Source: Weissella confusa
GTDB taxonomy: Bacteria > Bacillota > Bacilli > Lactobacillales > Lactobacillaceae
DNA length: 64,000 nucleotides
Reading direction: 5' to 3'
Assembly (NCBI RefSeq): GCF_004766315.1
Contig: NZ_PVSN01000049.1
Location: forward strand, 1 to 64,000
A model generated the notes under the pieces. That model worked only from the letters and a program-made list of their open reading frames with translations, made no database searches and had not been told where the DNA came from. Every line of letters starts with the position of its first letter. The stretch's first letter is position 1. The position numbers and the translations under genes are program-made. Shown one piece after another: positions 1 to 64,000 of the stretch.

Positions 1-14
1 AAAACGCCCAATCG

Positions 15-61
15 AAAAAAACACCCTGAAACCGTGCCAAGGTACTGGCAGTTTCAAGGTG
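15..61 (-). terminator. Rho-independent terminator
   Basis: Arms CACC/GGTG, TGAAAC/GTTTCA and TGCC/GGCA form a long hairpin at 22-61, followed on the minus strand by seven T (15-21). It lies about 180 bases past the end of the minus-strand gene at 243-899. The intervening 62-242 is AT-rich and no gene is seen in it. Confidence 0.7.
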
Positions 62-242
62 ATTTATCGTATTTTACTGATTTAGCTGTGGTTAAAAATT
101 TAGTGCATGAATAATCCGGGTTTTATTTGCTAAAAAACAACAAAAATAATTATATCAGTAAAAACGCGCTTTCTCGGATTTTGTAACAAAATTTACACTG
201 CCGGTTTATGGTGTGATATACCTTACTAAAATGTAACTTTAA

Positions 243-899
243 CTATGAAACATCCTGAACCAAATATCCATTATGTATTTCCTTTTGTTTACCAAGAATC
301 AATTCTACTGAGTGCTTAAAGAGTGGCCCATCAAATATCACGGTATGATATTCACCAGTTTCACCACACATATCAGCCCCGGTTGCAGCAATTTCGTCTA
401 ACGTTTGATTTGAAAGTGTGGTTGCTAGAAACTTACTAGGTAATTGTTTCGTATCAACAACTGTCACTAAACTTTTAAACCCAGCATCCACAAACTCATA
501 CGCTAACGTTTCACGATTAGTTTGCCAAAGCGGAAATACTGAAGCTAAACCAACATGTTCGCATCGCTCTTCACACCAACGGCGATTCTGTTCAAAGTCA
601 ATATCACCAAAAATAACCGTGGTAATGCCTGCCGCCTTATATGTTGCCAATTGCTTTTCGAAATCAGCCGCGTAGTCAGCCGTCCAAAAATTTGTGGGCA
701 CAACATCGATTGGTAGCCCCAATGCATCACCAATCTTGGTCAACACATTTCGATGTGTACCATGAACCCACGACCGATTATTTTCTGCATTCATCGTTGT
801 AAAAAGTCGTTGTACTTCATACCCGGATTGCAAAGCACGATAGAGCGCTAAAGTACAGTCCTTACCCCCGCTAAACGACACAACAGCCTTTGTAGTCAT
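243..899 (-). CDS. Diphthine-ammonia ligase family (DUF71) PP-loop ATPase
   Basis: A 218-residue protein with the PP-loop signature SGGKD at residues 10-14, which binds ATP in adenine-nucleotide alpha-hydrolases, and a GETGEYHT motif near residue 183 typical of the DUF71/MJ0570 family. Archaeal and eukaryotic relatives amidate diphthine on elongation factor 2. Bacteria lack diphthamide, so the bacterial substrate is unknown and the family name should not be taken as the function. Probably cytosolic. It follows tag by 26 bases on the same strand and may be co-transcribed; a hairpin at 15-61 could end the message. Family assignment is secure, biochemical role is not. Confidence 0.8.
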   Translation of the reverse strand: MTTKAVVSFSGGKDCTLALYRALQSGYEVQRLFTTMNAENNRSWVHGTHRNVLTKIGDALGLPIDVVPTNFWTADYAADFEKQLATYKAAGITTVIFGDIDFEQNRRWCEERCEHVGLASVFPLWQTNRETLAYEFVDAGFKSLVTVVDTKQLPSKFLATTLSNQTLDEIAATGADMCGETGEYHTVIFDGPLFKHSVELILGKQKEIHNGYLVQDVS

Positions 900-925
900 A
901 CTTATCCCCCAACTATTTGATTATT

Positions 926-1501
926 TCAGTATACATCATGGAAGGCACACGTAACTTCGTGATCATTGATTAATCCGGCACCTTGCAAAAAGGAATAAAC
1001 GGTAACCGGACCAACAAATTTGAAGCCGAGTTTTTTCATAGCCTTTGAAACTTGTTGTGATAAAGCATCTTGGGCTGGTACATCCCCACTATGCACAATC
1101 TGATGATCAATCGGCGTATTATCCACAAATTCCCATAGCCATTTTGAGAAGCTACCGTACTCATGTTGCACACGTTGTATCGCTTTCGCATTATTAATTG
1201 TCGCCAGTAACTTTGCCCGATTTCGAATAATGCCAGCATCCTGCAGTAGCTCTTCAACGTAAGACTCATCGTACTGCGCGACGCTCTCAATCACATAACC
1301 TTCGAAACGTTCATTGAATCGTTCGCGCTTATCGATAACCGTTTGCCAGTTTAGTCCTGTTTGGTACGTTTCCAAAGAAAGCAATTCAAATAATTTATCA
1401 TCGTCATATTGCGGCTTGCCCCATTCAGTATCATGGTACACACGCATTGCTTCATTTGGCGGATAGTTATCTACCCACGCACATCGTTGTATATCTGTCA
1501 T
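926..1501 (-). CDS. tag: DNA-3-methyladenine glycosylase I
   Basis: A 191-residue protein of normal length for Tag, the base-excision enzyme that removes 3-methyladenine from alkylated DNA. The N-terminal RCAWV and YHDTEWG motifs and the C-terminal NDHEVTCAFH motif carry the Cys/His residues that bind the structural zinc in this family. The middle segment (about 45-120), with ETYQTGLNW, matches the helix-hairpin-helix fold. It starts with ATG at 1501. argS lies upstream on the same strand and ends in a terminator at 1542-1581, so tag probably has its own promoter or depends on read-through. Confidence 0.92.
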   Translation of the reverse strand: MTDIQRCAWVDNYPPNEAMRVYHDTEWGKPQYDDDKLFELLSLETYQTGLNWQTVIDKRERFNERFEGYVIESVAQYDESYVEELLQDAGIIRNRAKLLATINNAKAIQRVQHEYGSFSKWLWEFVDNTPIDHQIVHSGDVPAQDALSQQVSKAMKKLGFKFVGPVTVYSFLQGAGLINDHEVTCAFHDVY

Positions 1502-1541
1502 AAACTCCCCCGCTTCGTTTCATTAATACCCATCATACATG

Positions 1542-1581
1542 AAAAAAGGCAGTCGACTTCATAAATGAAATCAACTGCCTT
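1542..1581 (-). terminator. Terminator after argS
   Basis: AAGGCAGTTGATTTCAT pairs with the segment at 1546-1562 across a short TTT loop, giving a long stem with two G-T pairs. Six T follow on the minus strand. It is placed 8 bases past the argS stop. Confidence 0.9.
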
Positions 1582-1589
1582 AATCATAA

Positions 1590-3275
1590 TTACATTTCCT
1601 TTGGCGCCTTAACACCCAACAAACGCAATGACTCAGTCAAGACTTGTGAAACAGCCGTAACCAAAGCCAAACGCGCGTTCAATTGACCGTCGTCTGCCAA
1701 AATCTTTGAGTTAGCGTAGTACTTGTTGAACGTACGAGCCAAGTTCAAAGCGTACTTTGCGATAACTGATGGTTCGCGATCACGCCATGCGCGACGAACA
1801 ACATCGTTAAAGTCACCCAACAACTTTTCAGTCTCCCAAACGTTCTCATCAGTGATGACAACATCTGACAAATCAAGTTCAGGGTTACCCGCCTTACGCA
1901 AGATTGATTGTGCACGGGCGTTTGCGTATTGGACGTATGGACCAGTATCACCTTCGAAACGAACCACTTCTTCCAACTTAAAGTCGAAGTTTCCGATACG
2001 TTCGTTCATCAAGTCGTGGAACACAACGGCTCCCGTTCCAACTTCGTGGGCAACCAATTCCTTGTTTGCCAAAGTTGGGTTCTTCTCTTCGATTTGCTCC
2101 AAAGCCAATTCAACAGAATCCTTCAAAACATCCTTCAACAAGATGATGCGTCCTGAACGCGTTGAAAGCTTCTTTCCATCGACAGTAATCAAACCAAATG
2201 GGATGTGCTCAACGTCATCTGACCACTCGTAACCCATTTCCTTCAACACGGCCTTCATTTGCATGAAGTGCTCACGTTGCTCACCACCAACGACGTACAA
2301 TGACTTCACGAAGTTGTAGTTCTTCTTACGGAAGATGGCAGCAGCCAAATCACGCGTCATGTACAAAGTGGCACCGTCAGTACGTTGAATCATGGCAACG
2401 TTCAAGTTGTACTTATCCAAGTTAACAACTTGTGCACCTTGAGACTCAACCAACAAGCCTTCTTCCTTCAACTTGTCGATAACGCCGTCCATCTTGTCGT
2501 TGTAGAAAGCTTCACCGTTGAATGAGTCAAACTCGATATCCAACGTCTCGTAAAGCTCCATGAATTCCTTCAATGACTCTTCACGGAACCATGACCACAA
2601 TTGACGAGCTTCCTCATCACCGTCTTCCAACTTCTTAAACCAAGCGCGACCCTCATCATCCAATGCTGGGTTTTCCTTAGCTTCTTCGTGGAAACGCACG
2701 TAGTACTTAACCAACGTGTTGATTGGGTCAGCCTTAACTTCAGCTTCTGATCCCCACATCTTGTAGGCAACCATCAACTTACCGAATTGCGTACCCCAGT
2801 CACCCAAGTGGTTAATCTTGATTGGTTGGTAACCGTTGGCCTTTGAAATTTCAGCCAAAGAGTTTCCGATAACCGTTGAACGCAAGTGACCCATTGACAT
2901 TGGCTTAGCAATGTTAGGTGACGACATGTCGATTGTGACGTGTCCTGCTTCACCATCCGTGTTGTGACCGTATTCTTGGTTTTCCAAGATAGCGTGCAAC
3001 ACATCAGCACCAAAGTTTTCTTGGTTCAAGAAGAAGTTAACGTAAGGTCCGGCAGCTTCAACTTGCTTAAAGTTTGACGCATCGATTGTCTCAGCTACTT
3101 CAGCTGCAATTTGGTTAGGCGCCATGTGGCGTTCCTTTGCCAACAAGAACGTTGGAAAGGCAAAATCACCCATTGATGAATCCTTAGGCACTTCAACCTT
3201 TGACAAAATCGTTGCTTCATCTAGTTCAGGCACAACCGCAGCGACGGCTTGAGCCACTTGATTCTTGTAGTCCAT
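1590..3275 (-). CDS. argS: Arginyl-tRNA synthetase
   Basis: A 561-residue class I aminoacyl-tRNA synthetase that charges tRNA-Arg in the cytosol. The N-terminal Add1-like domain (about 1-115) is followed by the HIGH-like motif in PMSMGHLRST (about 126-135). The KMSKS-like GKKLSTRSG lies near residue 370. The C-terminal anticodon-binding domain runs from VRFEGDTGPYVQYANAR to the conserved end LLGVKAPKEM. Its start lies 4 bases past the upstream acidic-protein gene, whose GAGGAG glutamate codons double as the Shine-Dalgarno sequence, so the two are translated together. Length and motifs are ordinary. Confidence 0.97.
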   Translation of the reverse strand: MDYKNQVAQAVAAVVPELDEATILSKVEVPKDSSMGDFAFPTFLLAKERHMAPNQIAAEVAETIDASNFKQVEAAGPYVNFFLNQENFGADVLHAILENQEYGHNTDGEAGHVTIDMSSPNIAKPMSMGHLRSTVIGNSLAEISKANGYQPIKINHLGDWGTQFGKLMVAYKMWGSEAEVKADPINTLVKYYVRFHEEAKENPALDDEGRAWFKKLEDGDEEARQLWSWFREESLKEFMELYETLDIEFDSFNGEAFYNDKMDGVIDKLKEEGLLVESQGAQVVNLDKYNLNVAMIQRTDGATLYMTRDLAAAIFRKKNYNFVKSLYVVGGEQREHFMQMKAVLKEMGYEWSDDVEHIPFGLITVDGKKLSTRSGRIILLKDVLKDSVELALEQIEEKNPTLANKELVAHEVGTGAVVFHDLMNERIGNFDFKLEEVVRFEGDTGPYVQYANARAQSILRKAGNPELDLSDVVITDENVWETEKLLGDFNDVVRRAWRDREPSVIAKYALNLARTFNKYYANSKILADDGQLNARLALVTAVSQVLTESLRLLGVKAPKEM

Positions 3276-3278
3276 CGG

Positions 3279-3626
3279 TTACTCCTCTTCTTCTTCCTCT
3301 TCTTCAGCATCATCATCTTCAAGCTTGATGTCTTCAGGTATTTCTTCTTCGTCTTCCTCTTCAGTTTCATCAGCCTTACGTGGTGCTGGATTGTCCGTCT
3401 TCACCAAAATCTTAGTTTCTGACATGCGGACAACAGCGCGGTGGTTGTATTCGTTAACCGTCGCTGTATCTTCTGGGTCGTTTTCAGTAATCAAGACCAA
3501 CAATGAGTGCTCGTAAATCTTTTCAACGATACCCTTAAAGTCGTGTTCGAAGTTGGCAAACTTCTTACCTTCAACGAAGTCACCCAAGTCGAACTCTGAC
3601 GTATTTTCTGCAGGTTCCTTAGCCAT
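3279..3626 (-). CDS. Small acidic protein with DUF2187-like core
   Basis: A 115-residue protein. The middle (FKGIVEKIYEHSLLVLI ... RAVVRMSETKILV) resembles the small beta-barrel DUF2187 family of Firmicutes. The C-terminal third (about 85-115) is almost all Glu/Asp and ends in a run of eight Glu. The start is MAKEP at 3626, preceded by AAAGGGGAT at proper distance; an ATG nine codons upstream has no ribosome-binding site. The polyglutamate codons overlap the argS ribosome-binding site and the stop is 4 bases from argS. Function unknown; an acidic tail could bind a basic partner, but that is inference. Confidence 0.72.
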   Translation of the reverse strand: MAKEPAENTSEFDLGDFVEGKKFANFEHDFKGIVEKIYEHSLLVLITENDPEDTATVNEYNHRAVVRMSETKILVKTDNPAPRKADETEEEDEEEIPEDIKLEDDDAEEEEEEEE

Positions 3627-3684
3627 GGCACTATCCCCTTTTAATCTCTGCACATTTAATGCATTTATTCACTGTTTTAAACAT

Positions 3685-3707
3685 AAAAAATCACCGATAC
3701 TATCGGC
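3685..3707 (-). terminator. Terminator after murE
   Basis: Minus-strand CCGAT-AGT-ATCGG hairpin followed by TGATTTTTTA, 37 bases past the murE stop. The stem is short (5 bp), but the T-run is good. Confidence 0.6.
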
Positions 3708-3743
3708 AATTCTGTATATTATACCAAATTTTATGATTAAAAA

Positions 3744-5270
3744 CTAGGCTTCCAATTCGTTAACAACGCGTTGTGCAACTGCCCAGTCGTTTTCATATGG
3801 TGTATCTACGCCACCAATCTTTTGGTATTCGTCCAATCCCTTAGCTGCCAACACAACCACATCGTTTGGTCCGGCAGCAGTAATTGCTTCGGTAATGGCG
3901 ATTGTACGATCCATTTCGCGGTTAATCACCACATCCTTGTTAGTGATAGCCGCTTGGATTTCATCCGCAATTGCATTTGGATCTTCGAATTGTGGATCAT
4001 CACTGGTTAGGTAAACCACATCGGCTCCTTCGCTGACCGCTTGACCAATACCAGGTCGACGTGACACACCCTTGTTTCCAGGTGCACCAACGACAATCGT
4101 CAACTTTTCGGCCGTTTCGTTTTGTCGAACAAAGTTCAACAAAGCAGCGATTGATGCATAGTTGTGCGCATAATCCACGTAAATCGTACCGTGGTTAGCT
4201 GACGTCAACACTTGCATGCGACCAGGAATCTTGACAACTTCTAGTCCTTCACGCATGGCATCCGGATCAGCACCCGTCAAACGCGCTGCAATCATCGCTG
4301 CGACCGCGTTTCCTTGGTTAAAATCACCTGGCATGTCCAAGTGGTATTCACCGGCAATGCCCAGACGGTCAGCTTGTTGACCAGCTTGGCGAACCGCAAA
4401 CGTGCTACCTTGCAAGTCGGCTTCGACCGTTTCGTAATAAACGTCAGCCTTTGGTGAATCCTCATCTTCGCGACCATATAGCCAAATACCATCACGTGGC
4501 ACGGCCATTTCAGCATGTTCAATCAATTCGCTAAAGTGGTCTGAATCAGCGTTCAAGATGATTTGTTCTGAGTGATCGAACAACATCATCTTGTGTTCCA
4601 AATAATCCTCGAACGTTGGGTGTTCGTTTTCACCAACGTGATCTGGACTAATGTTCAAGAAAATACCCACGTTATAACGCAAACCGTAAACACGTTCCAT
4701 CTTGTAGGCTTGTGATGACACTTCCATTACCATGTGCGTCATACCGTTATCAACGGCCTCACGCATCCAACGGAACAAGTCCAATGACTCGGGCGTCGTC
4801 AAGTGCGCGCGATAGTGGAACTTTGGGTCAGCCCCCGTAATCACTTGCAACGTTGATGACAACGCAACCTTGTCGTCCGTTGCAACGCGTAGCATTTCGT
4901 AAGCCATGTACGTTGCAGATGTCTTACCCTTGGTACCCGTGATACCAATCAAAGCAAGGTCGTTTTGTGGATAGCCGTAAAACGCCATACTCAAAATACT
5001 CATGGCCGCCGGCACATCATCAACTACCCACGTTGGTAGCGTTGTGTCGTGAACAAAAGTTTCTGGGGCGACCAACGCTTTAACTCCCTTTTGGATGGCG
5101 TCAGTCAAATATTCAGCCTTAAAACGTCCCTTAATAAAAAGCAACGTTTCAGGTTCAACATCATTTGAATTATAGGCTAAATGCTTGACCTCACCATCAA
5201 AGTCCGGCGCTGAAATCAATAAATCTTGATCGGCCAACAACTCAGTAATTTGTTGTGCTGTGAGTTCCAT
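3744..5270 (-). CDS. murE: UDP-MurNAc-tripeptide synthetase, lysine-type
   Basis: A 508-residue Mur ligase that adds the third amino acid to UDP-MurNAc-L-Ala-D-Glu in the cytosol. The ATP loop is GITGTKGKTSATYM near residues 110-123. The Mur central motifs follow (MVMEVSSQAYKMERV, NISPDHVGEH-like NISPDHVGE) and the C-terminal domain has VDYAHN. The substrate motif is DDPQFEDP near residue 415; diaminopimelate-adding enzymes have DNPR there, so L-lysine is predicted, fitting a Lys-type wall. It is downstream of rdgB by 33 bases and shares its operon with folC. The start at 5270 has an AGGAGAG site. Confidence 0.93.
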   Translation of the reverse strand: MELTAQQITELLADQDLLISAPDFDGEVKHLAYNSNDVEPETLLFIKGRFKAEYLTDAIQKGVKALVAPETFVHDTTLPTWVVDDVPAAMSILSMAFYGYPQNDLALIGITGTKGKTSATYMAYEMLRVATDDKVALSSTLQVITGADPKFHYRAHLTTPESLDLFRWMREAVDNGMTHMVMEVSSQAYKMERVYGLRYNVGIFLNISPDHVGENEHPTFEDYLEHKMMLFDHSEQIILNADSDHFSELIEHAEMAVPRDGIWLYGREDEDSPKADVYYETVEADLQGSTFAVRQAGQQADRLGIAGEYHLDMPGDFNQGNAVAAMIAARLTGADPDAMREGLEVVKIPGRMQVLTSANHGTIYVDYAHNYASIAALLNFVRQNETAEKLTIVVGAPGNKGVSRRPGIGQAVSEGADVVYLTSDDPQFEDPNAIADEIQAAITNKDVVINREMDRTIAITEAITAAGPNDVVVLAAKGLDEYQKIGGVDTPYENDWAVAQRVVNELEA

Positions 5271-5303
5271 TTATCCTATCTCTCCTCTTCATTATCTATA
5301 TTA

Positions 5304-5909
5304 TTATTGCCATTCACCAGCTGCTTTAAGCTGTTGCAAAATCATGATGGCAGCGCGACCGCGGTGTGCATAATGAACACGCTCTGGCATATCGATTTCT
5401 GACAACGTCATGCCATTTTCCGTGACCATTAATTCATCCAAGCCGTTGCGCCCACCACGCGGTTCAGTTGCCGACGTGATACCTCCACGCGCTTGACTGA
5501 AATACGTCTTGCCTGATGGTGCGATGACGACAAAATCAGCTTGCAAATAAGCCGTTCGGTCAGCATCATCTGGCAACTGCGCTAATACATACGCGTTAAT
5601 TTCCGCATCCCCACGTAATTGGTGCGCTTGAAACTCGCGCATCGTCGTCACACCAAAATGATCCGGAATCGCTGGTACAAACAACGCTGAATCATCTGCC
5701 AAAATATATTCGTCTGGCAAAATCTCATGGATTGTTTGGGCCTTTACACGTGCGTTTTGAGCCATATCATCAGTGGTCTCATCTGGAAATGCAATTTGCT
5801 CATGTAGGTCACGATAATTAATCGCTTCAACACCCAAAACTGCCAGATAATCAACCATTTCTGCTGTCTTATATGAATTGTTCGAGGCAATTACCAATCG
5901 CTTTAACAT
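5304..5909 (-). CDS. RdgB/HAM1-like nucleoside triphosphate pyrophosphatase, divergent
   Basis: A 201-residue protein of the HAM1/RdgB fold, which hydrolyses non-canonical purine triphosphates (XTP, dITP) to keep them out of DNA. Visible family features are N-terminal IASNNSYKTAEM, QNARVKA near 52, ADDSAL near 72 and C-terminal YAHRGRAA. Two motifs differ from the usual form: ADDSGL has Ala in place of Gly, and the G-F-GYDPIF loop is replaced by GGRNGLDELM. It lies 3 bases after folC and 33 before murE, so one operon is likely. The fold call is firm, but substrate choice may have shifted. Confidence 0.78.
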   Translation of the reverse strand: MLKRLVIASNNSYKTAEMVDYLAVLGVEAINYRDLHEQIAFPDETTDDMAQNARVKAQTIHEILPDEYILADDSALFVPAIPDHFGVTTMREFQAHQLRGDAEINAYVLAQLPDDADRTAYLQADFVVIAPSGKTYFSQARGGITSATEPRGGRNGLDELMVTENGMTLSEIDMPERVHYAHRGRAAIMILQQLKAAGEWQ

Positions 5910-5912
5910 GTC

Positions 5913-7208
5913 TTACATCCCTTCAGATTCAATCGCGCGTAGTGTGTAGAATGAACCGGTAACCAGAATCAAGGCTTCTGATGATTCACGAACACGACGC
6001 GCCAACGTTATCGCGGCACTTGGATCGTCCGCGATTTCAACGTCAACGTTACTCATCATCACAATCTTAGCGGCCAACTCATCAGCTGACATGGCACGAT
6101 CAGAATCAGGCGTAACAGCAATCACCGTATCGACGTGTGGCAATAATTCTTCCAACATGTCGTGGTAGTTCTTACCCTTTAGCAAGCCCAAAACAACGAC
6201 TGGCTTAAATGGCAAGTGCCATGAACGAATTGACGCAACCAAACTGATAATACCGTCTGGGTTGTGCGCACCATCATACAAAATGTTGCGTTCCGCATCA
6301 AATTCCATACGGCCTTGAATCTTAACGTGGGCCAATGCTTCAGCGACATCCACATCCTTGATTTCAAAGCCACGACTCTTAAGCACCGTGACAATTTGCA
6401 AAACCGTACTCAAGTTATTCGCTTGGTACGCACCAGTCAATGACAACTTCAGACCTTCGAATTGGTCAGCATTCAAGACCAAGCCGCTTGGTGATGATTG
6501 TACAATCGTAATCACTGGCTTAGGGTTTGGATTCCAAATTGCACCCACTTCTTCTGCCTTATCGTGCAACAAGTGGTACACTTCAATATCTTGGCCTGGG
6601 TAATTGACGATACTTGCACCTGACTTGATAGCACCAGCCTTATCCTGTGCAATTTCGAGCAGGTCGTTACCCAACAAGCCAACGTGGTCATATGAAATCT
6701 TGGTAAAGGCCACGACTAATGGCTTTTCAATTACATTGGTTGCATCACGTGCTCCACCTACGCCGGCTTCAAGAATCACGAAATCCATCTCTTTACGGGC
6801 GAAGTAATCCAAAGCCACAAGTGTCCACCACTCAAACTTTGATAGCGTATCTTCATCCCCACCGTGTGCTGTGACTTCTTCTAGAATGCGCTTGTAGCTG
6901 CTGACAAAATCAGCTTCACTAATCATCTCGCCGTTAGTCGTGATAACTTCACGATCATTCAAAATTGCTGGCGTTGAAAAGTGACCAACCTTGTACCCTG
7001 CTGTAACCAAAATTTTGGCCAACATCACACCAGTTGAACCCTTACCATTCGTTCCGACGATGTGAATCACACGCAGCTTGCTTTCAGGATGTCCCATCCA
7101 GCGCAAAATTTCTTGTAACATGCCAACGCGATTACCTGTTTCTGGTCGAACTCGCCAGGGACCGTCCATCTTCTTTGTAATCTGTTGATAAGTCTCAGCT
7201 GTACCCAT
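5913..7208 (-). CDS. folC: Folylpolyglutamate / dihydrofolate synthase
   Basis: A 431-residue Mur-ligase-like enzyme that adds glutamate to folates (and may add it to dihydropteroate). The ATP loop GTNGKGSTG is at about 52-60; the folate-family ISYDHVGLLG segment and YDGAHNPDG in the C-terminal domain (about 312) are present. Length is normal. It is the first gene of a minus-strand group with rdgB and murE, with 3-base spacing to the former. A TTGTAC (7247-7252) and TATATA (7225-7230) pair lies upstream but would leave only about 10 leader bases, so the promoter is uncertain. Confidence 0.93.
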   Translation of the reverse strand: MGTAETYQQITKKMDGPWRVRPETGNRVGMLQEILRWMGHPESKLRVIHIVGTNGKGSTGVMLAKILVTAGYKVGHFSTPAILNDREVITTNGEMISEADFVSSYKRILEEVTAHGGDEDTLSKFEWWTLVALDYFARKEMDFVILEAGVGGARDATNVIEKPLVVAFTKISYDHVGLLGNDLLEIAQDKAGAIKSGASIVNYPGQDIEVYHLLHDKAEEVGAIWNPNPKPVITIVQSSPSGLVLNADQFEGLKLSLTGAYQANNLSTVLQIVTVLKSRGFEIKDVDVAEALAHVKIQGRMEFDAERNILYDGAHNPDGIISLVASIRSWHLPFKPVVVLGLLKGKNYHDMLEELLPHVDTVIAVTPDSDRAMSADELAAKIVMMSNVDVEIADDPSAAITLARRVRESSEALILVTGSFYTLRAIESEGM

Positions 7209-7421
7209 ATTTCCCTGTCCTTACTATATATAGTAGCTTTTGAAGTGTACAAACACACATTACGTGTTGGCTTTCGCTATAATAATGCCAACAAACTCGC
7301 TTTCCTAATGGTTAATTCTACCATATAAAGCGACCCTCGGAACAATTGGACGAATCTTTTCTGCGATTGTCCTTTTAAACAAGCAATGTTCGGATATATA
7401 AAACATGTTATTTATTTCATA

Positions 7422-7472
7422 TATAATATGATGACAATTTCATTTGTCATTCCGGACGAAAACTGTTACATT
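7422..7472 (+). promoter_or_regulatory. Promoter and palindromic operator of the Mn/Zn ABC operon
   Basis: The 7209-7530 gap holds a perfect inverted repeat, ATGACAA-N6-TTGTCAT, at 7431-7450. Its right arm supplies a -35-like TTGTCA (7444-7449), 17 bases before a -10-like TACATT (7467-7472). A TATAAT (7422-7427) also abuts the left arm. A repressor bound here would block either promoter. Given the genes downstream, a metal-sensing repressor (MntR/ScaR type) is inferred; the site does not match a known consensus that I can recall. Confidence 0.5.
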
Positions 7473-7530
7473 GTTACTCGTTATTCTATTTTTACTTTGG
7501 ATAAGTAAGTACGCATGAAAGGAATGGCAT

Positions 7531-8280
7531 ATGTTAAGCGTTGATCACTTGACGGTTGGCTATGAATACGGACCTGTTTTTACAGATTTGTCCCTTTCTT
7601 TTAATCCAAATGAGCTCATCGGTATTATCGGTCCTAATGGTGCTGGTAAGTCGACGCTTATTAAAGCGATTCTAGGAATTATTCAACCAACCGCCGGCAC
7701 AATCACTTATGACGACTCGCCTGTTACTGGCCGTGTTCGTCGCGATAAATTCGCCTACGTTCCTCAACGAAGCGATCTGGACTTAGATTTTCCAGTGAAC
7801 GTTTTCGATTTGGTGATAATGGGCGTGCTATCGCAAATCTCTCGTTGACATTCGGTCGGTAAAGCTGAAGAAGCAATTGTTCAAAACGCCCTTGAGAAAA
7901 TGGACATTGCCCACTTGGCTAATCGTTCGCTAAATGAACTTTCCGGTGGGCAACGTCAACGTGCCTTGGTAGCCCGTGCACTTGTACAAGATGCAGATGT
8001 CTACCTATTAGATGAGCCGTTCGTCGGTATCGACGTGGCCTCTGAAGCACAAATTATGGATGCGTTGCGTGATTTACGTGATGCAGGCAAGACAATCATC
8101 ATTGTGCATCATGACTTGAGTAAGGTTGCAAACTACTTTGATTCAGTCATTCTGCTCAACCACGGTCTGCTCCGTCAAGGCAAGCCCGAAGACGTGATGG
8201 ATGCCGCCACTTTTTCCGAAGCCTATGGTGATCACTTAATTATCATGGATCGTCATAATCACATCGTACAGGGAGGTTAA
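7531..8280 (+). pseudogene. Mn/Zn ABC transporter ATP-binding protein, interrupted by in-frame TGA
   Basis: Read through the TGA at 7846-7848, this is a full-length ATPase of about 249 residues, feeding the downstream permease and binding protein. The first part (105 residues) has Walker A GPNGAGKST (33-41) and the Q-loop YVPQRS. The second, in the same frame, has signature LSGGQRQR, Walker B VYLLDEPF and the H-loop IIVHHD. The stop separates the two halves of the nucleotide site, so neither piece should work alone. Trp (TGG to TGA) is a plausible lost residue. ATG at 7531 has an AAAGGAAT site. Alternatives are sequence error, read-through, or restart at ATG 7900. Confidence 0.85.
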
Positions 8281-8281
8281 T

Positions 8282-9130
8282 ATGTCTGCGTTTATGAATT
8301 TCTTTCACGCACTCGGCGAATATACCTTTCTCCAAAACGCGCTGATTGCCGGCGCCATGATTGGTCTAATCGCTGGTATTATCGGTGCGTTCAGTATCTT
8401 GCAAGGTACCGCTTTGATTGGTGACGCGATATCCCATGCGGTGTTGCCTGGAATCGCCATCGCAGCATTGATGGGTATTCCCTACTACTGGGGTGCTGGT
8501 GTGTTCGGCCTACTAGCCGCATTAGTGATTAACTTCATTTCTGAACACACACCATTGAAGACAGATGCTGCGATTGGTTTAACGTTCAGTACTTTCTTCG
8601 CTTTAGGAACCATCATTATGACGGCCGGGCATTCAACAACCAAGCTAACCGATATTCTATTTGGAAATATTTTGGCCGTTTCAAGCGGTGATTTGATTTC
8701 TAGTTTGGTCATCGGCTTGATTGTCATTGCGGTTGTGACGACTTTCTATCGCGAATTGTACTTAACAACATTTGATCGTTCATATGCCCAAGCACAAGGG
8801 ATTCACGCTAATCTATTCCGCAACATCTTAGTGGTCTTGATTACGTTGGTTATCATTGTTGCGTTGCGTGCGGTTGGGGTTATCTTGGTGACGGCATTGC
8901 TCATCACCCCCGCTGCCAGTGCACGTTTGGTGGTTAAGCGATTCCAACCAATGATTTGGCTATCATCATTCTTCGGTTTGATAAGCGCTTTTGTTGGCTT
9001 GTTCCTCAGTTACACCTTTGACTGGCCTTCTGGTCCAGCTATTGTTGTAACCGGTGCGGTTATTTTTATTATTTCGTTTTTGATTCACTTGGTTACGCGT
9101 CGTCGCATGCATGACCAAGCTACTAAATAG
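8282..9130 (+). CDS. Mn/Zn ABC transporter permease
   Basis: A 282-residue integral membrane protein of the ABC-3 (ZnuB/MntC/SitC) family, forming the channel of a divalent-metal importer. About eight hydrophobic segments are visible, starting with NALIAGAMIGLIAGIIG. The family loop GDAISHAVLPGIA (about 46-58) contacts the ATPase, and RAVGVILVTALLITPAASAR lies near 200. It begins 2 bases after the ATPase stop, with the GGGAGG site inside the ATPase end, so translation is coupled and the upstream stop could lower its output. The substrate, Mn or Zn, is not fixed by the sequence. Confidence 0.9.
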   Translation: MSAFMNFFHALGEYTFLQNALIAGAMIGLIAGIIGAFSILQGTALIGDAISHAVLPGIAIAALMGIPYYWGAGVFGLLAALVINFISEHTPLKTDAAIGLTFSTFFALGTIIMTAGHSTTKLTDILFGNILAVSSGDLISSLVIGLIVIAVVTTFYRELYLTTFDRSYAQAQGIHANLFRNILVVLITLVIIVALRAVGVILVTALLITPAASARLVVKRFQPMIWLSSFFGLISAFVGLFLSYTFDWPSGPAIVVTGAVIFIISFLIHLVTRRRMHDQATK

Positions 9131-9140
9131 GAGTTTTATT

Positions 9141-10091
9141 ATGAAGCGAGTTATTGGGATTATTGTTGCGATTGCTGTTATTGCCGGTGTTGCCTTTGGG
9201 TTGACGCACCGCAATTCAGCTTCTGACGGTCGTTCAAGCGACGGTCGTTTGAATGTTGTGTCTTCTTTTTCAATCATTAACGAAATTAGCCAAGAAGTTG
9301 GTGGTAAGTACGTTAATGCACACACGATTACAGCGATTGGCGCTGACCAACACGATTACGACCCTACGCCTACTGACGTTAAGCGTACGCAAGACGCAGC
9401 CATCGTCTTTGCAAACGGTTTGAACCTTGAAAAAGGTGGTTCAGGTTGGTTTGACAAGTTGATGAAGACAACTGACAAGCACTACGGAAAGCAAATTTTC
9501 AACGTGACTGACGGTATTGACACAATCAAGTTGACGACGGCCGGTGTTGCTGGTCAAGATAACCCTCACGCTTGGAACGGTATCTTGGAAGGTAAGACTT
9601 ATGCTGCTAACATTGCCAAGGTGCTTGAGAAGAAGGATCCTGAGCACAAGGCTGACTACGCAAAGCGCGCTGCAGCTTACGAAGCTAAGTTGCAAGCTCT
9701 TTACGAGAAGTGGGACGCTAAGTTCTCTGCCCTACCTGCTGATGACAAGAAGTTGGTGACGCAAGAAGGTGCCATGGCATACTTCGCTCGTGACTTTGGT
9801 TTGAAGCCATACTTCATTTGGGAAATCGATACAGAATCAAACGGTACGCCTTCACAAATCCGTACGCTAGTTGAATCATTGCAAGGCGAAAAGGTTCCTG
9901 CAACCTTCGTTGAGCAAGGTGAGTCAGACAAGCCAATGCAAACTGTTATTTCACAAATTGATTCACACATCGCTGGTGAATTGTGGACGGACTCAGTTTC
10001 AAAGAAGTCTGGTGTTGTGCCAACGTACTACGATTTGTTGAACCACAATGCTGAGACAATCTACAACGGATTGACTGGTAACGATAAGTAA
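9141..10091 (+). CDS. Mn/Zn ABC transporter substrate-binding protein
   Basis: A 316-residue cluster A-I (PsaA/ZnuA/MtsA) metal-binding protein. An N-terminal hydrophobic segment (MKRVIGIIVAIAVIAG, 1-16) would anchor or export it. There is no Cys in the first 30 residues, hence no lipobox, unlike most Gram-positive members. Candidate metal ligands are His in GADQHDYDPTP and DNPHAW, Glu/Asp in WEIDTES and Asp in ELWTDS. The start at 9141 follows AGGAG closely and overlaps nothing; an ATG at 9111 inside the permease gene lacks a site. A strong terminator follows at 10099. Confidence 0.9.
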   Translation: MKRVIGIIVAIAVIAGVAFGLTHRNSASDGRSSDGRLNVVSSFSIINEISQEVGGKYVNAHTITAIGADQHDYDPTPTDVKRTQDAAIVFANGLNLEKGGSGWFDKLMKTTDKHYGKQIFNVTDGIDTIKLTTAGVAGQDNPHAWNGILEGKTYAANIAKVLEKKDPEHKADYAKRAAAYEAKLQALYEKWDAKFSALPADDKKLVTQEGAMAYFARDFGLKPYFIWEIDTESNGTPSQIRTLVESLQGEKVPATFVEQGESDKPMQTVISQIDSHIAGELWTDSVSKKSGVVPTYYDLLNHNAETIYNGLTGNDK

Positions 10092-10098
10092 ACAATTA

Positions 10099-10137
10099 AA
10101 CGCCTTGGATGTCATTTTCGACGTCCAAGGCGTTTTT
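10099..10137 (+). terminator. Terminator of the Mn/Zn ABC operon
   Basis: Perfect 11-bp arms AACGCCTTGGA/TCCAAGGCGTT (10099-10109, 10124-10134) with TTTTT after. It may also serve the converging gene that ends at 10146. Confidence 0.93.
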
Positions 10138-10145
10138 ATGTGTCG

Positions 10146-10535
10146 TCATAGCTGCCCTAAATCAATGCGTAATTGTAATTCAGCTTGTTGTTTCTTACTC
10201 ATGTTCTTAACGACCAAATCATAGGAATCATGAATCAGCTTCTTGACCCCATCATCTGGAAATTCGTTTTTATCAACAACAATACTATTCCAGTGTTGCT
10301 TATTCATGTGATAGCCCGGAATGATGAATGGAAACTGTTCGCGCAACTCGGTATTGATATATGGATCATTCTTTAGTGTGATGACATTGTCATGCACAAT
10401 GCCAAACATCTTTCCCATGATATCGAAATAGTAAGTTTCCCAGTCATCACGCCAATACGCCTTAGCCCCTGGCAATGAATTTGCATACGCGATTGCCATC
10501 TCTTGTAATGGTTGGAGTTTATCTGTTTTATTCAT
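10146..10535 (-). CDS. MmcQ/YjbR family protein
   Basis: A 129-residue protein of the MmcQ/YjbR (DUF419) family, small DNA-binding-like proteins of unsettled function. Family signs are the Trp-rich YWRDDWETYYFDIMGKMFGI, LREQFPFIIPGYHMNKQHWNSI and the C-terminal DSYDLVVKNMSKKQQ. The start is MNKTDK at 10535, with GAAAGGGAAA upstream; an ATG ten codons earlier would begin inside the terminator hairpin of the next gene and is rejected. It faces the Mn/Zn operon and shares its terminator region. Confidence 0.82.
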   Translation of the reverse strand: MNKTDKLQPLQEMAIAYANSLPGAKAYWRDDWETYYFDIMGKMFGIVHDNVITLKNDPYINTELREQFPFIIPGYHMNKQHWNSIVVDKNEFPDDGVKKLIHDSYDLVVKNMSKKQQAELQLRIDLGQL

Positions 10536-10552
10536 GGCGCTTTCCCTTTCAC

Positions 10553-10585
10553 TAAAAAACGGCATCCCTGGTGCAGGATGCCGTT
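10553..10585 (-). terminator. Terminator after the 147-residue hypothetical gene
   Basis: AACGGCATCC/GGATGCCGTT arms (10558-10567, 10576-10585) with an eight-base loop, then TTTTTT on the minus strand. It sits just upstream of the YjbR gene start, so that gene must have its own promoter or rely on read-through. Confidence 0.88.
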
Positions 10586-10671
10586 TAAGATTACGCTGTA
10601 TATTTATAATAGTCCAATTCTGTGGAAAAACAACTATTTACGCTCGATGGTTGTATGTTAATTTCATGAAT

Positions 10672-11115
10672 TTAATGCAAATCATGACGCGTGACCACAT
10701 TATGGTTCAACAACGTCTTTAGCATGTCCGCTAATTTACCAGCTTGTTGCATTTCACGAAGCTCCGCTACCAACGCTTGATCATGATTGGTTAATGAATC
10801 GCTTAGTTCTAATGATTCCAGATATTCATCAGCGACTGACAACTGGTCATTCAACTTTTTCTCAAGTAGTGGCACCATATCTGCCGCCTCAACGTACATG
10901 GTGAACGGCGTTACCCCATTCTGCTGCTTAGCATTTGGTTGTTGCACTGAGACATATAAACTTTGTGGTGTTAACGCATCCTTTTCTTGGGCAGCAATTT
11001 GGCTAATGGCGACTTGCATATCCCAGGCACGCTTTATATGGTGCGCCAACTGTTTATAATACGTTTGCTTTGAATTCGCCGGTTGCTCGACTTTTTTAGT
11101 TTTCCCAAACATCAT
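10672..11115 (-). CDS. Hypothetical protein
   Basis: A 147-residue soluble protein that I do not recognise. It begins MMFGKTKKVEQ, is rich in Gln, Lys and Leu, and has no membrane segment. The C-terminal half (about 80-140) is helix-forming and acidic (LLEKKLNDQLSVADEYLESLELSD). The start is set at the double ATG at 11115 because TGGAG precedes it by five bases; an ATG 12 codons upstream would lie within the dagK terminator. It is bounded by terminators on both sides, so it is a single-gene unit. Confidence 0.6.
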   Translation of the reverse strand: MMFGKTKKVEQPANSKQTYYKQLAHHIKRAWDMQVAISQIAAQEKDALTPQSLYVSVQQPNAKQQNGVTPFTMYVEAADMVPLLEKKLNDQLSVADEYLESLELSDSLTNHDQALVAELREMQQAGKLADMLKTLLNHNVVTRHDLH

Positions 11116-11126
11116 TCCATCTCCAG

Positions 11127-11156
11127 AAAAGAGCCTACCTTCGTTCGGCAAGCTCT
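11127..11156 (-). terminator. Terminator after dagK
   Basis: Ten-bp stem with two G-T pairs (11130-11139 with 11147-11156), loop of seven, then TTTTC on the minus strand. Confidence 0.7.
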
Positions 11157-11166
11157 TGTCTACTAA

Positions 11167-12120
11167 TTAATCTTCATGTAAGTACAAAGGCAAATCAATT
11201 AGGCTATCATCTGGCATTTCATCCACGTTGGCAACCATTGCAATGTGCGCCTTGTGATCCTTGAATACAACGGGTGCATCCCCACCATATTCACCGTCCA
11301 AATTAATCATTACCTTAGCATTCTCATCCAACGGCTTGATTGTGACGTTTTCTGACTTCACGTAAAGCAAGTTTGAATTATCAACGTGCTTTCCAGTCAA
11401 CACTTCAGAAATCAATTGCAAGATTTCAGCAAACTTTGTCGTCTTAACAACCAGCAACGTAAACTTACCATCATCCAATTGCGCATCCGGTACGATTTGT
11501 TCGAAACCACCAACTGAGTTCGTCAACGCCAAGAAGAACATTGATGAACGACCTTCAAAGACACCATTATCGTATTCAACACGCAAGTTCATTGGTGCGA
11601 CACGCGTCAACATTTCGGCACCCTTAACGACATAGGCCAAGTAACCGTACATTGACTTCAACTTTGATGGCACTGAATAAGTCAATTCTGACAAAGAACC
11701 ACCAGCTGCAATGTTGATAAAGTAGGTGTCGTTGGCTTGTCCAACGTCCATTTGCGCTGCCTTACCCTTCAAAATCACCTTAGCGGCTTCCAAAGGATCT
11801 TCACGTGGGATACGCAAAGCACGTGCGTAGTCATTCGTTGTACCAGCTGGAATAATTGCCAACATTGGACGCTTCTCCAATGGTGCAATACCGTTCACAA
11901 CTTCGTTAATAGTACCGTCACCACCGGCAGCAACCAACAACTCAAAACCAGCTTCAGCAGCACGACGCGCCTCATTCAATGCAGAATTTGGTTCAGCAGT
12001 CGTCGCAAAAGCACTCGTTTCATAACCAGCCTTCTCATAGACATTCAAAATATCAACCAAGTCGCGACGAATGGCTTCGCGACCAGACGTTGGATTGTAA
12101 ATGATACGCGCACGCTTCAT
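11167..12120 (-). CDS. dagK: Diacylglycerol/lipid kinase
   Basis: A 317-residue DAGK-catalytic-domain kinase (DgkB/YegS type). It phosphorylates diacylglycerol to phosphatidate on the inner membrane face, recycling lipid left by lipoteichoic acid synthesis. The ATP-site motif GGDGTINEVVNGI is at about 66-78 and PAGTTNDYARAL near 100. The C-terminal beta-sandwich (about 140-300) contains the family NIAAGGSL and INLDGEYGGDAP. ATG at 12120 follows TTGAGGAGAG. It is downstream of gatB by 103 bases and probably separate from it. Confidence 0.88.
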   Translation of the reverse strand: MKRARIIYNPTSGREAIRRDLVDILNVYEKAGYETSAFATTAEPNSALNEARRAAEAGFELLVAAGGDGTINEVVNGIAPLEKRPMLAIIPAGTTNDYARALRIPREDPLEAAKVILKGKAAQMDVGQANDTYFINIAAGGSLSELTYSVPSKLKSMYGYLAYVVKGAEMLTRVAPMNLRVEYDNGVFEGRSSMFFLALTNSVGGFEQIVPDAQLDDGKFTLLVVKTTKFAEILQLISEVLTGKHVDNSNLLYVKSENVTIKPLDENAKVMINLDGEYGGDAPVVFKDHKAHIAMVANVDEMPDDSLIDLPLYLHED

Positions 12121-12153
12121 GGTGTTCTCTCCTCAAGTTTTCAATATATGTAT

Positions 12154-12182
12154 TGCAGACACCAAGTATATCGATGTCTGCA
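12154..12182. repeat. Inverted repeat between gatB and dagK
   Basis: Perfect 8-base arms TGCAGACA/TGTCTGCA with a 13-base spacer, in the only gap between gatB and dagK. There is no T-run on either strand, so it is not a clear terminator; it could be an operator or a weak attenuator. Confidence 0.4.
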
Positions 12183-12223
12183 TAAATTAATCTTATGTTT
12201 TGTAAACGCAGATGTCTATGCTC

Positions 12224-13669
12224 TTATTGTGGCTTACGTGCATTTAGACCAGCCATCAACAACTCGTTAACCACGTTAGGGTTGGCGTTCCCCTTGGTTT
12301 CCTTCATGATCTTTCCGACCAAGAAACCAACAGCACGGTCCTTACCGTTGTAGAAGTCAATGATTGATTGCTCGTTGTCATCCAAAATGCCGTCAATAAT
12401 TGGCGTCAAAATAGCTGGGTCTGACAATTGCTTCAAGCCGTTAGCTTCAACGTATTCGACTGGGTCTTCACCTTGCGTAATTGCTGCAAAGACCTTCTTA
12501 GCCATCTTCGTTGAAATCGTACCGTCATCGATCAACTTGATCATGCCGGCCAAGTGAGCTGGGGTCAAAGCAGTCTCTTCCAAATCAACTTGCTTCTCGT
12601 TCAAGAAGGCGTTAACGTCACCCATCAAGTAGTTAGCTGAACGCTTTGGATCAGCACCCTCAGCAACCGTTGCGTCAAAGAAGTTAGCCATAGCCAACGT
12701 TTGCGTCAACACTTCTGAGTTGTACACTTCCAAACCAAGTTCATCAACGTAACGAGCCTTACGTTCAGTTGCTGATTCTGGCAACTTAGCACGCACTTCT
12801 TCAACCCATTCGTCCGTGATGTGAACTGGCGTCAAATCTGGCTCTGGGAAGTAACGGTAATCGTCAGCCGTTTCCTTCTCACGCATCAAGACAGTCTCAC
12901 CCGTTGCTTCATCGAAACGACGTGTTTGTTGCTTGATTGTGCCACCAGCCATGTAAATCTTAGCGTGACGCTCTTCTTCGAACGCCAAAGCCTTACGAAC
13001 ATAGTTGAATGAGTTCAAGTTCTTCAACTCGACCTTAGTTCCGTATTCCTTAGAACCAACTGGACGAATTGAGATGTTGGCGTCAACACGCATTGAACCT
13101 TCTTGCATCTTAACGTCTGAGATACCCGTAAATTGGATAGCTTGGCGCAAAGCTTCAAGGTATGCGTAAGCCTCGTCTGGTGATGAAATGTCAGGTGCAC
13201 CAACGATTTCAATCAATGGTGTTCCTTGACGGTTCAAGTCAACGTATGAGTAACCATCAGTCCCGTGGGTATTCTTACCAGCGTCTTCTTCAACGTGAAG
13301 CTCAGTAATACCAACGCGCTTCTTCTCACCCTCGAACTCGATTTCCAACCAACCGTTACGGCCAATTGGCTCTTGTTGTTGCGTGATTTGGTAAGCCTTT
13401 GGGTTGTCTGGGTAGAAGTAGTTCTTACGATCCCAGTGCAAATCGCGTGTCACATCAGCATTCAAAGCCAAAGCGGCCATCATACCGTATTCCAACGCAC
13501 CCTTGTTAGCTTGTGGCAAAACACCAGGGTAACCCCAGTCAATAACGTTCGTGTTGGCGTTAGGCTCAGCACCGTATTGGACTGGTGAAGGTGACATTGC
13601 CTTTGAGTTGGTCTTCAACTCAACGTGGACTTCAAGTCCGATTGTCGTTTCAAAGTTAGGCACAGCCAT
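12224..13669 (-). CDS. gatB: Asp/Glu-tRNA amidotransferase subunit B
   Basis: A 481-residue subunit of GatCAB, which converts mischarged Glu-tRNA-Gln (and Asp-tRNA-Asn) to the amide form. It starts [16 protein letters not shown], the family N-terminus carrying the kinase domain. [14 protein letters not shown]-like [13 protein letters not shown] is near 120 and the C-terminal YqeY-like tail, which touches the tRNA, ends in [12 protein letters not shown]. The start codon overlaps the gatA stop by one base, so translation is coupled in the order gatC-gatA-gatB. Confidence 0.97.
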
Positions 13670-15126
13670 TACTTGTTACCTCCTGGTACTTGTTCAAACA
13701 AACGTGTTGCTTGCTCGTATGCGTATGCAGCACGGTAAATCGTCTCTTCTTGGAAACGGTTTGCGATAAATTGCATACCAACTGGCAAACCATCAACGAA
13801 GCCGGCAGGTACTGACATACCTGGCAAACCAGCCATATTAACCGGAATCGTCAATACGTCGTTCATGTAAGTTACTTCTGGGTCATCTTCGTTAGCACCG
13901 AAGTTGTAAGCAACGTTTGGTGTCGTTGGCGCGATAATCAAATCATACTTAGCAAAGACGTTTTGGAAGTCCTCGTTCATCAACGTACGAACTTGGGCAG
14001 CCTTCTTGAAGAATGCATCGTAAGTTCCCGCTGACAATGAGTACGTTCCCAACATGATACGACGCTTAACTTCGTCACCGAAGCCTTGTGAACGTGTTTG
14101 AACGTACAAGTCGTCCAAGTTCTTCACACCTTCAGGACGGAAGCCGTAACGAATACCATCGAAACGTTGCAAGTTTGATGAAGCCTCAGCAGAACCCAAG
14201 ATGTAGTATGCAGCAACACCGTACTTGGTGTGTGGCAATGATACTTCTTCAACTTCAGCACCCAACTCTTCAAGCTTGGCGATACCAGCCTTGATTGTTG
14301 CCTTAACATCTTCGTTGATTCCGGCACCAAAGTATTCAGCTGGCACAGCAATCTTCATGCCCTTGATGTCGCCGTTCAAGTTAGCAGCAAAATCAGGAAC
14401 CGCTTGGTCTGAAGACGTTTGGTCCTTCTCATCTTGACCAGCCATAGCTGACAAAACGCGGGCGTTGTCCTTAACCGTACGTGTGAAGACACCAACTTGG
14501 TCCAATGATGACGCGAAGGCGATAACACCCCAACGTGATACACGACCGTACGTTGGCTTCATACCAACAATACCGTTGAAGGCTGCTGGTTGACGGATTG
14601 AACCACCCGTATCAGTTCCCAATGCAAATGGCACTTGACCAGCTGCAACAGCAACGGCAGAACCACCTGATGAACCACCAGGAACCTTTGTTTGGTCCCA
14701 AGCGTTCTTCGTCTTCTTGTAGTATGACGTTTCAGTCGTTGAACCCATGGCAAATTCGTCCATGTTCAACTTACCAACACCAACCGCACCGTTATCACGC
14801 AACTTTTCAACGACCGTTGCGTCATAAATTGGCTTGAAGTTTTGCAAAATCTTTGAGGCAGCCGTCGTCGTCACACCCTTGGTTACCAAGTTATCCTTGA
14901 TACCGTATGGGATACCTGACAAGATGTTGTCTGGGTCGATACCAGCTTCATCAATTGCAGCAGCTTCTGCCAATGCTTCGTCCTTCATCACCGTGATGAA
15001 AGCTTCATACGTATCGTCTGTGGCAGCAATGTTATCCAACGTTGCTTGTGCCAATTCAACAGCCGTAATTTCCTTGTTAACGAGTTGCTCGTGCAAGGTT
15101 TCCAAATCTGTGTGCAAGAAATCCAT
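13669..15126 (-). CDS. gatA: Asp/Glu-tRNA amidotransferase subunit A
   Basis: A 485-residue amidase-signature enzyme that frees ammonia from glutamine for GatB. The Ser-cis-Ser-Lys machinery is visible: GIKDNL (catalytic Lys, about 78) and [14 protein letters not shown] with [13 protein letters not shown] (about 150-182). Length is normal. Both ends overlap neighbours by one base (gatC stop/gatA start at 15126 and gatA stop/gatB start at 13669). Confidence 0.97.
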
Positions 15127-15437
15127 TAGCCCTCTGCTCCTTCATCAAGAATAGCTGGCACCTTAATCAAGGTATCCGTGTGTTCTGGTGCATTTGCCAA
15201 CAATTCTGCTGATTGGTGTGCGTTAACCGCAACGTCATCGCGCAAAACTGTGTGCATTTCTGTCACTGAATACGTTGGCTTTACGCCCTCCGTATCAACT
15301 TCAGCCAAAGTCGTTACCACTTCGAAAATCTTCTCCAAGTGATCTGTAAACATGTCGGCTTCAGCGTCCGTCAAAGTCAACTTTGCCAAGTTGGCAACGT
15401 GTTCAACTTCTTCACGTGTAATTTGCTTGTTTGCCAT
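15126..15437 (-). CDS. gatC: Asp/Glu-tRNA amidotransferase subunit C
   Basis: A 103-residue small subunit that wraps around GatA and stabilises the complex. Family pattern: [18 protein letters not shown] at the N-terminus and the C-terminal LRDDV segment. The start is MANKQ at 15437, preceded by GAAAGGAA; an upstream ATG gives five extra codons without a ribosome-binding site. First gene of gatCAB. Confidence 0.94.
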
Positions 15438-15488
15438 GTGTATTCCTTTCAAGCTGTAATAGGTTTATTTTACCAAAAAACCGCACTA

Positions 15489-16892
15489 TTAGTACATATC
15501 GTCTGACAATTCTTCTGCTTTGTCTTCACGAACCAAAAAGCGCAATCCCTTTGGATAGAAATTCTTCATTTGGCCATCAACCAACTTACCGAAACCAGTT
15601 CCGTTGCCACCGATTTCAAGCAAGTACCAACCGTTCTTATACTGGTCGCGGTCACGAATCATAAACGTGTCGCCGTGAACGTATTGCGCCCACTCTTCGT
15701 CAGTCAATTCGTAACGACGCGTAAATTGGTCTGGGTGAAGAGCCAACGCCAAGGCCAAACTTGGTTCAAAGCGCTTCTTCTTCAAAGTTCCCAAGTGAAC
15801 CCCAACACGCATCACTTGAAGTCCCGTCAAATCAGGCGTTCCTTCTGGGGCTGCGTAAATTTGGTCACCAAAGGCAATCAACAATTCTGGGTCGTAATCC
15901 GGCATGAAGTCTGCACGGAATACTTGCCACAATTCGCGTTGGTCCTTGGTCAAGTTAGACTTAGCCAACTTAGGTTCCTTTGAAACGTAATCTTCATCCG
16001 TTTGATTTGAAATCAATTTGGCCATAAAGTGTCCTTCACCATCTGAGTGGTGTGGGAACAAACGCGCCGTCTTCTTCAAATCAGGGTTACCATCGGCCCA
16101 TTCTGGCTTTCCATCATCCATACCTTCGTACTTGTCGGCATCAACAATTTCCAAATCAGGACGTTCGTTAATCAACCAAGCAATGATGCGCTCATCTTCT
16201 TCTGGTGCGAACGTGCAAGTTGAGTAAACCAATTGACCACCCGGCTTCAACATCTTAACGGCTTCTTCCAAAATTTCACGTTGGCGTGCAGCGCTTTCTT
16301 CTGGGTAGTGTTCGTGCCAGTACTTGATTGCAGCTGGATCTTTACGGAACATTCCTTCACCAGAACATGGTGCATCCAACACAATTTTGTCGAAGTATTG
16401 TGGGAACTTTGGTGACAACTCTTGTGGTGAGTGGTTCGTCACAATCGCATTTTGGATACCAAAGCGCTCCACGTTTTCACTCAAAATAGCCGCACGCTTA
16501 CGGAAGATTTCATTTGAGACCAACAGTCCCTTTTGTTCCATAAATGATGCCAAGTGCGTGGTCTTTCCACCAGGTGCAGCGGCCAAATCTAGCACGCGCT
16601 CGCCTGGCTTGGGGTGAGCAAGTTCACCAACCAATTGGGCTGATGGCTCTTGTGAGTAAATGACACCCGTTGTGTGATCAACAGAGTGGCCCTTTACGGC
16701 ACCAAAGTTTCCCCACTTACCCCATGGCACCTTGCCATCGGCCTTGGTATCGTGCAGATTCATGTTGGCCTTCAAAGGGTTTTGACGGAACGCCTTCACG
16801 ACAGGCTTATCGAACGATTCAATAAAAGCATCTGCCTCATCGCCAAGTAATTGACGGTATTTTTCTTCAAATCCTTCTGGTAACTCCGCCAT
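15489..16892 (-). CDS. rsmF: RsmF-like rRNA cytosine-C5 methyltransferase
   Basis: A 467-residue NOL1/NOP2/Sun-family methyltransferase using S-adenosylmethionine to methylate cytosine in 16S rRNA. The N-terminal part (1-70) resembles the RsmF RNA-binding domain. The SAM site is VLDLAAAPGGKTTHLA (about 99-114). Two catalytic cysteines are present: DAPCSGEGMFRKD (about 173) and VYSTCTFAPEED (about 222). The C-terminal 130 residues match the RsmF PUA-like extension. It ends 51 bases before gatC and may be co-transcribed with gatCAB. The exact target base is inferred from the family. Confidence 0.88.
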   Translation of the reverse strand: MAELPEGFEEKYRQLLGDEADAFIESFDKPVVKAFRQNPLKANMNLHDTKADGKVPWGKWGNFGAVKGHSVDHTTGVIYSQEPSAQLVGELAHPKPGERVLDLAAAPGGKTTHLASFMEQKGLLVSNEIFRKRAAILSENVERFGIQNAIVTNHSPQELSPKFPQYFDKIVLDAPCSGEGMFRKDPAAIKYWHEHYPEESAARQREILEEAVKMLKPGGQLVYSTCTFAPEEDERIIAWLINERPDLEIVDADKYEGMDDGKPEWADGNPDLKKTARLFPHHSDGEGHFMAKLISNQTDEDYVSKEPKLAKSNLTKDQRELWQVFRADFMPDYDPELLIAFGDQIYAAPEGTPDLTGLQVMRVGVHLGTLKKKRFEPSLALALALHPDQFTRRYELTDEEWAQYVHGDTFMIRDRDQYKNGWYLLEIGGNGTGFGKLVDGQMKNFYPKGLRFLVREDKAEELSDDMY

Positions 16893-16951
16893 TCGGTATC
16901 TCCTTAAATCTAAGTATTCTTATTTATTTTACACGTTTTTCATGTATTTTA

Positions 16952-16988
16952 AAAACCTGACCTGTTGCGGTATAAGCAGCTGGTTTTT
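16952..16988. terminator. Candidate bidirectional hairpin
   Basis: AAAACC/GGTTTT outer arms (952-957, 982-987) and GTTGC/GCAGC inner arms, with T-runs on both strands. It separates the rsmF start from the plus-strand small-protein unit. Function is uncertain. Confidence 0.35.
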
Positions 16989-17063
16989 AACTCAGATTTA
17001 AAATATTATAAGGGTTGAAAAACAAACTACATTCCCACATACTAGTGAGTGCAGCAAGGAACG

Positions 17064-17157
17064 GTTTGGCCACCATTTCTTACTGTGACAGCGTGTTTAG
17101 GTTTGCATATTTGTCACTGTCTACCCTTAAATTTTCTGGGAACCGAGGTGGACAAAC
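17064..17157 (+). promoter_or_regulatory. Structured leader hiding a ribosome-binding site
   Basis: GTTTGGCCACC (17064-17074) pairs at 10 of 11 positions with GGTGGACAAAC (17147-17157), which contains the GAGGTGG ribosome-binding site of the peptide at 17161. The enclosed loop folds again: ACTGTGACA (17082-17090) with TGTCACTGT (17112-17120), one T-T mismatch. A weak -10-like TATTAT lies at 17004-17009, which would give a leader of about 145 bases. Pairings are read directly from the sequence; regulation is inferred. Confidence 0.55.
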
Positions 17158-17160
17158 AAA

Positions 17161-17202
17161 ATGCTTCCCAAGACTATCCTGAAATGGTTTGGCAATGGTT
17201 AA
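17161..17202 (+). CDS. 13-residue leader peptide
   Basis: ATG at 17161 follows GAGGTGG by nine bases, the only good ribosome-binding site in this region. The peptide MLPKTILKWFGNG ends at TAA 17200-17202, after the ATG (17195) of the next reading frame. This is the arrangement of a leader peptide whose translation opens or couples the downstream start. Too short for homology; the call rests on layout only. Confidence 0.42.
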   Translation: MLPKTILKWFGNG

Positions 17203-17347
17203 CTTCGATGTATTCAGTCCCTTGACTGTAGCTGTCGTCGCGATAATCGTTACGCCTCGAATCATTTACATGCTAGCTATGGCCTATGTTATGGTGAAAC
17301 GTGTGAACTTCGAGACACGAAAAAAGCGCCCACCGCGTAAGCAGTAG
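17195..17347 (+). CDS. 50-residue small membrane protein
   Basis: A predicted 50-residue peptide: a short N-terminus (MVNFDVFSP), a hydrophobic stretch at about 10-34 with one Arg, and a strongly basic tail (ETRKKRPPRKQ). It starts inside the 13-residue leader peptide, 5 bases before that peptide's stop, in a different frame and without its own Shine-Dalgarno sequence, implying translational coupling. A strong terminator follows at 17381. The size, membrane span, basic tail and hidden ribosome-binding site resemble type I toxins, but it does not match Fst, TxpA or Hok sequences that I know. It could equally be a small membrane regulator. Confidence 0.45.
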   Translation: MVNFDVFSPLTVAVVAIIVTPRIIYMLAMAYVMVKRVNFETRKKRPPRKQ

Positions 17348-17380
17348 ACGCCCCATTATCCAAACCTAGGAACCTGTCGG

Positions 17381-17412
17381 CCTAGCGAAGTGGCAGCTTC
17401 GCTAGGCTTTTT
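17381..17412 (+). terminator. Terminator of the small-protein unit
   Basis: Perfect 10-bp stem CCTAGCGAAG/CTTCGCTAGG with loop TGGCAG, then CTTTTTC. The T-run is on the plus strand only, so it belongs to a plus-strand transcript and supports an expressed unit at 17.0-17.35 kb. No gene other than the small one could use it. Confidence 0.9.
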
Positions 17413-17465
17413 CTATACCCAAAGTATAACACAGTCCCTATTCACTTGGAACTTTCAATCAATAA

Positions 17466-18296
17466 TTAAAGTGACAACTTCAACAACTTCTCAAGATAGC
17501 GAGCCAAGCCGTCTTCTTCGTTGGTGTATTCGGTCATATCGTCGGCGATTGCCTTTAGTTCAGGGTTACCGTTCTTCATCACGACACCGTGGGTTGCGTA
17601 GCCAATCATCTCAAAGTCGTTCATCTCATCCCCAAAGGCATAGATATCATCCTTCTTAATGTCGTAAGCCTTACGCAAGATGTCCAAACTAGTATCCTTT
17701 GACACACCAGCTGGTGCCACTTCAATAACTGGTGATTCACCACCCCAAGTCTTCACGTTCACGCGATCAGCACCGTAGCGCTCCGTTACAAAGTGTTGAA
17801 TTTGTGATTGATGCAAGGCATTTTCGGCGTGAATCAAGATGGCATTCACGTCCGTTTGCAAGTTCAAACGATCCAACATCTTACGGTTAGCTTCGTCTTG
17901 TGGGAAGAAAATTGCATCTTCTGTATTACGTTGTGGGCCATTACCATTTGCCCACACGTCATTTTTGCTTTCCGCAACGACAGTATCAATACCCATCATT
18001 TGTGCATTTTCAAGCAGGTCAAACGCAATTTCACGATCAATATTAAATGAGTACTCGTGTTCCCAGTGTTGACGTGGCTTGTGACCCAATGATCCGTTGA
18101 AGTTAATCATCGGTGACTTCAAGCCCAACGTGTCGTAAATATCCATCGACAAACGCACAGGACGTCCCGTGACAATTGACACAATGTGCCCGTCAGCTTG
18201 TGCAGCTTGCAACGTACGACGGGTACGGTCTGAAACCTCACCTGCATCATTCAATGTTGTCTTATCTAAATCAATTCCGATTAGTTTGCGTTCCAT
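17466..18296 (-). CDS. Cof-type HAD-superfamily phosphatase
   Basis: A 276-residue cytosolic HAD hydrolase of the Cof/YkrA subfamily (IIB cap), likely a sugar-phosphate or nucleotide phosphatase. Motif I is GIDLDKTTLN (7-16), with Lys where most members have Gly; motif II is IVTGRP (about 42), and motifs III/IV are GVSKDTSLD and AFGDEMNDFEMI (about 223). The cap domain lies between about 85 and 190. The substrate cannot be told from sequence. No terminator for it is seen between its stop and the plus-strand hairpin at 17381. Confidence 0.86.
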   Translation of the reverse strand: MERKLIGIDLDKTTLNDAGEVSDRTRRTLQAAQADGHIVSIVTGRPVRLSMDIYDTLGLKSPMINFNGSLGHKPRQHWEHEYSFNIDREIAFDLLENAQMMGIDTVVAESKNDVWANGNGPQRNTEDAIFFPQDEANRKMLDRLNLQTDVNAILIHAENALHQSQIQHFVTERYGADRVNVKTWGGESPVIEVAPAGVSKDTSLDILRKAYDIKKDDIYAFGDEMNDFEMIGYATHGVVMKNGNPELKAIADDMTEYTNEEDGLARYLEKLLKLSL

Positions 18297-18374
18297 GCGT
18301 TAGACCCCTCTTTTGACTCAATTGGTACTATGTTAGCACATTTCGGACAAAAGAGAACCGAAATTCCTGATGAC

Positions 18375-20738
18375 CTAGTCGTTCACAATTGGGACCAACA
18401 ATTGACTGTTAGTCGTATCAATCGTGTAGCGAATATCTTGGTTACCACGCACCGTCATTTCAAAATCCGTACCGTATAAAATAACGCCCAATTGGCGGCC
18501 GGCCTTCAAACGATAAAGCGTTGGATGCAACGTCAAGTTAAGCGTCACATACTCATCAGCTGCCAAATCATCAACTTGCCAAGGCGCGGTACGGTTTTGA
18601 AAGTTCATGTGACCGATGCTAATCATCTTTTCCGTCGTTGGCTTTTGCAATTTGAACTCTACCAAAGATGTTGGCTGCCACTCCGTTCCACGGTCAATTT
18701 GTTGACCAAGTGGCGTTGGCGTTGCACCCAAACGTTGTGCCTCACCATAATCAACCAACATCGCGCTCACCAAGCCAAAGTTTTCAGATGACTTGATACG
18801 CAACTTTACCGTCACTTCACCATCAATCACCATGTCATTTTCGAATGGCGCTTCCGTGAATACCAAACGGTTAACTTCAAAACGGTCATTCTCTTGCTTC
18901 AACATTTCAGCACGCCAATTGTTGAAGTCACGCTTGTAGGCCTCAAAATCAGCATCGATTTGCCAATCTTCGTAGCTCATCTCATCATCCCCAGCCAATG
19001 GGAAGGCCACCGTTTCTGTTTGCCCCCAATTTTGCCGTGTTTCCCAAGTCTCAGCTTGGTCATTCGCCTGCCAAGTCACATCCGGCAATTGCGTTTCGGC
19101 TTGATTAGCAACACCATAAAGCTTGTGTGACAACCACAAATTCATTTGATCTGAGAAATCAAGCGAACGATTGTTGTTGATGTAGATGTGTTGCCCTTGG
19201 TGCAAGTACAACTTCTTAGCAACCCCGCTTGCTTGCAACGCTTGCCACAAACGGAACACCTGGCGTGGCTTAACGTTCCAATCATTCAAGCCATGCACCA
19301 TCACCACTTCAGCTTTGATATCTGAAACATGTGGCAAATAATTACGGGCATCCCAGTAAGCATTGTAGTTGCCCGACTCACGATCCATCATCTGGTCAGT
19401 TTGGGCTTGGAAGGCTGTCCATTGGTCCTTCGTGCGGTGCCAGTCGGCTGCATCGTGCATGCGTGAATAAACTAATTCCGCCAACACATCCATGTCCTCA
19501 CCCGGGAATCCACCTGGTGCAATGACCAGACCGTTATCACGATAGTATTGGTACCAGTCTGAGATGGCAGCTTCAGAAATCACGGTTTCCAAACCAGCTA
19601 CGCCAGTTGTCGCTACTGCTGTCGCCAAGGTTCCCAAATACGACTTTCCGGTCATCGCAACCTTGCCATTTGACCAATTTGACTTGATAGCATAACCCGA
19701 AGTGCGGTCTGTGAAAGCAACACGATTACCTGCCAACCATTCGACGACTGCCTTCATCGAAAGGACTTGTTCTGGCGAACCGGTGTCTTGCATGCCATCT
19801 GAATGACGCGTACCCACACCTGAAGAGTATGCAACCGCGAAACCACGTGCCAAGAAGTAATTGTTGATGTCGACATGACTCGTTGCCTTGAAACTTTCTG
19901 TTGTTTCATCAACTTCAGCGATAACCTCATGTTGTGTCGAATCCGGTATCGTCACCCCTGAGAATGCAATATCTTCATAGCGCACATTGTTAGGTGTCTT
20001 GTGACTTAGCGGCACATCAACCGTGTGCAATTTAGCATCATTCGCCTCGTTGTTCAATCCTTGATAGTAAGGTGACGCCGTAAACAAGACTGGTACATCA
20101 ACCGACGTATCAGGTCGCAAAATTTCAACGCGAACCAAATCTCGAACACCATCTTCATCCGTATCCACATCCGTTTCGACATACACAACTTCTTTAATTA
20201 GCGCACTGGTATCAAAAGTCGCCATTGCTTTCCCGTTGAAAAACAGTGGCAAATTCGTCTTAGCAAAGTAACCACGGCTGGCCAAATCATCGATAAATTG
20301 CAATCCGCCGGCTGTGTGCGTTGTCAGCAAAGCATACCAAGCCGTAAGAACATCATCTACGTCCCACTTGCCACGCTTTTCGTATAGTGGTAGGCCAATT
20401 TCATGAACTGCTTCTACTGGTTGATCAATTTGGTAATCAACAGCTTCCGTAAAACCAAGTAATTGCAGTGCAACGGCGTCAAAAATCTCAGTTGTTAGTG
20501 GCGCCCCACTCTGCAAAAATGTCGCAACATCCCGATTGTTATCAACCGCTAACTCACGTAATTTTGATGTTGCGTCCCGGTACTCTGGAAAGGCTTGAAG
20601 CAACAATGCTTGCCAAACGGCTGCTGCACCAGCACCCATTGCATCAGCCACGGTCTCATCGTAAAAACCGATTTCTGTCAGTTCATGCACCTGCTGTTCG
20701 AACGGGGTCTCCACCACCGCATATTGATTTATCTTCAT
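18375..20738 (-). CDS. pepX: Xaa-Pro dipeptidyl-peptidase
   Basis: A 787-residue S15-family serine peptidase that cuts X-Pro dipeptides from peptide N-termini, a standard lactic-acid-bacterial casein-utilisation enzyme. The N-terminal helical domain (1-150) begins MKINQYAVVETPFEQQ. The catalytic Ser is in GKSYLG (about 355) and the His in LHQGQHIYINNNRS (about 503). A C-terminal jelly-roll domain follows. The start is put at 20738: the extended -10 TGGTATAAT at 20767-20775 means the longer frame upstream is not transcribed. Only a GGGGG motif serves as ribosome-binding site. Confidence 0.95.
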   Translation of the reverse strand: MKINQYAVVETPFEQQVHELTEIGFYDETVADAMGAGAAAVWQALLLQAFPEYRDATSKLRELAVDNNRDVATFLQSGAPLTTEIFDAVALQLLGFTEAVDYQIDQPVEAVHEIGLPLYEKRGKWDVDDVLTAWYALLTTHTAGGLQFIDDLASRGYFAKTNLPLFFNGKAMATFDTSALIKEVVYVETDVDTDEDGVRDLVRVEILRPDTSVDVPVLFTASPYYQGLNNEANDAKLHTVDVPLSHKTPNNVRYEDIAFSGVTIPDSTQHEVIAEVDETTESFKATSHVDINNYFLARGFAVAYSSGVGTRHSDGMQDTGSPEQVLSMKAVVEWLAGNRVAFTDRTSGYAIKSNWSNGKVAMTGKSYLGTLATAVATTGVAGLETVISEAAISDWYQYYRDNGLVIAPGGFPGEDMDVLAELVYSRMHDAADWHRTKDQWTAFQAQTDQMMDRESGNYNAYWDARNYLPHVSDIKAEVVMVHGLNDWNVKPRQVFRLWQALQASGVAKKLYLHQGQHIYINNNRSLDFSDQMNLWLSHKLYGVANQAETQLPDVTWQANDQAETWETRQNWGQTETVAFPLAGDDEMSYEDWQIDADFEAYKRDFNNWRAEMLKQENDRFEVNRLVFTEAPFENDMVIDGEVTVKLRIKSSENFGLVSAMLVDYGEAQRLGATPTPLGQQIDRGTEWQPTSLVEFKLQKPTTEKMISIGHMNFQNRTAPWQVDDLAADEYVTLNLTLHPTLYRLKAGRQLGVILYGTDFEMTVRGNQDIRYTIDTTNSQLLVPIVND

Positions 20739-20766
20739 TAATTTGGACCCCCAATTTGTTGGTTTC

Positions 20767-20775
20767 ATTATACCA
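20767..20775 (-). promoter_or_regulatory. pepX promoter (extended -10)
   Basis: Minus-strand TGGTATAAT gives an extended -10, with no clear -35. Start of transcription is expected near 20760, which fixes the pepX start at 20738. Confidence 0.6.
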
Positions 20776-20798
20776 AAAATGAGATTTTTATGAGACAG

Positions 20799-20826
20799 CA
20801 AAAAAAGCCGGATATTAAACCCGACT
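20799..20826 (-). terminator. Terminator of the padR-DUF1700-DUF4097 operon
   Basis: AGTCGGG/TCCGGCT stem (with two G-T pairs) at 20806-20826 followed by a seven-T run on the minus strand. Confidence 0.78.
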
Positions 20827-20835
20827 TCGTTGCGA

Positions 20836-21654
20836 TTAATTTTCAATTGAGATGACACCGTTGGTCGTTTGAATCTTCAAAACCTTCGTTGCATCACCAG
20901 TTTGGTAGCTCTTATCATCGTCACCGTTTTGTACATCTTCAACATGCACATAACCATTGTGTGTTGATGCATCCAAACCTGGGAAATGGCTATCCTCAAG
21001 CTTGATCATGCCGTTCGTTGAGGTGATGTCACTCGCATCCGTCAACGTCAAATTTTCAGCCTTGAATGCACTGTTTTGACTCTTTGAATGCACGGCATGC
21101 AAGTTCGTATCTTCAAGTGCAATCGCACCATTCGTTGTCGTGATGTTTAGTTGCTCTCCTTGTAAGTTTTCAAAACGGACACCACCGTTAGAGTTGCTTA
21201 CCGTCGTGTTCTTAACGTTTTGTCCTTGAACAATCATGCCACCATTCGTTGTCGTAATCTTCAAGCTATCCAAGTTAGCTGAGAACGGCACCGTAACCGT
21301 GACCTTTGGATCATAATTACCAAACGAGAAAATCATGTGGTGATTGTCATCTGGCGCATCAATACGCAACGTCTTATCTTGTAAATCAGTTAGTACCTTG
21401 TTTGACGTGCCAGTCGCCTTCACACTCCATTCCGTACCACGGACGATTTCAACCAAGTTGTTACCAGCATCGACCTCAAGGTTTTGTACTTGGCCATCCT
21501 TAAATGTTTTGTGTGTCGTTGAAACGTTAACAATCTTAGGCCCCTTGTCCCAAGCAATGTTTGTTTCCGCACCGGCACTCAAACCACCCAAAATCATCAA
21601 GCCACCAAGCACCATACCGGCAGCGCCAATAATCAAAGTTTTCTTCAAATCCAT
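20836..21654 (-). CDS. DUF4097 family beta-strand repeat protein
   Basis: A 272-residue protein with an N-terminal signal/anchor (MDLKKTLIIGAAGMVLGGLMILGG) and an extracytoplasmic DUF4097 domain of repeated short beta strands (TTNGGMIV, SNSNGGVRF, TTNGAIAL, STNGMIKL, THNGYVHV, TTNGVISI). Such proteins follow PadR and DUF1700 genes in many Firmicutes and take part in cell-envelope stress responses. The start is at MDLKK, 21654, directly after AGGAGGTG; the longer open frame upstream overlaps the preceding gene. The DUF1700 stop lies inside this ribosome-binding site, so translation should be coupled. Confidence 0.85.
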   Translation of the reverse strand: MDLKKTLIIGAAGMVLGGLMILGGLSAGAETNIAWDKGPKIVNVSTTHKTFKDGQVQNLEVDAGNNLVEIVRGTEWSVKATGTSNKVLTDLQDKTLRIDAPDDNHHMIFSFGNYDPKVTVTVPFSANLDSLKITTTNGGMIVQGQNVKNTTVSNSNGGVRFENLQGEQLNITTTNGAIALEDTNLHAVHSKSQNSAFKAENLTLTDASDITSTNGMIKLEDSHFPGLDASTHNGYVHVEDVQNGDDDKSYQTGDATKVLKIQTTNGVISIEN

Positions 21655-21658
21655 GCGC

Positions 21659-22292
21659 TTACACCTCCTGTGCTGGTTCGACACGATTCTTGCGAACCAA
21701 CTTGCGACCAATCCACTTTGCAAAGACAATGACTTGCTCAAACAACCACTTCGTTGCGCGCCATACTAGTGGCGCAAAGAAAATCGTGGCTGCCGTTGCG
21801 ACAATTCCAACTCCCATAAAGAAGATTCCCGTTGCAACTGATTGGAATAGCAAGATAATACCTGAAATAAATGAAAAGACGCCTACTGCCAATGCAGCAA
21901 TAATCGTTGCATAAATTGCGAAGATAACACTAATGAACGCAACGAATACACCAAACAAGGCTGCGATTAACCCCAATGCAACTGGAATCAAAACTGGTGA
22001 CGCAAACAATCCTAGAATGATCAACCAAATCAACGTTGCACGATTCTTGGTACGCTTACCGCTTACCAGCTGGCATATCAGTTGCTTCTGGCGCATCGTC
22101 CACTTGAATAAAGTACTCCAACTTCAACTTGCGGGCGAATTCCTTTGGCGTGCCATATTTTTCAATGATTTGTTCGGACGTTAACCCAGCGTCCATCATT
22201 TGTTCCTCATAAAACTGTAGCAGTTCTTCGCGTTCGTTTTCTGGCACCCCAGCCATATAACTTCTCACGTCTGCCAAATACTCATTAACCAT
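21659..22292 (-). pseudogene. DUF1700 (HAAS-domain) membrane protein, frameshifted
   Basis: The N-terminal part (22056-22292) is a HAAS/DUF1700 helical domain: MVNEYLADVRSYMAGVPENE ... IIEKYGTPKEFARKLK. The C-terminal part (21659 to about 22060, another frame) has TKNRATLIWLIILGL and about four membrane segments, as usual for the second half of this family. The frames are split by a tandem duplication of the 7-mer GCTTACC at 22054-22067. Removing one copy restores MPAGKRTKNRATLIW, a natural join. The start at 22292 overlaps the padR stop. The gene is broken as read but reversible by slippage. Confidence 0.8.
22054..22067. repeat. 7-bp tandem duplication causing frameshift
   Basis: GCTTACCGCTTACC on the plus strand, two exact copies. 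One extra copy shifts the DUF1700 frame and creates an early stop at 22056. Confidence 0.85.
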
Positions 22293-22600
22293 TATTGTTC
22301 CTCCAATAGTGAGTCAACTGCGCCATGGAAAGCGCCCCAGCTATCTTTAATTTCTGTCAAATGTGCTTGCCCCTCAGCAGTCATTTTGTAATAACGTCGG
22401 ATGCGACCTTCAAAAGGCTGATCGTATGTTTCGACATAGCCATCTTTCTTTAGGCGGCGTAGCACTGGATACATCGTCGACTCACTGACGTTCAGCAAGT
22501 CTTGCATGGTTTTCGTGATGATATAGCCATAGGTATCTTCCTTGGCTAGCATCGCGAGAACCGAACCGTCCAATACGGTCGTCGGTACTTGAATATTCAT
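22292..22600 (-). CDS. PadR family transcriptional regulator
   Basis: A 102-residue winged-helix regulator of the short PadR type. The helix-turn-helix and wing are visible in LDGSVLAMLAKEDTYGYIIT, STMYPVLRRLKKDGYVET and GRIRRYYKMTAEGQAHL. It is the first gene of the operon with DUF1700 and DUF4097 and is expected to repress its own promoter. The start at 22600 follows AAGGAGAC; an ATG nine codons upstream has no site. The stop overlaps the DUF1700 ATG (TAATG). Confidence 0.9.
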   Translation of the reverse strand: MNIQVPTTVLDGSVLAMLAKEDTYGYIITKTMQDLLNVSESTMYPVLRRLKKDGYVETYDQPFEGRIRRYYKMTAEGQAHLTEIKDSWGAFHGAVDSLLEEQ

Positions 22601-22646
22601 ACCTGTCTCCTTCGTGTGATATAACACTATTTACGATATAGTATAT

Positions 22647-22673
22647 ATTATACGAGATATAATGATATGTCAA
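22647..22673 (-). promoter_or_regulatory. padR operon promoter
   Basis: Minus-strand TTGACA (22668-22673) and TATAAT (22647-22652) with a short 15-base spacer, set in a run of ATATA/ACGATATA-type repeats (22631-22668) that could hold the PadR operator. The short spacer suggests a weak or regulated promoter. Confidence 0.55.
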
Positions 22674-22690
22674 ACATAAGCACTTGAAAC

Positions 22691-22724
22691 AAAAAAGACT
22701 TCGCAGCAAACACTGCGAAGTCTT
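22691..22724 (-). terminator. mntH terminator
   Basis: Perfect 12-bp stem AAGACTTCGCAG/CTGCGAAGTCTT (22695-22706, 22713-22724) and a T-run on the minus strand. Confidence 0.95.
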
Positions 22725-22736
22725 GATAAATATCTA

Positions 22737-24125
22737 TTAGAACATGTTACGAACCGTTTCGACGATCAATTGGATGTTCAATCCAGTCAAAACGATAAAT
22801 ACCAGCCAAGCAATCGTTGTCATCCACTTAGGGTTAACGAAGTCTTCACCCATCACCTTCTTTGATGATGTGAACAAAATCAATGGTGCCATCGCAAATG
22901 GCAAAGCAATTGATAGAAAGACTTGCGAGTTAATCAATAGGACGTCCAACTTTGACTCATCACCACCGTAAATCAATGTAAAGGCGATAACTGGTGCCAA
23001 TGCCAATCCACGTGTAATCACACGACGTGCCCACATTGGAATCTTCAAACGCAAGAATCCAGCCATGACAACTTCACCAGTCAACGTTCCTGTAATCGTT
23101 GAGTTTTGACCTGACGCCAACAACGCAACGGCGAACAACGTTGACAAGATTGGTGACGCAATTGCACCAGCAACCTTGCTATCTGACAAAGCTGAGTACA
23201 TTTGACCAAACGTTCCAACTGAATCAGCGTGACCGAAGAACAATGATGCTCCCAAGATCAACAACATTGAGTTAACAACGAAGGCCAACGTCAATTGGAT
23301 GTTTGAATCCCATGTCATGAAGCGAACAGCTTCCTTCAATTCAGCCTTGTTCTCACGGTTAATCTTACGTGTTTGTGAAACTGATGAGTGCAAGTACAAA
23401 TTGTGCGGCATAACCGTCGCACCGACAATACCCAACGTCATCAACAATGGTGAATCAACACCCTTTGGTGCGTGCGTGCTTACAGCTTGCAATTGTGGTA
23501 CGTATCCACCCAACATCGCAACGATGTCTGGGTTTGATGAGATAACCAAGTAACCGAAGATAACCAAAATCGTCAAAATCAATGTAATAACAATTGCTTC
23601 AATCTTACGGAAACCGAAACGCATCAACAACAATAGCAAGAATACGTCAAACGCTGTCGTCAAAACAGACGCAATCATTGACCAACCGAACAGCAAGTGC
23701 AACGCAATTGCTCCTCCAATAACTTCGGCAATATCAGTGGCAATCAACGCCAACTCAGTGATAATCCAAAGAACGAAACCACCTGACTTACTCGTACGAG
23801 CACGTGTGGCTTGGGCCAAGTCTTCGCGCTTAACCATTCCCAACTTACCAGCCATGTATTGCAACATCATTGCGATCAATGATGACACCAATACGACTGA
23901 CAAAAGCGTGTAGTGATAGTTCGCACCACCCGCAACAGACGTTACCCAGTTACCTGGATCCATATAACCCACGGCAACCAAGGCCCCAGGACCTGAAAAG
24001 GCCCACAACTTACGCCAGAATGAACCGTTCTTTGGTACCTCCACAGAACCGTTCACATCGCCCAAACTTGCGTCAGCAGTTGCATCGCCGACGAAGCCTG
24101 GCTTCTTTGTCATTTCTTCAGACAT
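22737..24125 (-). CDS. mntH: NRAMP-family Mn2+/H+ symporter
   Basis: A 462-residue integral membrane protein with eleven or so membrane segments, importing Mn2+ (and Fe2+) with protons. The metal-site motif of TM1 is GYMDPGNW (about 54-61, giving the Asp and Asn ligands). The TM6 motif is [15 protein letters not shown] (about 235-249, giving Met and His). Length is normal. AGGAGGG precedes ATG 24125. It has its own promoter (24299-24327), a 165-base structured leader and its own terminator. With the ABC importer ATPase interrupted in this window, MntH may be the main Mn importer here. Confidence 0.95.
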
Positions 24126-24291
24126 GACAAACCCTCCTACTATGTTTTAAAAACTCATAGCGAGGTTTTCCCCAGTGTACTATTAACTTTTATCTTAGTT
24201 CATAGTGCTAAATAAAATTCATAAAGGATTTCGTCCAATCTTTTCAGATTGAAGGCTTATGACTTTCACTTAACCGGGGCTCCTCACCCGC
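24126..24291 (-). ncRNA. Structured mntH leader, candidate riboswitch
   Basis: The predicted transcript start (near 24291) begins a 165-base leader. Its first bases GTGAGG-AG-CCCC (24287-24276) pair with GGGG-AAAA-CCTCGC (24173-24160), closing a domain about 127 bases long. Inside are CAATC-TGAAAA-GATTG (near 24236-24251) and CTATGAACT/AGTTAATAG. A local hairpin CGGG/CCCG (24290-24287 with 24278-24275) competes with the long-range helix. The layout is that of a riboswitch, but it does not match the yybP-ykoY Mn or M-box consensus as I know them. Confidence 0.45.
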
Positions 24292-24298
24292 AAGAGTT

Positions 24299-24327
24299 AG
24301 TATACAGGGTGAATGTTTTTTAAGCAA
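24299..24327 (-). promoter_or_regulatory. mntH promoter
   Basis: Minus-strand TTGCTT (24322-24327), 17-base spacer, TATACT (24299-24304): a strong sigma-A-type promoter. Confidence 0.8.
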
Positions 24328-24357
24328 TAGTATTTTTTCACATAAGTCAAAAATTAT

Positions 24358-24369
24358 TCATACGTATGA
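24358..24369. promoter_or_regulatory. Palindrome upstream of the mntH promoter
   Basis: Perfect 12-base palindrome TCATACGTATGA, about 30 bases upstream of the mntH -35. It could bind a dimeric regulator; none is identified. The rest of 24305-24391 is AT-rich without an open frame. Confidence 0.35.
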
Positions 24370-24391
24370 TATTTTTTAGGTTTTCACTTTC

Positions 24392-24427
24392 AAAAAATAA
24401 GAAAAGCACATGTCGCCATGTGCTTTT
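24392..24427 (-). terminator. Terminator after GNAT gene
   Basis: Perfect 11-bp stem AAAAGCACATG/CATGTGCTTTT around a four-base loop, then TTATTTTTTG on the minus strand. Confidence 0.92.
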
Positions 24428-24429
24428 CA

Positions 24430-24915
24430 TTAGTCGACGAACCAATCCATTAAATAGTCATCAACAAAATGACCATCTAAATAAAATTCATCTTTTAATT
24501 CACCAACTTGTTTAAAGCCGGCTCGTTTATACAAGTGCATTGCTTTGGGGTTCGTTCCCAAAACCCGTAATGTGATTTTGTGCATTTTCTCTTGGCGTGC
24601 CAATTCTTGTAGCCACGCTAACAATTGGCCACCAACACCTTGCCCTTGCGCAGCCGGTGCAACACCAAGGCCGATGTCCCACTTATACCGATGACTTGGA
24701 AAACGAGACGAAAATTCAACGTATCCCAATACAGCATTATTCTCGTCAACTGCAACGCCATGACGGCGTCCTTCTGCCGTCATGGCCGCTTTAAACGAGC
24801 TCGCATCCGACCATTTTTGCATGGCAACTGGCGCATTCGTATCATTCCAAACGACCTCGTCAATTGCCAAAATGCCAGCGTAATCTGCTAGTGTATCCGC
24901 TTCTCTAATTACCAT
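24430..24915 (-). CDS. GNAT family N-acetyltransferase
   Basis: A 161-residue acetyl-CoA-dependent N-acetyltransferase. The CoA-binding motif A is visible as GLGVAPAAQGQGVGGQLLAWL (about 82-102), followed by motif B with LRVLGTNPKAMHLYKRAGFKQVGE. The acceptor is unknown; the single-domain form is common to protein, amine or antibiotic acetyltransferases. A GGGGG motif seven bases before ATG 24915 is the ribosome-binding site. Single-gene unit between terminators. Confidence 0.85.
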   Translation of the reverse strand: MVIREADTLADYAGILAIDEVVWNDTNAPVAMQKWSDASSFKAAMTAEGRRHGVAVDENNAVLGYVEFSSRFPSHRYKWDIGLGVAPAAQGQGVGGQLLAWLQELARQEKMHKITLRVLGTNPKAMHLYKRAGFKQVGELKDEFYLDGHFVDDYLMDWFVD

Positions 24916-24931
24916 AAATCCCCCAAATTAA

Positions 24932-24957
24932 AACCCCATACCAATGGCACAGGGCTT
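24932..24957 (-). terminator. Terminator after usp gene
   Basis: Eleven-bp stem with several G-T pairs around a three-base loop and TTTTAATTT after it on the minus strand. Confidence 0.65.
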
Positions 24958-24965
24958 CGTATTTA

Positions 24966-25451
24966 TTACTTCTTAGGCTCTTCCAAATCGCAACGAGCAA
25001 TCATTGATGATACCTTGGCGTGACGCGCAACGTAAACGGCTTGAGAACCCAATGATTCCCACCAACCCTTCTTTGAGTGCGCACCAACAATGATCATGTC
25101 AGCGTTAACGCGTGGCGCGATTTCTTCAACCAACACTTCACCGGCACGTTGACCGCTGTCAAAGACAACTTCAACATCTTTAACACCGTGTGCTTCTGCA
25201 TATTCCTTGTAACGCGCCAAGTTGGCTTCCAATTGGTCTTCAACCGCTTGAACAGTTGGCAAGCTCAACACATCAACTGCTGACAACTCCCCCAATTCCA
25301 AAATTGATGCGATGATCAACTTTGCGTCGTCCTCAACAGCTTGGTGAATCGCGTTCGCCAAAGCCACGTGACCTTGTTGTGATTCATCCACACCTACCAA
25401 AATACGTTGAAAATGCATTGGTTCAATTTCCAAATTCAATTCAGCTACCAT
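24966..25451 (-). CDS. Universal stress protein
   Basis: A 161-residue UspA-fold protein, cytosolic and usually a dimer. It begins MVAELNLEIEPMHFQRILVGVDESQQ, where ILVGVDES is the first family strand and loop. The nucleotide loop reads GAHSKKGWWESLGSQA (about 126-141); ATP-binding members have G-x2-G-x9-G-S/T, and here the second Gly is Ser, so ATP binding is doubtful. The start at 25451 follows GGGGGAT; two earlier ATGs lack a site. Confidence 0.88.
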   Translation of the reverse strand: MVAELNLEIEPMHFQRILVGVDESQQGHVALANAIHQAVEDDAKLIIASILELGELSAVDVLSLPTVQAVEDQLEANLARYKEYAEAHGVKDVEVVFDSGQRAGEVLVEEIAPRVNADMIIVGAHSKKGWWESLGSQAVYVARHAKVSSMIARCDLEEPKK

Positions 25452-25542
25452 GTTAATATCCCCCATATCTATATGATGAGGCAAGTATACCAAACCAGCG
25501 GTATTTTTTCAGTGCGTAACCTGCGAAATTTATTAGAATTTT

Positions 25543-26055
25543 CTAATCGACAATTTCAGTCGTCTCGCCATCGTGGAACGTGATGGCCAACCCACCAAGC
25601 AACTTACGCATAAATTGATCACCAGCAACCAAATACTTTGGGTGACCCTTACGACGCAACATGGCCCCAACTTCACCCTTTGACACCTTGAAGCCAGCTG
25701 CTTCCCAGAACTCAATCAAGTCTTCATTGCTGTAAGTCATCGCAATTTTCAACTTCTTAATTACGACATTGTTGATGTCATTATCACGTTGCATGCTGTA
25801 GTCAGGTTCAACTGGTTGCCCATCCTCATCCTTCTTTACACCGCGTTGTGAAATGATCAAACCATTCATGAACTTCTCCAAATCGCGACGTGACAACTTT
25901 TCATCACGAGGTGTATCTGGTTCTTGCTTAGTCATGATGTCTTGGTATTGCTCCTTGGTAATCGTCAAACCACCAAGTTCAAAAATCTTAATCATGTCAG
26001 CATTCTTAATATTGTAGATAAAACGAATGCGACGCACGATATCATTGTTATTCAT
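25543..26055 (-). CDS. DUF1456 (YehS-like) protein
   Basis: A 170-residue protein of the DUF1456/YehS family. The family's two-fold repeat is plain: NNDIVRRIRFIYNIKNADMIKIFELGG near the start and NNVVIKKLKIAMTYSNEDLIEFWEAAGF in the second half, each followed by a short basic helix (LSRRDLEKFMNG, GDQFMRKLLGGL). Function unknown; likely cytosolic. AGGAG precedes the ATG. It follows the rbsK terminator, so it needs its own promoter or read-through. Confidence 0.85.
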   Translation of the reverse strand: MNNNDIVRRIRFIYNIKNADMIKIFELGGLTITKEQYQDIMTKQEPDTPRDEKLSRRDLEKFMNGLIISQRGVKKDEDGQPVEPDYSMQRDNDINNVVIKKLKIAMTYSNEDLIEFWEAAGFKVSKGEVGAMLRRKGHPKYLVAGDQFMRKLLGGLAITFHDGETTEIVD

Positions 26056-26070
26056 TCTTGTTCTCCTGTT

Positions 26071-26098
26071 AAAAAACGCCGGACAAGCGTCCGACGTT
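26071..26098 (-). terminator. rbsK terminator
   Basis: AACGCCGGAC/GTCCGACGTT arms with a four-base loop and TTTTTT on the minus strand. Confidence 0.9.
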
Positions 26099-26113
26099 TG
26101 CGTTCATTCTTTA

Positions 26114-27034
26114 TTATGCACGTGAAGCGTTAACTTGGTCCAACGTTGGGATTGATGGTTGTGCACCAGCCCCTTGCACCGTAATTGCGGCAGCTGCGTT
26201 GGCAAAGCGTACGGCTTCTTCAACGTTACGCATGTCGGCGTCCAACTTAGTCGTCAATGCACCGATAAACGTGTCACCAGCGGCCGTCGTATCAACTGCC
26301 TTCACCTTCAAAGCTGGCACGAAACCATTTTCGCCATCAGCCATGTAGAAGTAAGAACCACGCTCACCAACTGTGATGATGACGTTCTTAGCACCCATTT
26401 CTTGCAAACGCTTAGCAGCACTTTCCATCGACAAATCATCCGTCACTGGAATGCCAGTAATGATTTCAGCTTCCGTTTCGTTTGGTACCACCAAATCAGT
26501 CACGGCAAACAGCTCGGCTGGAATGTCCTTCGTTGCTGGTGCTGGATTAAGAACCGTCATCACGTCAGCTTCCTTGGCACTCTTGAAAGCATTCAAAGTG
26601 GCAACCATTGGCGTTTCAAATTGTGCAATCAACACATCTGATGCCTTGATGGTATCCTCAGCAGCTTCAACGTTTGATTCGTTAACTTGGCGGTTAGCCC
26701 CACCCAAAATCAAAATTGTGTTGTGTGAGTCAGCTTCCAACATGATGTAAGCCGCACCAGTTGCGACACCTTCAAGTTCAGCCACGTGGGTTGTATCAAC
26801 ACCATCTGCCTTAAGTGCATCCAAAAGCAATTGCCCATTTGCATCTTGGCCAACGGCACCGATAAAGTTAACATCCCCACCCATGCGCTTTGCAGCAACG
26901 GCTTGGTTAGCACCCTTACCACCAGGGGCAGTTGAGGCATCGTCCATCGCCATCGTCTCACCTTGTTGTGGCAAATGTGGAATGTGCAGAATTGTGTCAG
27001 CGTTCAAAGAACCCAAAACTGTAATCTTCTTCAT
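26114..27034 (-). CDS. rbsK: Ribokinase
   Basis: A 306-residue PfkB-family sugar kinase that phosphorylates D-ribose to ribose-5-phosphate. PfkB signatures are GGKGANQAVAAKRMGG (about 39-54) and DTTAAGDTFIGAL (about 247-259), whose Asp is the catalytic base. The start is MKKITVLG at 27034 with GGGAGCG upstream; a longer form starting nine codons earlier has no site and would begin in the promoter. No ribose transporter lies nearby. An extended -10 TGTTATACT is found at 27065-27073. Confidence 0.92.
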   Translation of the reverse strand: MKKITVLGSLNADTILHIPHLPQQGETMAMDDASTAPGGKGANQAVAAKRMGGDVNFIGAVGQDANGQLLLDALKADGVDTTHVAELEGVATGAAYIMLEADSHNTILILGGANRQVNESNVEAAEDTIKASDVLIAQFETPMVATLNAFKSAKEADVMTVLNPAPATKDIPAELFAVTDLVVPNETEAEIITGIPVTDDLSMESAAKRLQEMGAKNVIITVGERGSYFYMADGENGFVPALKVKAVDTTAAGDTFIGALTTKLDADMRNVEEAVRFANAAAAITVQGAGAQPSIPTLDQVNASRA

Positions 27035-27064
27035 GTTGTTCGCTCCCTTACTACTTATCAACTT

Positions 27065-27073
27065 AGTATAACA
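27065..27073 (-). promoter_or_regulatory. rbsK promoter (extended -10)
   Basis: Minus-strand TGTTATACT, 30 bases upstream of the rbsK start and directly after the preceding terminator; no clear -35. Confidence 0.5.
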
Positions 27074-27075
27074 GA

Positions 27076-27114
27076 AAAAGTGCCCTACTACCCGCTTGGA
27101 TAATAGGACACTTT
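27076..27114 (-). terminator. Terminator after aldo/keto reductase gene
   Basis: AAAGTG-CCTA-TA stem arms at about 27077-27090 and 27101-27114, then TTTTTC on the minus strand. Confidence 0.85.
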
Positions 27115-27117
27115 CAA

Positions 27118-28110
27118 TTAGTTGTTCTTCAAAATTTGATCAATGGTTGCCAACTCTTCAGCTGACAAATCCATATTATCGCGGACCTTCACGTTGTCCA
27201 ACAAGTGGTCAACTGATGAAGCACCGATAACGATTGATGGGACACGGCGGTCACGAAGCAACCAAGCCATAGCCAATTGCGCCAACGTTTGACCGCGGTC
27301 TGCAGCCACCTTGTTCAACGCGTTCAACTTAGCAACCGTACCTTCTGGATCTTCCTTAATGAAAGCATTCGTACGGTGCAAAGGCATGTCCGCTGGGAAA
27401 CCATCTAGGTAGCGATCCGTCAACAACCCTTCAGCCAAAGGACCGTAGGCAATCAAACCAGCGTGGTGCTTGTCCAATTCTGCCAACATATCCGTCGTTT
27501 CGGCTTCACGGTTAAACATGTTGTATGACATTTGGTTACCAATGAATGGTGTGTGCAATTCATCAAAAATTGCCCCAATTTCAGCAACTTGTTCCGTCGT
27601 GTAGTTTGAAACACCAACGTACAAAGCCTTACCTTGGCGAACCATCAAGTCCAATGCTTCAGCCGTTTCACGCAAGTTTGTGTTTGGATCCCAACGGTGT
27701 GCATAGAAAATGTCAACGTAGTCCAAGTGCATACGTTGCAATGACATATCCAATGCGGCCGTCAACGTCTTCTTACCAGAAAACTCCCCTAGTGGACCTG
27801 GCCACATGTGGTAACCGGCCTTTGTCGTAATAACCAATTCATTACGGTATGGCTTCAAGTCCTTCTCAAACACAGCACCGAATGTCTCTTCAGCAGAGCC
27901 ATCTGATGGACCGTAGTTTGATGCGTTGTCAAATGAGAAAATACCATTATCAAACGCCTTCAACATCACTTCACGTGAGTTAGCAAGTGGCTTTTGATCG
28001 CCCAAGTTACGCCATAGTCCGAAAGACAATGCTGGCAAAATCAAACCAGAATCGGCCACGCGACGGTATGGCATCATATCATAACGATTATCTGCAGCTG
28101 CATAAACCAT
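27118..28110 (-). CDS. Aldo/keto reductase, YghZ-like
   Basis: A 330-residue NADPH-dependent (beta/alpha)8 oxidoreductase closest in pattern to the AKR14/YghZ group, which reduces methylglyoxal and L-glyceraldehyde-3-phosphate. The catalytic tetrad is visible: Asp and Tyr in SFDNASNYGPSDGSAEE, Lys in TTKAGY and His in FYAHRWDPNT. The NADP pocket lies in VIGASS near 290. The start at 28110 follows GAGGGG; the frame extends five codons further without a site. It lies 47 bases after prs with no terminator between, so co-transcription is possible. Confidence 0.86.
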   Translation of the reverse strand: MVYAAADNRYDMMPYRRVADSGLILPALSFGLWRNLGDQKPLANSREVMLKAFDNGIFSFDNASNYGPSDGSAEETFGAVFEKDLKPYRNELVITTKAGYHMWPGPLGEFSGKKTLTAALDMSLQRMHLDYVDIFYAHRWDPNTNLRETAEALDLMVRQGKALYVGVSNYTTEQVAEIGAIFDELHTPFIGNQMSYNMFNREAETTDMLAELDKHHAGLIAYGPLAEGLLTDRYLDGFPADMPLHRTNAFIKEDPEGTVAKLNALNKVAADRGQTLAQLAMAWLLRDRRVPSIVIGASSVDHLLDNVKVRDNMDLSAEELATIDQILKNN

Positions 28111-28156
28111 GTGATTACCCCTCAAGTTAATTAAAATTCATATACCTTAGTTAACA

Positions 28157-29128
28157 TTATAACTTAGCTTCCGGATTATTGCGTGACTTCAACAAAACAT
28201 CCAAAGCGCGGTTATCGTGAATACGTTGAATAGCCTCGGCCAACAAAGGTGCCACTGACAACGTTGTGAACTTAGCACTTTGCTTTTCAGCTGGTAGCGT
28301 CAACGTGTCCGTAAAGACAAGGCGCGAAATGTTATCATCCCCAGCCAAACGTTGCGCAGCATCACCAGACAAAACGGCGTGTGTTGCCACAACAAAGACA
28401 TCCGTTGCCCCATTTGCACGCAAAGCACGCGCTGTCATTTGGACACGGCGACCAGTGTCGACAATATCGTCAACGATAATCGCACGGCGACCAGCCACTT
28501 CACCAACAATAGCATCAGGTGACTCTGGTGTTGTCATTGCGACGTGATCATTTACCACGCCCCATGGTGAGTGCAACAAGTCGGCAAACTTGCGGGCACG
28601 ACCAGCACCCGTGTGATCAGGTGAGACAACGACCAAATCATCTGTCATATTGCGGCTGTAGAAGTAGTCTGACAACAATGGTGCGGCTTGCAGGTGATCA
28701 ACTGGGATATCAAAGAATCCTTGCAATTGATCAGCGTGCAAATCGATTGCAACCACGCGGTCAACACCATTCATTTCAAGCATTGAGGCAACCATCTTAG
28801 CCGTGATTGGCTCACGTGACTTTGCCTTGCGGTCTTGGCGGGCGTAACCCAAATATGGAATCACCACATTGATTTGCCCAGCAGAAGCACGACGCAACGC
28901 ATCAATCACAATCATAATTTCCATGAAAGCGTCGTTCACTTCTTCAGCGATTGGTGCCACGATGTAAACATCATCGCCACGAACGCTTTCCAAAACTCGC
29001 TCATAAATTTCACCATCAGCAAAACGTTGAATATCAATTTGACTCAACGGTTGGTGCAACTCTTCGGCCACTGCACGCGCCAACTTATTGTTAGCTGACA
29101 TACCGAATAACTTAATTTCACACTCCAC
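28157..29128 (-). CDS. prs: Ribose-phosphate pyrophosphokinase
   Basis: A 323-residue enzyme making PRPP from ribose-5-phosphate and ATP for nucleotide, His and Trp synthesis. The family pattern is clear: RFADGEIYERVLESVRG, the ATP flexible loop YLGYARQDRKAKSREPITAK (about 94-113) and RVVAIDLHADQLQGFFD. The PRPP loop reads VDDIVDTGRRV, where main bacterial enzymes have DTAGT, suggesting the second Prs paralogue of lactobacilli. The start is GTG at 29128, nine bases after GGAGG. Whether another prs exists elsewhere cannot be seen. Confidence 0.92.
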   Translation of the reverse strand: MECEIKLFGMSANNKLARAVAEELHQPLSQIDIQRFADGEIYERVLESVRGDDVYIVAPIAEEVNDAFMEIMIVIDALRRASAGQINVVIPYLGYARQDRKAKSREPITAKMVASMLEMNGVDRVVAIDLHADQLQGFFDIPVDHLQAAPLLSDYFYSRNMTDDLVVVSPDHTGAGRARKFADLLHSPWGVVNDHVAMTTPESPDAIVGEVAGRRAIIVDDIVDTGRRVQMTARALRANGATDVFVVATHAVLSGDAAQRLAGDDNISRLVFTDTLTLPAEKQSAKFTTLSVAPLLAEAIQRIHDNRALDVLLKSRNNPEAKL

Positions 29129-29347
29129 GAACGAATTCCTCCATTTTTTTGCGGTAGCTTAAAAAGCTACTTTACGGTTACTTCTATTCTACCAAATATC
29201 AGTGATAAATTCGCCTGGTAACTGTATTTGAGAATTAATTCATGAGTAAAACGTTATACCCAAAAAACAGTGTAGTCATAGGCCTTGAAACCTGGTAGAC
29301 TTAAAAAAATTTAATTTCACAAGAAGACTTTTGGGGGACAAAAAGCC

Positions 29348-30283
29348 ATGACAACTTTGACCGCGAGCATTGCTGATTTTGATTTTGACAACGTATTATT
29401 GAACGCTGCTGGCGTATATTGCCAAACAGCATCTGAATTGGACCAAATTCTAGAGGCCAGTGGCGCTGGCTCATTGGTTACGAAGAGTGCCACACCTGCT
29501 GAACGCGACGGTAACGCCGGTATCCGTTTTGCTGAAATGCCATTGGGTTCAATCAACTCAATGGGCTTGCCAAATCTTGGCTTGGACTACTACTTGGACT
29601 ACACAATTACGCACCAAGACGAAAAGCCATTGTTCCTTTCAATCGCCGGTCTGACAAAGGCTGATAACTTGGCGATGTTGCGCGACGTTCAAGCTTCTGA
29701 CTTTAACGGTTTGGTTGAATTGAACTTGTCTTGCCCAAACGTGCCAGGTAAGCCCCAAACGGCCTACGACTTCGACACAACGCGTGAGATTTTGACTGAG
29801 GTCTTCAGCTTCTACACGAAGCCTTTGGGTGTGAAGTTGCCACCTTACTTCGACATCGCCCACTTCGACATGATTGCTGAGATCTTGAACGACTTCCCAT
29901 TGGCCTTCGTGAACACGATTAATTCAATCGGTAACGGTTTGGTAGTTGATCCTGAAACGGACACAGTTGTTATCGCGCCTAAGGGGGGCTTCGGTTGTCT
30001 TGGTGGTGAAATCGTTAAGCCAACAGCCCTTGCTAACGTGCGTGCCTTGCGTCAACGTTTGCGCCCCGAAATCAAGATTATCGGCACTGGCGGCGTGACG
30101 AACGGCCGTGATGTGTACGACCACATCCTTTGCGGTGCTGACTTGGTTTCAGTTGGAACGTCACTTTACTTCGAAGGACCCGCTATCTTCGAACGCTTGA
30201 ACAACGAATTGATCGCCATTATGGCCGAAAAAGGTTACAACCACCTCGACGAATTCCGCGGACAGTTGCAAACCCTCGCCTAA
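29348..30283 (+). CDS. pyrD: Dihydroorotate dehydrogenase A (fumarate)
   Basis: A 311-residue class 1A FMN enzyme oxidising dihydroorotate to orotate with fumarate as acceptor, in the cytosol. The class mark is [20 protein letters not shown] (about 124-143), with the catalytic Cys. [20 protein letters not shown] is the FMN phosphate site. Length matches the Lactococcus PyrDA type. GGGGGAC lies upstream of the ATG. Isolated from other pyr genes. The gap 29129-29347 holds divergent promoters: minus-strand TGGTAGAAT near 29209 for prs, and no clear plus-strand consensus. Confidence 0.95.
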
Positions 30284-30308
30284 CCCCCTATACTTGTGTT
30301 AACGAATC

Positions 30309-30394
30309 AAACAAGCTGGGGTGCCGTTACGGCTGAGATAATACCCATGGAACCTAAGCAGGGTAATGCCTGCCGGGGAGCTTGGTTTGTTTAC
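30309..30394 (+). ncRNA. TPP (THI-box) riboswitch
   Basis: All conserved blocks are present: GGGGTGCC (30318-30325), GGCTGAGATAATACCC (30331-30345), GAACCTAA, and GGGTAATGCCTGCCGGGGAG (30361-30380). Outer strands AAACAAGCT and AGCTTGGTTTG form P1. Thiamine pyrophosphate binding should favour the terminator just downstream. It controls ykoEDC. Confidence 0.95.
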
Positions 30395-30407
30395 GATTGA
30401 AGTAAAC

Positions 30408-30456
30408 GGACCCCAGTATCGGACTGCGTTTTGCAGTGATGCTGGGGTCCTTTTTT
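30408..30456 (+). terminator. Riboswitch-controlled terminator
   Basis: GGACCCCAG/CTGGGGTCC with further TATC/GATG and ACTGC/GCAGT pairing gives an 18-bp hairpin and six T. The CCCC at 30411-30414 can instead pair with GGGG at 30374-30377 of the aptamer, a candidate antiterminator. Confidence 0.9.
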
Positions 30457-30504
30457 ATTTCCATGGCTTTGGGCGATTCGGAATATTATTTGGAGGTTTG
30501 CGTC

Positions 30505-31068
30505 ATGCAAACAGTTGTTGAAAACAAGCGCGGTTGGGCGATTCGAGATGTTATTTTCCTAGCCATTATTGCAATTTTCTTTGGGGTTATCTACCAATTA
30601 TGGGGTGCCTCATACTACTTCTTGTCAGCGACCCCACTTAAGCCATACGCTAATGATATGACCATTGGCGTTTGGTTGATGGCTGGTCCATTGGCCGGTG
30701 TGTTGTTGCAAAAGTTTGGTGCAACGACGATTGGTGAAGTATTGGCTGCCGTTGTTGAAATGTTGCTTTTCTCAAGCTGGGGTGCCGCAACGTTGATTTA
30801 CGGTTTCGTCCAAGGAATCGGTTCAGAACTTGGTTTTGCCCTCACAGGTTACAAGAACTGGAGCAAGCTTGGTTTGAGCCTATCAGTTTTGACGAGCACG
30901 ATTGTGACGTTTGCCTGGGACTTGGTTAACTCAGGTTACATGGCCTACAAGCCCGGCATGTTGATCACGTTGTTCGTGATTCGTTTGATCTCAGTTGCTT
31001 TGTTTGCCGGTGTGTTGGTCTACTTGATTAACGCCTTGGTTGCAAAGTCAGGTTTGATGAAGCGTTAA
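30505..31068 (+). CDS. ykoE: ECF transporter S component, thiamine precursor
   Basis: A 187-residue membrane protein of the YkoE family, the substrate-binding unit of an energy-coupling-factor importer for thiamine or its hydroxymethylpyrimidine moiety. The family N-terminus is WAIRDVIFLAIIAIFFGVIY, then about five or six membrane helices. The start is MQTVV at 30505 after TGGAGG; the open frame upstream runs back into the terminator. The TPP riboswitch and the ykoD and ykoC genes behind it support the role. Confidence 0.92.
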   Translation: MQTVVENKRGWAIRDVIFLAIIAIFFGVIYQLWGASYYFLSATPLKPYANDMTIGVWLMAGPLAGVLLQKFGATTIGEVLAAVVEMLLFSSWGAATLIYGFVQGIGSELGFALTGYKNWSKLGLSLSVLTSTIVTFAWDLVNSGYMAYKPGMLITLFVIRLISVALFAGVLVYLINALVAKSGLMKR

Positions 31069-31070
31069 TT

Positions 31071-32483
31071 ATGACATCATTACGTGTTGTAGATTTCAGT
31101 TTCGCTTATGAAGCTGATCAGCCAAGCATTTTGAATAAGATAAATTTGGATTTGACGCCCGGTAGTTTCAACTTGATGGTGGGCCCTTCTGGCTCAGGTA
31201 AGTCAACGTTGCTCAAAGCGATGGCTGGCTTGCTACCAAAATTTGGTGGCGTCGTCACAAATGGCGATGTCTTGTTAGAAGGTCAATCTATCGGTCCGAT
31301 TGCACCATTTGAAAAGGCAAAGCGGGTTGCGATGCTGTTTCAAAACCCAGACCGCCAATTTGCAATGCGCACAGCCCGTGAGCAAATCACGTTTGCATTG
31401 GAAAACTTGCAGTTACCTATCGCCGACATCGAACGTCGTGTCACAGATGCGATTGCGCGATTGGACTTGGATGGATTAGCCGACCAAGAACTACTAACGC
31501 TGTCTGGTGGTGAAAAGCAACGCGTGGCCTTGGCGACAATTTTTGCGATGCAAAGTGACATCATTTTGCTCGATGAACCATTCGCTAATGTCGATCCAGC
31601 TGCCCGCCAATTGTTATTGCAAGATCTCAAAGATTTACAACAAACAAATGGCACGACGATTTTGATTTCAGACCACGACTTGTCTGGATACGCCAACCTC
31701 GTTGATACCCTTTACCAACTCGATACGGCAACTGGTACGTTGGATAAAGCGAGTCGCGATATGCTAACTAACATCGCACCTACCCCAAACTTTGGTGGCG
31801 CACCAGTTGGGGATGGACCATTGCGTTGGCAAGATTTTGGTGTTGCAGTTGGCGACCGCCAATTGTTGCAAGATGCAACCTTTACCGCACCTGCTGGTCA
31901 GATTGGGCTGATTTCAGGTGCTAATGGTATTGGCAAGTCAACATTCTTCAAGGGACTCACCCATCAATGCGCGTATGATGGCCAAATTCTTTGGGAAACC
32001 GTTGATGGTCGCAAAGTTAAACAAAAGATTTGGTCACAACGTCTTGCGCTAGTCTTTCAATCAGCCATCGATCAATTCGTGACGATGACCGTTGCGAGTG
32101 AAATTGCACTCTCGAAAAAGTTCAGTTTGCAAGCAACTTACTGGACGGATGACCGTGTTGCAGATGCGCTTGAAAAGTTGCAATTAAACAACTTGCAGGA
32201 CCACGTCGTTTATCAACTATCTGGCGGACAACAAAAGAAGTTGCAACTACTGACCATGTTAATCATGGGCCAACCTGTTTTGTTGCTCGATGAACCGCTC
32301 GCTGGTTTGGATAGTACATCCGTCAATGTGTTGATGAACTTGCTACAAGAAACGATTCACCAGACCAATCAAACCGTTTTGATGATTTCACATCAACGCC
32401 AAGGTCTGACTGGGTTTGTCGATTATGAACTACATTTTGCCGACCAGCACTTAACGCTAATCGGAGGTGCCCAACATGTTTAA
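31071..32483 (+). CDS. ykoD: ECF transporter duplicated ATPase
   Basis: A 470-residue protein with two ABC ATPase domains, the motor of the YkoEDC importer. First domain: Walker A GPSGSGKST (about 38-46), signature LSGGEKQRVALA, Walker B IILLDEPFANVDP. Second domain: ISGANGIGKSTFF (about 282), signature LSGGQQKKLQLL, LLLDEPLAGLD. Both sites look complete, though Walker A of the second has Asn-Gly-Ile in place of the usual form. It begins 2 bases after ykoE and overlaps ykoC by 8 bases. Confidence 0.95.
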   Translation: MTSLRVVDFSFAYEADQPSILNKINLDLTPGSFNLMVGPSGSGKSTLLKAMAGLLPKFGGVVTNGDVLLEGQSIGPIAPFEKAKRVAMLFQNPDRQFAMRTAREQITFALENLQLPIADIERRVTDAIARLDLDGLADQELLTLSGGEKQRVALATIFAMQSDIILLDEPFANVDPAARQLLLQDLKDLQQTNGTTILISDHDLSGYANLVDTLYQLDTATGTLDKASRDMLTNIAPTPNFGGAPVGDGPLRWQDFGVAVGDRQLLQDATFTAPAGQIGLISGANGIGKSTFFKGLTHQCAYDGQILWETVDGRKVKQKIWSQRLALVFQSAIDQFVTMTVASEIALSKKFSLQATYWTDDRVADALEKLQLNNLQDHVVYQLSGGQQKKLQLLTMLIMGQPVLLLDEPLAGLDSTSVNVLMNLLQETIHQTNQTVLMISHQRQGLTGFVDYELHFADQHLTLIGGAQHV

Positions 32484-33144
32484 GTTGAATCCGACCGTTT
32501 TGCTCGTTATTCTGATTGGGATTGGTTTTCAAACCGCCTTTAGTCAATCAATTACGCTGAATATCGTTGTTGCTGTCATCGGTCTACTATACCTACTGCT
32601 ACAACGTGTTTCCGGTAAAGTCATCGTGATTATGTTGTTAGTTGCTGCCCCACTTGTCTTTGGAACATGGTGGTCATTCATTGCTTTTGGAACTGGTGAC
32701 ACGCATCGCATTGCGTTGGTTTATGCCTCACGTCTTTACGCCTATCTACTGCTTGGCGCAGCGCTGACATTAACCACGCACGTGAAAGATTTGCTTATCA
32801 GTTTGCACTTGCATGCCAAGTTGTCATCAACATTTACCTATGGCTTGTTGGCAGCCTTCAATTTGTTACCTCGTGTACGACGCCAAGTTCAAACGATTCG
32901 TTACGCCGCCTCATTGCGTGGCATCACCTATCACTTTTGGAGCCCACAATTGTATTTCAAAGCGATTGTCAGTGCCTGGCACTGGTCTGATGACTTAGCC
33001 ATGGCGATGACGTCACACGGGTTCACGGAAGGTTTTCCACGAACGCAAACCGCGACTGATCCTTTGCCAATCTGGCATTGGATTGTTGCTGTCATTTTGA
33101 TTGTTGGCTATGCCATTGTGGCATGGATTATCAAACCATACTAA
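32476..33144 (+). CDS. ykoC: ECF transporter T component
   Basis: A 222-residue transmembrane scaffold joining YkoE to the ATPases. Hydrophobic helices are followed by the coupling region with two short Arg-containing motifs (RQVQTIRYAASLRGI near 140 is the typical AxxRG-type contact with ATPase). The start at ATG 32476 has GGAGG eight bases upstream; a GTG three codons earlier lies within that site. Last gene of the operon. Confidence 0.9.
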   Translation: MFKLNPTVLLVILIGIGFQTAFSQSITLNIVVAVIGLLYLLLQRVSGKVIVIMLLVAAPLVFGTWWSFIAFGTGDTHRIALVYASRLYAYLLLGAALTLTTHVKDLLISLHLHAKLSSTFTYGLLAAFNLLPRVRRQVQTIRYAASLRGITYHFWSPQLYFKAIVSAWHWSDDLAMAMTSHGFTEGFPRTQTATDPLPIWHWIVAVILIVGYAIVAWIIKPY

Positions 33145-33148
33145 AACA

Positions 33149-33196
33149 AAACGTGCCTAGCAGGTTCTCACAGGAGCCTGCTAGGCACGTTTTTTA
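33149..33196 (+). terminator. ykoEDC terminator
   Basis: Perfect 16-bp stem (33149-33164 with 33177-33192) containing CGTGCCTAGCAGG and its complement, followed by TTTTTT. Confidence 0.95.
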
Positions 33197-33244
33197 TTTT
33201 TAACAGATGATTATTTTTTGAGAATGTGAGGTTATTTCAATTAA

Positions 33245-34630
33245 TTACTTGTTGAAAGTCGTACCCAATACTGAGTAGATGTAGTTGTTCAAGGTTGCCT
33301 TGATAGCTTCCAAACGACCAGATTGAATCGTTGCGAAGATTTCATCGTTCGTCTTGTTCAAGATGTAATCTTCAAAGTCCTTGAAGGTTACCTTGTCAGC
33401 TTCGAAGTCGGCACCGATGCCTGAATCGAATGATGCATAACGCTCCTTGTAGATGTTCTCCAAGAAGTTATCCTCGACCATCTTCAACGCAACACGCAAA
33501 CCAGCGGCGTAAACATCCATACCGGCCATGTGGGCGTAGAATAAGTCATCAGGCTTGAATGACGCACGGCGAACCTTTGAATCAAAGTTCAAACCACCAG
33601 TTGGCAAACCACCGTTCTTAACGAACTCGTACATAACCAATGTTGCTTCATAAATGTCATTAGGGAATTCGTCGATGTCCCAACCAGTTTGCTTGTCACC
33701 CATGTTGGCATCCAATGATCCCAACAAACCAGCTTCACGGGCGAAGCGAGCTTCGTGTTCGTAAGTGTGACCGGCCAAGTAAGCGTGATTTCCTTCCAAG
33801 TTCAACTTGAAGTCGTTTTCCAAACCGTATGTCTTCAAGAAGGCAATCGTCGTTTGGACGTCAGTATCGTATTGGTGTGCCGTTGGCCCCTTCGGCTTTG
33901 GCTCCAACAAGAATTGACCTGTGTAGCCAATTTCGTTAGCGTAATCCTTGGCCAACTTGAAGAACTTGGCGATGTTATCCAACTCACGCTTCGTATCCGT
34001 GTTCAACAATGATTCGTAACCTTCACGACCACCCCAAAATACGTATGATTCTGAGTTCAAACGCTTAGCGATTTCCAATGAGTGCTTGATTTGGGCAGCA
34101 GCATAAGCAAAGACATCAGCAAATGGCGTCGTGGCACCCCCGGCCAAGAAACGCTTGTTCGTGAACAATGATGATGTATTCCATAGCAACTTCTTGCCAG
34201 TTTCGTGCATCTTTTGCTCAATCTTGTCGACAACCTTATCCAAGTTGGCGTTCGTCTCAGCCAACGTGTTTCCTTCTGGTGCCAAGTCACGGTCGTGGAA
34301 GGCGAAGTATTCAACGCCCAACTTGTCCATGAACTCAAACATGTAATCAACCTTCTTCAAGGCTTGTTCCATGCTTGTGACATCATCAACACCATCAACA
34401 TCCCAAGGACGTACGGCAGTTCCTTCACCAAATGGGTCAACCAAACGTTGGTCCATCGTGTGCCAGTAGGCAACTGAGAACTTCAACCAATCCTTCATTG
34501 GCTTCGTTTCTCCGTTGATCGTTACAGGCTCCTCAGGGTTATAGAAGTTATATCCCTTGGCGTCCAAAAAGTTAATCCCCTTCTTTCCGCCAAGGCACTC
34601 AACCTTAGGGAAGTCAAACAGTTCTGACAT
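33245..34630 (-). CDS. xylA: Xylose isomerase
   Basis: A 461-residue metal-dependent isomerase turning D-xylose into D-xylulose. Family signs: FHDRDLAPEG (catalytic His, about 101-110), FWGGREGYESLLNTD, LLEPKPKGPTAHQYD (metal-ligand Glu) and NLEGNHAYLAGHTYEHE. The start is MSELFDF at 34630, after GGAGGAAAG. Normally followed by xylB; here it stands alone between the ykoEDC terminator and the shikimate operon. Its upstream region carries a XylR-type operator and a cre-like site, so xylose induction and catabolite repression are predicted. Confidence 0.96.
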   Translation of the reverse strand: MSELFDFPKVECLGGKKGINFLDAKGYNFYNPEEPVTINGETKPMKDWLKFSVAYWHTMDQRLVDPFGEGTAVRPWDVDGVDDVTSMEQALKKVDYMFEFMDKLGVEYFAFHDRDLAPEGNTLAETNANLDKVVDKIEQKMHETGKKLLWNTSSLFTNKRFLAGGATTPFADVFAYAAAQIKHSLEIAKRLNSESYVFWGGREGYESLLNTDTKRELDNIAKFFKLAKDYANEIGYTGQFLLEPKPKGPTAHQYDTDVQTTIAFLKTYGLENDFKLNLEGNHAYLAGHTYEHEARFAREAGLLGSLDANMGDKQTGWDIDEFPNDIYEATLVMYEFVKNGGLPTGGLNFDSKVRRASFKPDDLFYAHMAGMDVYAAGLRVALKMVEDNFLENIYKERYASFDSGIGADFEADKVTFKDFEDYILNKTNDEIFATIQSGRLEAIKATLNNYIYSVLGTTFNK

Positions 34631-34695
34631 AATGCTTTCCTCCAAAATTAGAACAATATCTTCGTTGGCAGCTAAAACTTCGTCAGCTCAGTTGG

Positions 34696-34718
34696 GTTGA
34701 TTTGTCCGGACAACCAAC
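34696..34718 (-). promoter_or_regulatory. XylR-type operator
   Basis: Near-perfect palindrome of half-sites TTGRTTTGTCC/GGACAACCAA, directly downstream of the xylA -10. Position and half-site shape agree with XylR repressor sites of Gram-positives; xylR is not in the window. Confidence 0.65.
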
Positions 34719-34729
34719 TTACAACACCC

Positions 34730-34757
34730 ATTATAGGAGCATAATTTCCAAATGCAA
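34730..34757 (-). promoter_or_regulatory. xylA promoter
   Basis: Minus-strand TTGCAT (34752-34757), 16-base spacer, TATAAT (34730-34735). Confidence 0.75.
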
Positions 34758-34766
34758 GCCCTTTCA
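34753..34766 (-). promoter_or_regulatory. CcpA cre-like site
   Basis: Minus-strand TGAAAGGGCTTGCA matches the cre consensus TGWAARCGNTWNCA with one mismatch and overlaps the xylA -35, where CcpA would repress. Confidence 0.5.
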
Positions 34767-34843
34767 TTATTCAAAAGACAGCTTATTTTGAAACACCAAA
34801 AATAACTGATAGTTAAATAGTTCTAGTCTGAAAACTTGTACAC

Positions 34844-34880
34844 AAAAAAATAGTGCTGAACGCTTTGCCGTTCAGCACTA
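34844..34880 (-). terminator. Shikimate operon terminator
   Basis: Perfect 12-bp stem TAGTGCTGAACG/CGTTCAGCACTA and seven T on the minus strand, just after aroD. Confidence 0.95.
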
Positions 34881-34886
34881 TAAAGT

Positions 34887-35600
34887 TTATTCAAAATGTG
34901 CTTTTAGTTGTGTCACACCAGGTTGTCCTGGCGCTGATGACTCACCAAGGCTCGCGAATGTTAATTGGGAACCATATTGATACCCGTCGAAACGTGACCG
35001 CTGACCAAGTTCGCCCATCGCCATTGTGATTAACGGCTTTGCTTGATCAGCTCCTTTAGTTGCATCCAGCAATCGTTGCACATCCTCATCATCATTTGGC
35101 ATCACAGCCAGTTTTACAACATCAGCTGGTGTCGCAATCATTTCTTGCAACGTTGCAGCTAAATCAGCGGGCGTCTCGTCAAAATAATGACGTGAACCAA
35201 TCACGGTAATGACCTGTGATTGCGCATCTTCGACCACATCCCCAACTTCTTCAAGTAACGCCACCTCGACATCCACCGCCGCAACCCGACTTGCAATCGC
35301 TAACTGGTATACCCAGTGATAAGCCACGCTATCAAAGTCTTCTTGCCCGCCTTCAAATGTTGTTCGCCACGTGACAATTAACGGCTTATCCGCATTAAAA
35401 GCAATGGTTTGCATTTGGCTAGCTTGTAACTCACCCGGATCAGCTAAATAATCCACGCGCCATTCAATCACGTCGGCTTGACTCTCGTTGGCTTGTTCCA
35501 ACATCACCAACACATCATTCACGGTTTCACCCATGACTGGCACCGCAATCAACGGGCGCTCGGGCCTCGCAATGGCTGACCCAATTTTCAAATTCGTCAT
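34887..35600 (-). CDS. aroD: 3-Dehydroquinate dehydratase, type I
   Basis: A 237-residue type I enzyme (step 3 of the shikimate pathway) that works through a Schiff-base Lys. Seen are DVIEWRVDYL (about 43-52), ITVIGSRHYFDETP with the catalytic His region, and VVKLAVMPNDDEDV with the Lys. The start is ATG 35600, one base past the aroK stop and six past AGGTG; a GTG three codons earlier is inside aroK. Last gene of the operon. Confidence 0.92.
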   Translation of the reverse strand: MTNLKIGSAIARPERPLIAVPVMGETVNDVLVMLEQANESQADVIEWRVDYLADPGELQASQMQTIAFNADKPLIVTWRTTFEGGQEDFDSVAYHWVYQLAIASRVAAVDVEVALLEEVGDVVEDAQSQVITVIGSRHYFDETPADLAATLQEMIATPADVVKLAVMPNDDEDVQRLLDATKGADQAKPLITMAMGELGQRSRFDGYQYGSQLTFASLGESSAPGQPGVTQLKAHFE

Positions 35601-35601
35601 C

Positions 35602-36105
35602 TTATTCACCTAGTAACTCGCGAATTTCAGTTACGACTTCAGCTGCTGTTTTATTATCCGTCGCAATCACGTGACTGGCAGCCGCGTCATATTTCGGCAA
35701 GCGGTTACGCCACAAGGCTGCCACTTCCATCAACGTCTTTGAACGCAAAATGGGGCGCGTGTCATCATCGGCCAATCGTTCCATCGTTTGACCAAACGAA
35801 CCTGATAGATAAAACACTGGCACATTTGCTTCAGACAACAGTTGAATATTACCTGGCGTCTCGATAATGCCGCCACCTGTTGCAATAATGCCCTCATTAT
35901 TAATGACTTCTTGCAAGACATCATGCTCCAACGCCCGAAAAGCCGGCTCACCCTCTGCGGCAAAAATTTCACCCGGCGTTTGTCCCGTCTTACGAATAAT
36001 CATTTTATCGGTATCGGTTAATGGCACGGTCAACATTTCAGCTAGTAAACGACCAACCGTCGTCTTGCCGGCCCCCATGAAACCAATCAAAATCGCTGTT
36101 TTCAT
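35602..36105 (-). CDS. aroK: Shikimate kinase
   Basis: A 167-residue P-loop kinase phosphorylating shikimate (step 5). Walker A GFMGAGKTTVG (8-18), substrate motif TDTDKMI (about 31), ATGGGI (about 76) and lid-region DDTRPIL are all present. Normal length. Its start overlaps the aroA stop by one base (TAATG), and aroD begins right after its stop. Confidence 0.94.
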   Translation of the reverse strand: MKTAILIGFMGAGKTTVGRLLAEMLTVPLTDTDKMIIRKTGQTPGEIFAAEGEPAFRALEHDVLQEVINNEGIIATGGGIIETPGNIQLLSEANVPVFYLSGSFGQTMERLADDDTRPILRSKTLMEVAALWRNRLPKYDAAASHVIATDNKTAAEVVTEIRELLGE

Positions 36106-37400
36106 TATGCTTCCACCAATCTTTCTAGGTCCGCAAAGAAGCTTGGATATGACACGCTGACTGAATCAGCGTTTGCCAAAGCAACTTCACCATCCGTCAA
36201 CAAGGCCGCAATCGCCAGCATCATCCCAATTCGGTGATCGCCTGATGAATCAACCACCGTTGCCTCTTCAACATGCAACGGCGTACCACCGTGCACCAAG
36301 AACCCATCTTCGCGAGCCTCGATGTTCGCCCCTAACTTATTGAGTTGCGTGGTCACCGTCGCAATGCGATCCGTTTCTTTCACGTGAAGTTCCTGGGCAC
36401 CTGTAATCAAGGTGTCGCCAAGCGCTTGCGTCGCCGCCAACACCAGCATCGGAATTTCATCGACCGCTGTCGGAATATCTTCTGACGTAATGGCTGTCGC
36501 TTGCAAGGCTTGTGTACGAACAATCAAATCCGCGGTTGGTTCACCTTCTGAAATCACATTATCCAGTTCAATCACTGCACCCATGCGACGCAACAAACGT
36601 AAAATGCCGTCACGCGTTGGGTTAATCCCGACGCCGGTCAAGCGCAACTCACTATTTGGCACCAACAATGCGGCCACAATCCAAAACGCAGCCGATGAAA
36701 TATCACCAGGCACGTTAATCGTTGTCCCAGTCAAAGTTGTGTTCGGCGTCACGATAATATCTTGGCCATCACGGGTAACTGCTACGCCAAACTTTTGCAA
36801 CATCCGTTCAGTGTGGTCACGCGTCGCCAACGGTTCGGTAATCACCGTTTCGCCTTCAGCTTGCAAGCCAGCTAAAATCAAAGCACTCTTCACTTGCGCA
36901 GATGCCACTGGCAAACGGTAGTGAATCCCATGCAAGCCAAAGCCAGGCATCGTCGTCACCGGCAAACGGTGATTCGTCGACACAAAACGGGCCCCCATTT
37001 TCGTCAATGGATCAATCACGCGCGCCAATGGACGAGTGCTCAAACTAGCATCCCCAACAAACGTCATCGGGAATGGCTGATTCGCCAACAATCCCATCAA
37101 CAAGCGCGTACTAGTACCTGAATTCCCCATATCAAGCGGTTCGTCGGGCTCCGTCAACGTCGTAAGTGGTCGGCCGTGCACAACGACACGGTCATCATAC
37201 CAATCGACGGTTACCCCCAACTGCTGCATGGCGCCCAATGTATTTCGGACATCATCCGAATCGAGCAGTCCGTAAATCGTCGTCTCCCCAGTTGCAATAC
37301 TCCCCAACATAACCGCACGGTGTGAAATACTCTTGTCCCCCGGTACCGTTAACTGGCCATTAATGCCGGTTGCTGCAGTTTTTAATTGTCGGTTAGTCAT
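36105..37400 (-). CDS. aroA: 3-Phosphoshikimate 1-carboxyvinyltransferase (EPSP synthase)
   Basis: A 431-residue enzyme joining phosphoenolpyruvate to shikimate-3-phosphate (step 6). Motifs: VPGDKSISHRAVMLG (about 19-33) with the catalytic Lys, GNSGTSTRLLMGLLA (about 93; Thr-Ser at the position linked with PEP binding) and DEIPMLVLAATQA. It is 22 bases after aroC. Confidence 0.95.
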   Translation of the reverse strand: MTNRQLKTAATGINGQLTVPGDKSISHRAVMLGSIATGETTIYGLLDSDDVRNTLGAMQQLGVTVDWYDDRVVVHGRPLTTLTEPDEPLDMGNSGTSTRLLMGLLANQPFPMTFVGDASLSTRPLARVIDPLTKMGARFVSTNHRLPVTTMPGFGLHGIHYRLPVASAQVKSALILAGLQAEGETVITEPLATRDHTERMLQKFGVAVTRDGQDIIVTPNTTLTGTTINVPGDISSAAFWIVAALLVPNSELRLTGVGINPTRDGILRLLRRMGAVIELDNVISEGEPTADLIVRTQALQATAITSEDIPTAVDEIPMLVLAATQALGDTLITGAQELHVKETDRIATVTTQLNKLGANIEAREDGFLVHGGTPLHVEEATVVDSSGDHRIGMMLAIAALLTDGEVALANADSVSVSYPSFFADLERLVEA

Positions 37401-37422
37401 AACTTACTCCTTTCGGGGCGAC

Positions 37423-38601
37423 TTAGAAGTTTTTAATTTCGGCACGGTACGCCGCTAATTGCTCCTTCAAACGATCCATATTATCTGTATCAAATTTATC
37501 CAAAATGGCAGTGGCCAACTCAATGGCAACCATGTGCTCCGCGATTACGGCAGCTGCGGTAACCGCCGTTGTATCAGAGCGTTCCACTGACGCACGATGG
37601 TCTTCGTGGGTATCGATATCGACACTTTGCATTGGTCGATAAAGCGTTGGAATTGGCTTCACAACGCCCTTCACCACCACTGGTTCACCGTTGGTCATCC
37701 CACCTTCGAACCCGCCGAGGTTGTTAGACCCGCGGTAGAAACCACGTTCTTCGCTCCAGTAGATTTCGTCCATCACTTCTGAGCCGAACTTTTCAGCGTT
37801 CTCAAACCCGCCACCAAATTCAACGCCCTTGAACGCGTTAATGCCAATAATGGCGCGCGCAATCTTGGCATCCAACTTTGTATCAGCGGAAACATATGAC
37901 CCCAAGCCAACTGGTACGCCGGTTGCGATAACTTGGACTGTACCACCAACCGTGTTGTAATCACGCTTCGTGTCATCCAACAACGTGCGCATCTTTTCAT
38001 CCGTTTCGGCGTCCAACGTACGTGTTGGGAAACTCTCAGTCACGGCACGCAATTCGGCCAACGTCTTATACTGAGCAATTTGACCCGCATCAGCGCGGAC
38101 TGGCCCGATGTTTAACACAAACCCGTGCACATCAATACCTAATTCAGCCAACAAACGCTTTGCAACCGCTCCAACCGCAACACGCATGACCGTTTCACGC
38201 GCTGATGAACGCTCCAACACATTTCGCAAATCGGCCGAGTGACGATACTTCATCCCCCCAACCAAATCAGCGTGACCTGGGCGTGGGCGCATCACCTTAC
38301 GCTTGCTGTTTTCTTCGTCAGCTGGCGTGTTGGGATCCATAATCTTTGTCCAGTGATTGTGGTCATCATTGTGCACGTTCAACGCAATCGGTGATCCCAA
38401 TGTCACCTGGTGGCGTACCCCACCCATAATCGTGACCGTATCAGTCTCAATCACTTGGCGTTGCCCACGACCAGCTGCGTGCTGGCGTCGTGCTAGTTCC
38501 GTATTAATATCTTCTTGGGTCAAGTGCAAACCAGCTGGAATGCCCTCAATAATTGCCACTTCTTCCGGGCCGTGACTCTCACCCGCCGTCATATAACGCA
38601 T
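37423..38601 (-). CDS. aroC: Chorismate synthase
   Basis: A 392-residue FMN-dependent enzyme making chorismate from EPSP (step 7). Family patterns: MRYMTAGESHGPEEVAIIEG at the N-terminus, RPRPGHADLVGGMKYRHSADLRNVLERSSARETV (positions about 112-145, read in parts) and HEDHRASVERSDTT. Overlaps aroB by one base. Confidence 0.95.
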   Translation of the reverse strand: MRYMTAGESHGPEEVAIIEGIPAGLHLTQEDINTELARRQHAAGRGQRQVIETDTVTIMGGVRHQVTLGSPIALNVHNDDHNHWTKIMDPNTPADEENSKRKVMRPRPGHADLVGGMKYRHSADLRNVLERSSARETVMRVAVGAVAKRLLAELGIDVHGFVLNIGPVRADAGQIAQYKTLAELRAVTESFPTRTLDAETDEKMRTLLDDTKRDYNTVGGTVQVIATGVPVGLGSYVSADTKLDAKIARAIIGINAFKGVEFGGGFENAEKFGSEVMDEIYWSEERGFYRGSNNLGGFEGGMTNGEPVVVKGVVKPIPTLYRPMQSVDIDTHEDHRASVERSDTTAVTAAAVIAEHMVAIELATAILDKFDTDNMDRLKEQLAAYRAEIKNF

Positions 38602-39668
38602 TATTCTGGGTTTCCTTCCACGAATTCTTTCATTGCTGCTAACTCTTTTTTAACAATCACTGGCTTGCCCGGTGCCGCAATGGCGACCAACTGCAATGTG
38701 CCAGATTGATTTTTCTTATCATTCTTCAAATGGTCGTAAAAGTCACCTTTACCAATCAATGGTGAAAAGACTTGTAGACCAACGGGTGCCAAACGCTCAA
38801 CCAACGCATCAGTCAAACCTGGTTCTGTAATCCCGTCACGCTCAAAGCGGTCCGAAATAGCGACCATACCAGCAGCGACCGCTTCACCGTGGCGCAATGA
38901 CCCATGAGCCATCAACTCGATGGCGTGACCAAAGGTGTGACCGAAGTTCAACACCTTGCGCACGCCACCCTCTTTTTCATCGGCCATCACAATATCAGCC
39001 TTATATTGCACGGATTGTTCAATCAGCCATTGTGCATTGGCACGCACGTCGGCGACCGTCTTCATGCGACCAGTCCATTGCCAGAACTCGCCACCAGCCA
39101 AAGCTGACGTCTTGACGACTTCGGCATAACCTTCAACTAGGTCACGGTCGTCCAATGTGTCCAAATATTCTGGGTCGATGATCACCAAATCTGGTTGGTA
39201 AAAAGTCCCCATAATATTTTTCACATCATCCATGTTAATGGCGTTCTTGCCACCAACACTTGAATCAACTTGAGCCGTCAGCGACGTCGCCACTTGAATA
39301 AAGGCAATGCCACGCATATAAACTGACGCCACAAAACCGGCCACATCACCGATGACGCCACCGCCGAGCGCAATCACCCCATCTTGACGCGTAAAGCCAT
39401 TTTCAGCCATCACACCAACTAGATAGTTGACCGCCTCCAAGGATTTCGTTTGTTCACCCGCCGGCAAGACCGCTGGTACAACCTCAAATCCATTCAACGT
39501 CAAATTTTGCGCCGTCACAGCCAAATAATAAGTGGCGACATTTTCATCTGACACCAACAGTACCTTACGCTTTGACCAAACCCGAGCAACTTGTTCACCA
39601 ATTGCATGGCGCAAACCAGCTTGAATTTCAATGCGATATTGCTTGTCAGGTAATGTTACTTGAATCAT
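38601..39668 (-). CDS. aroB: 3-Dehydroquinate synthase
   Basis: A 355-residue NAD- and metal-dependent cyclase (step 2). The NAD site is ALGGGVIGDVAGFVASVYMR (about 99-118), then TSLTAQVDSSVGGKNAIN; the metal ligands are Glu in EGYAEVVK and His in NFGHTFGHAIE. Normal length. It starts one base after the DAHP synthase stop and overlaps aroC by one base. Confidence 0.95.
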   Translation of the reverse strand: MIQVTLPDKQYRIEIQAGLRHAIGEQVARVWSKRKVLLVSDENVATYYLAVTAQNLTLNGFEVVPAVLPAGEQTKSLEAVNYLVGVMAENGFTRQDGVIALGGGVIGDVAGFVASVYMRGIAFIQVATSLTAQVDSSVGGKNAINMDDVKNIMGTFYQPDLVIIDPEYLDTLDDRDLVEGYAEVVKTSALAGGEFWQWTGRMKTVADVRANAQWLIEQSVQYKADIVMADEKEGGVRKVLNFGHTFGHAIELMAHGSLRHGEAVAAGMVAISDRFERDGITEPGLTDALVERLAPVGLQVFSPLIGKGDFYDHLKNDKKNQSGTLQLVAIAAPGKPVIVKKELAAMKEFVEGNPE

Positions 39669-39669
39669 A

Positions 39670-40659
39670 TTATCCCCTTACAATTTCGTGAATCGCGCGC
39701 GCCTTGTCGGCTAATTCAGCAAATTGTGCTGGCGTCAAAGCTTGCGCACCATCAACAAAGGCCGCTTCTGGGCGATTGTGAATTTCGACCATCAACCCTT
39801 GTGCGCCAGCCGCCACCGCTGCCAAGCCAACTGATGTCACGTGGTGTGCAACACCGGCTGCGTGTGATGGATCGGCCAAAACCGGATAATGTGTTAATTC
39901 TTGCAAAACCGGAATGGCACTCACATCCATGGTATTACGCGTGTATTTGTTATCAAACGTGCGAATGCCGCGCTCAATCAAGATAATTTGGTCATTACCT
40001 TCTGACGCGATATATTCAGCCGCACTTAAAAGCTCATCAATCAAGGCGCTCATACCGCGCTTCAATGCGACGGGCTTACTTTGTTGCCCAAGCGCCTTCA
40101 ATAAGCTGAAATTCTGCATATTGCGCGTGCCAACTTGGAAAATATCGGTATATTGTCCAACAATTTCAACATCACGCGTATCCATAATTTCAGTAATCAT
40201 GTCCATCCCCAAGGCATCAGCTGCTTGGCGGTGCATTTGCAACCCGGCCTCACCTAATCCTTGGAAGCTATATGGACTTGTACGTGGCTTGTATGACCCA
40301 CCACGAAGCAACGTTGCACCTGCTTCTTGCACAGCTGCGCCCATCGCCAAAACGTGGTCAGCTGACTCAATCGAATCTGGCCCCGCCATCAAGACAAAAT
40401 TGCCACCACCAATTACTGAATGCGCAGTCGTAATGACCGTATCAGCCGGGTGGAAAAGACGCGAACTTTTCAACGCCGCTGGGTGCTTTTCAATCACTTC
40501 AGCAACATCAGCCTCATTCACAAATGGGACTTCTGCCAACGTTTTAATCGTCGCAAAGCCCACGCGTTCCTCGTGTGCGTACACATTTTTCAAGCCGGCT
40601 GCTGTCGCTGCTGCGAGAGCCTGTTGCGCAGCTTGCACATTCTTCATGACTAAAATCAT
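39670..40659 (-). CDS. aroF: DAHP synthase, type I-beta, with variant metal site
   Basis: A 329-residue enzyme condensing PEP with erythrose-4-phosphate (step 1). The N-terminal 70 residues match the ferredoxin-like regulatory domain of the Thermotoga-type enzyme, suggesting aromatic feedback control. The barrel has LRGGSYKPRTSPYSFQGLGE, KRGMSALIDE, RGIRTFD, DPSHAAG and VEIHNRPE. The conserved AGPCSxE motif reads AGPDSIE at about residue 91-97: the metal-binding Cys is Asp. His, Glu and Asp ligands remain. Activity is likely, but metal preference may differ. The gene symbol is by family; other annotations may use aroG or aroA. Confidence 0.9.
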   Translation of the reverse strand: MILVMKNVQAAQQALAAATAAGLKNVYAHEERVGFATIKTLAEVPFVNEADVAEVIEKHPAALKSSRLFHPADTVITTAHSVIGGGNFVLMAGPDSIESADHVLAMGAAVQEAGATLLRGGSYKPRTSPYSFQGLGEAGLQMHRQAADALGMDMITEIMDTRDVEIVGQYTDIFQVGTRNMQNFSLLKALGQQSKPVALKRGMSALIDELLSAAEYIASEGNDQIILIERGIRTFDNKYTRNTMDVSAIPVLQELTHYPVLADPSHAAGVAHHVTSVGLAAVAAGAQGLMVEIHNRPEAAFVDGAQALTPAQFAELADKARAIHEIVRG

Positions 40660-40661
40660 GG

Positions 40662-41483
40662 TTACTCTTCTCCTTCTTCAGCCGGCATAATCGCCTGCTT
40701 CATGACGTTGATATCAGGTAATTGACCGGTCCATTGTTCAAAACTCAATGCACCCTGACCAATCAACATGGCAAGGCCATCATCTGCTTGACGTCCGGCT
40801 GCACGGGCTGCAGCCACGAATGGCGTTGGCTCTTTCTTATAGATAATATCAACCACTTGGACATCTGGTTGGGTTTCATAGAATTGTTCAGTTGATAGAA
40901 TCGAGATATCTGACTGCATCCCCACGTTCGTCGCGTTCACAATCAAATCAGCATATGGCAAATACATCCCAATTTCATCCAAATCATGCAATTCAACGCC
41001 TGCCAAATCATTGACCATCGCAGCTTTTTCCGGGAAACGGTCGCTTTGACGGTTGAACACGTGCAACGTTACCGACTTTGGTGCCGTCGCCATAATGGCG
41101 CGGGCTGCCCCACCAGTCCCAATCAAAATTACTTGATCAGCTGGCTCACGTAACGTCCGCCAAAAGCCAGCGCCGTCGGTTGAATCACCAATCGTTTTGC
41201 CATCGCGAATCACGACGGTGTTGACCGCTGAAAGGCGACGAGCTAATGGCGTCAGGTCATCCAAGTACAACATAATTGCTTCCTTAAACGGCATCGTCAC
41301 ATTGAAGCCCGCCACGCCGGATGCAATTAAGCTTTTAAACGTCGCCGCCAACGCATTTGGTGCGACTTCATAGGCATCGTATTGCGCATCAATGCCCGCC
41401 TGTTTAAACGCGGCATTATGCATTGCTGGTGATTTTGAATGACGGGCTGGGTAGCCCAAAAGTCCATATCGTGTCGTTGCCAT
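40662..41483 (-). CDS. aroE: Shikimate dehydrogenase
   Basis: A 273-residue NADPH enzyme reducing 3-dehydroshikimate (step 4), first gene of the operon. Substrate site SKSPAMHNAAF (about 15-25) and NVTMPFKEAI with the catalytic Lys; NADP loop GTGGAARA (about 125). The start is MATTRYGLLG at 41483, after GAGGAG; the frame runs 21 codons further upstream without a site. No T-box or other leader RNA is seen in the 60 bases before it. Confidence 0.93.
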   Translation of the reverse strand: MATTRYGLLGYPARHSKSPAMHNAAFKQAGIDAQYDAYEVAPNALAATFKSLIASGVAGFNVTMPFKEAIMLYLDDLTPLARRLSAVNTVVIRDGKTIGDSTDGAGFWRTLREPADQVILIGTGGAARAIMATAPKSVTLHVFNRQSDRFPEKAAMVNDLAGVELHDLDEIGMYLPYADLIVNATNVGMQSDISILSTEQFYETQPDVQVVDIIYKKEPTPFVAAARAAGRQADDGLAMLIGQGALSFEQWTGQLPDINVMKQAIMPAEEGEE

Positions 41484-41542
41484 ATCAAGTGCGCTCCTCA
41501 CTCCTGTTGTTACCTTCCAGCTTACCAAATTAAAGCCAATTA

Positions 41543-41572
41543 ACAAAAAAGACCGAGCCTAAACTCAGTCTT
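41543..41572 (-). terminator. Terminator after VIT gene pair
   Basis: AAGACCGAG/CTCAGTCTT stem (41549-41557, 41564-41572) and TTTTTT on the minus strand. Confidence 0.85.
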
Positions 41573-41596
41573 ACTTAATGTTTATTTTACCTAACT

Positions 41597-42283
41597 TTAG
41601 AAGAACATGCCAATGCCATAGTGTATAGCAATCGTTAAAAGTCCGATAACGACGTTACGCTTAATCGCTTTGATCGGAAATCCCTTCCCAATCACGGCAC
41701 TTAGATACCCAGTCAACGCAACGGCAACCACCGTCGCGCAAATCGTGGCCAAGAACTCCCAGCGCGGTGTGGCTAAAATCATCGCCAACAATGGGAACGC
41801 CCCACCAATGGCCGCACAAATCAAAGATGAAACGGCCGCTGACCATGGACTCACATAGTGGCCCAATTGAACATCGTACTTCGTGGCCAAAATCGTTTCC
41901 AACGGCGCCTTGGCCATCAACTCATCCGCAATCTTACCGGCAGTTTCAGTCGTTACCCCACGTGAAACGTAAAACGCGCGAATATCTTCCGCTACCCCAG
42001 CTGGGTTCACGCGCAATCGTTGTGTTTCACGATCCACAACCACCTTTTCAGCATCCGCTTGTGATGACACTGACGCATATTCGCCAGACGCCATCGACAA
42101 CGCACACGCCAACAGGTCAGCCAAACCAGCAATAAAGATTGTAAATTGATTGCTCGTCGCTGCTCCAACCGAGAACAACACGCCAACAACTGTCAAAATA
42201 CCGTCGTTCGAACCAAGCACACCGGCACGAATCGCATTCAAGCGTTCTTCCATCGTTTGATGGGTTTTTACCTTATTATTCAT
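41597..42283 (-). CDS. VIT1/CCC1 family membrane transporter
   Basis: A 228-residue integral membrane protein of the VIT1/CCC1 family, which moves Fe2+ or Mn2+. Features: first membrane segment with GSNDGILTVVGVLFSVGAATSN (about 22-43, read in parts), SMASGEYASVSSQADAEK after the second segment (the family's Gly-Glu-Tyr motif), a cytosolic metal-binding region to about 135 and three C-terminal helices. Direction (efflux from the cytosol is usual) is inferred. Second of a tandem pair, 13 bases after its paralogue. Confidence 0.88.
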   Translation of the reverse strand: MNNKVKTHQTMEERLNAIRAGVLGSNDGILTVVGVLFSVGAATSNQFTIFIAGLADLLACALSMASGEYASVSSQADAEKVVVDRETQRLRVNPAGVAEDIRAFYVSRGVTTETAGKIADELMAKAPLETILATKYDVQLGHYVSPWSAAVSSLICAAIGGAFPLLAMILATPRWEFLATICATVVAVALTGYLSAVIGKGFPIKAIKRNVVIGLLTIAIHYGIGMFF

Positions 42284-42296
42284 GATGCAATCCCCC

Positions 42297-42986
42297 TTAG
42301 TGTCCGATTAACGTTCCGATATAGTACGTCACGACCATTGTGAAAATACCCGCCACGATGTTGCGAATCGTCGCTCGCTTTTCGTTGGCCCCAGACAAAT
42401 GAGCAGCTGAATACCCGGTAATCGCCAACGCAATCAGCACGGCAATCCCCGTCGCAATGACACGCTCTTTTACTGGGAACAACGTAATTGCCAACATTGG
42501 CAACAATGATCCCAACGGAAAGGCAATCATCGATGCCATTGCCGCCCCAATCGCCGAAACCTCGTGGTGCAAACTGAAGCCATAGCGTTCACGTACCGTC
42601 GTCCCCAACGCATCGTTAGCCATCATTTCTTTGGTTGCTTGCGTTGCCAATTCATCAGAAATTCCTTGCGCGGCATACTTGTTCTTTACAAATTCAAATT
42701 CAGTATCGTATTGCGTTTTAAGCGCTGCCTCTTGCACCTTCTCCGCCTTCACTTGCGCATCATTTTGTGAGTGAACTGATGTATATTCTCCCATTGCCAT
42801 CGACACCGTTCCCGCCAACGCCCCAGCGAAACCGGCAATGAAAATCGCGAATGAATTCGTCGTCGCGCCGGCCACACCAATAACGATTCCTGATACTGAC
42901 AGAATCCCATCGTTGGCTCCCATCACGGCGGCACGAATCAAATTATTACGCTGCGCCAGCGTTTGCTTATCATGTTCCTTACTCAT
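42297..42986 (-). CDS. VIT1/CCC1 family membrane transporter (paralogue)
   Basis: A 229-residue protein similar to its downstream neighbour throughout: AVMGANDGILSVSGIVIGVAGATTN near 20-44, SMAMGEYTSVHSQNDAQ, and three C-terminal helices. The two share the framework but differ in the cytosolic loop (here EKVQEAALKTQYDTEFEFVKNKYAAQ), so they may form a heteromer or have different metals. First gene of the pair; the promoter must lie in 42987-43077, where no strong consensus stands out. Confidence 0.88.
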   Translation of the reverse strand: MSKEHDKQTLAQRNNLIRAAVMGANDGILSVSGIVIGVAGATTNSFAIFIAGFAGALAGTVSMAMGEYTSVHSQNDAQVKAEKVQEAALKTQYDTEFEFVKNKYAAQGISDELATQATKEMMANDALGTTVRERYGFSLHHEVSAIGAAMASMIAFPLGSLLPMLAITLFPVKERVIATGIAVLIALAITGYSAAHLSGANEKRATIRNIVAGIFTMVVTYYIGTLIGH

Positions 42987-43077
42987 GTCTCCAACCCCTT
43001 CTACTTTTTACCTTTTATTAGTTTACACCGAAACAAAAGATTTTTATTTATGACTATAAGTAAGTGTGATGAGCACC

Positions 43078-43112
43078 AAAAAAGGACCCTCGTAACCAGC
43101 GAGGATCCTTTT
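43078..43112 (-). terminator. Terminator of the CoA-transferase operon
   Basis: AAAAGGACCCTCG/CGAGGATCCTTTT arms (one G-T-type mismatch) with seven-base loop and TTTTTT on the minus strand. Confidence 0.9.
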
Positions 43113-43124
43113 CGAAATAATTAT

Positions 43125-44336
43125 TTAGTTTGCACGCTTCTTAAGCTGTACGTAAGCGAAGTTCAAGACGATACCAACCAGCGCAATCACAATGGCAACG
43201 TAGAATGCCTTTGAGAAATCACCTGATTGACCAGCCATACCAACGGCAACCTTTGGTGCGAAGAAAGCTGCAACTGAGTAACCCACGAATGTGATACCGT
43301 AGTTAACACCTTGATTGATGGGACCAAAGTTTTCCATCACCATTGGTGGGAAGACACCCATCACACCACCGAACGTCAAACCTAGCGCGATGATACCGAT
43401 AGCGAAGCCAATTTGTGAGTTCATACCAAGGATCAACGCAAAGGCTGCGATAACCACAATCATAATGATGTAAAGGGTCCTGTTACGACCAATCTTGTCA
43501 GAAATCGTGCCCCACAACACACGACCAAGCGTGTTGCTCAATGAGTACAAGCTGACATAACCTGCGGCCGTCGCAGCCGTCAAACCAAACATGCGTTGAC
43601 CGATTGTTGAAGCGTTTGACGCAATCATCAAACCAGCAAATGCACCTGTAAATAGCATGAAGAAAATCAAGTAAAACGCTGGCGTGGCCAACATTTGTGT
43701 CCAGTTCTTGTTTACCATCTTTGGTGCACCGGCTTGTTCAGCTGGTGACCAACCGGCTGGTGCGTAATCCTTTGGCGCAGTTTTAATGAAAAAACCAGCC
43801 AAAATGATGATCACAACGTACGCCAATCCCAAGTAAAGGAAAGCGTTCATGACATTTGAAGATTCGATAATTGCGTTCGCAATCGGTGCGGCGATAATTG
43901 CGGCACCACCCATGCCGGCCGTGATAATACCAGAAGCCAAGCCCTTCTTATCAGGGAAAAGCTTGATACTGTTACTCAACGCACCTGAGTATGCAAACCC
44001 TTGTCCAAGACCTGCTAATACACCGTATGACAAGTAAAGCATCGTTGTGCTCGTCGCAAAGCCAGTCAAGAAGAAGCCGACTGCAAATAGGACACCACCC
44101 AAGACGATTGACCACTTAGCCAATCCTTTATCTGTTAAGAAACCACCTAGGATCATTGGGATGGGTCCAATTGCTGAGTTGATTGCGAAAGCCGTCATAA
44201 TAGCTTCCATCGACCAACCCTTTTCGGCACTTAGTGGACCAGCCAACACACTGAAGGCATAAATAGCACCTGTACATAGCAAAACCACTGCAGAGGCAAT
44301 TAGCACTGCCCAACGATTAATTGTTTTGTTTGTCAT
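43125..44336 (-). CDS. MFS transporter, oxalate/formate antiporter (OFA) family
   Basis: A 403-residue, 12-helix major facilitator. The family signature is in helix 1 and loop (GAIYAFSVLAGPLSAEKGWS, about 23-42) and in helix 2. The half-molecule motif between helices 8 and 9 is RVLWGTISDKIGRNRTLY. OFA members exchange or import small organic acids such as oxalate, formate and lactate; the substrate here is unknown. Third gene after a CoA-transferase and an FMN oxidoreductase, so it likely imports the acid they act on. A hairpin precedes its GGAG site. Confidence 0.86.
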   Translation of the reverse strand: MTNKTINRWAVLIASAVVLLCTGAIYAFSVLAGPLSAEKGWSMEAIMTAFAINSAIGPIPMILGGFLTDKGLAKWSIVLGGVLFAVGFFLTGFATSTTMLYLSYGVLAGLGQGFAYSGALSNSIKLFPDKKGLASGIITAGMGGAAIIAAPIANAIIESSNVMNAFLYLGLAYVVIIILAGFFIKTAPKDYAPAGWSPAEQAGAPKMVNKNWTQMLATPAFYLIFFMLFTGAFAGLMIASNASTIGQRMFGLTAATAAGYVSLYSLSNTLGRVLWGTISDKIGRNRTLYIIMIVVIAAFALILGMNSQIGFAIGIIALGLTFGGVMGVFPPMVMENFGPINQGVNYGITFVGYSVAAFFAPKVAVGMAGQSGDFSKAFYVAIVIALVGIVLNFAYVQLKKRAN

Positions 44337-44351
44337 ATTCCTAACTCCTCA

Positions 44352-44368
44352 GTTCCCAACCAGGGAAC
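44352..44368 (-). promoter_or_regulatory. Intercistronic hairpin before the OFA gene
   Basis: Perfect GTTCCC/GGGAAC stem with a five-base loop, between two operon genes and just upstream of the ribosome-binding site. No T-run, so a processing or stability element is more likely than a terminator. Confidence 0.4.
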
Positions 44369-44379
44369 CTGATATTTAA

Positions 44380-45315
44380 TTAGTAAGTAATCTTCAAGTT
44401 GTTAACCACTTCTTCAGCTTCGTTGAACAATCCTTCAATGATGTCCTTTACTGAACGCTTGCTGTTAACCATACCTGAAATCTCACCGGCCATAACTGAA
44501 CCGTTTTCAACGTCACCCTCAAAGACAGCCTTTGACAATGATCCCAATGACAACTCTTCCAAGGCGTCACGTGAAGCACCTGAGTACTCAAGCTCAAGGT
44601 ACTTAGCAATCATAGGGTTCTTGATTGAACGAACTGGGGCACCTGAACGACGACCCGTAACCGTCGTAGCCGTGTCATCGGCATCCAAAACGGCTTGCTT
44701 GAAGGCATCTGGCACTGGCGTTTCGTCAGCCGTCAAGAAGATCGTACCAGCTTGGATACCTTGGGCACCCAAAGCGTAAGCAGCGGCAACACCACGTCCG
44801 TCACCGATACCACCGGCAGCGATAACTGGGATGTTAACAGCTGACGCAACTTGTGGCACCAATGCCATCGTTGTTGTCTCACCAACGTGACCACCTGATT
44901 CCATACCTTCAGCAACAACGGCTACGGCACCCAAATCTTCCATCTTCTTAGCCAACTTAACTGAAGGGATAACTGGGATAACCTTGATACCAGCTTCAGT
45001 CAAAGCAGGCATGTATGCCTTTGGCGTACCCGCACCAGTCATCACGAATGGCACTTCTTCTTCGATGATAACTTCAACCATCTCGGGGATGTTCTTCATC
45101 ATCAACATCAAGTTAACAGCGAATGGCTTGTCAGTTCCGGCCTTAACCTTGCGGATTTCCTCGCGCAAACCTTCCTTGTCAAAACCAGCTGACGTCAAAA
45201 CACCCAATCCACCGGCGTTTGATACGGCGATAACCAATTCGTGACGTGAGATACGCGCCATTGATCCTTGAATAAGTGGGTACTTCGTTCCTAGAATTTC
45301 TGCAACAGTAGCCAT
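44380..45315 (-). CDS. FabK/nitronate monooxygenase-type FMN oxidoreductase
   Basis: A 311-residue FMN (beta/alpha)8 protein. It resembles enoyl-ACP reductase II (FabK) strongly: TKYPLIQGSMARIS at the start, TTGAGxP-like MTGAGTPKAYM, VAEGMESGGHVGETTTMALVPQV (about 134-156, with the conserved His), IAAGGIGDGRGVAAAYALGA and a C-terminal GSVMAGEISGMV. No fatty-acid genes lie near; the neighbours are a CoA-transferase and an organic-acid antiporter. It may therefore act on an acyl-CoA or nitronate instead of enoyl-ACP. Family firm, substrate open. Confidence 0.8.
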   Translation of the reverse strand: MATVAEILGTKYPLIQGSMARISRHELVIAVSNAGGLGVLTSAGFDKEGLREEIRKVKAGTDKPFAVNLMLMMKNIPEMVEVIIEEEVPFVMTGAGTPKAYMPALTEAGIKVIPVIPSVKLAKKMEDLGAVAVVAEGMESGGHVGETTTMALVPQVASAVNIPVIAAGGIGDGRGVAAAYALGAQGIQAGTIFLTADETPVPDAFKQAVLDADDTATTVTGRRSGAPVRSIKNPMIAKYLELEYSGASRDALEELSLGSLSKAVFEGDVENGSVMAGEISGMVNSKRSVKDIIEGLFNEAEEVVNNLKITY

Positions 45316-45349
45316 AATTAATAGTCCTCTTTTTCTTTCGTATTTTTTC

Positions 45350-46909
45350 TTATTGGTTAACTAGGGCTGACAATCCGCCCCATTCTTCAGCAAACAAACC
45401 AGCGTCCATTTGCTTCAAGTCTTCACTGATAAGTGGCTTGAAGTCCATGTGTGCCAAGATGTCCTTGTCCAAGTCCATACCTGGTGCAATTTCAGTCAAC
45501 ATCAAACCGTAAGCCGTCAATTCGAAGACAGCACGCTCAGTCACGTAAACAACCGGTTGTTGGTTGGCTGCCGCGTACTTACCTGAGAATGTGATTTGCT
45601 CAACATTAGCCACAAACTTAGGGAAACGACCTTCTTCGTCGATGACCAACTTGCCATCTTCAACGTGTTCCTTCAAACCAGCAGCCGTGAACGTTCCTGC
45701 AAAGACCAACTTCTTAGCCGTTTGTGAGATGTCGATGAAACCACCAGCACCTGCCACACGACCGTTGAACTTTGAAACGTTGACGTTACCCATTGCATCA
45801 GTTTGTGCCAAACCAAGTACTGATAGGTCAATTCCACCACCATCGTAGAAGTCGAATTGAGCATCCATATCAACCGTTGCTTGTGAGTTGTAGGCGTGAC
45901 CAAAGTCCTTCAAACCGGCAGGCACACCACCAACTGAACCAGCTTCAGTTGTCAAAACGAAGTCGTTGCTTACACCTTCTTCAGCTGCAACCGCTGACAC
46001 GTTAACTGGAATACCGACACCCAAGTTCAAGATGGCACCTGAACGCAATTCCATCGCTGCACGACGCGCGATAACCTTCTTTGTATCCAAAGGCAAAGCT
46101 GGTACTGACTTCAATGGCACACGTACTTCACCAGAAAATGCTGGGTTGTACAACGTGTTTTCCGTTTGGAATTGGTTCTCTGGTTGGGCCACAACAATGT
46201 AGTCAACCAAGATACCAGGCACCTTAACCTTCTTAGGGTGTAACGTGTTGTTTTCCGTTACCGCTTCAACTTGGGCGATAACAATACCACCTGAGTTGTG
46301 GGCTGCTTGCGCAATGGCTTGCACTTCCATGTCCAAACCTTCCTTATCAAGCGTCAAGTTACCGTTTTCGTCGGCGTACGTACCACGAATCAACGCAACG
46401 TTGATTGGGAACGTTGGGTAACGCAACCACTCGTCACCGTCCAAAGAAATCTTCTTCACGATATCTTCAGTCGTCTTGGCGTTCATCTTGGCACCTTCAA
46501 AATCTGGATCAACGAACGTTCCCAAACCAATCTTCGTGATGACACCAGGACCCTTCGTTGCAATGTCGTGGTACATACGGGTGATGACACCTTGTGGCAA
46601 GTTGTAAGCTTCCAACTCATTGTTGTTAATAGCTTCAGCGATGCGTGGAGAAGCCGCAGCAATACCACCAATCCAACGCTTCAACAAACCAGGGGCGGCC
46701 AAGTGGCTCATTCCCTTTTGGTCACGGTTACCAACCGCACTTGAGTGCATTGCCGTCAAACCTTGTGGGTGTGACTCAGTTGCATATCGCTCTTCAAGGG
46801 CGATTAAAAGTTCCTCTGCGACACCAGCAAGTCCAAATCCACTTACTGCAAGTGTGTCATTATCTTTAATCAAGTTTACAGCTTCACTTGCTAAAATAAC
46901 CTTACTCAT
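45350..46909 (-). CDS. Class I CoA-transferase, fused alpha-beta subunits
   Basis: A 519-residue acyl-CoA:carboxylate CoA-transferase of the fused YdiF/propionate CoA-transferase type. The alpha half begins SEAVNLIKDNDTLAVSGFGLAGVAEEL; the beta half begins near 280 with ARRAAMELRSGAILNLGVGIP. The catalytic Glu is in LTTEAGSVGGVPAG (about 327-340). It moves CoA between short-chain acids, giving acid activation without ATP. First gene of the operon; AGAGGT precedes ATG 46909. A LysR gene lies divergent. Confidence 0.88.
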   Translation of the reverse strand: MSKVILASEAVNLIKDNDTLAVSGFGLAGVAEELLIALEERYATESHPQGLTAMHSSAVGNRDQKGMSHLAAPGLLKRWIGGIAAASPRIAEAINNNELEAYNLPQGVITRMYHDIATKGPGVITKIGLGTFVDPDFEGAKMNAKTTEDIVKKISLDGDEWLRYPTFPINVALIRGTYADENGNLTLDKEGLDMEVQAIAQAAHNSGGIVIAQVEAVTENNTLHPKKVKVPGILVDYIVVAQPENQFQTENTLYNPAFSGEVRVPLKSVPALPLDTKKVIARRAAMELRSGAILNLGVGIPVNVSAVAAEEGVSNDFVLTTEAGSVGGVPAGLKDFGHAYNSQATVDMDAQFDFYDGGGIDLSVLGLAQTDAMGNVNVSKFNGRVAGAGGFIDISQTAKKLVFAGTFTAAGLKEHVEDGKLVIDEEGRFPKFVANVEQITFSGKYAAANQQPVVYVTERAVFELTAYGLMLTEIAPGMDLDKDILAHMDFKPLISEDLKQMDAGLFAEEWGGLSALVNQ

Positions 46910-46991
46910 GGTTGTTACCTCTTTAATTTCGGTATAAAATAATCTAACTAGAAGTTCTGCTTGTTACAAACATCACTTATCAACACAATTA

Positions 46992-47019
46992 AGTATAGAC
47001 GCTTGTGAATAAATGAACA
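46992..47019 (-). promoter_or_regulatory. LysR-regulated promoter of the CoA-transferase operon
   Basis: Minus-strand -10 TATACT (46992-46997) with a poor -35, as usual for an activated promoter. The interrupted repeat TGTGAAT-N2-ATGAACA at 47004-47019 overlaps the -35 zone and fits a T-N11-A LysR box. The regulator gene starts 50 bases away. Confidence 0.5.
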
Positions 47020-47068
47020 CAGTCAAAAAGTTTGTTACCCCAACCAAAAGTTACACCAGGAGATTGAT

Positions 47069-47959
47069 ATGAGTCTTGAACGCCTTACCTACTTTGTTGA
47101 TGCCGTTGATCTAGCCAGTTTCACTGCTGCGGCTCAAAAAAATTTCGTTTCGCAAACTGCCATTAGTAAACAAATGAAAAATCTGGAAGATGAAATCGGC
47201 ACCCCGTTGTTCATCCGTCAGAAAAATCGCGTCACCGTCACGTCAGCTGGTCGTCAGTTTTACAATCACGCCAAGCAACTCGTGAACAACTATGAACAAG
47301 CCGTTCAGCTAGCGTACGCAATCGGTTCGACTGATAAGCAGACCTTATCGATTGGTTTCACCACTTACTACGAAACGCAACTCATGTCACCGTTGTTGCA
47401 TCAGTTTATGGCGGAACATCCTGAAATTGATATCACGATTTCGCAAGATAATTTCCGTGATAATAACCAAGCTTTGTTGTCTCAAACCATTGATATTCTG
47501 TTTTCGCGTAATTACGCGCTCAACTCTATCAGTGACTTTGAGCAAATTGAAACGACAACGCTTGAAGAAGGTAATATGATGGTTGCTGTTGCCGAGGATG
47601 ACGATATTAGTCAATATGACGTCGTGCCCAACGATGCACTCGCCAACCGCGATGTCATATTCGTATCATCCGACGCCAGCATCACTGAGCCCCATGGCTT
47701 AACCGATAATGCCCGTCAAGATGGTTATGAATTCAATAGCATCACCCGTATTCAGAGTTTGGAATTGTTGCTAATGTTGATTCGCTTGAATAAACTAATC
47801 GCCTTCTTCCCTGAAAACTCACTCTTCAGTACCAACGGTGTCGTGTTCAAGCCCCTCGAAAACACCTCACACCGCTACGAAATCATGCTGGCCACAAACA
47901 ACCAAAACCCAAATCCAGCCGTCAAAATTTTCACCGACTTCGTTCGTGACAATCAATAG
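47069..47959 (+). CDS. LysR family transcriptional regulator
   Basis: A 296-residue LysR-type regulator. The winged helix-turn-helix is at 1-60 (DLASFTAAAQKNFVSQTAISKQMKNLEDEIGTPLFIRQ, residues 15-52), the linker follows, and the effector domain runs from about 90 (LSIGFTTYYETQLMSPLLHQF). It is divergent from the CoA-transferase operon with a 159-base gap, so that operon is its expected target and an organic acid or its CoA ester the likely co-inducer. AGGAG precedes the ATG. Confidence 0.92.
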   Translation: MSLERLTYFVDAVDLASFTAAAQKNFVSQTAISKQMKNLEDEIGTPLFIRQKNRVTVTSAGRQFYNHAKQLVNNYEQAVQLAYAIGSTDKQTLSIGFTTYYETQLMSPLLHQFMAEHPEIDITISQDNFRDNNQALLSQTIDILFSRNYALNSISDFEQIETTTLEEGNMMVAVAEDDDISQYDVVPNDALANRDVIFVSSDASITEPHGLTDNARQDGYEFNSITRIQSLELLLMLIRLNKLIAFFPENSLFSTNGVVFKPLENTSHRYEIMLATNNQNPNPAVKIFTDFVRDNQ

Positions 47960-47960
47960 A

Positions 47961-48015
47961 AAAAAAGACCACTAGGCAATGCACTACTGCATCCTCCTAG
48001 TGGTCGTTTTGTTTT
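47961..48015 (+). terminator. Bidirectional terminator after lysR
   Basis: GACCACTAGG/CCTAGTGGTC arms (47967-47976, 47996-48005) with an inner ATGCA/TGCAT hairpin; T-run GTTTTGTTTTC on the plus strand and seven T on the minus strand. Confidence 0.88.
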
Positions 48016-48361
48016 CATCGACGCCAAATATCCACATAATCTTCTGGATGTTCAACGAGAGCAAAATATTCTTTTGTATTCGGCAAAGCGAATCTGACTT
48101 CACCTGCGTTAACAGGCTGAATGACCCGCATCTTAATCAGGTATTGTTGGACCTCAACGATTTCATTGAAATTCCAGTCCAGCGCTTCCTGAATATTCAT
48201 CACGTTTGCAGTCTGTCCATCAGATGTCACATCTGTCATAGCTTGCAGAAACCGTACCTGTTCCGTCGTTTATTCTGACGCTACCAATCGATGAATCGCC
48301 GATAACTCATCCCAACAGTTTCAGGTATCTTCCCAAACATCAGCTTAACTGTATTTCCCAT
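48015..48361 (-). pseudogene. Decayed gene of unknown function
   Basis: Starts with a good GGGGGAATTT site and ATG 48361 (MGNTVKLMFGKIPETVGMSYRRFIDW), then meets TAG. The frame continues one base shifted as TTEQVRFLQAMTDVTSDG to RR at 48015. One lost T plus an AAA-to-TAA change would explain both breaks. About 115 codons originally. The second part (NIQEALDWNFNEIVEVQQYLIKMRVIQPV) looks like a winged-helix fold, but I do not recognise a family. An open frame of 74 codons (48015-48239) remains. Confidence 0.55.
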
Positions 48362-48374
48362 AAATTCCCCCGCT

Positions 48375-48464
48375 TTATAACTCACGCGCCTCTTTCTCCA
48401 TCTTGTTATACTTTCGATCTAAAAGCAACCATTCACTTAAAGCAAGATGATCATCTTCAACAGA
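48375..48464 (-). pseudogene. Truncated gene end upstream of the decayed gene
   Basis: About 29 codons of coding-like sequence (EDDHLALSEWLLLDRKYNKM then EKEAREL and TAA) that begins after a stop near 48465 and ends 13 bases before the ATG of the decayed gene, as a translation-coupled pair would. It has no start of its own. The 210-bp palindromic element lies 20 bases upstream, so insertion of that element may have cut it off. Confidence 0.35.
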
Positions 48465-48483
48465 CTAGAATATCTCGACTGCT

Positions 48484-48693
48484 GGCGTGGTGGTTGGTTA
48501 GACTGGTGGTGCGGAGCTCCTGCGATATTAGCCGGTGCCCAAGCGAAGGAAGGAGCACCAATTATCACTTAGCATCAGTGGATTTCGAGCCGAAAGGCGA
48601 TGAAACACACTGAGGCTTAGTGAGAATGGGACTCCGTCGCCACCAGCTTATATTGTAGGACGGAGCACCGCCAGCCTAACCAACCACCACGCC
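48484..48693. repeat. 210-bp structured palindromic element (MITE-like or ncRNA)
   Basis: Outer arms of 29 bases (48484-48512 with 48665-48693) pair with two mismatches. A second helix (48518-48537 with 48641-48660) has 18 of 20 pairs. An inner stem, 48565-48580 with 48608-48623, has 14 of 16, and it is capped by GCC-GAAA-GGC (48589-48598) with flanking TTTC/GAAA. An alternative hairpin GGTGC/GCACC lies at 48534-48559. It is more GC-rich than its surroundings, has no open frame, and no clear target-site duplication. A TAGAAT (48466-48471) would start a plus transcript at its left edge. Confidence 0.6.
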
Positions 48694-48721
48694 TCGGCGC
48701 GCAAGCGACGACACTAAACGC

Positions 48722-48753
48722 AAAATAAAAGCGCAGGAAAAATCTCCCACGCT
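48722..48753 (-). terminator. Terminator of the glycosyltransferase operon
   Basis: AGCGTGGGA/TCCTGCGCT stem with two G-T pairs, then TTTTATTTT on the minus strand. Confidence 0.7.
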
Positions 48754-48761
48754 AGCGTATT

Positions 48762-49376
48762 CTATTGACCTGTATAACGAATAATCTCGATGTTTTGATC
48801 GTCAAACACATCTTCGAAGAACGCCGTCAAACAACTGTTCTCATCGTCAAACAACTTGCCATCATACATGAACGTCATGCTAATCGGCTGTTGGCTGTCA
48901 CCTTCATAGTTGTATAGCTTCTTCAACAACTTGCCGTTCGACAATTGCATGCGGATCATAATCGTGCGTTGCTTATCATCACGAATCCAACGCTTCACCA
49001 CATCCGCCTTTTCACCAACCAAATCAAACTGCCAATTAAAGCCGCGCGCAATGTACTTCACCGCACGTACGGTTTGCTTTTGCCAGTCCACCAGTTGTAA
49101 CGTCGCAACTTCATTACCCATGTCAGTCACACTGATTTCACCATACTTGTTGTATGACATCGCATAATCTGGATTAAACGCCAAATCATTCAAATACGTC
49201 GCTGGGCGCAATCGAATTCCGGCAATACGATACATCAAATATTCACCCGGAAAACCATTCCGATATGACTCATTCTCCGTCATGTTCACTACCTGAACAT
49301 GATGATAACGACGCTTGAGGTCTTTTAACTTTGTGACGACATCAGTAGTCTTGTCATCAATCAACATGATTTTCAT
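48762..49376 (-). CDS. Hypothetical protein, glycosyltransferase partner
   Basis: A 204-residue soluble protein that I cannot assign with confidence. It begins MKIMLIDDKTTDVVTKLKDL and has a beta-rich middle with YNKYGEISVTDMG and LKKLYNYEGDSQQP, patterns reminiscent of the DUF1975-like N-terminal region of TagE/GtfA-type glycosyltransferases (the upstream gene has a similar stretch). It overlaps the glycosyltransferase by 20 bases, so the two are co-translated and may form a complex. No signal peptide or membrane segment. Confidence 0.6.
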   Translation of the reverse strand: MKIMLIDDKTTDVVTKLKDLKRRYHHVQVVNMTENESYRNGFPGEYLMYRIAGIRLRPATYLNDLAFNPDYAMSYNKYGEISVTDMGNEVATLQLVDWQKQTVRAVKYIARGFNWQFDLVGEKADVVKRWIRDDKQRTIMIRMQLSNGKLLKKLYNYEGDSQQPISMTFMYDGKLFDDENSCLTAFFEDVFDDQNIEIIRYTGQ

Positions 49377-50718
49377 GCGTCGCCTCCAATTTTGTAATCA
49401 AATCTAACCACTTCGCCTGAACATGTTCCGCATCGTACTCACGCGCTTGTTCACGGCCAGCTTCACTCGCCTTTTCACGCCAACGTTTATCCGCCAACGC
49501 CATCACAATCGCATTAGCCAGTGCGTTCACATCCCCATCTGCAACCAATTTACCAGCTTTGCCAATAATTGCACGCGGACCATAATCAATGTCATATGAA
49601 ATCACTGGCGTACCAGCTGCTTCGGCTTCCAAAATCGTGCGACCAAAACCTTCTGTTCGTGACGTGAAAATTGTAACCTGCCCCGTTGCAAATGTGCCGA
49701 TTGCATCAGTTGTGGCCCCGTTAAACGTAATATAGCCAGCTGCGTGGGCATCTGCAATTTGTTGTTGCAATTGCGTGTAATAAGCTTGGTCAGAAACCGT
49801 ACCGTACAGTTGCAAATTAATATCACGATTTTGTTTGTGTGCCTTAACCGCTGCTGCAATCATATCTTCTACGCGCTTAATACGGTCAAAACGGGTCACG
49901 ACGACAAACGACATTGCGCGTCGATCAGCCAAATCAGTCACCGCATCCGGCACCGTCACTGAAGCCGGTGCAATATCAACCGTTTGGGCACCCCACTCTG
50001 TTCGCAAATCGATTGCTTGGGTCTGCGTTCCCGTCACAATCCAATCGAACTTCTTAGCACGTAATAAATTACGGAACCCAACCAAAGTTTGATGATGGGC
50101 CACGTGATGATCGGCGTGAATATACGCTACCTTCACTTCGGCATTTTCGACACTACCATACGCCTGCGTCATCGTTTCCTCTAACACATCAGCATACATG
50201 ATGCTTGGCTCTTCAGCGGTCAACTTATCCAAGAAATATTTCACCATTGCTTCGAACGACAATACATGAAGCATACCGCCGTCCCACAACAAGACTTGGG
50301 TAACCTTGTTTTGAACGTACAGCAAACGCATGCGTTCTGACCCATCACGGTTATACAAAATGGCACCACGTCGTGAAACACTCTTGTTATCGAGACCATA
50401 ATAGATTTCACCCACTAGTTCATCATGTTGATTAAAGACCTTATCAACAATCGTCACCTGACGGGCATCATGCAATCGTTCAACACGGACACCGCCTGCA
50501 ACGGCCTCCCCTTGAAAGTAATCCATCATGTTAACGTGGTGTGCCATAACATCCGGTGCAGCTTCACGCCAAATTTCTTCATACTGCGGATTGTAGTCAA
50601 ATGTGACTAGTTTGACATCTTTGTTTAGATTCTTAAATAGACGCACACGCTCTGTAACAGCATATGATCGGCCACTTTGACCACGTCCAAAGAACTCCAT
50701 TAAAAATAAATGTTGCAT
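49357..50718 (-). CDS. GT4 family glycosyltransferase
   Basis: A 453-residue glycosyltransferase with a C-terminal GT4 (GT-B fold) domain: VVTRFDRIKRVEDMIAA starts the donor-binding half, and the E-x7-E motif sits in TEGFGRTILEAEAAGTPVISYD (about 377-398, read in parts). The N-terminal half has DUF1975-like sheets as in TagE (poly-glycerolphosphate glucosyltransferase) and GtfA (Ser-rich adhesin GlcNAc-transferase). The start at 50718 follows GGGGGAG; the extended -10 at 50749 rules out the longer frame. Next to a giant surface adhesin, so protein glycosylation is a fair guess, teichoic acid the alternative. Confidence 0.82.
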   Translation of the reverse strand: MQHLFLMEFFGRGQSGRSYAVTERVRLFKNLNKDVKLVTFDYNPQYEEIWREAAPDVMAHHVNMMDYFQGEAVAGGVRVERLHDARQVTIVDKVFNQHDELVGEIYYGLDNKSVSRRGAILYNRDGSERMRLLYVQNKVTQVLLWDGGMLHVLSFEAMVKYFLDKLTAEEPSIMYADVLEETMTQAYGSVENAEVKVAYIHADHHVAHHQTLVGFRNLLRAKKFDWIVTGTQTQAIDLRTEWGAQTVDIAPASVTVPDAVTDLADRRAMSFVVVTRFDRIKRVEDMIAAAVKAHKQNRDINLQLYGTVSDQAYYTQLQQQIADAHAAGYITFNGATTDAIGTFATGQVTIFTSRTEGFGRTILEAEAAGTPVISYDIDYGPRAIIGKAGKLVADGDVNALANAIVMALADKRWREKASEAGREQAREYDAEHVQAKWLDLITKLEATHENHVD

Positions 50719-50748
50719 TACACTCCCCCTACTAAAGGCTTTGTTTAC

Positions 50749-50757
50749 AGTATACCA
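50749..50757 (-). promoter_or_regulatory. Glycosyltransferase promoter (extended -10)
   Basis: Minus-strand TGGTATACT, 30 bases upstream of the gene start; no clear -35. Confidence 0.5.
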
Positions 50758-50790
50758 AGTAAACATGGGGAATTTTTGAACTAATCATAC

Positions 50791-50828
50791 AAAAACGCCT
50801 TCACAGGTCATTTCCCGTGAAGGCGTTT
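50791..50828 (-). terminator. Adhesin terminator
   Basis: Perfect 12-bp stem AAACGCCTTCAC/GTGAAGGCGTTT and TTTTTG on the minus strand. The adhesin stop codon overlaps its edge. Confidence 0.93.
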
Positions 50829-50831
50829 CCG

Positions 50832-53800
50832 TTACTTATCGTCGTGCTTCTTGCTTGTTTCTTCAGTTTCATCCTCGCGCTTACGACGCTTGAACAAACC
50901 AAGGAACAAACCAAACAACATGGCCAAACCAGTTGCCTTAGCACCTTCTTGCTCGTCCGAACCAGTGTATGGCAAGACGCCTGAATGTTGGGCCGTTACC
51001 GACTCAGCTGCGCTCTGTTCAGCTGTGTAAGCCAACGAAGCGGCACTTTCAGGTGCAGCCGTTGCTGATTGAACTGCCGTGTAGGCCAATGAATGTGGCG
51101 TCAATACCTCAGGTACAATCGCCGGCGTCTCAGGCGTTACTGTTTGAACAGTTTGTGCCGGTCCGCCCGGTTCATTTGGCTCAACTTCAACTGCCGGTTG
51201 CTCCGGCACAATCGTGTACGTGACATACTCAGTGAAGTCTGGTGTACCGACCGGAATATCCACTCCTGGCACGAGGTTGCGATCAGCCACGTAGCCCGGC
51301 ATACCCGGTACAGCCACGTCCGGTACATGTGAACCATCTGGCGCCGTCCATGGGCCATACGTCACTTCGCCAGTAACCGTATCGACCGTCGCCGTACGCG
51401 TGTACGTCACAATTTGTGTCTTCGTATCGACGATTGTGCGGAAGATAATCGTACGCGTCGTTGCCGTCTTCAAGTGATCTTCATCAACACCGGCTGGCCA
51501 CTTTGGACCATCTGGATTGTTTGGATCAATTGGCGTACCTGGTACACCTGGGTTATTTGGATCAACCGTCTTTGTACCGTGCGCCAATGTGACCACAAAC
51601 GTTTGGTTCAACATTGAATCTGAATCGAATGTCATACCACCAGCAGGATAACCGTCACGCACAAGGACATAACCTTGAGCCACGTAGTAAGCGATTTGAT
51701 CAGCCGTCGTGTATGTCGACTTGCTGTAACTATCGCCAGACAACTGCTCAACATGGAGCACTTGCTTCGTGTTTTGATCAATGAAGTTAACCTTGGCGTG
51801 TTGACGATCAACCTTGTAAACAATGGTCGTATCAGTCGTTGGATCACCTGGCACAGCTGGCGGCAAGTAACCCTTGCTTGGGTTCTTTGGATCAACCGGT
51901 TGCAGTGGCGTACCATCTGGACCTTGTGGCGTAAAGCCAGGTACATATGGGATGACCGGATAACCTGGTGAATTTGGATCAGCCGTCTTCGTTGGGTCAT
52001 CTGGATCATTTGGATACGTCATTGGGTCGCTCGGAACATTTGTTGTATCGGCTGGGAACGATGGTACCCATTGTCCCATCTTGTTGTACACAACATTAAC
52101 CGTCGTGTCCGCATCCTTAGCACCGATACCCGTCACCGTAGCAACCGTCTGCTTATCCGCCACATAACCCGTAATCACTGGTGAGTCCACTGCATCAAAG
52201 GTCGTATCGCCATTAGCGGCAACCCAATCACCGTAAGTCACTGCACCCGTTACCGCATCAACCTTGGCCGTACGGCTGAACGTGACCGTATCGGTCGCAT
52301 CATCAGCTGCTGTTTCACCGTTAGCGTACTTGTATGTGATAGTTTGTTTAACCGATTCATTCAAATCAGCTTCTTCCAAACCACCTGGGTACGTTGGCGT
52401 TGGTGTGTCACCAGGGTTAACTGGATAAGTTGGGCTCGTTGGGTCATCCGGATCAACTGGACCACCTGGCGTGAAGATTGGTGAACTTGGCGTCTTTGGA
52501 TCATTTGGATCAACTGTAATCACAGCGTGTTCCAAATAGACCTCATACGCTTGGTCATAATCATCTTCACGATCGAGGGTAAAGTTTGTACCTGGATAAC
52601 CATCTGAAACCAAGACATAACCCGCTGCCTCGTAGGCTGCAAGCTTGTCTGCCGTTGTGTACGTTGACGTCTCATCAGAGTGTCCCGTAATCGTATCCAT
52701 TGCCAATTGCTTGCCAGTCGTCTTATCAATATACGTAATCGTCGCTTGCTGCTCATTAGCAACATACGTAATCGTCGTATCTTGTGTTGGATCAGTTGGC
52801 GTTGCTGGTGGCACGTAACCCTTACTTAGGTCACTTGGATCAACTGGTTGCAATGGGCCATCTGGTCCTTGTGGCGTAAAGCCTGGCACATCCGGAATGA
52901 CCGGATAATTTGGTGCCGTTGGATCAGCTGGTTGCGTTGGGTCAGCTGGGTCATTTGGATACGTAATCGGATCCGTTGGTACATCAGGGGTACCAGCTGG
53001 ATATGATGGTACCCATTGTCCCATCGCCGTGTAAGTCACAACTGGATCAGTGTCAGCATCAGTTGCCTGAATGCCCGTCACTTCAGCGACCGTTTGCTTA
53101 TCCGCAACATACCCGGTAATCACTGGAGACTCGACCGCATCAAACGTGGTATCGCTATTTGCTGCAATCCACTCACCATACGTTACCGCACCTGTGACCG
53201 GATCAAGCGTTGCCGTACGGCTAAACGTTACCGTGTCCGTCTTTGGATTACTTGCCTCTTGGCCATCAGCATACACGTACGTGATAGTTTGCGTCACTGA
53301 TTCATTCAAATCAGTTTCAGTTAAACCAGCTGGGTACGTAGGCGTTGCTGGCCAAGTTGGACCACTTGGGTTATCCGGATCAATTGGGTCACCTGGATTG
53401 CCTGGTTCTTCTGGGTACGTTGGGCTATCTGGGTCACTTGGATCAACCGGATCGCCTGGGTTGTAAATCGGCTGACTCGGCGTCTTCGGATCATTTGGTG
53501 TAATCGTAATCTTCGCGTGCTTCAAGTGCACTTCATACGCTTGCGTCTCACTGTCATCACGGTCAAACGTGAAGTCCGTACCTGGATAACCATCAGAAAC
53601 GAACGTGTAACCTTGCGCCAAGTAAGCTTGAATACGCTCGGCCGTGGTATACGTTGACGTTGCATCAGAAACACCCTTAATTGTGTCGACTGCCAAATTC
53701 GTCTTCGTCGTGTCATCGATAAACGTAATCGTGGCCGTTTGCTCATTGGCAACGTAATTAATCGTTGTATCTTCACCTGGATTGTCCGTCGGCGTTGCCG

Positions 53801-56800
53801 GTGGCACATAACCCTTGCTTGGATCAGTTGGATCAACTGGTTGCAATGGACCATCCGGTCCTTCTGGCGTAAAGCCTGGCACGTATGGCACCACTGGATA
53901 ATCTGGCGCACCCGGTTCAAGCGGCTTCGTTGGATCGTCCGGATCATTTGGATACGTGATTGGATCCGTTGGCACACTTGGTGTATTAGCTGGGAATGAT
54001 GGTACCCATTGTCCCATTTGCTTATACGTGACCTTAACGTTTTCATCCCCACTATTCGCCGTCAAACCAGCTGTTTCGTCAACTTGCGTCAAATCAGCAT
54101 AGTAGCCGGGAATCACTGGTGATTCGACCGCATCAAAGGTTGTATCGCCGTTCGTCGCAACCCAATCACCGTAAGTCACAGTTCCCGTCACCACGTCATA
54201 CTCGGCGGTGCGGGTGAACTGAACGTTATCCGTCACCGTCTTTGCAGCTTCACTATTATCTTCGTAAACATACGTAATGGTACGGTCAACTGACTCATTC
54301 AAATCAGTCGTCTTCAAACCATCCGGATAAGTTGGTGTTGCTAGCCAAGTTGGGCCACTTGGGTTGTTTGGATCAATCGGATCACCTGGCGTACCAGGTT
54401 CGGCTGGATACGTTGGGCCATCTGGGTCATCCGGATCAACCGGGTCACCTGGCGTGTAAACCGGTGAACTTGGCGTCTTCGGATCATCTGGATCAACCGT
54501 AATCGTCGCGTGCTTCAAGTGCACCTCGAAGGCTTGCGTCGTCTCATCATCCGTGTCGAACACGAAGTCAGCTGGCCAACCATCACTCACAAGGCTATAA
54601 CCTTGCGCTTGCAAAGCCGCAATCCGGTCAGCCGTCGTGTAGCTCGTCGTGCCATCAGATTGTCCGGTAATGTCATCCATGACAATCGTTTGTTGCGTGT
54701 TGTCATCAATATACGTAATCGTTGCATGTTGCTCGTTCGCAACGTAACGGACTTCGATTGACGTATCGTCATCCATTGCTGCAACGCCGGTCGCTTCAGC
54801 AACTGATGCACGGTTAGCCGTGTAACCAGCAATCGTTGGTGATGTCACCTCATCAAAGGTGGTATCACTATCAGTTGCAATCCAATCACCATATGTGATT
54901 TCGCCACTGACCGTATCAAGTGTCGCCGTACGGGTAAACGTCAACGTTTCCGTCGCCGTCGTCGCAGCGGTCGCACCATTACGATCGTAAACATAAGTTA
55001 CCTCACGCGTGACCGTTTGATTCAAATCATCATGCTCCAAACCGGCTGGATAAGTCGGCGTTGCTGGCCAAGTTGGGCCACTTGGATTATCTGGATCAAT
55101 TGGTTCACCTGGCGTACCAGGTTGCTCAGGATACGTTGGGCTCGATGGATCACTTGGGTCCACCGGATCACCCGGCGTAAAGATTGGTGAACTTGGCGTC
55201 TTTGGATCATCTGGCGTAATCGTTTGCGTGATACGCTCAAGTTGTACGATGTACGCTTGATCAGTTGCCGTATCACGATCGAACGTGAATTTCGTACCTG
55301 GATAACCATCAGCGACCAAACGGTAACCTTGTTGCTCATACATCGCAATACGTTGTGCTGTCGTGTATGAACTGGTTTCATCAGAATGACCATCAATCGT
55401 ATCAACCGACAAATCAGTATCAGTCGTCACATCGTGGTACGTAATCGTTGCCTTTTGTTCATCCGCAACATAAGTCACAACCGTATCACCACCTGGGTTA
55501 TCGGTTGGTGTTGCTGGTGGCCAATAACCACCTTCTGGTGAACCTGGCGTTACCGGTTCAAGTGGCGTGCCATCTGGACCTTGTGGCGTAAAGCCTGGTA
55601 CATATGGCATGGTTGGATTATCTGGCGTGCCTGGTACATTTGGATTCGTACCACCTGGTTCAAGTGGTGTATCCGCATGAGCTGGGTCATTTGGATACGT
55701 CGTTGGATCAGATGGCACGTTTTCCGTACCGGCTGGGAATGATGGTACCCATTGTCCCATTGGCTTGTAGACAACTTGGATGTTTTCATCCCCCGTCGTT
55801 GCCGTCAAACCAGTGGTTTCAGCAACCACTTCCTTATCAGCGTAGTAGCCAGTCTTAACTGGTGAGTTCACCGCGTCAAACGTTGTGTCATCGCCAGTTG
55901 CAACCCACTCACCATATGTGACTTCACCCGTTACCGCATCAACTGTCGCCGTGCGTGTGAAGCTAACTTTGTCCGTTGCATCATCAAAGACCTTATTACC
56001 TGCCTCGTCGACATACGTAATCGTACGGTTGACCGTCTCATTCAAGTCGGTCGTCGTCACGCCATCTGGGTACGTTGGCACCGCTGGCCAAGTTGGACCA
56101 CTTGGATTATCCGGATCAATTGGATCACCAGGCGTACCTGGTTCCGCTGGATACGTTGGACTCGATGGGTCACTTGGATCAACCGGGTCACCCGGTGTGT
56201 AAATTGGCGTTGATGGGTTCTTTGGATCATCTGGCGTCACTGTAATCGCAGCGTGCTTCAAGTGAACCTCGAACGTCTCAACATTACCATCGACACGGTC
56301 AAACGCAAAGTCGGCTGGATAATCGTCACTGACCAACGTGTAACCTTGGGCGTAGTAAGCAGCCAAACGGTCCGCCGTCGTATACGTCGACTTCTCATCC
56401 GAGACACAATCGATATCATCAGTTGCCAATGTCGTGCCGGTTGTATCATCAATGAAGACAATTCGCGCAGTTTGTTCATTAGCCGTATAGGTAATGTCTT
56501 GACTCTGCTTAGGATCATCCGGAATAACCGGTGGCCAGTATCCCTCGCTTGGATTGCTTGGGTTAACTGGCTCCAACGGCTCACCATCCGGTCCTTGTGG
56601 CGTAAAGCCAGGCACGTATGGCAAGGTTGGATTATCCGTCGTTCCAGGGTCGGCCGGATTATCCGGACCAGGATCCGCTGGATTCGTTGGATCATCTGGG
56701 TTGTTTGGATAGTTGATTGGGTCACTTGGGACATCTTCAGTTCCCGGTGGGAAATGTGGTACCCACTGACCAACCGCCGTATACGTCACAACCACTGATG

Positions 56801-58022
56801 TTGACTCAGTTGCGCCGGTAACATCTACAAATTCAACCGAAGCCTTGTCTGCCATGTAGCCGACAATCATCGGTGAATCAACTTGTTGCCAATCGACATC
56901 ATCGCCGACTGCCGTCCACTCACCATATGTGACCTCACCCGTCACGGCGTTAACCGTAGCGGTAAGTTCGAAGACGACATTGTCCGTCACTGTTGTCGCA
57001 GCTTCAGAACCATCTTCGTAAACATACGTAATCGTACGTGTGACCGTCTTGTTCAAATCTTGCGCCGTCACACCATCTGGATACGTTGGCGTCGCTGGCC
57101 AAGTTGGTCCGCTTGGGTTGTTTGGATTAATTGGATCACCTGGCGTACCAGGTTCCTCAGGATACGTTGGGCTTGATGGATCACTTGGGTCCACCGGATC
57201 ACCCGGCGTAAAGATTGGGTCACTTGGATTCTTTGGATCATCAGGCGTCACAACCACCGTGACTTGCTTCAACGTTACCGTGAAGTACTGTGACTTAGCT
57301 GTGTCACTATCAAACGTAAAGTCCGTTGTATATTCATCCGATACCAGTACATATCCCATCGCCTCATATTGCTTAATACGGTCAGCGGTTGCATATGTGC
57401 CCGGTTCATCTGACTTACCAGCCAATGGATCGACTGATAACGTCGTACCAGTTGTCTGATCCACATACGTTACCGAACCAACTTGATCAGCTGGGACATA
57501 GGTAATCACCGTATCCTCACCCGGATTTGTTGGGTTTGGTGGTAGGTAGCCTGAAGATGGGTTGCTTGGATCAGCCGGTGTTAGCGGCTCACCATCTGGT
57601 CCTTCCGGCGTGTAACCTGGCACGTAAGGTAACGTTGGGTTCTCTGGCGTACCTGGTTCGCTAGGATTCTCAGCCGGATCCGTTGGTACCGTTGGATCAC
57701 TTGGATTATTTGGATAATCAATTGGATCCGTCGGTGCACTCGGCGTCGTGGCTGGGAACGATGGTACCCATTGTCCCAACTTCTTGTACGTCACAGTCTC
57801 AGTCACATCACCGTCTTCGGCCGCAACCGTCACTGCTGTACTGTACTCCTTGTCAGCATAGTAACCATCAACAACTGGCGACTTGTAGGTATCCAACAAA
57901 TCGTCATCATCAACCGCTACCCAATCCGAGTACGTCACCTCGCCCGTCACCGTGTCCAACGTTGCCGTTCGCGTAAAGTGCACCGCATCCGTGTGTGGCT
58001 CGTGGGCAATCGTCGTACCATC
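50832..58022 (-). pseudogene. Adhesin segment 4: C-terminal repeats and LPYTG anchor
   Basis: About 2,396 codons, after the last stop. It carries six linkers with GQWVPSFP-type sequence, then the end region: a repeat of SLAYTA-Q-S (twice), GVLPYTGSDE, a membrane span (GLAMLFGLFLGLF) and positive charges. The first possible ATG-like start, at 57983, is internal, without a ribosome-binding site, and the fragment lacks a signal peptide. It would not be exported. Confidence 0.75.
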
Positions 58023-58025
58023 TTA

Positions 58026-58940
58026 GTAAACATAGTTAACCGTCAAGTTGACCGTTTGGTTCAAATCTTCCGTCGTCAATCCCGCTGGGTACGTTGGTGT
58101 CTCCGGCCAAGTTGGGCCACTTGGATTTGCCGGATCAATTGGCTCACCTGGTGTACCTGGTTCGGCTGGATACGTTGGGCTCGATGGATCACTTGGGTCC
58201 ACCGGCTCACCCGGCGTAAAGATTGGGTCACTTGGTGTGCGTGGGTCGTCTGGTGTAATCACCAAAACTGTGCGCTTCAAATGCACCTCAAATTTTTGTT
58301 CCGTCGCATCATCACGATCGAATTGGAACGCATTTTCTGGGAAGTCATTTGAAACCAATGTGTATCCTTGTGCTTCGTAAGACTTAATGCGGTCAGCCGT
58401 TGTATATGTTGATGTGTCGCTCGACTCACCAGCGATGGTATCAACTGCCAATTCAAGGCCAGTATCATCATCAATATACGTAATGCGAGCTGCTTGATCA
58501 TTGGCCACATAGTGAATAACCGTGTCATCACCTGGCTTATCCGTTGGTGTCTCCGGTGGCCAGTAACCCGCACTTGGATTATCTGGATCAACCGGCGTCA
58601 ACGGCGTGCCATCTGGGCCTTCTGGTGTATAACCTGGCACATATGGCAACGTTGGGTTGGCCGGCGTACCTGGATCGTTTGGATTATTCTCACCCGGCTC
58701 CAACGGCTCCGTTGGGTCACTTGGATTGTTTGGATAATCAATTGGATCACTTGGGACATTCTCATCATCGGCTGATGGTGGGAATGATGGCACCCATTGA
58801 CCAAGCTTGGTATATGTGATGGCGACAGTTGTATCATCGGCCATCGCGTCAACATTCGCCTCTTCGTCAACGGTTAATTGACTAGCCACGTAACCCGAAA
58901 TCAACGGCGAATCAACCTTATCAAGGGTTGAATCAGTCGT
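58026..58940 (-). pseudogene. Adhesin segment 3: one repeat unit between stops
   Basis: About 305 codons forming one repeat unit. It begins TTDSTLDKVDSPLISGYVA, just after TAG, and ends LTVNYVY before TAA. In sister repeats the residue at this last stop is Glu (YVYEDGS), so GAA/GAG to TAA is the likely change. Confidence 0.7.
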
Positions 58941-58943
58941 CTA

Positions 58944-61900
58944 CCAATCGCCATACGTCACCGCACCAGTCACTGCATTAACTGTCGCGGTACGACTGTA
59001 CGTCAACGTTTCAGTAACCGTCTTAGAAGCCTCTGACCCGTCGCTTGCATACGTGTAAGTAATCGTACGCGTGACTGTCTGGTTCAAATCATCCTTAGTG
59101 ACGCCACTTGGGTACGTTGGCGTTGCTGGCCAAGTTGGCCCACTTGGATTATCCGGATCAACCGGTGTACCTGGGTCACCTGGTGTATCAGGTACCGTTG
59201 GTCCATCTGGTTGGTCTGGATAAACTGGGTCACCCGGTGTGTATGGGCTTTCTGGATACGTTGGGCCACTTGGATCACTTGGATCGACCGGATCACCCGG
59301 CGTAAAGATATCCACGCCTGGTTCCTTTGGATCATCCGGTTCAACCGTAATCGTGACTTGCTTCAAGTGCACTGTGAATGGTTGGTCCGTATCATCAACA
59401 CGGTCATAAACCACACCATCCGTTGGATAATCATCGCTCACCAGGACATATCCGGCACGTTCGTACGTCGCAATGTCAGTTGCTGTACGATAGGCATCCG
59501 TCTCGTCAGACTTACCTGTCAAATCGACAACCTTCAGTGTGTCACCCGTCGTATCGTCGATAAATGTCACGGTCGCCTTTTGCTCATTCGCCGTGTAGGT
59601 AATCGTCGTGTCACCACCCGGATTATCGGTTTGCGTTTCCGGTGGCCAGTAACCCGCACTTGGGTTATTTGGATCACCCGGCTCCAACGGCGTGCCATCT
59701 GGTCCTTGCGGCGTAAAGCCTGGTACGTATGGCAAGGTTGGATTATCCGTGTCACCTGGCGTATCCGGCGTTCCTTGACCCGGCTCCAAAGGATCACCAG
59801 GATTATCTGGGTCATTTGGATACGTAATTGGGTCACTTGGCACATTTTCAGTACCTTCTGGGAATACCGGTACGTACTGTCCCATTGGGTAGTACGTCAC
59901 CATGTAGTTACGGTCAAAGTCACCTGGTTCAATCGTTACCGCCAAAATATCTGCGATATCAGCATAGTAACCTTCCTTCACCGGACTTGACGTCTCTGGC
60001 CAGTCATCATCACCAGCCGTCACAACCCAATCCGTCGTTGAAATTTGCTCACCAGTTACGGCGTCCAACGTAATTGAACGCTCAAACGTTATCGTACGCG
60101 TGACATCTGGGAATGCTTCAGCCCCATCTGCGTACTGATAATTGATGACACCGTTAACCGTTTGCTTAACACCATCAATGTCAGTTCCGCCTGGCCAAGT
60201 TGGCGTATCAGGTACGCCAGGATACATTGGATTACCTGGATCACCAGGAGTGTCCGGTGTTACCACAACTGTACCGTGATCCAAGTAAACCTTAGCAAAT
60301 TGGGTTACGTTGTCTGCACTGTCGTACGTTCCTTCAGTGGCTGTTGCGTCTTGATCAACTAGGACATAACCCCGAGCAGCATAATCCGATAATGTGTTCG
60401 TATAAGCTGCGTTCGTTGTTCCCGTCAAAGTTTGTTGTAGCTCAGTAACTTCGACTTCAGTTCCTGATGAAATGTCGACATAAACCACCACCAAGGTTTG
60501 TGGATGGGCCACGTAGTAAATTGGCGTGTCCGCTGCCGGGTTATCCGGCACATCAGGTGGGTAGTAGCCTTTCGTTACATCGTTAGGATCAATTTGTTCC
60601 AAAGGTGTGCTGCTACCATCACTTGTTGGTGTATAACCCGGAATATATGGCACTGGCACTTCAACATAATTTGGATCATCACGCGTCCAAACCTTTGAGG
60701 CGTCATTTGGATCATTTGGATAGACACGCGTCTTCAATTGCTCATCTTCAGGCAAATCAGGTACGTGCGGAATCCAAGAACCCAGCTTCGTATAAGTTAC
60801 CGTTTCTTCACGGCTAGCGTCGTTGTAATCAACCGATCCACCTGCAACTGAACCCTCACTTGCAAAGTAACCATCAATAACTGGCGTTTGCACATCGTCA
60901 AACGTTTGTGACTCAGTTGGCCAAACAATTGATACAACCGCGCCGGTTACAGCATCATATGTGACTGAAGCAGTAAACGTCTTCTTCTGTACACTATCAG
61001 GCTCGGCCGTTGAATTATCAGCTTCATAAACATAATGAACTGTCGACGTAACCGTTGACGTATAACTGTCGTAGTTTGGATCGTCTTCACGACCACCATC
61101 CACAACAACCGTACCGTGGTCCAAGTGAACTACGTAAACTTGGGTCGCTGTGTCATCACGGTCATAAGTTCCGGCAGTTGCTCCTGCTTCGGCACTGACA
61201 AACGTGTAACCAAGAGATGCATAATCAGCCAGCGTATTTGTATATGCCTGATCAGTCTCACCCGAGAACGTTTGACGAAGTTCAGTAACCTCCTGGCCCG
61301 TTGTGTCATCAATATAGCGAACAATAACCTGTTGCGTATTACGCGTGTAATTAATCGTTGTATCCCCAGTCGGATTCGTCGGTGCTGGTGGAATATAACC
61401 AGCTGATGGATTTTCTGGGTCAACTGGCTTCAACGGCGTGCCATCCGGACCTTCCGGCGTGTATCCCGGTACATATGGAATGACCGGATCATCTGGCTCA
61501 GCCGGATCATGAGGCGTTTCATTATCCGTTGGATTGTTTGGATCATTTGGATATTGAATTGGGTCACTTGGTACATCTTCAGTATTTGGTGGGAAACTTG
61601 GCGTCCAACTTCCCATTGGCTTATACATAACCGTGTACGTTGTATCCGTGTCATTGTGGTCAATTTGGTCCGCATCAACTTGCGTTACATCAGCGACGTA
61701 ACCCGTCATAACAGGACTCTTAACCGCCGCAAATGTGGCCGAATCATTCGGCCATTCAATCGAGATTGGCACATTTGAATCAACCTTATAGGTAACTGTT
61801 GCTGTAAAGGTGTGACTAACCACTTTATCCGGCACCGGCTCCCCATTCGCGTCTACCATTTGATTTCCATCTTGGTCTACATATTGAATTGTGTGTGTAA

Positions 61901-62048
61901 TCGTCTTCATGTAATCGCTTTGGTTCGGATCATCGTCCTTACCACCTGGTACGGATTCCGTTCCGATTGCCAAAATAACGTTATAGACCTGATCAGTATC
62001 GTACTTACCACTCTCAGCACCTGCATCCTTAGATACCAGCACATAAGA
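58944..62048 (-). pseudogene. Adhesin segment 2: three to four repeat units
   Basis: About 1,035 codons from SYVLVSKDAGAESG to AVTYGDW. The linkers here (GSWTPSFP, GSWIPHVP, GQYVPVFP) diverge more from each other than those of the C-terminal units, so this part of the array is older or less homogenised. Confidence 0.7.
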
Positions 62049-62051
62049 TTA

Positions 62052-64000
62052 GTCCGGATTATTCTCATAATCCCACAATTCGTGGGTATAGTCCGCATTC
62101 GTTTTACCAGTGAACGACTCCGTTTTAACTGTCGTACGAGTACCATCGTCCGCGACATAAATGTAGTTAACCGTTATTTTTTGCTCATTCGCATGGTAAA
62201 CGATTGTCGTGTCAGTCGTCGGATCCGTTGGCACATCAGGTGGCAAATAACCACCAGTTGGGTCGCTCGGATTAACCGGCGTCAGCGGTGTACCGTCTGG
62301 TAACTCAGGCGTGTAACCAGGTACATAAGGCACCACTGGTACTGATGGATTCGTACGATCAGGTTGTGTTGGATCATTCGGATCATTTGGATAAGTTACA
62401 TCAGTCGGCGGGTTGTCCGGCGTCGTATCTGGGAAGCTTGGTGTCCAAGCACCCAATGCCTTATACTCGACAATTGCCACAATGCCCGCAGAAGTATTAG
62501 TGACAGTCCCTGCTCCAGCCTGTAGCTTGTCAGCAATGTATCCTTGAATAACTGGAGACTCCACATCATCAAATGTATAGCTTTCAGCATCCCACGTATC
62601 GTATAACTCTTCACCTGTGACCGCATCGTACGTTACGGTAGCTGTAAATGTTGTCGTTCGAACGTTAGCCACCGCGGCCGTTGTGCCATCTTCATAGCGA
62701 TAACGAACCGTCGACTTCGTCGTCCACGTTGCATTACCTTCCTTACCACCTTCCACACTCACAGTGTCGTGTTTCAAATAAACGTAGTAAGTTTGGTCAG
62801 TGTTGGTATCATTATCAAAGGTTCCAGCCGTAGCCCCTGCATCTTGGGCCACAATCACATAACCACTTGCTGCAGCTGCTTGGAGGGCGTTGGTATAACT
62901 CTTACCTGTATCACCATCTACGGTTTGGAGCCAATCTGTGAGCTCAGTCCCATCAGTAGCAGTCCATCCCTCAGTTTTTTCGGAGTCATTAACGTCAATA
63001 TAACGAACGTTCACCGTTTGGGTATCAGCAACCAACGTAATTGTCATTGTTTGCAAACTACCATCAGTGGCGCTCAAATTATTATTTGTCGCGTCGTACG
63101 TACCAGACACCGTCGTACTAGATAGCGTCATCGCTGGTGTTCCAGTCGTTGTCGTCTTGCTGGTGTCAATGTGATACCCGGCTGGAATACTACTTGCGAT
63201 GTCTTGTGACAACGCACCACCAGTCTTACCAGTCAAATTGATGTTAGCCGGCGCCGTTGTTCCGTCGGCCATGACAAACTTAATCTGGGCCTGTTGGCTA
63301 TCAACGGCGTAGTACAAAACAATTGCATCGGCTGATGAATCGGTGATGGCGCCATTTGAAACGCTCGTACTTGCAGTTGCATTATACTTCGTATTCGAAT
63401 TCTCAAACGGCATGGCATAAGTTCCATCCGTCTTTTGGACCGATTGTAGTGCACCTCCGTTATACGTATACCCAATATAGGTATACCCTGGAACCTTAGT
63501 ATTAATTTGTGCCCAATCATTAGTGGTACTTGCTGAACGCGCAACACCGATAACGGCTCCCGTCACACCTTGCAAAGCTGAGTCTTTTTGACCAGACGTC
63601 TTATTGTTATAGTTTGATACGCCATCAGTATTAGTACGGGCAGTATCGACCAACTTATAAGTGCCATCCGATTGCTTTTCGGCAGTCTTCAACCCAACTG
63701 TCGCCATTTGTGGTGCGGCCACATAATAAAAGTTAACCCCGAAAACACTGTACTTGTCGATAATGGTGAAACTGTTCTGTTTATCTCCATAACCACCATT
63801 CTTAAATCCAGTGAAACTTCCGCCGTCAATAGATCCATTACGATCTTCGTCCAACCAATCCGGCGTTGATACTAAGGTATTGGCGTTACCAAACGCATCT
63901 GTTGCAGAAAATGTTAGCGTTCCAGTCGTTGTTTTATAGATATCCCCAGTAATTTTGGCAAACGTATAACCTGCTGTTGTTGGTTGTGACGTCGCAGCTA
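62052..64000 (-). pseudogene. Adhesin segment 1: N-terminal part, open to window edge
   Basis: About 650 codons. The first 230 (SATDAFGNANTLVS, DEDRNGSIDGG, DKQNSFTIIDKYSVFG) are not repetitive and could be a ligand-binding head; the remainder holds the first MucBP-like units and linker GAWTPSFP. It ends at DYENNPD before TAA. If the start and signal peptide beyond the edge are intact, this truncated form could be secreted but not anchored. Confidence 0.7.

What the first reader, a model, noticed from the sequence alone, without database searches (positions are those of the whole stretch)
17004..17412. Hidden small-protein unit with ribosome-binding-site sequestration, leader peptide and coupled membrane peptide
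A strand-specific perfect terminator (17381-17412) marks a plus-strand transcript where no normal gene exists. Upstream, GTTTGGCCACC pairs 10/11 with GGTGGACAAAC, burying the only good ribosome-binding site. That site serves a 13-codon peptide whose stop overlaps the start of a 50-residue membrane peptide with a basic tail. Nested folding, leader-coupled translation and a small hydrophobic product are the design of Hok/Mok and other type I toxins. No known toxin family matches by eye, so this could be a new toxin-antitoxin or a regulated small membrane protein.
Basis: partly seen in the sequence, partly recalled or inferred. Interest (0 to 1): 0.72.

Follow-up and report, generated by a model that had tools for sequence, protein, structure and literature searches.

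The report
Hidden membrane peptide with antisense RNA
A gap between two ordinary genes of a Weissella bacterium hides a tiny membrane peptide and a facing antisense RNA that looks built to silence it, a likely toxin-antidote pair with unannotated relatives in lactobacilli.

Summary
The 50-residue membrane peptide (17195-17347), its overlapping 13-codon leader (17161-17202) and the plus-strand terminator (17379-17413) are real. Its terminator overlaps the end of the peptide gene. Its linker matches a 10-nt direct repeat just upstream of the leader's ribosome-binding site (RBS).

A second copy lies elsewhere in the genome. Profile searches found relatives in Weissella and other Lactobacillaceae. 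The paired-terminator layout occurs in 17 of 22 first loci, 17 of 17 later profile hits and 6 of 6 fetched plasmid copies, against 0 of 101 control frame ends. The antisense linker's best site abuts an RBS motif in 21 of 29 loci, against 62 of 812 with swapped linkers. A same-species genome has an empty site; three deletion alleles lost the peptide's start but kept the antisense gene.

Best reading: a type I toxin-antitoxin family that matched no Pfam, NCBIfam or Rfam model. It works like par/Fst and Lpt/RNAII, with a mok/hok-like leader in Weissella; membership in the Fst family was tested and not met. Transcription and toxicity are untested.

The parts
16969..17455 (.). the whole module (ends approximate, by eye)
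   Evidence: absent from the same place in G060, labelled same species, where about 46 bp stand instead
17015..17043 (+). possible promoter of the peptide mRNA, TTGAAA-17-CATACT
   Evidence: weak: 4 promoter-like sites found in 16000-18500 against 4.1 expected; counterparts with the same spacing seen by eye in L007 and L046
17087..17101 (+). 5' arm of a 5'-3' fold-back helix with 17365-17378
   Evidence: all cells paired in 4 of 4 Weissella copies, but no pair changed on both sides; across loci Fisher 7.7e-7 in 11 first loci, 0.024 in 20 later ones
17118..17125 (+). nearer partner that pairs with the RBS (17147-17154)
   Evidence: 8/8, 8/8, 7/8 and 6/8 in four copies
   Evidence: 10/11, 10/11, 9/11 and 8/11 in four copies; 186 of 2000 shuffles reach 10
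17135..17144 (+). direct repeat 1, TCTGGGAACC, just upstream of the RBS
   Evidence: best antisense-linker site of this locus (p 0.11 alone); same position in 21 of 29 loci
17145..17151 (+). RBS of the leader, GAGGTGG
   Evidence: sequence; GAGGKGG-like in four copies
17161..17202 (+). leader frame MLPKTILKWFGNG, stop overlapping the peptide start
   Evidence: M[LF]PKTI and the overlap kept in 4 of 4 intact Weissella copies
17195..17347 (+). 50-residue membrane peptide with basic tail, putative toxin
   Evidence: profile relatives; dN/dS 0.10 against the W. confusa copy; single helix in a one-sequence model
17365..17374 (+). direct repeat 2, CCTAGGAACC
   Evidence: unchanged in the 4 Weissella copies of alignment A5; its complement is the antisense linker
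17379..17413 (+). terminator of the peptide mRNA
17316..17417 (-). predicted antisense RNA (antitoxin), about 100 nt
   Evidence: promoter-like site and terminator; alignment of 9
17317..17354 (-). terminator of the antisense RNA, overlapping the last codons and stop of the peptide
   Evidence: 12/12 paired on the minus strand in 4 of 4 copies; 6 of 13 pairs changed on both sides somewhere in 9 sequences
17423..17431 (-). extended -10 of the antisense promoter, TGTTATACT
   Evidence: listing of 20 loci; 5 of 6 or better -10 within 40 nt in 10 of 13 first loci (shuffles mean 6.2, max 10) and 16 of 17 later loci (mean 9.6, max 15); no good -35 seen by eye

Best explanation
A type I toxin-antitoxin module. 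A ~360-nt mRNA from the plus strand ends near 17413. It encodes a short leader peptide whose translation carries ribosomes onto the start of a 50-residue membrane peptide, the putative toxin. The mRNA folds so that the leader's RBS is paired and its 5' and 3' parts are joined, which delays translation. A ~100-nt antisense RNA is transcribed from the facing minus-strand promoter. It is complementary to the mRNA's 3' end (terminator hairpin, linker, last codons) and, through its linker, to the direct repeat just upstream of the leader's RBS. Binding there would block ribosome loading, and the duplex would be open to RNase III. If the antisense RNA runs out, the peptide is made and damages the cell's own membrane. 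Shown by sequence and comparison: the parts, their recurrence, the complementarities, gain and loss between genomes. Inferred: both transcripts, translational coupling, toxicity and neutralisation.
For: Layout of two terminators in 17 of 22 first loci (by the rule), 17 of 17 later profile hits and 6 of 6 fetched plasmid copies, against 0 of 101 control frame ends. Antisense linker's best site abuts an RBS motif in 21 of 29 loci against 62 of 812 swapped; 0 of 2000 permutations reach it. Antisense terminator kept with paired changes. Leader and overlap kept in 4 of 4 intact Weissella copies. Paralogue in the same genome, empty site in a same-species genome, three deletion alleles that lost the peptide start but kept the antisense gene. 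Hydrophobic stretch with +7 tail.
Against: No transcript, peptide or toxicity data. The window's own repeat match is p 0.11 alone. The plus promoter is no better than chance. Low dN/dS is also seen in the remains of dead copies. 5 of 22 first loci miss the layout rule. Fold-back is weak in the later set (0.024). Tail codons supply the antisense T-run, so layout and protein are partly linked. No similarity to any named toxin family.
Confidence: 0.8

Rival explanations
1. A small regulated membrane protein that is not a toxin (for example a stress peptide or modulator of a membrane complex), controlled by the same antisense RNA.
For: Everything about the RNA layout fits this equally; toxicity is untested.
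Against: Presence and absence at one site, several copies in some genomes, plasmid copies and decay that spares the antisense gene in three deletion alleles suit a toxin better.
Confidence: 0.14
2. A regulatory RNA locus in which the frame is not translated.
For: Strong fold; conserved RNA elements.
Against: The frame is recognisable by protein profile in other genera; leader and peptide starts sit behind RBS-like motifs; intact pairs have more synonymous changes (8 against 3, 4 against 3).
Confidence: 0.04
3. A short selfish repeat whose features are by-products.
For: Presence and absence of a ~490-bp unit; several copies in some genomes.
Against: By eye no target duplication or end repeat was seen; no repeat search was run for this. 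The RNA features keep their order around an otherwise diverged frame.
Confidence: 0.02

Closest known systems
par of pAD1 (Fst/RNA II) and its Lactobacillaceae relative Lpt/RNAII
   Same: Small membrane peptide with charged tail; convergent RNAs; direct repeats placing complementarity at the toxin's translation start; RBS held in a stem (PMC7472228 passages; PMC5608710 section 5).
   Different: Peptide shows no Fst_toxin match at these loci and no [PDST]xxxG motif in 3 of 3 peptides tested. par shares one bidirectional terminator; here two separate hairpins, the antisense one over the toxin's stop. The second repeat lies before the mRNA terminator, so the mRNA carries both copies.
hok/mok/Sok and ldrX/ldrD (leader-coupled type I systems)
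   Same: A leader frame overlaps the toxin start and its translation is coupled; in hok the antisense RNA acts at the leader and the mRNA ends fold back (PMC8167048 passages; PMC8309996 passages).
   Different: There the antisense RNA gene faces the leader region (recalled); here it faces the 3' end. Unrelated peptide by Pfam. The leader was seen in the Weissella branch only; coupling is inferred here.
bsrG/SR4, txpA/RatA, yonT/SR6 of Bacillus
   Same: Antisense RNA overlaps the toxin mRNA at its 3' end (PMC6562991 passages).
   Different: Peptide family differs as far as Pfam shows; here a second, locus-specific match lies next to the RBS.

Membership tests
Type I toxin-antitoxin (general) | small, usually hydrophobic peptide gene | tested here: met
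   50 aa, maximal 19-residue hydropathy 2.18, net charge +7
Type I toxin-antitoxin (general) | antisense RNA gene complementary to the mRNA | tested here: inconclusive
   promoter-like site and terminator present and recurrent; transcript not seen
Type I toxin-antitoxin (general) | peptide toxic, antisense RNA neutralises it | not testable with these tools
   needs expression
Fst/Ldr (par) | Fst_toxin sequence family | tested here: not met
   no Pfam match for the window peptide; PF13955 scan: no hit in the own genome, 1 of 28 genus genomes below cut-off, 1 of 4 others below cut-off at another place. The scan found 1 of 14 control genomes and none over cut-off, so its reach is limited
Fst/Ldr (par) | P/D/S/TxxxG motif (said of the majority of members) | tested here: not met
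   none in 3 of 3 peptides tested; motif from PMC7472228 passages
Fst/Ldr (par) | shared bidirectional terminator | tested here: not met
   two separate hairpins in the window
Fst/Ldr (par) | direct repeats giving complementarity at the translation start | tested here: met
   21 of 29 loci against 62 of 812 swapped; but the second repeat lies before the mRNA terminator
Hok/Sok | leader frame overlapping the toxin start | tested here: met
   4 of 4 intact Weissella copies; coupling itself not tested
Hok/Sok | antisense RNA encoded opposite the leader region (feature recalled) | tested here: not met
   antisense gene faces the 3' end
Hok/Sok | Hok sequence family | tested here: not met
   no Pfam match at E up to 10
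BsrG/TxpA group | 3'-overlapping antisense RNA | tested here: met
   predicted overlap of about 100 nt
BsrG/TxpA group | sequence family | tested here: inconclusive
   no Pfam or NCBIfam match; whether those libraries hold a model for each member was not checked

The most novel reading that the evidence does not exclude
An undescribed family of type I toxin-antitoxins runs through Lactobacillaceae (Weissella, Ligilactobacillus, Lactobacillus, Limosilactobacillus), missed because the peptide goes unannotated. The last codons of the toxin double as the antitoxin's terminator. Which antitoxin fits which toxin is written in a locus-specific repeat next to the RBS. The Weissella branch adds a coupled leader. 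Deleted copies that keep only the antitoxin gene may act as antidotes in trans to intact copies.
Probability: 0.6. Interest if true: 0.72.

Novelty: new variant of a known kind. Interest (0 to 1): 0.62.

Why it matters
Type I systems are hard to find because peptide and RNA are tiny. This one was found from a single intergenic gap and its layout then held in 23 of 23 further loci that were looked at (some near-identical). If real, it adds a family in food and gut lactobacilli, with copies on plasmids of L. salivarius, L. amylovorus and L. fermentum, of use for plasmid stability and strain engineering. The locus-specific repeats give a ready test of how paralogous antitoxins avoid, or use, cross-talk.

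Tried and rejected
Rfam: one TPP riboswitch in the window at gathering thresholds. In the stretch only sub-threshold matches, all on the minus strand (best trpB motif, 27.8 bits against 59 needed): rejected as chance.

PDB by profile: one match at E 0.63, an unrelated protein. Phages none, viral contigs none. Plasmids: none with the two Weissella peptides or one G376 peptide or with DNA of L107; L. murinus and 11 records with others.

A bidirectional terminator as in par: rejected, two separate hairpins. A gapped duplex-energy test of antisense against 5' UTR was indecisive (3 to 297 of 300 shuffles at least as good over 14 loci); the ungapped helix test and the swapped-linker control were run after it. 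Set aside as chance: G340, G152, G281 and G009:C42 (by eye, long or broken frames), G014 (stops inside) and G617 (stop inside). G020 is a remnant beside a transposase-like frame and was not counted. The structure model is of one sequence and starts at residue 2, so it shows only that a helix is plausible; no fold search was run on it. Deletion and frameshift alleles were described and not mended.

Full report
WHAT IS THERE. The stretch 16893-17465 lies between an RsmF-type rRNA methyltransferase (15489-16892) and a HAD hydrolase (17466-18296), both on the minus strand. On the plus strand a 13-codon leader (17161-17202) with the RBS GAGGTGG overlaps by eight bases (ATGGTTAA) a 50-codon frame (17195-17347), followed by a strong plus-strand terminator at 17379-17413. 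The peptide is MVNFDVFSPLTVAVVAIIVTPRIIYMLAMAYVMVKRVNFETRKKRPPRKQ: a hydrophobic stretch, then a +7 tail; a one-sequence model is a single helix. The stretch folds better than all 100 shuffles.

THE SECOND HALF. On the minus strand a terminator hairpin (17354 to 17323, then a T-run) overlaps the last codons and stop of the peptide gene. An extended -10 (TGTTATACT) lies just right of the plus-strand terminator. Together they predict a ~100-nt antisense RNA: the complement of the mRNA terminator, a linker, and its own terminator. The linker holds the complement of CCTAGGAACC (17365-17374), a near copy of TCTGGGAACC (17135-17144) just upstream of the leader's RBS. So the antisense RNA can pair with the mRNA's 3' end and with the leader's start region. 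Promoters are the softest part. The plus one is no better than chance. For the minus one, a -10 of 5 of 6 or better stands within 40 nt in 10 of 13 first loci (shuffles mean 6.2, max 10) and 16 of 17 later loci (mean 9.6, max 15).

RELATIVES. A copy with 48% protein identity and the same parts lies elsewhere in the same genome, between genes that look like thiD and hup (gene names by eye from the translations). With each of two single peptides, 8 of 28 Weissella genomes match at E 0.01 (one of the eight holds stops and was set aside). With profiles, 12 of 397 family genomes match at 0.01 (at least three judged chance) and 12 of 397 at 0.001; 5 of 395 order genomes, the only one outside the family judged chance; 7 of 26 and 8 of 50 genomes of two other genera. 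The first of these genera is very probably Ligilactobacillus: its peptide is 97.7% identical to an unannotated stretch of an L. murinus plasmid. Eleven plasmid records of Ligilactobacillus, Lactobacillus and Limosilactobacillus carry further matches, none annotated under the match. These tblastn hits are weak (E 0.01 to 1); the plasmid gene table is known to be incomplete.

LAYOUT TEST. Rule: a minus-strand terminator that starts 45 to 0 nt before the end of the stop codon and ends between 10 nt before and 30 nt after it, and a plus-strand terminator that begins 10-85 nt after. Control: of 101 ends of open frames of at least 120 codons, 0 have both, 0 the minus one, 16 the plus one (some ends are counted twice because loci overlap). 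First-found loci: 17 of 22, three deletion alleles included; misses are the three copies in G009, which lie at contig edges, G016 and G107. Loci found afterwards by protein profile: 17 of 17, of which three share one tail and two another. Plasmid copies: 6 of 6 fetched, out of 11 records, three of them close relatives. Caution: lysine codons of the tail supply the T-run, so layout and protein are partly linked; the far arm of that hairpin and the plus terminator are not.

REPEAT TEST. For each locus the best ungapped helix between antisense linker and the mRNA's 5' region was scored against shuffles. Fisher p is 8.7e-4 for 11 first loci and 2.2e-9 for 20 later loci after three near-identical ones were dropped (close relatives remain, so this is overstated). 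In 29 loci (11 and 18; two more close relatives dropped) the best site abuts an RBS-like motif in 21, against 62 of 812 with linkers swapped between loci; swapped scores reach the own score in 165 of 812; none of 2000 permutations reached the own total or count. The misses are G376b, G376c, G137a, L100, L103, L113, L116 and L123. The window's own match is p 0.11 alone, so the case rests on the family. An earlier gapped test was indecisive.

RNA STRUCTURE. The antisense terminator is paired 12 of 12 on the minus strand in 4 of 4 Weissella copies; in 9 sequences 6 of its 13 pairs show changes on both sides. A 5'-3' helix (17087-17101 with 17365-17378) is kept in 4 of 4 but with no change on both sides; across loci it is strong in the first set (7.7e-7) and weak in the later set (0.024). 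A nearer partner is 8, 8, 7 and 6 of 8. With two clades these counts exceed neither shuffle control (85 and 74 of 500) and cannot decide between them.

GAIN, LOSS, DECAY. G060, labelled same species, has 98% and 95% identical flanks but no module at this place. In G023 at this locus, and in G013 and G060 at the second locus, the 5' part of the module is missing while the antisense gene with promoter-like site and both terminators stays. In G021 the peptide frame is broken. This is the decay expected if losing the antidote first were harmful. dN/dS is 0.10 (8 synonymous, 3 non-synonymous changes) and 0.23 (4, 3) for intact pairs, but remains in two dead copies give similar values (5, 0 and 10, 5), so this is not proof.

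WHAT IT WORKS LIKE AND WHAT IT IS. It works like par/Fst and Lpt/RNAII: convergent RNAs, repeats at the translation start, RBS held in a stem (PMC7472228 passages; PMC5608710 passages and section 5). It differs in peptide family, in two separate terminators and in the place of the second repeat. The coupled leader recalls mok/hok and ldrX/ldrD (PMC8167048 passages). The 3' overlap recalls bsrG/SR4 (PMC6562991 passages). Membership in the Fst family was tested and not met.

LITERATURE. Full-text searches: type I toxin-antitoxin with Weissella (6 papers; listing, and in PMC11638225 passages with 'type I', all in its reference list), with Ligilactobacillus (0), with Leuconostoc (7, listing; in PMC8003834 passages and one section, which deal with Lpt relatives), Lactobacillus with Fst (14, listing), convergent small hydrophobic systems (14, listing), new families (36, ten listed), T1TAdb (6, listing), and two peptide strings (0 and 0). 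In what was seen there is no description of this family. The library holds open-licence papers only and one key survey was not held, so an earlier report cannot be excluded.

VERDICT. A conserved type I toxin-antitoxin-like module that comes and goes between genomes, new as a family as far as these libraries show. Toxicity and both transcripts remain to be shown.

Noticed in passing
window 30307-30396 (+): TPP riboswitch aptamer, 63.1 bits.
   Followed up: no
L018 (G003:C14:85500-89000): By eye, pieces of the rsmF-HAD region stand in a scrambled order, probably an assembly fault; the piece with this site looks like the empty version seen in G060.
   Followed up: partly
L043, L044, L045 (G009): Three copies each lie at a contig end that cuts the frame, as expected if near-identical repeats broke the assembly; their antisense hairpin misses the layout rule.
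   Followed up: partly
L077 (G107, minus strand): A relative with a longer charged N-terminal part and one terminator right after the stop; it misses the layout rule.
   Followed up: no
L042 1541-1810 (G016, W. viridescens): The frame has no usual start codon close to the conserved part, and plus and minus terminators fall on the same hairpin.
   Followed up: no
L089 (L. murinus plasmid NZ_CP040853.1): Six tblastn places of the family on one plasmid; two seen within 12 kb, near HicAB, a RelE/ParE toxin and an ArpU-type phage gene.
   Followed up: partly
window locus and L007: The two copies in this genome share almost the same repeat (CTGGGAACC/CTAGGAACC), so their antisense RNAs might act on each other's mRNA.
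   Followed up: no
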